This document shows, piece after piece, positions 1 through 6,575 of a stretch of 6,575 nucleotides of DNA. The stretch is taken from NCBI GenBank assembly GCA_002297865.1, contig DBKX01000156.1, positions 1-6,575 on the forward strand, read 5' to 3'. The notes beneath the pieces were generated by a model. The model saw nothing but the letters and a program-made list of their open reading frames with translations. It was not told the origin of the DNA and did not search any database. Origin of the DNA: Lachnoclostridium sp. UBA739 (GTDB lineage: Bacteria; Bacillota_A; Clostridia; Lachnospirales; Lachnospiraceae). Every line of letters begins with the position of its first letter. The first letter of the stretch is position 1. The position numbers and the translations under genes were made by a program.

Positions 1-160
1 CAGGTTGCCATTAAATGATTTCAATCCAACTCTTGTTACTGTTCTATATGTTATTTTAATATTATATACTATCCATTTTGTTAAATAAATAATCGTTGAC
101 GTTTTTTAGCATTTCAAATGTTTAATCTGCGCAAGTATTGATGTTCTCCTTTGGAGCAGA
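1..160. other. Downstream region without a convincing gene
   Basis: This is very AT-rich sequence after the last stop. On the minus strand an AAAGGAG (146-152) resembles a ribosome binding site, but the TTG 11 nt downstream meets a stop after six codons. The only nearby ATG (110-112) encodes 16 residues and is 33 nt away. One frame is open from 105 to the left edge (35 codons) but has no plausible start near the AAAGGAG. No strong rho-independent terminator is visible after the BtrH-like gene, so transcription may continue leftwards. Confidence 0.4.
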
Positions 161-1141
161 CTAATCTAAATAATTCATTAAAGTCATTTTTAAACTATTT
201 AATATATTCTTCTCTGACATAATAGCTAATTCACCATGTAAAATTATACGTTGTAGCAGAATCTTATCGTGTATCAGATTAAATTTTATACCAAGGCTTA
301 TGATCAAGCGATACTCATTCTTGATTGTTTGATAAGCTGTAATGAATTGAGTAAAATCATCTGTCTTTAGATAATTGTTTAACATTTCTAATCTGAAAAT
401 CATCAAATACTTATGTTCTTTAAACACACAGAATGGTCGCAAATCAACATGTTCTATTTCCTGGCCCTTTAATTTCTCTATCTCCTTTTCTTGTAGACTA
501 AATCCCGTATCTTTGACCCTGAATCGTTCCCCAAAATTTATTGTATTCGCTGAATCCATGTATTCTGTGAATAACTTATAAATGTTATCTATCCTTATCG
601 TATCATACCTATCCGATTCAAACTCAGTGGAAATGCAATGAATGTCTGTCAAATAAGTTTCTTCTGGAAGCCCCCAGTAAGCTTTTTCAACTTCTTCCAT
701 TGAACATTCGAACCTAGTATATTTCCCACCTATTATATTATCAGCACAAAGCAACACTTCTCGTTCCTCATCATAACCATAGACAAAAAACTCATGTGTA
801 TGACTATGATCCATTCCATAACTTTTAATATATAATCTATCCACATATAAAAATATGTAATAATTCATATCAATCATATCTTTAATAAGCTGAATAAGAT
901 TTTTATTGTATTTGTGTCCTAATATTTTTCTGCTTACTCTACTTACTGAAATATTAGGACAATTATATAGCACACTTCTATATGCTTCAAAAAAAACAAC
1001 TGGCTCAATTTTTCTTAATTGAATAAAATTATTACATATCCAATATTTCGCCTCATCAGTCAGTTTTAACACGGAAAATAGGTCGCCATATATCGGATAA
1101 CTATCAATACATGGTTCATACATTACTAGCTCTTTTCTCAC
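161..1141 (-). CDS. BtrH N-terminal-like (C39 papain-like fold) protein, possible acyltransferase
   Basis: The protein has 326 residues and starts with GTG at 1141; AGAGGAG lies 9 nt upstream. An in-frame ATG at 1123 is an alternative start. The recognisable part is the block around residues 95-155: a HSHTHEFFVYGYD segment (His116 to Asp124), then VLLCADNIIGGKY with Asp134, and an SMEEVEKAYW helix. This pattern is typical of BtrH N-terminal-like proteins found in Firmicute peptide and aminoglycoside clusters. BtrH itself transfers an acyl group from a carrier protein to an amino group. The second half (about 175-326) is helical-looking and I do not recognise it. The usual nucleophilic Cys in a DCxxxxLxxIL context is not obvious: the matching segment reads SYPIYGDLFSVL, with Cys11 nearby. 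It could be an acyltransferase with a shifted nucleophile, or a non-catalytic partner. There is no signal peptide or membrane segment. It lies 17 nt after the TS-like gene, last in the run. Confidence 0.6.
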   Translation of the reverse strand: MRKELVMYEPCIDSYPIYGDLFSVLKLTDEAKYWICNNFIQLRKIEPVVFFEAYRSVLYNCPNISVSRVSRKILGHKYNKNLIQLIKDMIDMNYYIFLYVDRLYIKSYGMDHSHTHEFFVYGYDEEREVLLCADNIIGGKYTRFECSMEEVEKAYWGLPEETYLTDIHCISTEFESDRYDTIRIDNIYKLFTEYMDSANTINFGERFRVKDTGFSLQEKEIEKLKGQEIEHVDLRPFCVFKEHKYLMIFRLEMLNNYLKTDDFTQFITAYQTIKNEYRLIISLGIKFNLIHDKILLQRIILHGELAIMSEKNILNSLKMTLMNYLD

Positions 1142-1150
1142 AATCTCTCA

Positions 1151-1157
1151 CTCCTCT
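1151..1157 (-). promoter_or_regulatory. Ribosome binding site supporting a GTG start for the BtrH-like gene
   Basis: AGAGGAG lies 9 nt before the GTG at 1141 and just past the TAA stop of the TS-like gene (1159-1161). This spacing favours the GTG over the ATG six codons later. Confidence 0.65.
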
Positions 1158-1158
1158 A

Positions 1159-2034
1159 TTATTGATAAATTCGCCTTTTTTTCTCAATAAGTACCTCAAC
1201 GAACGGATCCCAATAGGATTGAAGTTTGCTTTCCGTTAAAATGTCTCCATTATTCCTTAAAATACTTTCCACTTGTAACAATAACTCTATTTGTTCCTTC
1301 TCAATAGCCTCTTTTGGCATACTCATCATTGTATAGCTATCACACGAAAACTCATTCTGTAATTGTTCAAAAATGCTAAAATTATTCTCATAGATATGCA
1401 TACTGCCTACCATATGTGTATAGCTTCCAAGCTCAACGCCCATTTCTAAAGCAAGCATTTCCTGAAACAATGTAAAACTGAAGATATCATAAGGCATACC
1501 AAGATAGATATCATTAGAACGCATGTAAGTAATTGCATGAAGTTTTCCATCACGAATAAAATACTGCAAGTTACATGTACAGGGAATATCACGCGATGAG
1601 GTAAACAAATCCATTGGCTGGTAGATCGTAATAACAGCCTGTCTTGAATCGGAATCCTCATTCAATTTCTTCTTTATACTCTCCCACTGACTTGTTTTCC
1701 CCCCAAAGATTCTTGGTCCATAAGCTCCATGTACGGTTACTTGGTCATCAGAGAATTTTGGATACATACTACTGTAATATTTCATAATATCCAATTGATT
1801 GCTTCCTCTAAGATACCATAGAAATTCACCTACCGCAAAAGACGAACTTATTTTCCGTAAAGAATTTTTGACAACACGATCTCTTGGATTTGTGATAGTG
1901 AAGGCTACACCCAAACATTCCTTTACTTTCATTCCACGTGGCTTTGACTCTGGAGCTTTCTGTAACATGTTAATAAGATACAGATACGCTTCATTCACAC
2001 CCAAAAACGATAAATTATTCTTCATTCGATCCAT
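1159..2034 (-). CDS. Thymidylate-synthase-fold pyrimidine nucleotide hydroxymethylase (predicted CMP/dCMP type)
   Basis: This 291-residue protein has the thymidylate synthase fold; numbering is from the Met at 2034. Compared with E. coli TS it keeps the catalytic Cys (Cys152 in IPCTC), the following Gln (157), Arg172-Ser173, LGMP, and the ribose-contacting pair in SMHIY (His213, Tyr215). The residue equivalent to E. coli Asn177, which reads the uracil ring, is Asp183 (LGMPYDIF). Asp at this site is known from T4 dCMP hydroxymethylase and goes with cytosine recognition. The tryptophan-containing IWDEW segment of true TS is absent, and the second Arg of the DSRR motif is Gln. The likely reaction is transfer of a one-carbon unit from methylene-tetrahydrofolate to C5 of CMP or dCMP, giving the 5-hydroxymethyl nucleotide. 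The upstream SHMT-like gene fits as one-carbon supplier. A TS-like enzyme for dUMP is less likely. An ATG at 2043 is in frame but sits directly on the ribosome binding site. Confidence 0.85.
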   Translation of the reverse strand: MDRMKNNLSFLGVNEAYLYLINMLQKAPESKPRGMKVKECLGVAFTITNPRDRVVKNSLRKISSSFAVGEFLWYLRGSNQLDIMKYYSSMYPKFSDDQVTVHGAYGPRIFGGKTSQWESIKKKLNEDSDSRQAVITIYQPMDLFTSSRDIPCTCNLQYFIRDGKLHAITYMRSNDIYLGMPYDIFSFTLFQEMLALEMGVELGSYTHMVGSMHIYENNFSIFEQLQNEFSCDSYTMMSMPKEAIEKEQIELLLQVESILRNNGDILTESKLQSYWDPFVEVLIEKKRRIYQ

Positions 2035-2043
2035 ATAGTTCAT

Positions 2044-2050
2044 CTCCTCA
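2044..2050 (-). promoter_or_regulatory. Ribosome binding site that decides the TS-like gene start
   Basis: TGAGGAG abuts the ATG at 2043 with no spacer, which is too close for initiation there. The next in-frame ATG at 2034 is 9 nt from the GGAG, a normal distance. The protein therefore most likely begins MDRMKNN, three residues shorter than the longest frame. Confidence 0.7.
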
Positions 2051-2053
2051 CAT

Positions 2054-2080
2054 TTGTAATCACATTGCCTATTATTACAA
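2054..2080 (-). repeat. Inverted repeat in the leader of the TS-like gene
   Basis: On the minus strand TTGTAAT and ATTACAA form a perfect 7-bp inverted repeat around a 13-nt loop, in the largest gap between genes (58 nt) just before the ribosome binding site. It is AT-rich with no U-tract, so it is not a convincing terminator. It could be a weak RNA hairpin, an operator, or chance. Confidence 0.35.
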
Positions 2081-2092
2081 CTTATTGTTTAG

Positions 2093-3565
2093 TTAGTTTC
2101 GTTTAACTTTTCCGTTATAGGTTCGCGCGATAGTATCAACAATTTGAAACTCACTAGGGATTTTATATTTGCTCAGCTTGTTCTGACATTCCTGCTTAAC
2201 TTGTTCGATAACACTTTCCGTTTTCTGGACTACTACGATATCAGCTGCCACCTTTTCCCCTAATAAATCATCCGATATTCCATATACTTTTACGTCCTTA
2301 ACATCATTACAAGAAGAGATTACTTCTTCTACTTCTTCTGGACTTACATTTTGCCCTCCAGTAATAATAATGTTTTTCTTTCTCCCCACTATATATAAGT
2401 AGTTGTCTTCTGATATATAGCCCAAATCACCTGTATGTAACCATCCATTATGGATAATAGCCTGTGTCTCCTCGTAGCAACGAAAATACCCCTTCATCAT
2501 ACCTTTGCTCTTCACTATCACTTCGCCTTTTTCGCCATTAGGTAATGACATACCGGAATCATCAACAATCTTTATTTCAACTCCAGGTATTGCACAGCCA
2601 ACCGATCCTATCTTTTCTTTACAATATTCAGGTGGCAATGTAGTAACTCTAGGTCCTGCCTCTGTCAAACCATATGTTTGAACATAGGATATCGTAGGAT
2701 ACTTTTCGATCATCTCTCTCAAGTAATTTTCAGGTATCGCGCTTCCTCCGAAACAAATGACTCTTAAAGATGAGATATCAAAAGATAACTTCTTGCAACG
2801 AGCTAATGCGATTAGAATCGATGGAACGACCGTAAAATTAGTAATTTTCCATCTATCAACCAACTTAAAAAAATCAGCAGCCATAAATGGATATGGATTA
2901 ATAACAATACGTGCTCCTAAATATACATGAGTTAGAAATTGAGCAGTATTACAATAACCAAATACCATAGGCAACTGTATTAAGCAGACCTCATTCTCAG
3001 TAAAATTAAGAGATTCAGAATGTGCCTTGATATTATTTTGCAATCCCTCATTGGTCAGCATCACCCGTTTTGGTTTAGAGGTTGTTCCCGATGTATGGAG
3101 CATCACTACAACATCCTGCAGTTCATCCCCATATTGTTCATCATGGAATAGTGCTTGGAAATATTCTACCACTCTGCAAACTGTTCCGTCATGGTTCACA
3201 ACCACAATTGTCATAGGAATCCTATTTTCCTGAATGAGTACTTCCACTTCTTTTAGACTTTCTTCCTGTATCACAAGCGTCGAGAGGCTACAAAGATTAA
3301 TCGTATATAGCAGTTCATTCATTGTGCTTCCTGTATGAAACGGTACAATTACTTTGTTTGCATAAAGGCAAGCAAAATAGCTTACCACATATGCAATTCC
3401 ATTTGGCAAAAAGATTCCTACCAGCTTTCCCTTTACGTTTTTCAATGACTCATCACACAGCTTAGATGATAAATGATTCCATCGCCTATAACTAAGTTCA
3501 TGCTCACCACACACGACTGCTGTTTTATCAGAATGTTTAAGTCTTTCTAAAAAATCACGAACCAT
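2093..3565 (-). CDS. Stand-alone acyl-AMP ligase / acyl-CoA synthetase-like enzyme
   Basis: This 490-residue protein is a full-length member of the class I adenylate-forming superfamily, from the acyl/aryl-CoA ligase branch rather than the NRPS A-domain branch. Visible motifs are the P-loop TSGTTSKPKR (158-167), YGLTE (298-302), GWLHTGD (374-380), GRKKNIIITGGQNVSPEE (394-411) and the C-terminal RTYNGKVKR with catalytic Lys486. It should activate a carboxylic acid with ATP and pass the acyl group to CoA or to a carrier protein. The substrate cannot be read from the sequence. The P-loop is atypical: the usual TTGKPKG has Ser and Arg at the two glycine positions. Changes here can be tolerated in the family, but activity is not assured. 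It starts 16 nt after the NRPS stop, with AAAAGGGGAA 7 nt before the ATG, so it is almost certainly co-transcribed and probably supplies a second acyl building block or starter unit. Confidence 0.9.
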   Translation of the reverse strand: MVRDFLERLKHSDKTAVVCGEHELSYRRWNHLSSKLCDESLKNVKGKLVGIFLPNGIAYVVSYFACLYANKVIVPFHTGSTMNELLYTINLCSLSTLVIQEESLKEVEVLIQENRIPMTIVVVNHDGTVCRVVEYFQALFHDEQYGDELQDVVVMLHTSGTTSKPKRVMLTNEGLQNNIKAHSESLNFTENEVCLIQLPMVFGYCNTAQFLTHVYLGARIVINPYPFMAADFFKLVDRWKITNFTVVPSILIALARCKKLSFDISSLRVICFGGSAIPENYLREMIEKYPTISYVQTYGLTEAGPRVTTLPPEYCKEKIGSVGCAIPGVEIKIVDDSGMSLPNGEKGEVIVKSKGMMKGYFRCYEETQAIIHNGWLHTGDLGYISEDNYLYIVGRKKNIIITGGQNVSPEEVEEVISSCNDVKDVKVYGISDDLLGEKVAADIVVVQKTESVIEQVKQECQNKLSKYKIPSEFQIVDTIARTYNGKVKRN

Positions 3566-3581
3566 CTTGATTCCCCTTTTC

Positions 3582-5840
3582 TCAAATCATATTATGTAAA
3601 TACTCATCCACTAATTGAGTAATCCTTTTTCTATCAATCTTTCCGTTCGGCGTTACTGGCATTTCATTTGATAATACATAATAGGTTGGAATATAATTTT
3701 CAGGCAAACGTTCTTTTAAATATTCTACTAACTCATTTTCTGTTGGCATATCCTGATTAGGATCACATTCCACATAGACAACAATCTTCTTAAGCCTTTT
3801 CGGAACAAGTGCAACAACCCTCTTAACGGATTGGTAACCAACTAGACAATGTTCTATCTCTCCAAGTTCGATTCTGCTTCCGTTTATTTTTACTTGGAAA
3901 TCCATTCGACCTAACAATATTAGTTCTCCATCATCCCTTAAGTACGCTAAGTCCCCTGTCTTATAGATACGTTGCTCCTCTTCGGTCATCCATGGATTAT
4001 CAAAAAAACGTTCCTGAGTAGCCTGAGGATTAAGGTAATATCCCTCGCCTACTCCAACTCCCCCCAGATATAGTTCTCCGGGGATACCAATTGGCAATAA
4101 TTCTCTAAAACGATCTAATATATATGCCTTCTGATTAGCCATTGGTTTTCCATACGGAATGCTTTTCCAGTTAGCATCAACTTCGTTAATATAGTAAATC
4201 GTCGAATCCATTGATACTTCTGTAGCCCCACCAAGACTAATGATAACGGCTTTATCATTTAACTTTCTAAATCTATCAGGCAACGATACTGGTATCCAAT
4301 CCCCTCCTAGAAGAACAACACGAATCGTTTCTATGTTGTTCGTATTCCTATGCTGGCTGCATTTCAGTAAAACGTCCAAGAGGACTGGAACAGAATGCCA
4401 TATGGTAACTTGGTATTTTTTTATGAGCTCTAGCCAGTGGAATGGCTGTTTCTCCAATAGTGGATCTGGCAACACAATACTACTTCCTGCCATCATGCTT
4501 CCTAAAATGTCATAGGCACTCATATCAAAACTCACTGATGAAATAGCAAGTACTTTATCTTTGTCTCCAATCGAAAAACGAGTGTTAAAATCATGGAAGT
4601 TATTTACCCGTCCTTGATGATTTAAAAGTACTCCTTTTGGCTGTCCTGTTGAACCAGACGTGTAAATCACATAGCATGGATTCTTAGAGTCAATTGCTAA
4701 GTTCAGATTCTCTTCTGAATACTCTTTCAGTTCATTACCCTCTTTTGTAAGTCTAATCACATTAAGTCCTTCAAATATTTCTTCTTTCTCAACTTTTTCC
4801 ATTGTCATAACCACAGTAGAAACCTGGGAATTCTTCACTATATATTCAACTCTGGCACTAGGATAGGAGGAATCAATTGGAAGATATGCACATCCCGCCT
4901 TTAAAATTCCCATAATTCCAATGACAAAGCCAATCGACTTATTTGTATATAGTGCAATAACATCACCAGTCTTAGCTCCATTCATACGAAGATAATGGGC
5001 CAACTGATTTGCACGCTGGTTAAGCGTTAATCTTGTCATGGTCATTCCTTCGTAATACACGGCAACTGCTTGGGGATCTTCCTCTACCTTACACTCAAAA
5101 AGCTGATGCAGACAAGAATCGGACGGAAACTCCTGCTCTGTACGATTCCAGGTACCTGTTAATAGCTCCAGCTCCTCCTTACTTAAATAGTCGATTTCAC
5201 AGATTGGAAGTTCTGGATTCTCAATTGCACACTTCAGTATATTCTCATAATGCTGGGCAAACCGGCTAATAAACTCCTGTGTGAATACTGCCTCATTAAA
5301 AATAATAGTCTGGCATAATTTCTCCCCATCATCGACCAGTTCTAAGCATATATCAGTATGTATTCTATCCTGTATAAAAGAACTCTCACTATTTGAATAA
5401 ATGAATATGCAATTCCCCAGATCTACGATCTTACTCTTAATCTCCATCAGCATTTTCTCTGATATCGAATGTTTTTTTAATTCATTTTTACATACGGCCT
5501 GTATGTCCTGAATAGATAAATGCTTATCAAACTCTGGAACAGTAGTCATGTCAATGAGACGCTCATCCGTATCGATCATAAAACTGATTCCAGTTAATAT
5601 CTCATTCTGTGTATATTTTAGTAAAAGACTTAAGTATGCACTATAGAATAGGGTATAACGTTCTATTCGGCTGTCGGTCACTTTTTTCTCTAGGTTAATC
5701 GTCATCTGAAAGGATATAAATCTGCTTTCTTTTTCATTGGATATATCCTTTTTGTATATCTCAAACCTTCCCTCACAACGAGTATCAAATTCTTGTAGAA
5801 AGCTCTCCAACGAAAAATCCTTATACTCACTCATGTTCAT
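3582..5840 (-). CDS. NRPS protein: partial condensation domain plus adenylation domain, no carrier domain
   Basis: The protein has 752 residues. Residues ~40-215 match only the C-terminal lobe of a condensation domain; no HHxxxDG catalytic motif is present. Residues ~240-740 are a complete adenylation domain: A2 LKAGCAYLPID (313-323), A3 YTSGSTGQPKG (393-403), A4 SFDMS (437-441), A5 GGATE (537-541), A6 GELYLGG (588-594), A7 YKTGD (626-630), A8 around 644-662, and A10 NGKID with catalytic Lys734. It would activate an amino acid as aminoacyl-AMP and load a carrier in trans, because the protein ends 15 residues after the A10 motif, with no PCP (LGGxS) or thioesterase domain. My hand-aligned specificity code is D-M-Y-H-L-G-L-M-D-K (D439, M440, Y443, H482, L510, G512, L536, M544, D545, K734). 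It is closest to the serine code DVWHLSLIDK, so serine or a serine-like amino acid is likely. AGGAGAG lies 5 nt before the first ATG; the ATG at codon 3 is an alternative start. Confidence 0.93.
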   Translation of the reverse strand: MNMSEYKDFSLESFLQEFDTRCEGRFEIYKKDISNEKESRFISFQMTINLEKKVTDSRIERYTLFYSAYLSLLLKYTQNEILTGISFMIDTDERLIDMTTVPEFDKHLSIQDIQAVCKNELKKHSISEKMLMEIKSKIVDLGNCIFIYSNSESSFIQDRIHTDICLELVDDGEKLCQTIIFNEAVFTQEFISRFAQHYENILKCAIENPELPICEIDYLSKEELELLTGTWNRTEQEFPSDSCLHQLFECKVEEDPQAVAVYYEGMTMTRLTLNQRANQLAHYLRMNGAKTGDVIALYTNKSIGFVIGIMGILKAGCAYLPIDSSYPSARVEYIVKNSQVSTVVMTMEKVEKEEIFEGLNVIRLTKEGNELKEYSEENLNLAIDSKNPCYVIYTSGSTGQPKGVLLNHQGRVNNFHDFNTRFSIGDKDKVLAISSVSFDMSAYDILGSMMAGSSIVLPDPLLEKQPFHWLELIKKYQVTIWHSVPVLLDVLLKCSQHRNTNNIETIRVVLLGGDWIPVSLPDRFRKLNDKAVIISLGGATEVSMDSTIYYINEVDANWKSIPYGKPMANQKAYILDRFRELLPIGIPGELYLGGVGVGEGYYLNPQATQERFFDNPWMTEEEQRIYKTGDLAYLRDDGELILLGRMDFQVKINGSRIELGEIEHCLVGYQSVKRVVALVPKRLKKIVVYVECDPNQDMPTENELVEYLKERLPENYIPTYYVLSNEMPVTPNGKIDRKRITQLVDEYLHNMI

Positions 5841-5843
5841 TCA

Positions 5844-5850
5844 CTCTCCT
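5844..5850 (-). promoter_or_regulatory. Ribosome binding site of the NRPS gene
   Basis: AGGAGAG lies between the SHMT-like stop and the NRPS start. The AGGAG core is 5 nt from the ATG at 5840 and 11 nt from the second in-frame ATG at 5834, so both starts are possible and differ by only two residues. Confidence 0.65.
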
Positions 5851-5854
5851 AGCA

Positions 5855-6575
5855 TCAAAATTTGTCCTCGTACTGTGGTATAGGAAACTCCTTACATAAT
5901 TCCTTTACTTTTTTTAGTACGTCAGCCTTAACTGCCTCATCTACACTACATGTTTCTACAGAGTCCCCATGGACATGTGTCAATACTTCGTCAATTAAGT
6001 CTGCACACCTAATCATTGCACTTTCTGTCATTAATCTTTGTGATATGCTATTGGTTCCAATTCGGATTCCAGCTGGGTGTTTTGCTCCATTCGCTTTGCT
6101 AGTGTTAGGAACACTATTACGGTTCACAATAACACCACACTGCTCTAATACCCTTTCCGCAACATCACCTGTAATGCCTTTATTCGACAGATCTACAAGA
6201 ACGATATGGTTGTCGCTGCCACCTGAGATAATATTGTATCCTTTTTTCACTAAGCACTCTGATAATGTATGTGAATTATCAACAATACGCTGCATTATCT
6301 GTTTAAATTCCTCTGTACCAGCTTGTTCAAATGTAATCGCCTTAGCACCTATCTGATTCATAATCGGTGCTCCTTGGAAAAAGGGAAATACACCTTTCTG
6401 TAGTTTGCGCTCCAGCGTAATATCCTCGCCTTTTAGCTTTTCTTTCGCATCTTTTCCTGATAAAATAAGTCCTCCCCTAGGTCCGAATAACTGTTTATGT
6501 GTACATGTTGTTGTGATATGTGCATAGTCAATAGGTGATTCATGCAAGCCTGCGACCACTAATCCAGATATATGT
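5855..6575 (-). CDS. Serine hydroxymethyltransferase-family PLP enzyme, 5' end cut by the window edge
   Basis: This is the C-terminal part (about 239 residues; whole family members are about 410-430) of a fold-type I PLP enzyme of the SHMT family. The frame stays open to the right edge, reading HISGLVVAGLH, which matches the HIAGLVxAG block of SHMTs. The GTG at 6559 is therefore internal, not a start. The PLP lysine lies in TTTCTHKQLFGPRGG (Lys codon 6494-6496). The substrate-carboxylate arginine is retained in AGIRIGTNSISQR, as are SGGSDNHIVLVDL and VNRNSVPN. SHMTs convert serine plus tetrahydrofolate to glycine plus methylene-tetrahydrofolate in the cytoplasm. Divergence is visible in the usual FPGxQGGPxxH block, which reads FPFFQGAPIMN here. 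That fits a specialised copy, for example a methylene-THF supplier for the TS-like gene, an alpha-methylserine-type hydroxymethyltransferase, or a threonine transaldolase. The stop is 14 nt before the NRPS gene. The family call is secure; the substrate is not. Confidence 0.9.
   Translation of the reverse strand, partial: HISGLVVAGLHESPIDYAHITTTCTHKQLFGPRGGLILSGKDAKEKLKGEDITLERKLQKGVFPFFQGAPIMNQIGAKAITFEQAGTEEFKQIMQRIVDNSHTLSECLVKKGYNIISGGSDNHIVLVDLSNKGITGDVAERVLEQCGVIVNRNSVPNTSKANGAKHPAGIRIGTNSISQRLMTESAMIRCADLIDEVLTHVHGDSVETCSVDEAVKADVLKKVKELCKEFPIPQYEDKF

Follow-up and report, generated by a model that had tools for sequence, protein, structure and literature searches.

Amicetin is made by a cluster that includes a serine hydroxymethyltransferase (SHMT), a non-ribosomal peptide synthetase (NRPS) and an acyl ligase, and we know of no gene of the thymidylate synthase (TS) type in it. 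Alpha-methylserine SHMT–NRPS modules include FmoH/FmoA3 of JBIR-34/35. Amicetin comprises a cytosine nucleoside, PABA and a terminal alpha-methylserine (PMC7040171, PMC12856912), and carries two deoxysugars (PMC7040171). For the CMP 5-hydroxymethylase MilA, published work attributes the preference for ribose to K133/A176, assigns R/S at these positions to deoxyribose enzymes and links Asp186 to cytosine substrates (PMC5175136). CcbD and CtaG are described as enzymes that join acyl groups held on a carrier to amines (PMC12945683, PMC6772006). The wild-type SHMT of S. thermophilus accepts Gly and, less well, D-Ala; a Y55T change widened its choice of donors to D-Ser because space was made for an alpha substituent (PMC4761611, PMC6546723).

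The locus analysed here, a contig of 6,575 nucleotides (the window), carries all five of the genes listed in an initial annotation, and ORF calls and Pfam bear out each family assignment, with that of the BtrH-like protein coming indirectly, through its fold. The genes are tightly packed on the minus strand in the order SHMT, NRPS, acyl-AMP ligase, TS-like and BtrH-like, with intergenic gaps of 14, 16, 49 and 17 bp. The SHMT-like PLP enzyme (5855..6574, 239 aa; Pfam SHMT, 196 bits) is open at its 5' end, which lies beyond the contig, so that only its C-terminal half falls in the window; the annotation had mentioned neither the minus strand nor this truncation.

These neighbours could have been absent in relatives; instead, the first four genes are collinear, at 54-70% identity, in an Oscillospiraceae MAG and in the genomes of Paenibacillus sp. 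BJ-4 and Bacillus sp. FJAT-27264. In a scan of genome contigs the order was kept in 3 of 11 loci (L001-L003), those whose TS identity exceeds 60%, and on the sequence evidence this collinearity is more than chance. Gene 5 is absent from its window position in L001-L003, where an APH kinase is found. The orthologous loci encode discrete carrier proteins (one gene just upstream of the SHMT), a HAD phosphatase, a GT2 glycosyltransferase and ABC transporters, matching the carrier, nucleotide hydrolase, glycosyltransferase and exporter that the annotation had proposed looking for. They also encode an APH-type kinase, a dTMP-kinase-like enzyme and a nucleotidyltransferase and, in one cluster, a phosphopantetheinyl transferase; the window being a 6.6-kb contig, the carriers, kinases and transporter are known from the orthologues alone. 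The acyl-AMP/acyl-CoA ligase family enzyme (2093..3565, minus strand, 490 aa; Pfam AMP-binding, 236 bits) is common to all five related clusters, with 62-64% identity to L001-L003 and 41-42% to L004 and L005. Gene identities and orthologous cluster content thus uphold the suggestion of an operon combining one-carbon, NRPS and nucleotide chemistry, and the window is a piece of a genuine biosynthetic gene cluster of a rare family. Neither titles nor abstracts among the literature matches listed report such a set of genes, and a targeted query came back empty, with subscription journals thinly covered, in keeping with the view that the cluster is undescribed. Among 72,556 plasmid records, none spans most of the operon; eight match, each over at most 3% of the query.

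The comparison with mildiomycin and bacimethrin turns on the TS-fold enzyme (1159..2043, minus strand, 294 aa; Pfam Thymidylat_synt, 101 bits), whose best PDB match is MilA, at 165.6 bits against 81.5 bits for the best TS. It shares with MilA and BcmA the TS fold, the catalytic Cys155 and Glu (Glu73) and Asp186, but has R134/S176 where they carry K133/A176. Because R134/S176 is of the deoxyribose type and D186 of the cytosine type, dCMP and not CMP is the predicted substrate, and the parallel breaks down at the sugar: the proposed route to hydroxymethylcytosine through a MilA/BcmA-type enzyme keeps its cytosine Asp and catalytic residues and loses its ribose K/A pair. R/S/D is found at positions 134, 176 and 186 in 128 of 136 aligned proteins (the window enzyme, MilA, 14 ORFs from the loci and, of 337 relatives, the best 120). 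The remaining eight comprise MilA and P0097 (both K/A/D), P0034 (R/A/D), P0122, which is partial, and four TS paralogues of short length. The K/A pair, lacking in the window enzyme, occurs in MilA, P0097 and L073. As a control for the residue rule, the TS of Streptomyces sp. 3211, which adjoins annotated nucleoside 2-deoxyribosyltransferase and HMP kinase genes, reads K/A/D. In the tree, the window enzyme sits in a clade of 29 rows (support 100/99) and groups with no enzyme of known product. A TS from the same cluster at 90% identity (P0006) is encoded on a contig of 42 kb. The N-glycosidase that the annotation had anticipated did not appear: neither a MilB-type N-glycosidase nor a nucleoside 2-deoxyribosyltransferase had a family match among 16 Pfam-scanned ORFs of orthologous locus L002. 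We predict that the TS-like enzyme is a dCMP C5-hydroxymethylase, with methyl transfer less likely.

The SHMT and the adenylation domain together bear on the amino acid. The window SHMT is 67-70% identical to the copies of L001-L003, which are 464-466 aa long, have the motifs NITAEG, TTTCTHK and QGAPxxN, and carry Thr at the Tyr55 position, a site upstream of the part in the window. Five other SHMT copies (one each in G001, G003 and G005, two in G002) read NKYAEGYP, with Tyr55; the L004 genome has no SHMT match. The closest solved SHMT structure is 7qcw. The NRPS (3582..5840, minus strand, 752 aa; Pfam AMP-binding, 270 bits) consists of a condensation C-lobe remnant, matched by Pfam only at positions 378-455 of 456 (the last 78), and an adenylation domain, with no PP-binding match in Pfam. 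Its specificity code, DMYHLGLMDK (window residues 439, 440, 443, 482, 510, 512, 536, 544, 545 and 734), is identical in the window and L001-L003 and departs at 5 of 10 positions from that of the serine-activating EntF (DVWHFSLVDK), so the serine code is not matched; the first adenylation domain of the L004 cluster reads DVWHYSLVDK. Other adenylation domains near related clusters read DILQMGMIWK (L013), DGEAITMVCK (the second of L004) and DYYPTTMRVK (L016).

A Thr55 SHMT likewise adjoins a DMY-pocket adenylation domain in four actinobacterial loci, with the codes DMYNLGMIHK (L069 and L070), DMYNMGLIHK (L071) and DMYNFGMIHK (L075); for L069-L071 the domain best matching that of the window was chosen, and five other adenylation-domain matches there read otherwise. 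An exception is an S. epidermidis plasmid (L072), with a Thr55 SHMT but GMVHIAVIEK in the piece of adenylation domain reached, at 25% identity. Unlike in SHMT–NRPS modules, the adenylation-domain protein of the window and L001-L003 is free-standing: it retains a C-lobe remnant, lacks a carrier domain and lies beside nucleotide-modifying genes. Given the Thr55 SHMT and the altered serine pocket, the best reading is that the amino acid is an alpha-substituted serine, with alpha-methylserine favoured, and that the cluster SHMT is its predicted synthase; the serine-like amino acid of the annotation is thereby kept and narrowed. Thr55 does not single out alpha-methylserine, since the wild-type S. 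thermophilus enzyme, with Tyr55, accepts D-Ala to some extent and the main gain from Y55T was with D-Ser.

The protein of gene 5 (161..1141, minus strand, 326 aa) has no Pfam match at E 0.001, PF14399 (BtrH_N) included, and distant BJ-4 paralogues score 21-27 bits against it. With a profile including these paralogues, relatives annotated as 'BtrH N-terminal domain-containing' come up, as do two that carry PF14399, P0127 and P0149. An AlphaFold model built from a 26-row alignment (pLDDT 90.8; a run with five sequences gave 51.8) was matched over nearly its full length by AziU3, CcbD and CtaG. Searching the PDB with a profile of the BtrH-like family returned no BtrH-fold protein, only weak helical-protein matches (best E 0.006). 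Modelling thus places the protein in the BtrH/CcbD/CtaG/AziU3 fold, as the annotation had it, over the whole protein, but the nucleophilic Cys of that fold is missing: mapped by alignment ranges, the segment that opens helix 1 contains no Cys, either in this protein or in the rows aligned there, and His116 is kept. When profiles of the Cys-less family and of eight further BtrH-like proteins were compared, the probability was 96% (E 2.3e-9), with the N-terminal segment unaligned. Since the helix 1 Cys is missing, the usual BtrH/CcbD chemistry is not to be assumed for gene 5; a Cys-containing copy of the fold is encoded in the orthologous clusters.

We propose that the dedicated SHMT would transfer a one-carbon unit onto D-Ala (or D-Ser) and not Gly, giving alpha-methylserine (or alpha-hydroxymethylserine), which the free-standing adenylation domain would activate and load in trans onto a discrete carrier protein, while the acyl-AMP ligase would activate a second carboxylic acid. 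The TS-like enzyme would add a hydroxymethyl (less likely a methyl) group at C5 of dCMP, giving a modified nucleotide for phosphatase and kinase enzymes to process. BtrH/CcbD-fold proteins could pass the carrier-bound acyl groups to amines, whether N4 of the base, an amino sugar or another amino acid; the Cys-containing copy would act, with the Cys-less copy of the window a modified or non-catalytic partner, and glycosylation and export would come last. We see the case as evenly balanced that, taken whole, this is a small-molecule cluster with an amicetin-like acylated pyrimidine (deoxy)nucleoside as its product class. The best reading of the predicted product joins an alpha-substituted serine, a 5-hydroxymethyl-deoxycytidine-type nucleoside and a second acyl unit; that the nucleoside forms part of the end product is something we infer.

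Other explanations deserve consideration. The SHMT might merely regenerate methylene-THF for the TS and supply glycine, with the adenylation domain taking Ser or Gly, giving a pyrimidine–amino acid compound without alpha-substituted serine. SHMT and TS have this cofactor in common, the adenylation domain retains the His/Asp pair of EntF and L004, the SHMT fold and most of its motifs are retained, and the partial D-Ala acceptance of wild-type Tyr55 means that Thr55 is no proof. However, Thr55 in the cluster copies contrasts with Tyr55 in 5/5 other copies inspected, the DMY pocket occurs only beside a Thr55 SHMT among the loci examined (L072 having Thr55 without the pocket), and the pair recurs in NRPS loci of actinobacteria, among which L069 and L070 list no TS nearby; we consider this account unlikely. 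A mildiomycin- or bacimethrin-type pathway, in which CMP is hydroxymethylated and an N-glycosidase frees hydroxymethylcytosine, which is then joined to a sugar and serine, would fit the closeness to MilA, the conserved Asp186, Cys155 and Glu73, and the glycosyltransferase and serine-related adenylation domain of related clusters. We hold it to be quite improbable, as R134/S176 replaces K/A, the TS that does adjoin an annotated nucleoside 2-deoxyribosyltransferase (Streptomyces sp. 3211) is K/A/D, and the L002 ORFs scanned lack a match to that transferase.

Two further alternatives concern the TS-like enzyme. It could be a plain dCMP/dUMP methylase, or a gene recruited from primary metabolism and unrelated to the NRPS chemistry. 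TS-fold genes are indeed widespread in mobile elements: at E <= 1e-5 there are matches in 3238 of the 50,697 records from phages and in 196 of the 72,556 from plasmids. The phage matches are all <60% identical to the window TS, and 45 TS loci from viral contigs are at most 47% identical. Against such a role, which we judge very unlikely, the gene holds the same operon place in three genomes, two more distant clusters have a TS alongside an acyl-AMP ligase, a hydrolase and a second TS paralogue, and the G002 and G003 genomes have further TS matches elsewhere. Most doubtful in our view is DNA-base hypermodification of the kind known from some phages, in which hydroxymethyl-dCMP would be phosphorylated, built into DNA and there receive amino acids: distant R/S/D relatives of the TS do adjoin genes for aGPT-Pplase3/amino acid:DNA transferases (tested with Pfam in L006 and L010), and related clusters have a dTMP-kinase-like gene, but no aGPT-Pplase/ADDT match was found among the 16 L002 ORFs, and the discrete carrier proteins, phosphopantetheinyl transferase and ABC transporters argue for a small secreted product.

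Of the comparisons drawn in the initial annotation, that with amicetin of Streptomyces vinaceusdrappus proved the better, the likeness being that the predicted product also combines a cytosine nucleoside with an alpha-methylserine unit; the differences lie in the two deoxysugars of amicetin and its streptomycete host, as against Bacillota here. Tentatively, and with more doubt than conviction, we see a new peptidyl nucleoside class that Paenibacillus-type strains and Oscillospiraceae would make. It would be based on 5-hydroxymethyl-2'-deoxycytidine in place of a ribonucleotide and bear an alpha-substituted serine (preferably alpha-methylserine) and a second acyl group, and its assembly would rely on NRPS components that stand alone and on condensing proteins of the BtrH fold, one of them without its nucleophile.

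The locus would bring into natural-product assembly a dCMP-type TS family otherwise encountered in phages and in loci for base modification, and offers a candidate sequence rule by which a Thr55 SHMT together with a DMYxxG pocket may predict alpha-substituted serine in non-ribosomal products. Cys-less BtrH-fold proteins raise a concrete question of mechanism. Finally, Paenibacillus sp. BJ-4 and Bacillus sp. FJAT-27264 are named strains in which a new UV-absorbing nucleoside, possibly a new kind of antibiotic-like molecule, may be sought.

The five genes of the window lie on the minus strand with intergenic gaps of 14, 16, 49 and 17 bp and encode, in the direction of transcription, an SHMT (without its 5′ end), an NRPS with a C-lobe and an adenylation (A) domain, an acyl-AMP ligase, a thymidylate synthase (TS)-fold enzyme and the BtrH-fold gene 5 (161..1141, minus strand). 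ORF and Pfam analyses bore out the gene list and coordinates of the initial annotation; Pfam found neither a carrier domain in the NRPS nor any match for gene 5. G+C content is 0.295 across positions 1-1000, which hold most of gene 5, versus 0.35-0.38 in the next five 1,000-base steps, consistent with gene 5 being a variably added member of the operon. For the gene 5 protein (P0001) the longest contig measures 6,575 nt, from which the window appears to be a complete contig. A TS from the same 90%-identity cluster as that of the window (P0006) is found on eight contigs, the longest of 42 kb.

A 24-row TS profile run against 84,980 species genomes gave 11 loci. Three of these, from an Oscillospiraceae MAG (L001), Paenibacillus sp. 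BJ-4 (L002) and Bacillus sp. FJAT-27264 (L003), keep the order SHMT, NRPS, acyl-AMP ligase and TS at 54-70% identity; they are the three loci with TS identity above 60%. Acyl-AMP ligase and TS are retained at 41-51% in Ruminococcaceae UBA5396 (L004) and Robertmurraya kyonggiensis (L005), with no SHMT match within either locus, and the other six loci have TS alone. A Pfam scan of 16 of the 20 L002 ORFs (all but the NRPS, acyl-AMP ligase, TS and GT2) identified two radical SAM proteins, one of them with a B12-binding match below threshold, as well as three discrete carrier proteins, NTP_transf_5, an APH-type kinase, a 512-aa alpha/beta hydrolase, dTMP-kinase-like and dCMP-deaminase-like proteins, a HAD phosphatase and an ABC transporter; three of the 16, the BtrH-like protein and second TS among them, had no match. 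GT2 was assigned by Pfam in L001, and its L002 counterpart by all-against-all comparison. L001 additionally carries a carbamoyltransferase gene and, some distance on, one for a phosphopantetheinyl transferase. Found again in the L004/L017 and L005/L016 clusters are TS, a short second TS paralogue, acyl-AMP ligase, hydrolase, GT2, APH kinase, dTMP-kinase-like protein, HAD and NTP_transf_5. The cluster is rare among the genomes sampled: the TS profile matched 5 of 295 genomes in the family of genome G003 at E ≤ 1e-60 and only G002 and G003 below 1e-100, and at 1e-70 one of 398 in its phylum, G003 itself.

The short (about 207-aa), divergent TS paralogue occurs together with the full-length TS in all five related clusters examined (L002:15115-15738; L001:15088-15735; L016:4967-5593; L017:8807-9448). 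In the L002 paralogue, 10 of the 14 active-site positions tabulated are unlike those of the window TS. The Ruminococcaceae variant also encodes a PFL-like glycyl radical enzyme (L017:3926-6779; Pfam), preceded by an ORF judged activase-like by eye; no glycyl radical enzyme was matched among the L002 ORFs scanned.

The top PDB match of the window TS is the CMP 5-hydroxymethylase MilA (165.6 bits, versus 81.5 for the top thymidylate synthase), a kinship which suggests that the enzyme hydroxymethylates rather than methylates. In a 74-row tree whose bootstrap had not settled, it falls within a clade of 29 (support 100/99) apart from MilA, which is itself weakly placed. Work on MilA and BcmA attributes their ribose preference to Lys133 and Ala176, gives Arg and Ser at those positions in deoxyribose enzymes, and treats Asp186 as the mark of cytosine substrates (PMC5175136). 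As the window TS has R134, S176 and D186, like 128 of 136 aligned proteins, this rule predicts dCMP, not CMP, as its substrate. A Streptomyces sp. 3211 plasmid encodes a TS with the MilA-type Lys, Ala and Asp near genes annotated as nucleoside 2-deoxyribosyltransferase, hydroxymethylpyrimidine kinase and P450; the locus looks like a bacimethrin/mildiomycin-type cluster, and the co-occurrence of these residues with the first two genes supports the rule.

More distantly related TS genes (36-40%), from six genomes spread over several phyla (L006-L011), lie in what by eye is a shared cassette. Its usual members are a ~265-aa protein that is DNA glycosylase-like by eye, a ~310-aa protein that proved to be an aGPT-Pplase3/amino acid:DNA transferase in the two loci tested (L006 and L010), and a convergently encoded protein which has an M78 domain (Pfam, L006) and a PADLOC PD-Lambda-2_B match (L006, L010). 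This is possibly a chromosomal DNA-base hypermodification or defence module.

The window SHMT starts past the region of position 55, which was read in the L001-L003 orthologues; these have NITAEGYP in place of the canonical NKYAEGYP, giving Thr at position 55 (counted on 4j5u). Tyr is kept in the five other SHMT copies found (G001, two in G002, G003 and G005), and G004 has no SHMT match at 1e-20. According to two reports, Y55T in S. thermophilus SHMT raises specificity for D-Ser, the wild type accepts Gly and, less well, D-Ala, and the effect is ascribed to room for an alpha substituent (PMC4761611, PMC6546723). If the sites are equivalent, as position and motif suggest, Thr55 would favour an alpha-substituted serine without choosing between alpha-methyl and alpha-hydroxymethyl.

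At the motif positions taken to carry the specificity code, the A-domains of the window and L001-L003 read DMYHLGLMDK. Relative to the serine pocket of EntF (DVWHFSLVDK), the His/Asp pair is retained and five of ten positions are changed, three to smaller residues. The first A-domain of the L004 cluster reads DVWHYSLVDK. Other A-domains near related clusters read DILQMGMIWK (L013), DGEAITMVCK (second in L004) and DYYPTTMRVK (L016). The L002 SHMT matched 250 plasmid records, and all four loci taken from the ten listed (L069-L072) have Thr55. The adjoining A-domains that best match that of the window read DMYNLGMIHK (L069 and L070) and DMYNMGLIHK (L071); five further A-domain matches in these three loci depart from the DMYN type, and the one piece reached in L072, GMVHIAVIEK, is off-pattern despite Thr55. 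One more pair, Thr55 with DMYNFGMIHK (L075), came from 396 actinobacterial genomes at 1e-120; 398 Bacillota genomes at 1e-115 gave G003 alone. The L069 A-domain matches PDB 6lta (382 bits), an entry named nonribosomal peptide synthetase that we take to be FmoA3; FmoH and FmoA3 of JBIR-34/35 reportedly make and use alpha-methylserine. In L072, on a 28-kb Staphylococcus epidermidis plasmid (NZ_CP070059.1), the SHMT is flanked by a carrier protein and a YcaQ-family DNA glycosylase; an NRPS comes next, and a PPTase is nearby.

Amicetin combines cytosine, PABA and alpha-methylserine (PMC7040171, PMC12856912). By likeness to it and to JBIR-34/35, we prefer alpha-methylserine over alpha-hydroxymethylserine as the probable unit. 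The general idea of the initial annotation, a nucleoside or pyrimidine joined to a serine-like amino acid and a second acyl group, holds. Its closest parallel is now an amicetin-like logic, combined here with an enzyme of deoxynucleotide type, instead of mildiomycin. The full product structure is a tentative prediction, and cluster and predicted product taken together stand at an even balance; a biosynthetic cluster by itself is the safer claim. No description of the family was found in the literature searched. These genes represent a real biosynthetic cluster family, with a product that for now is predicted.
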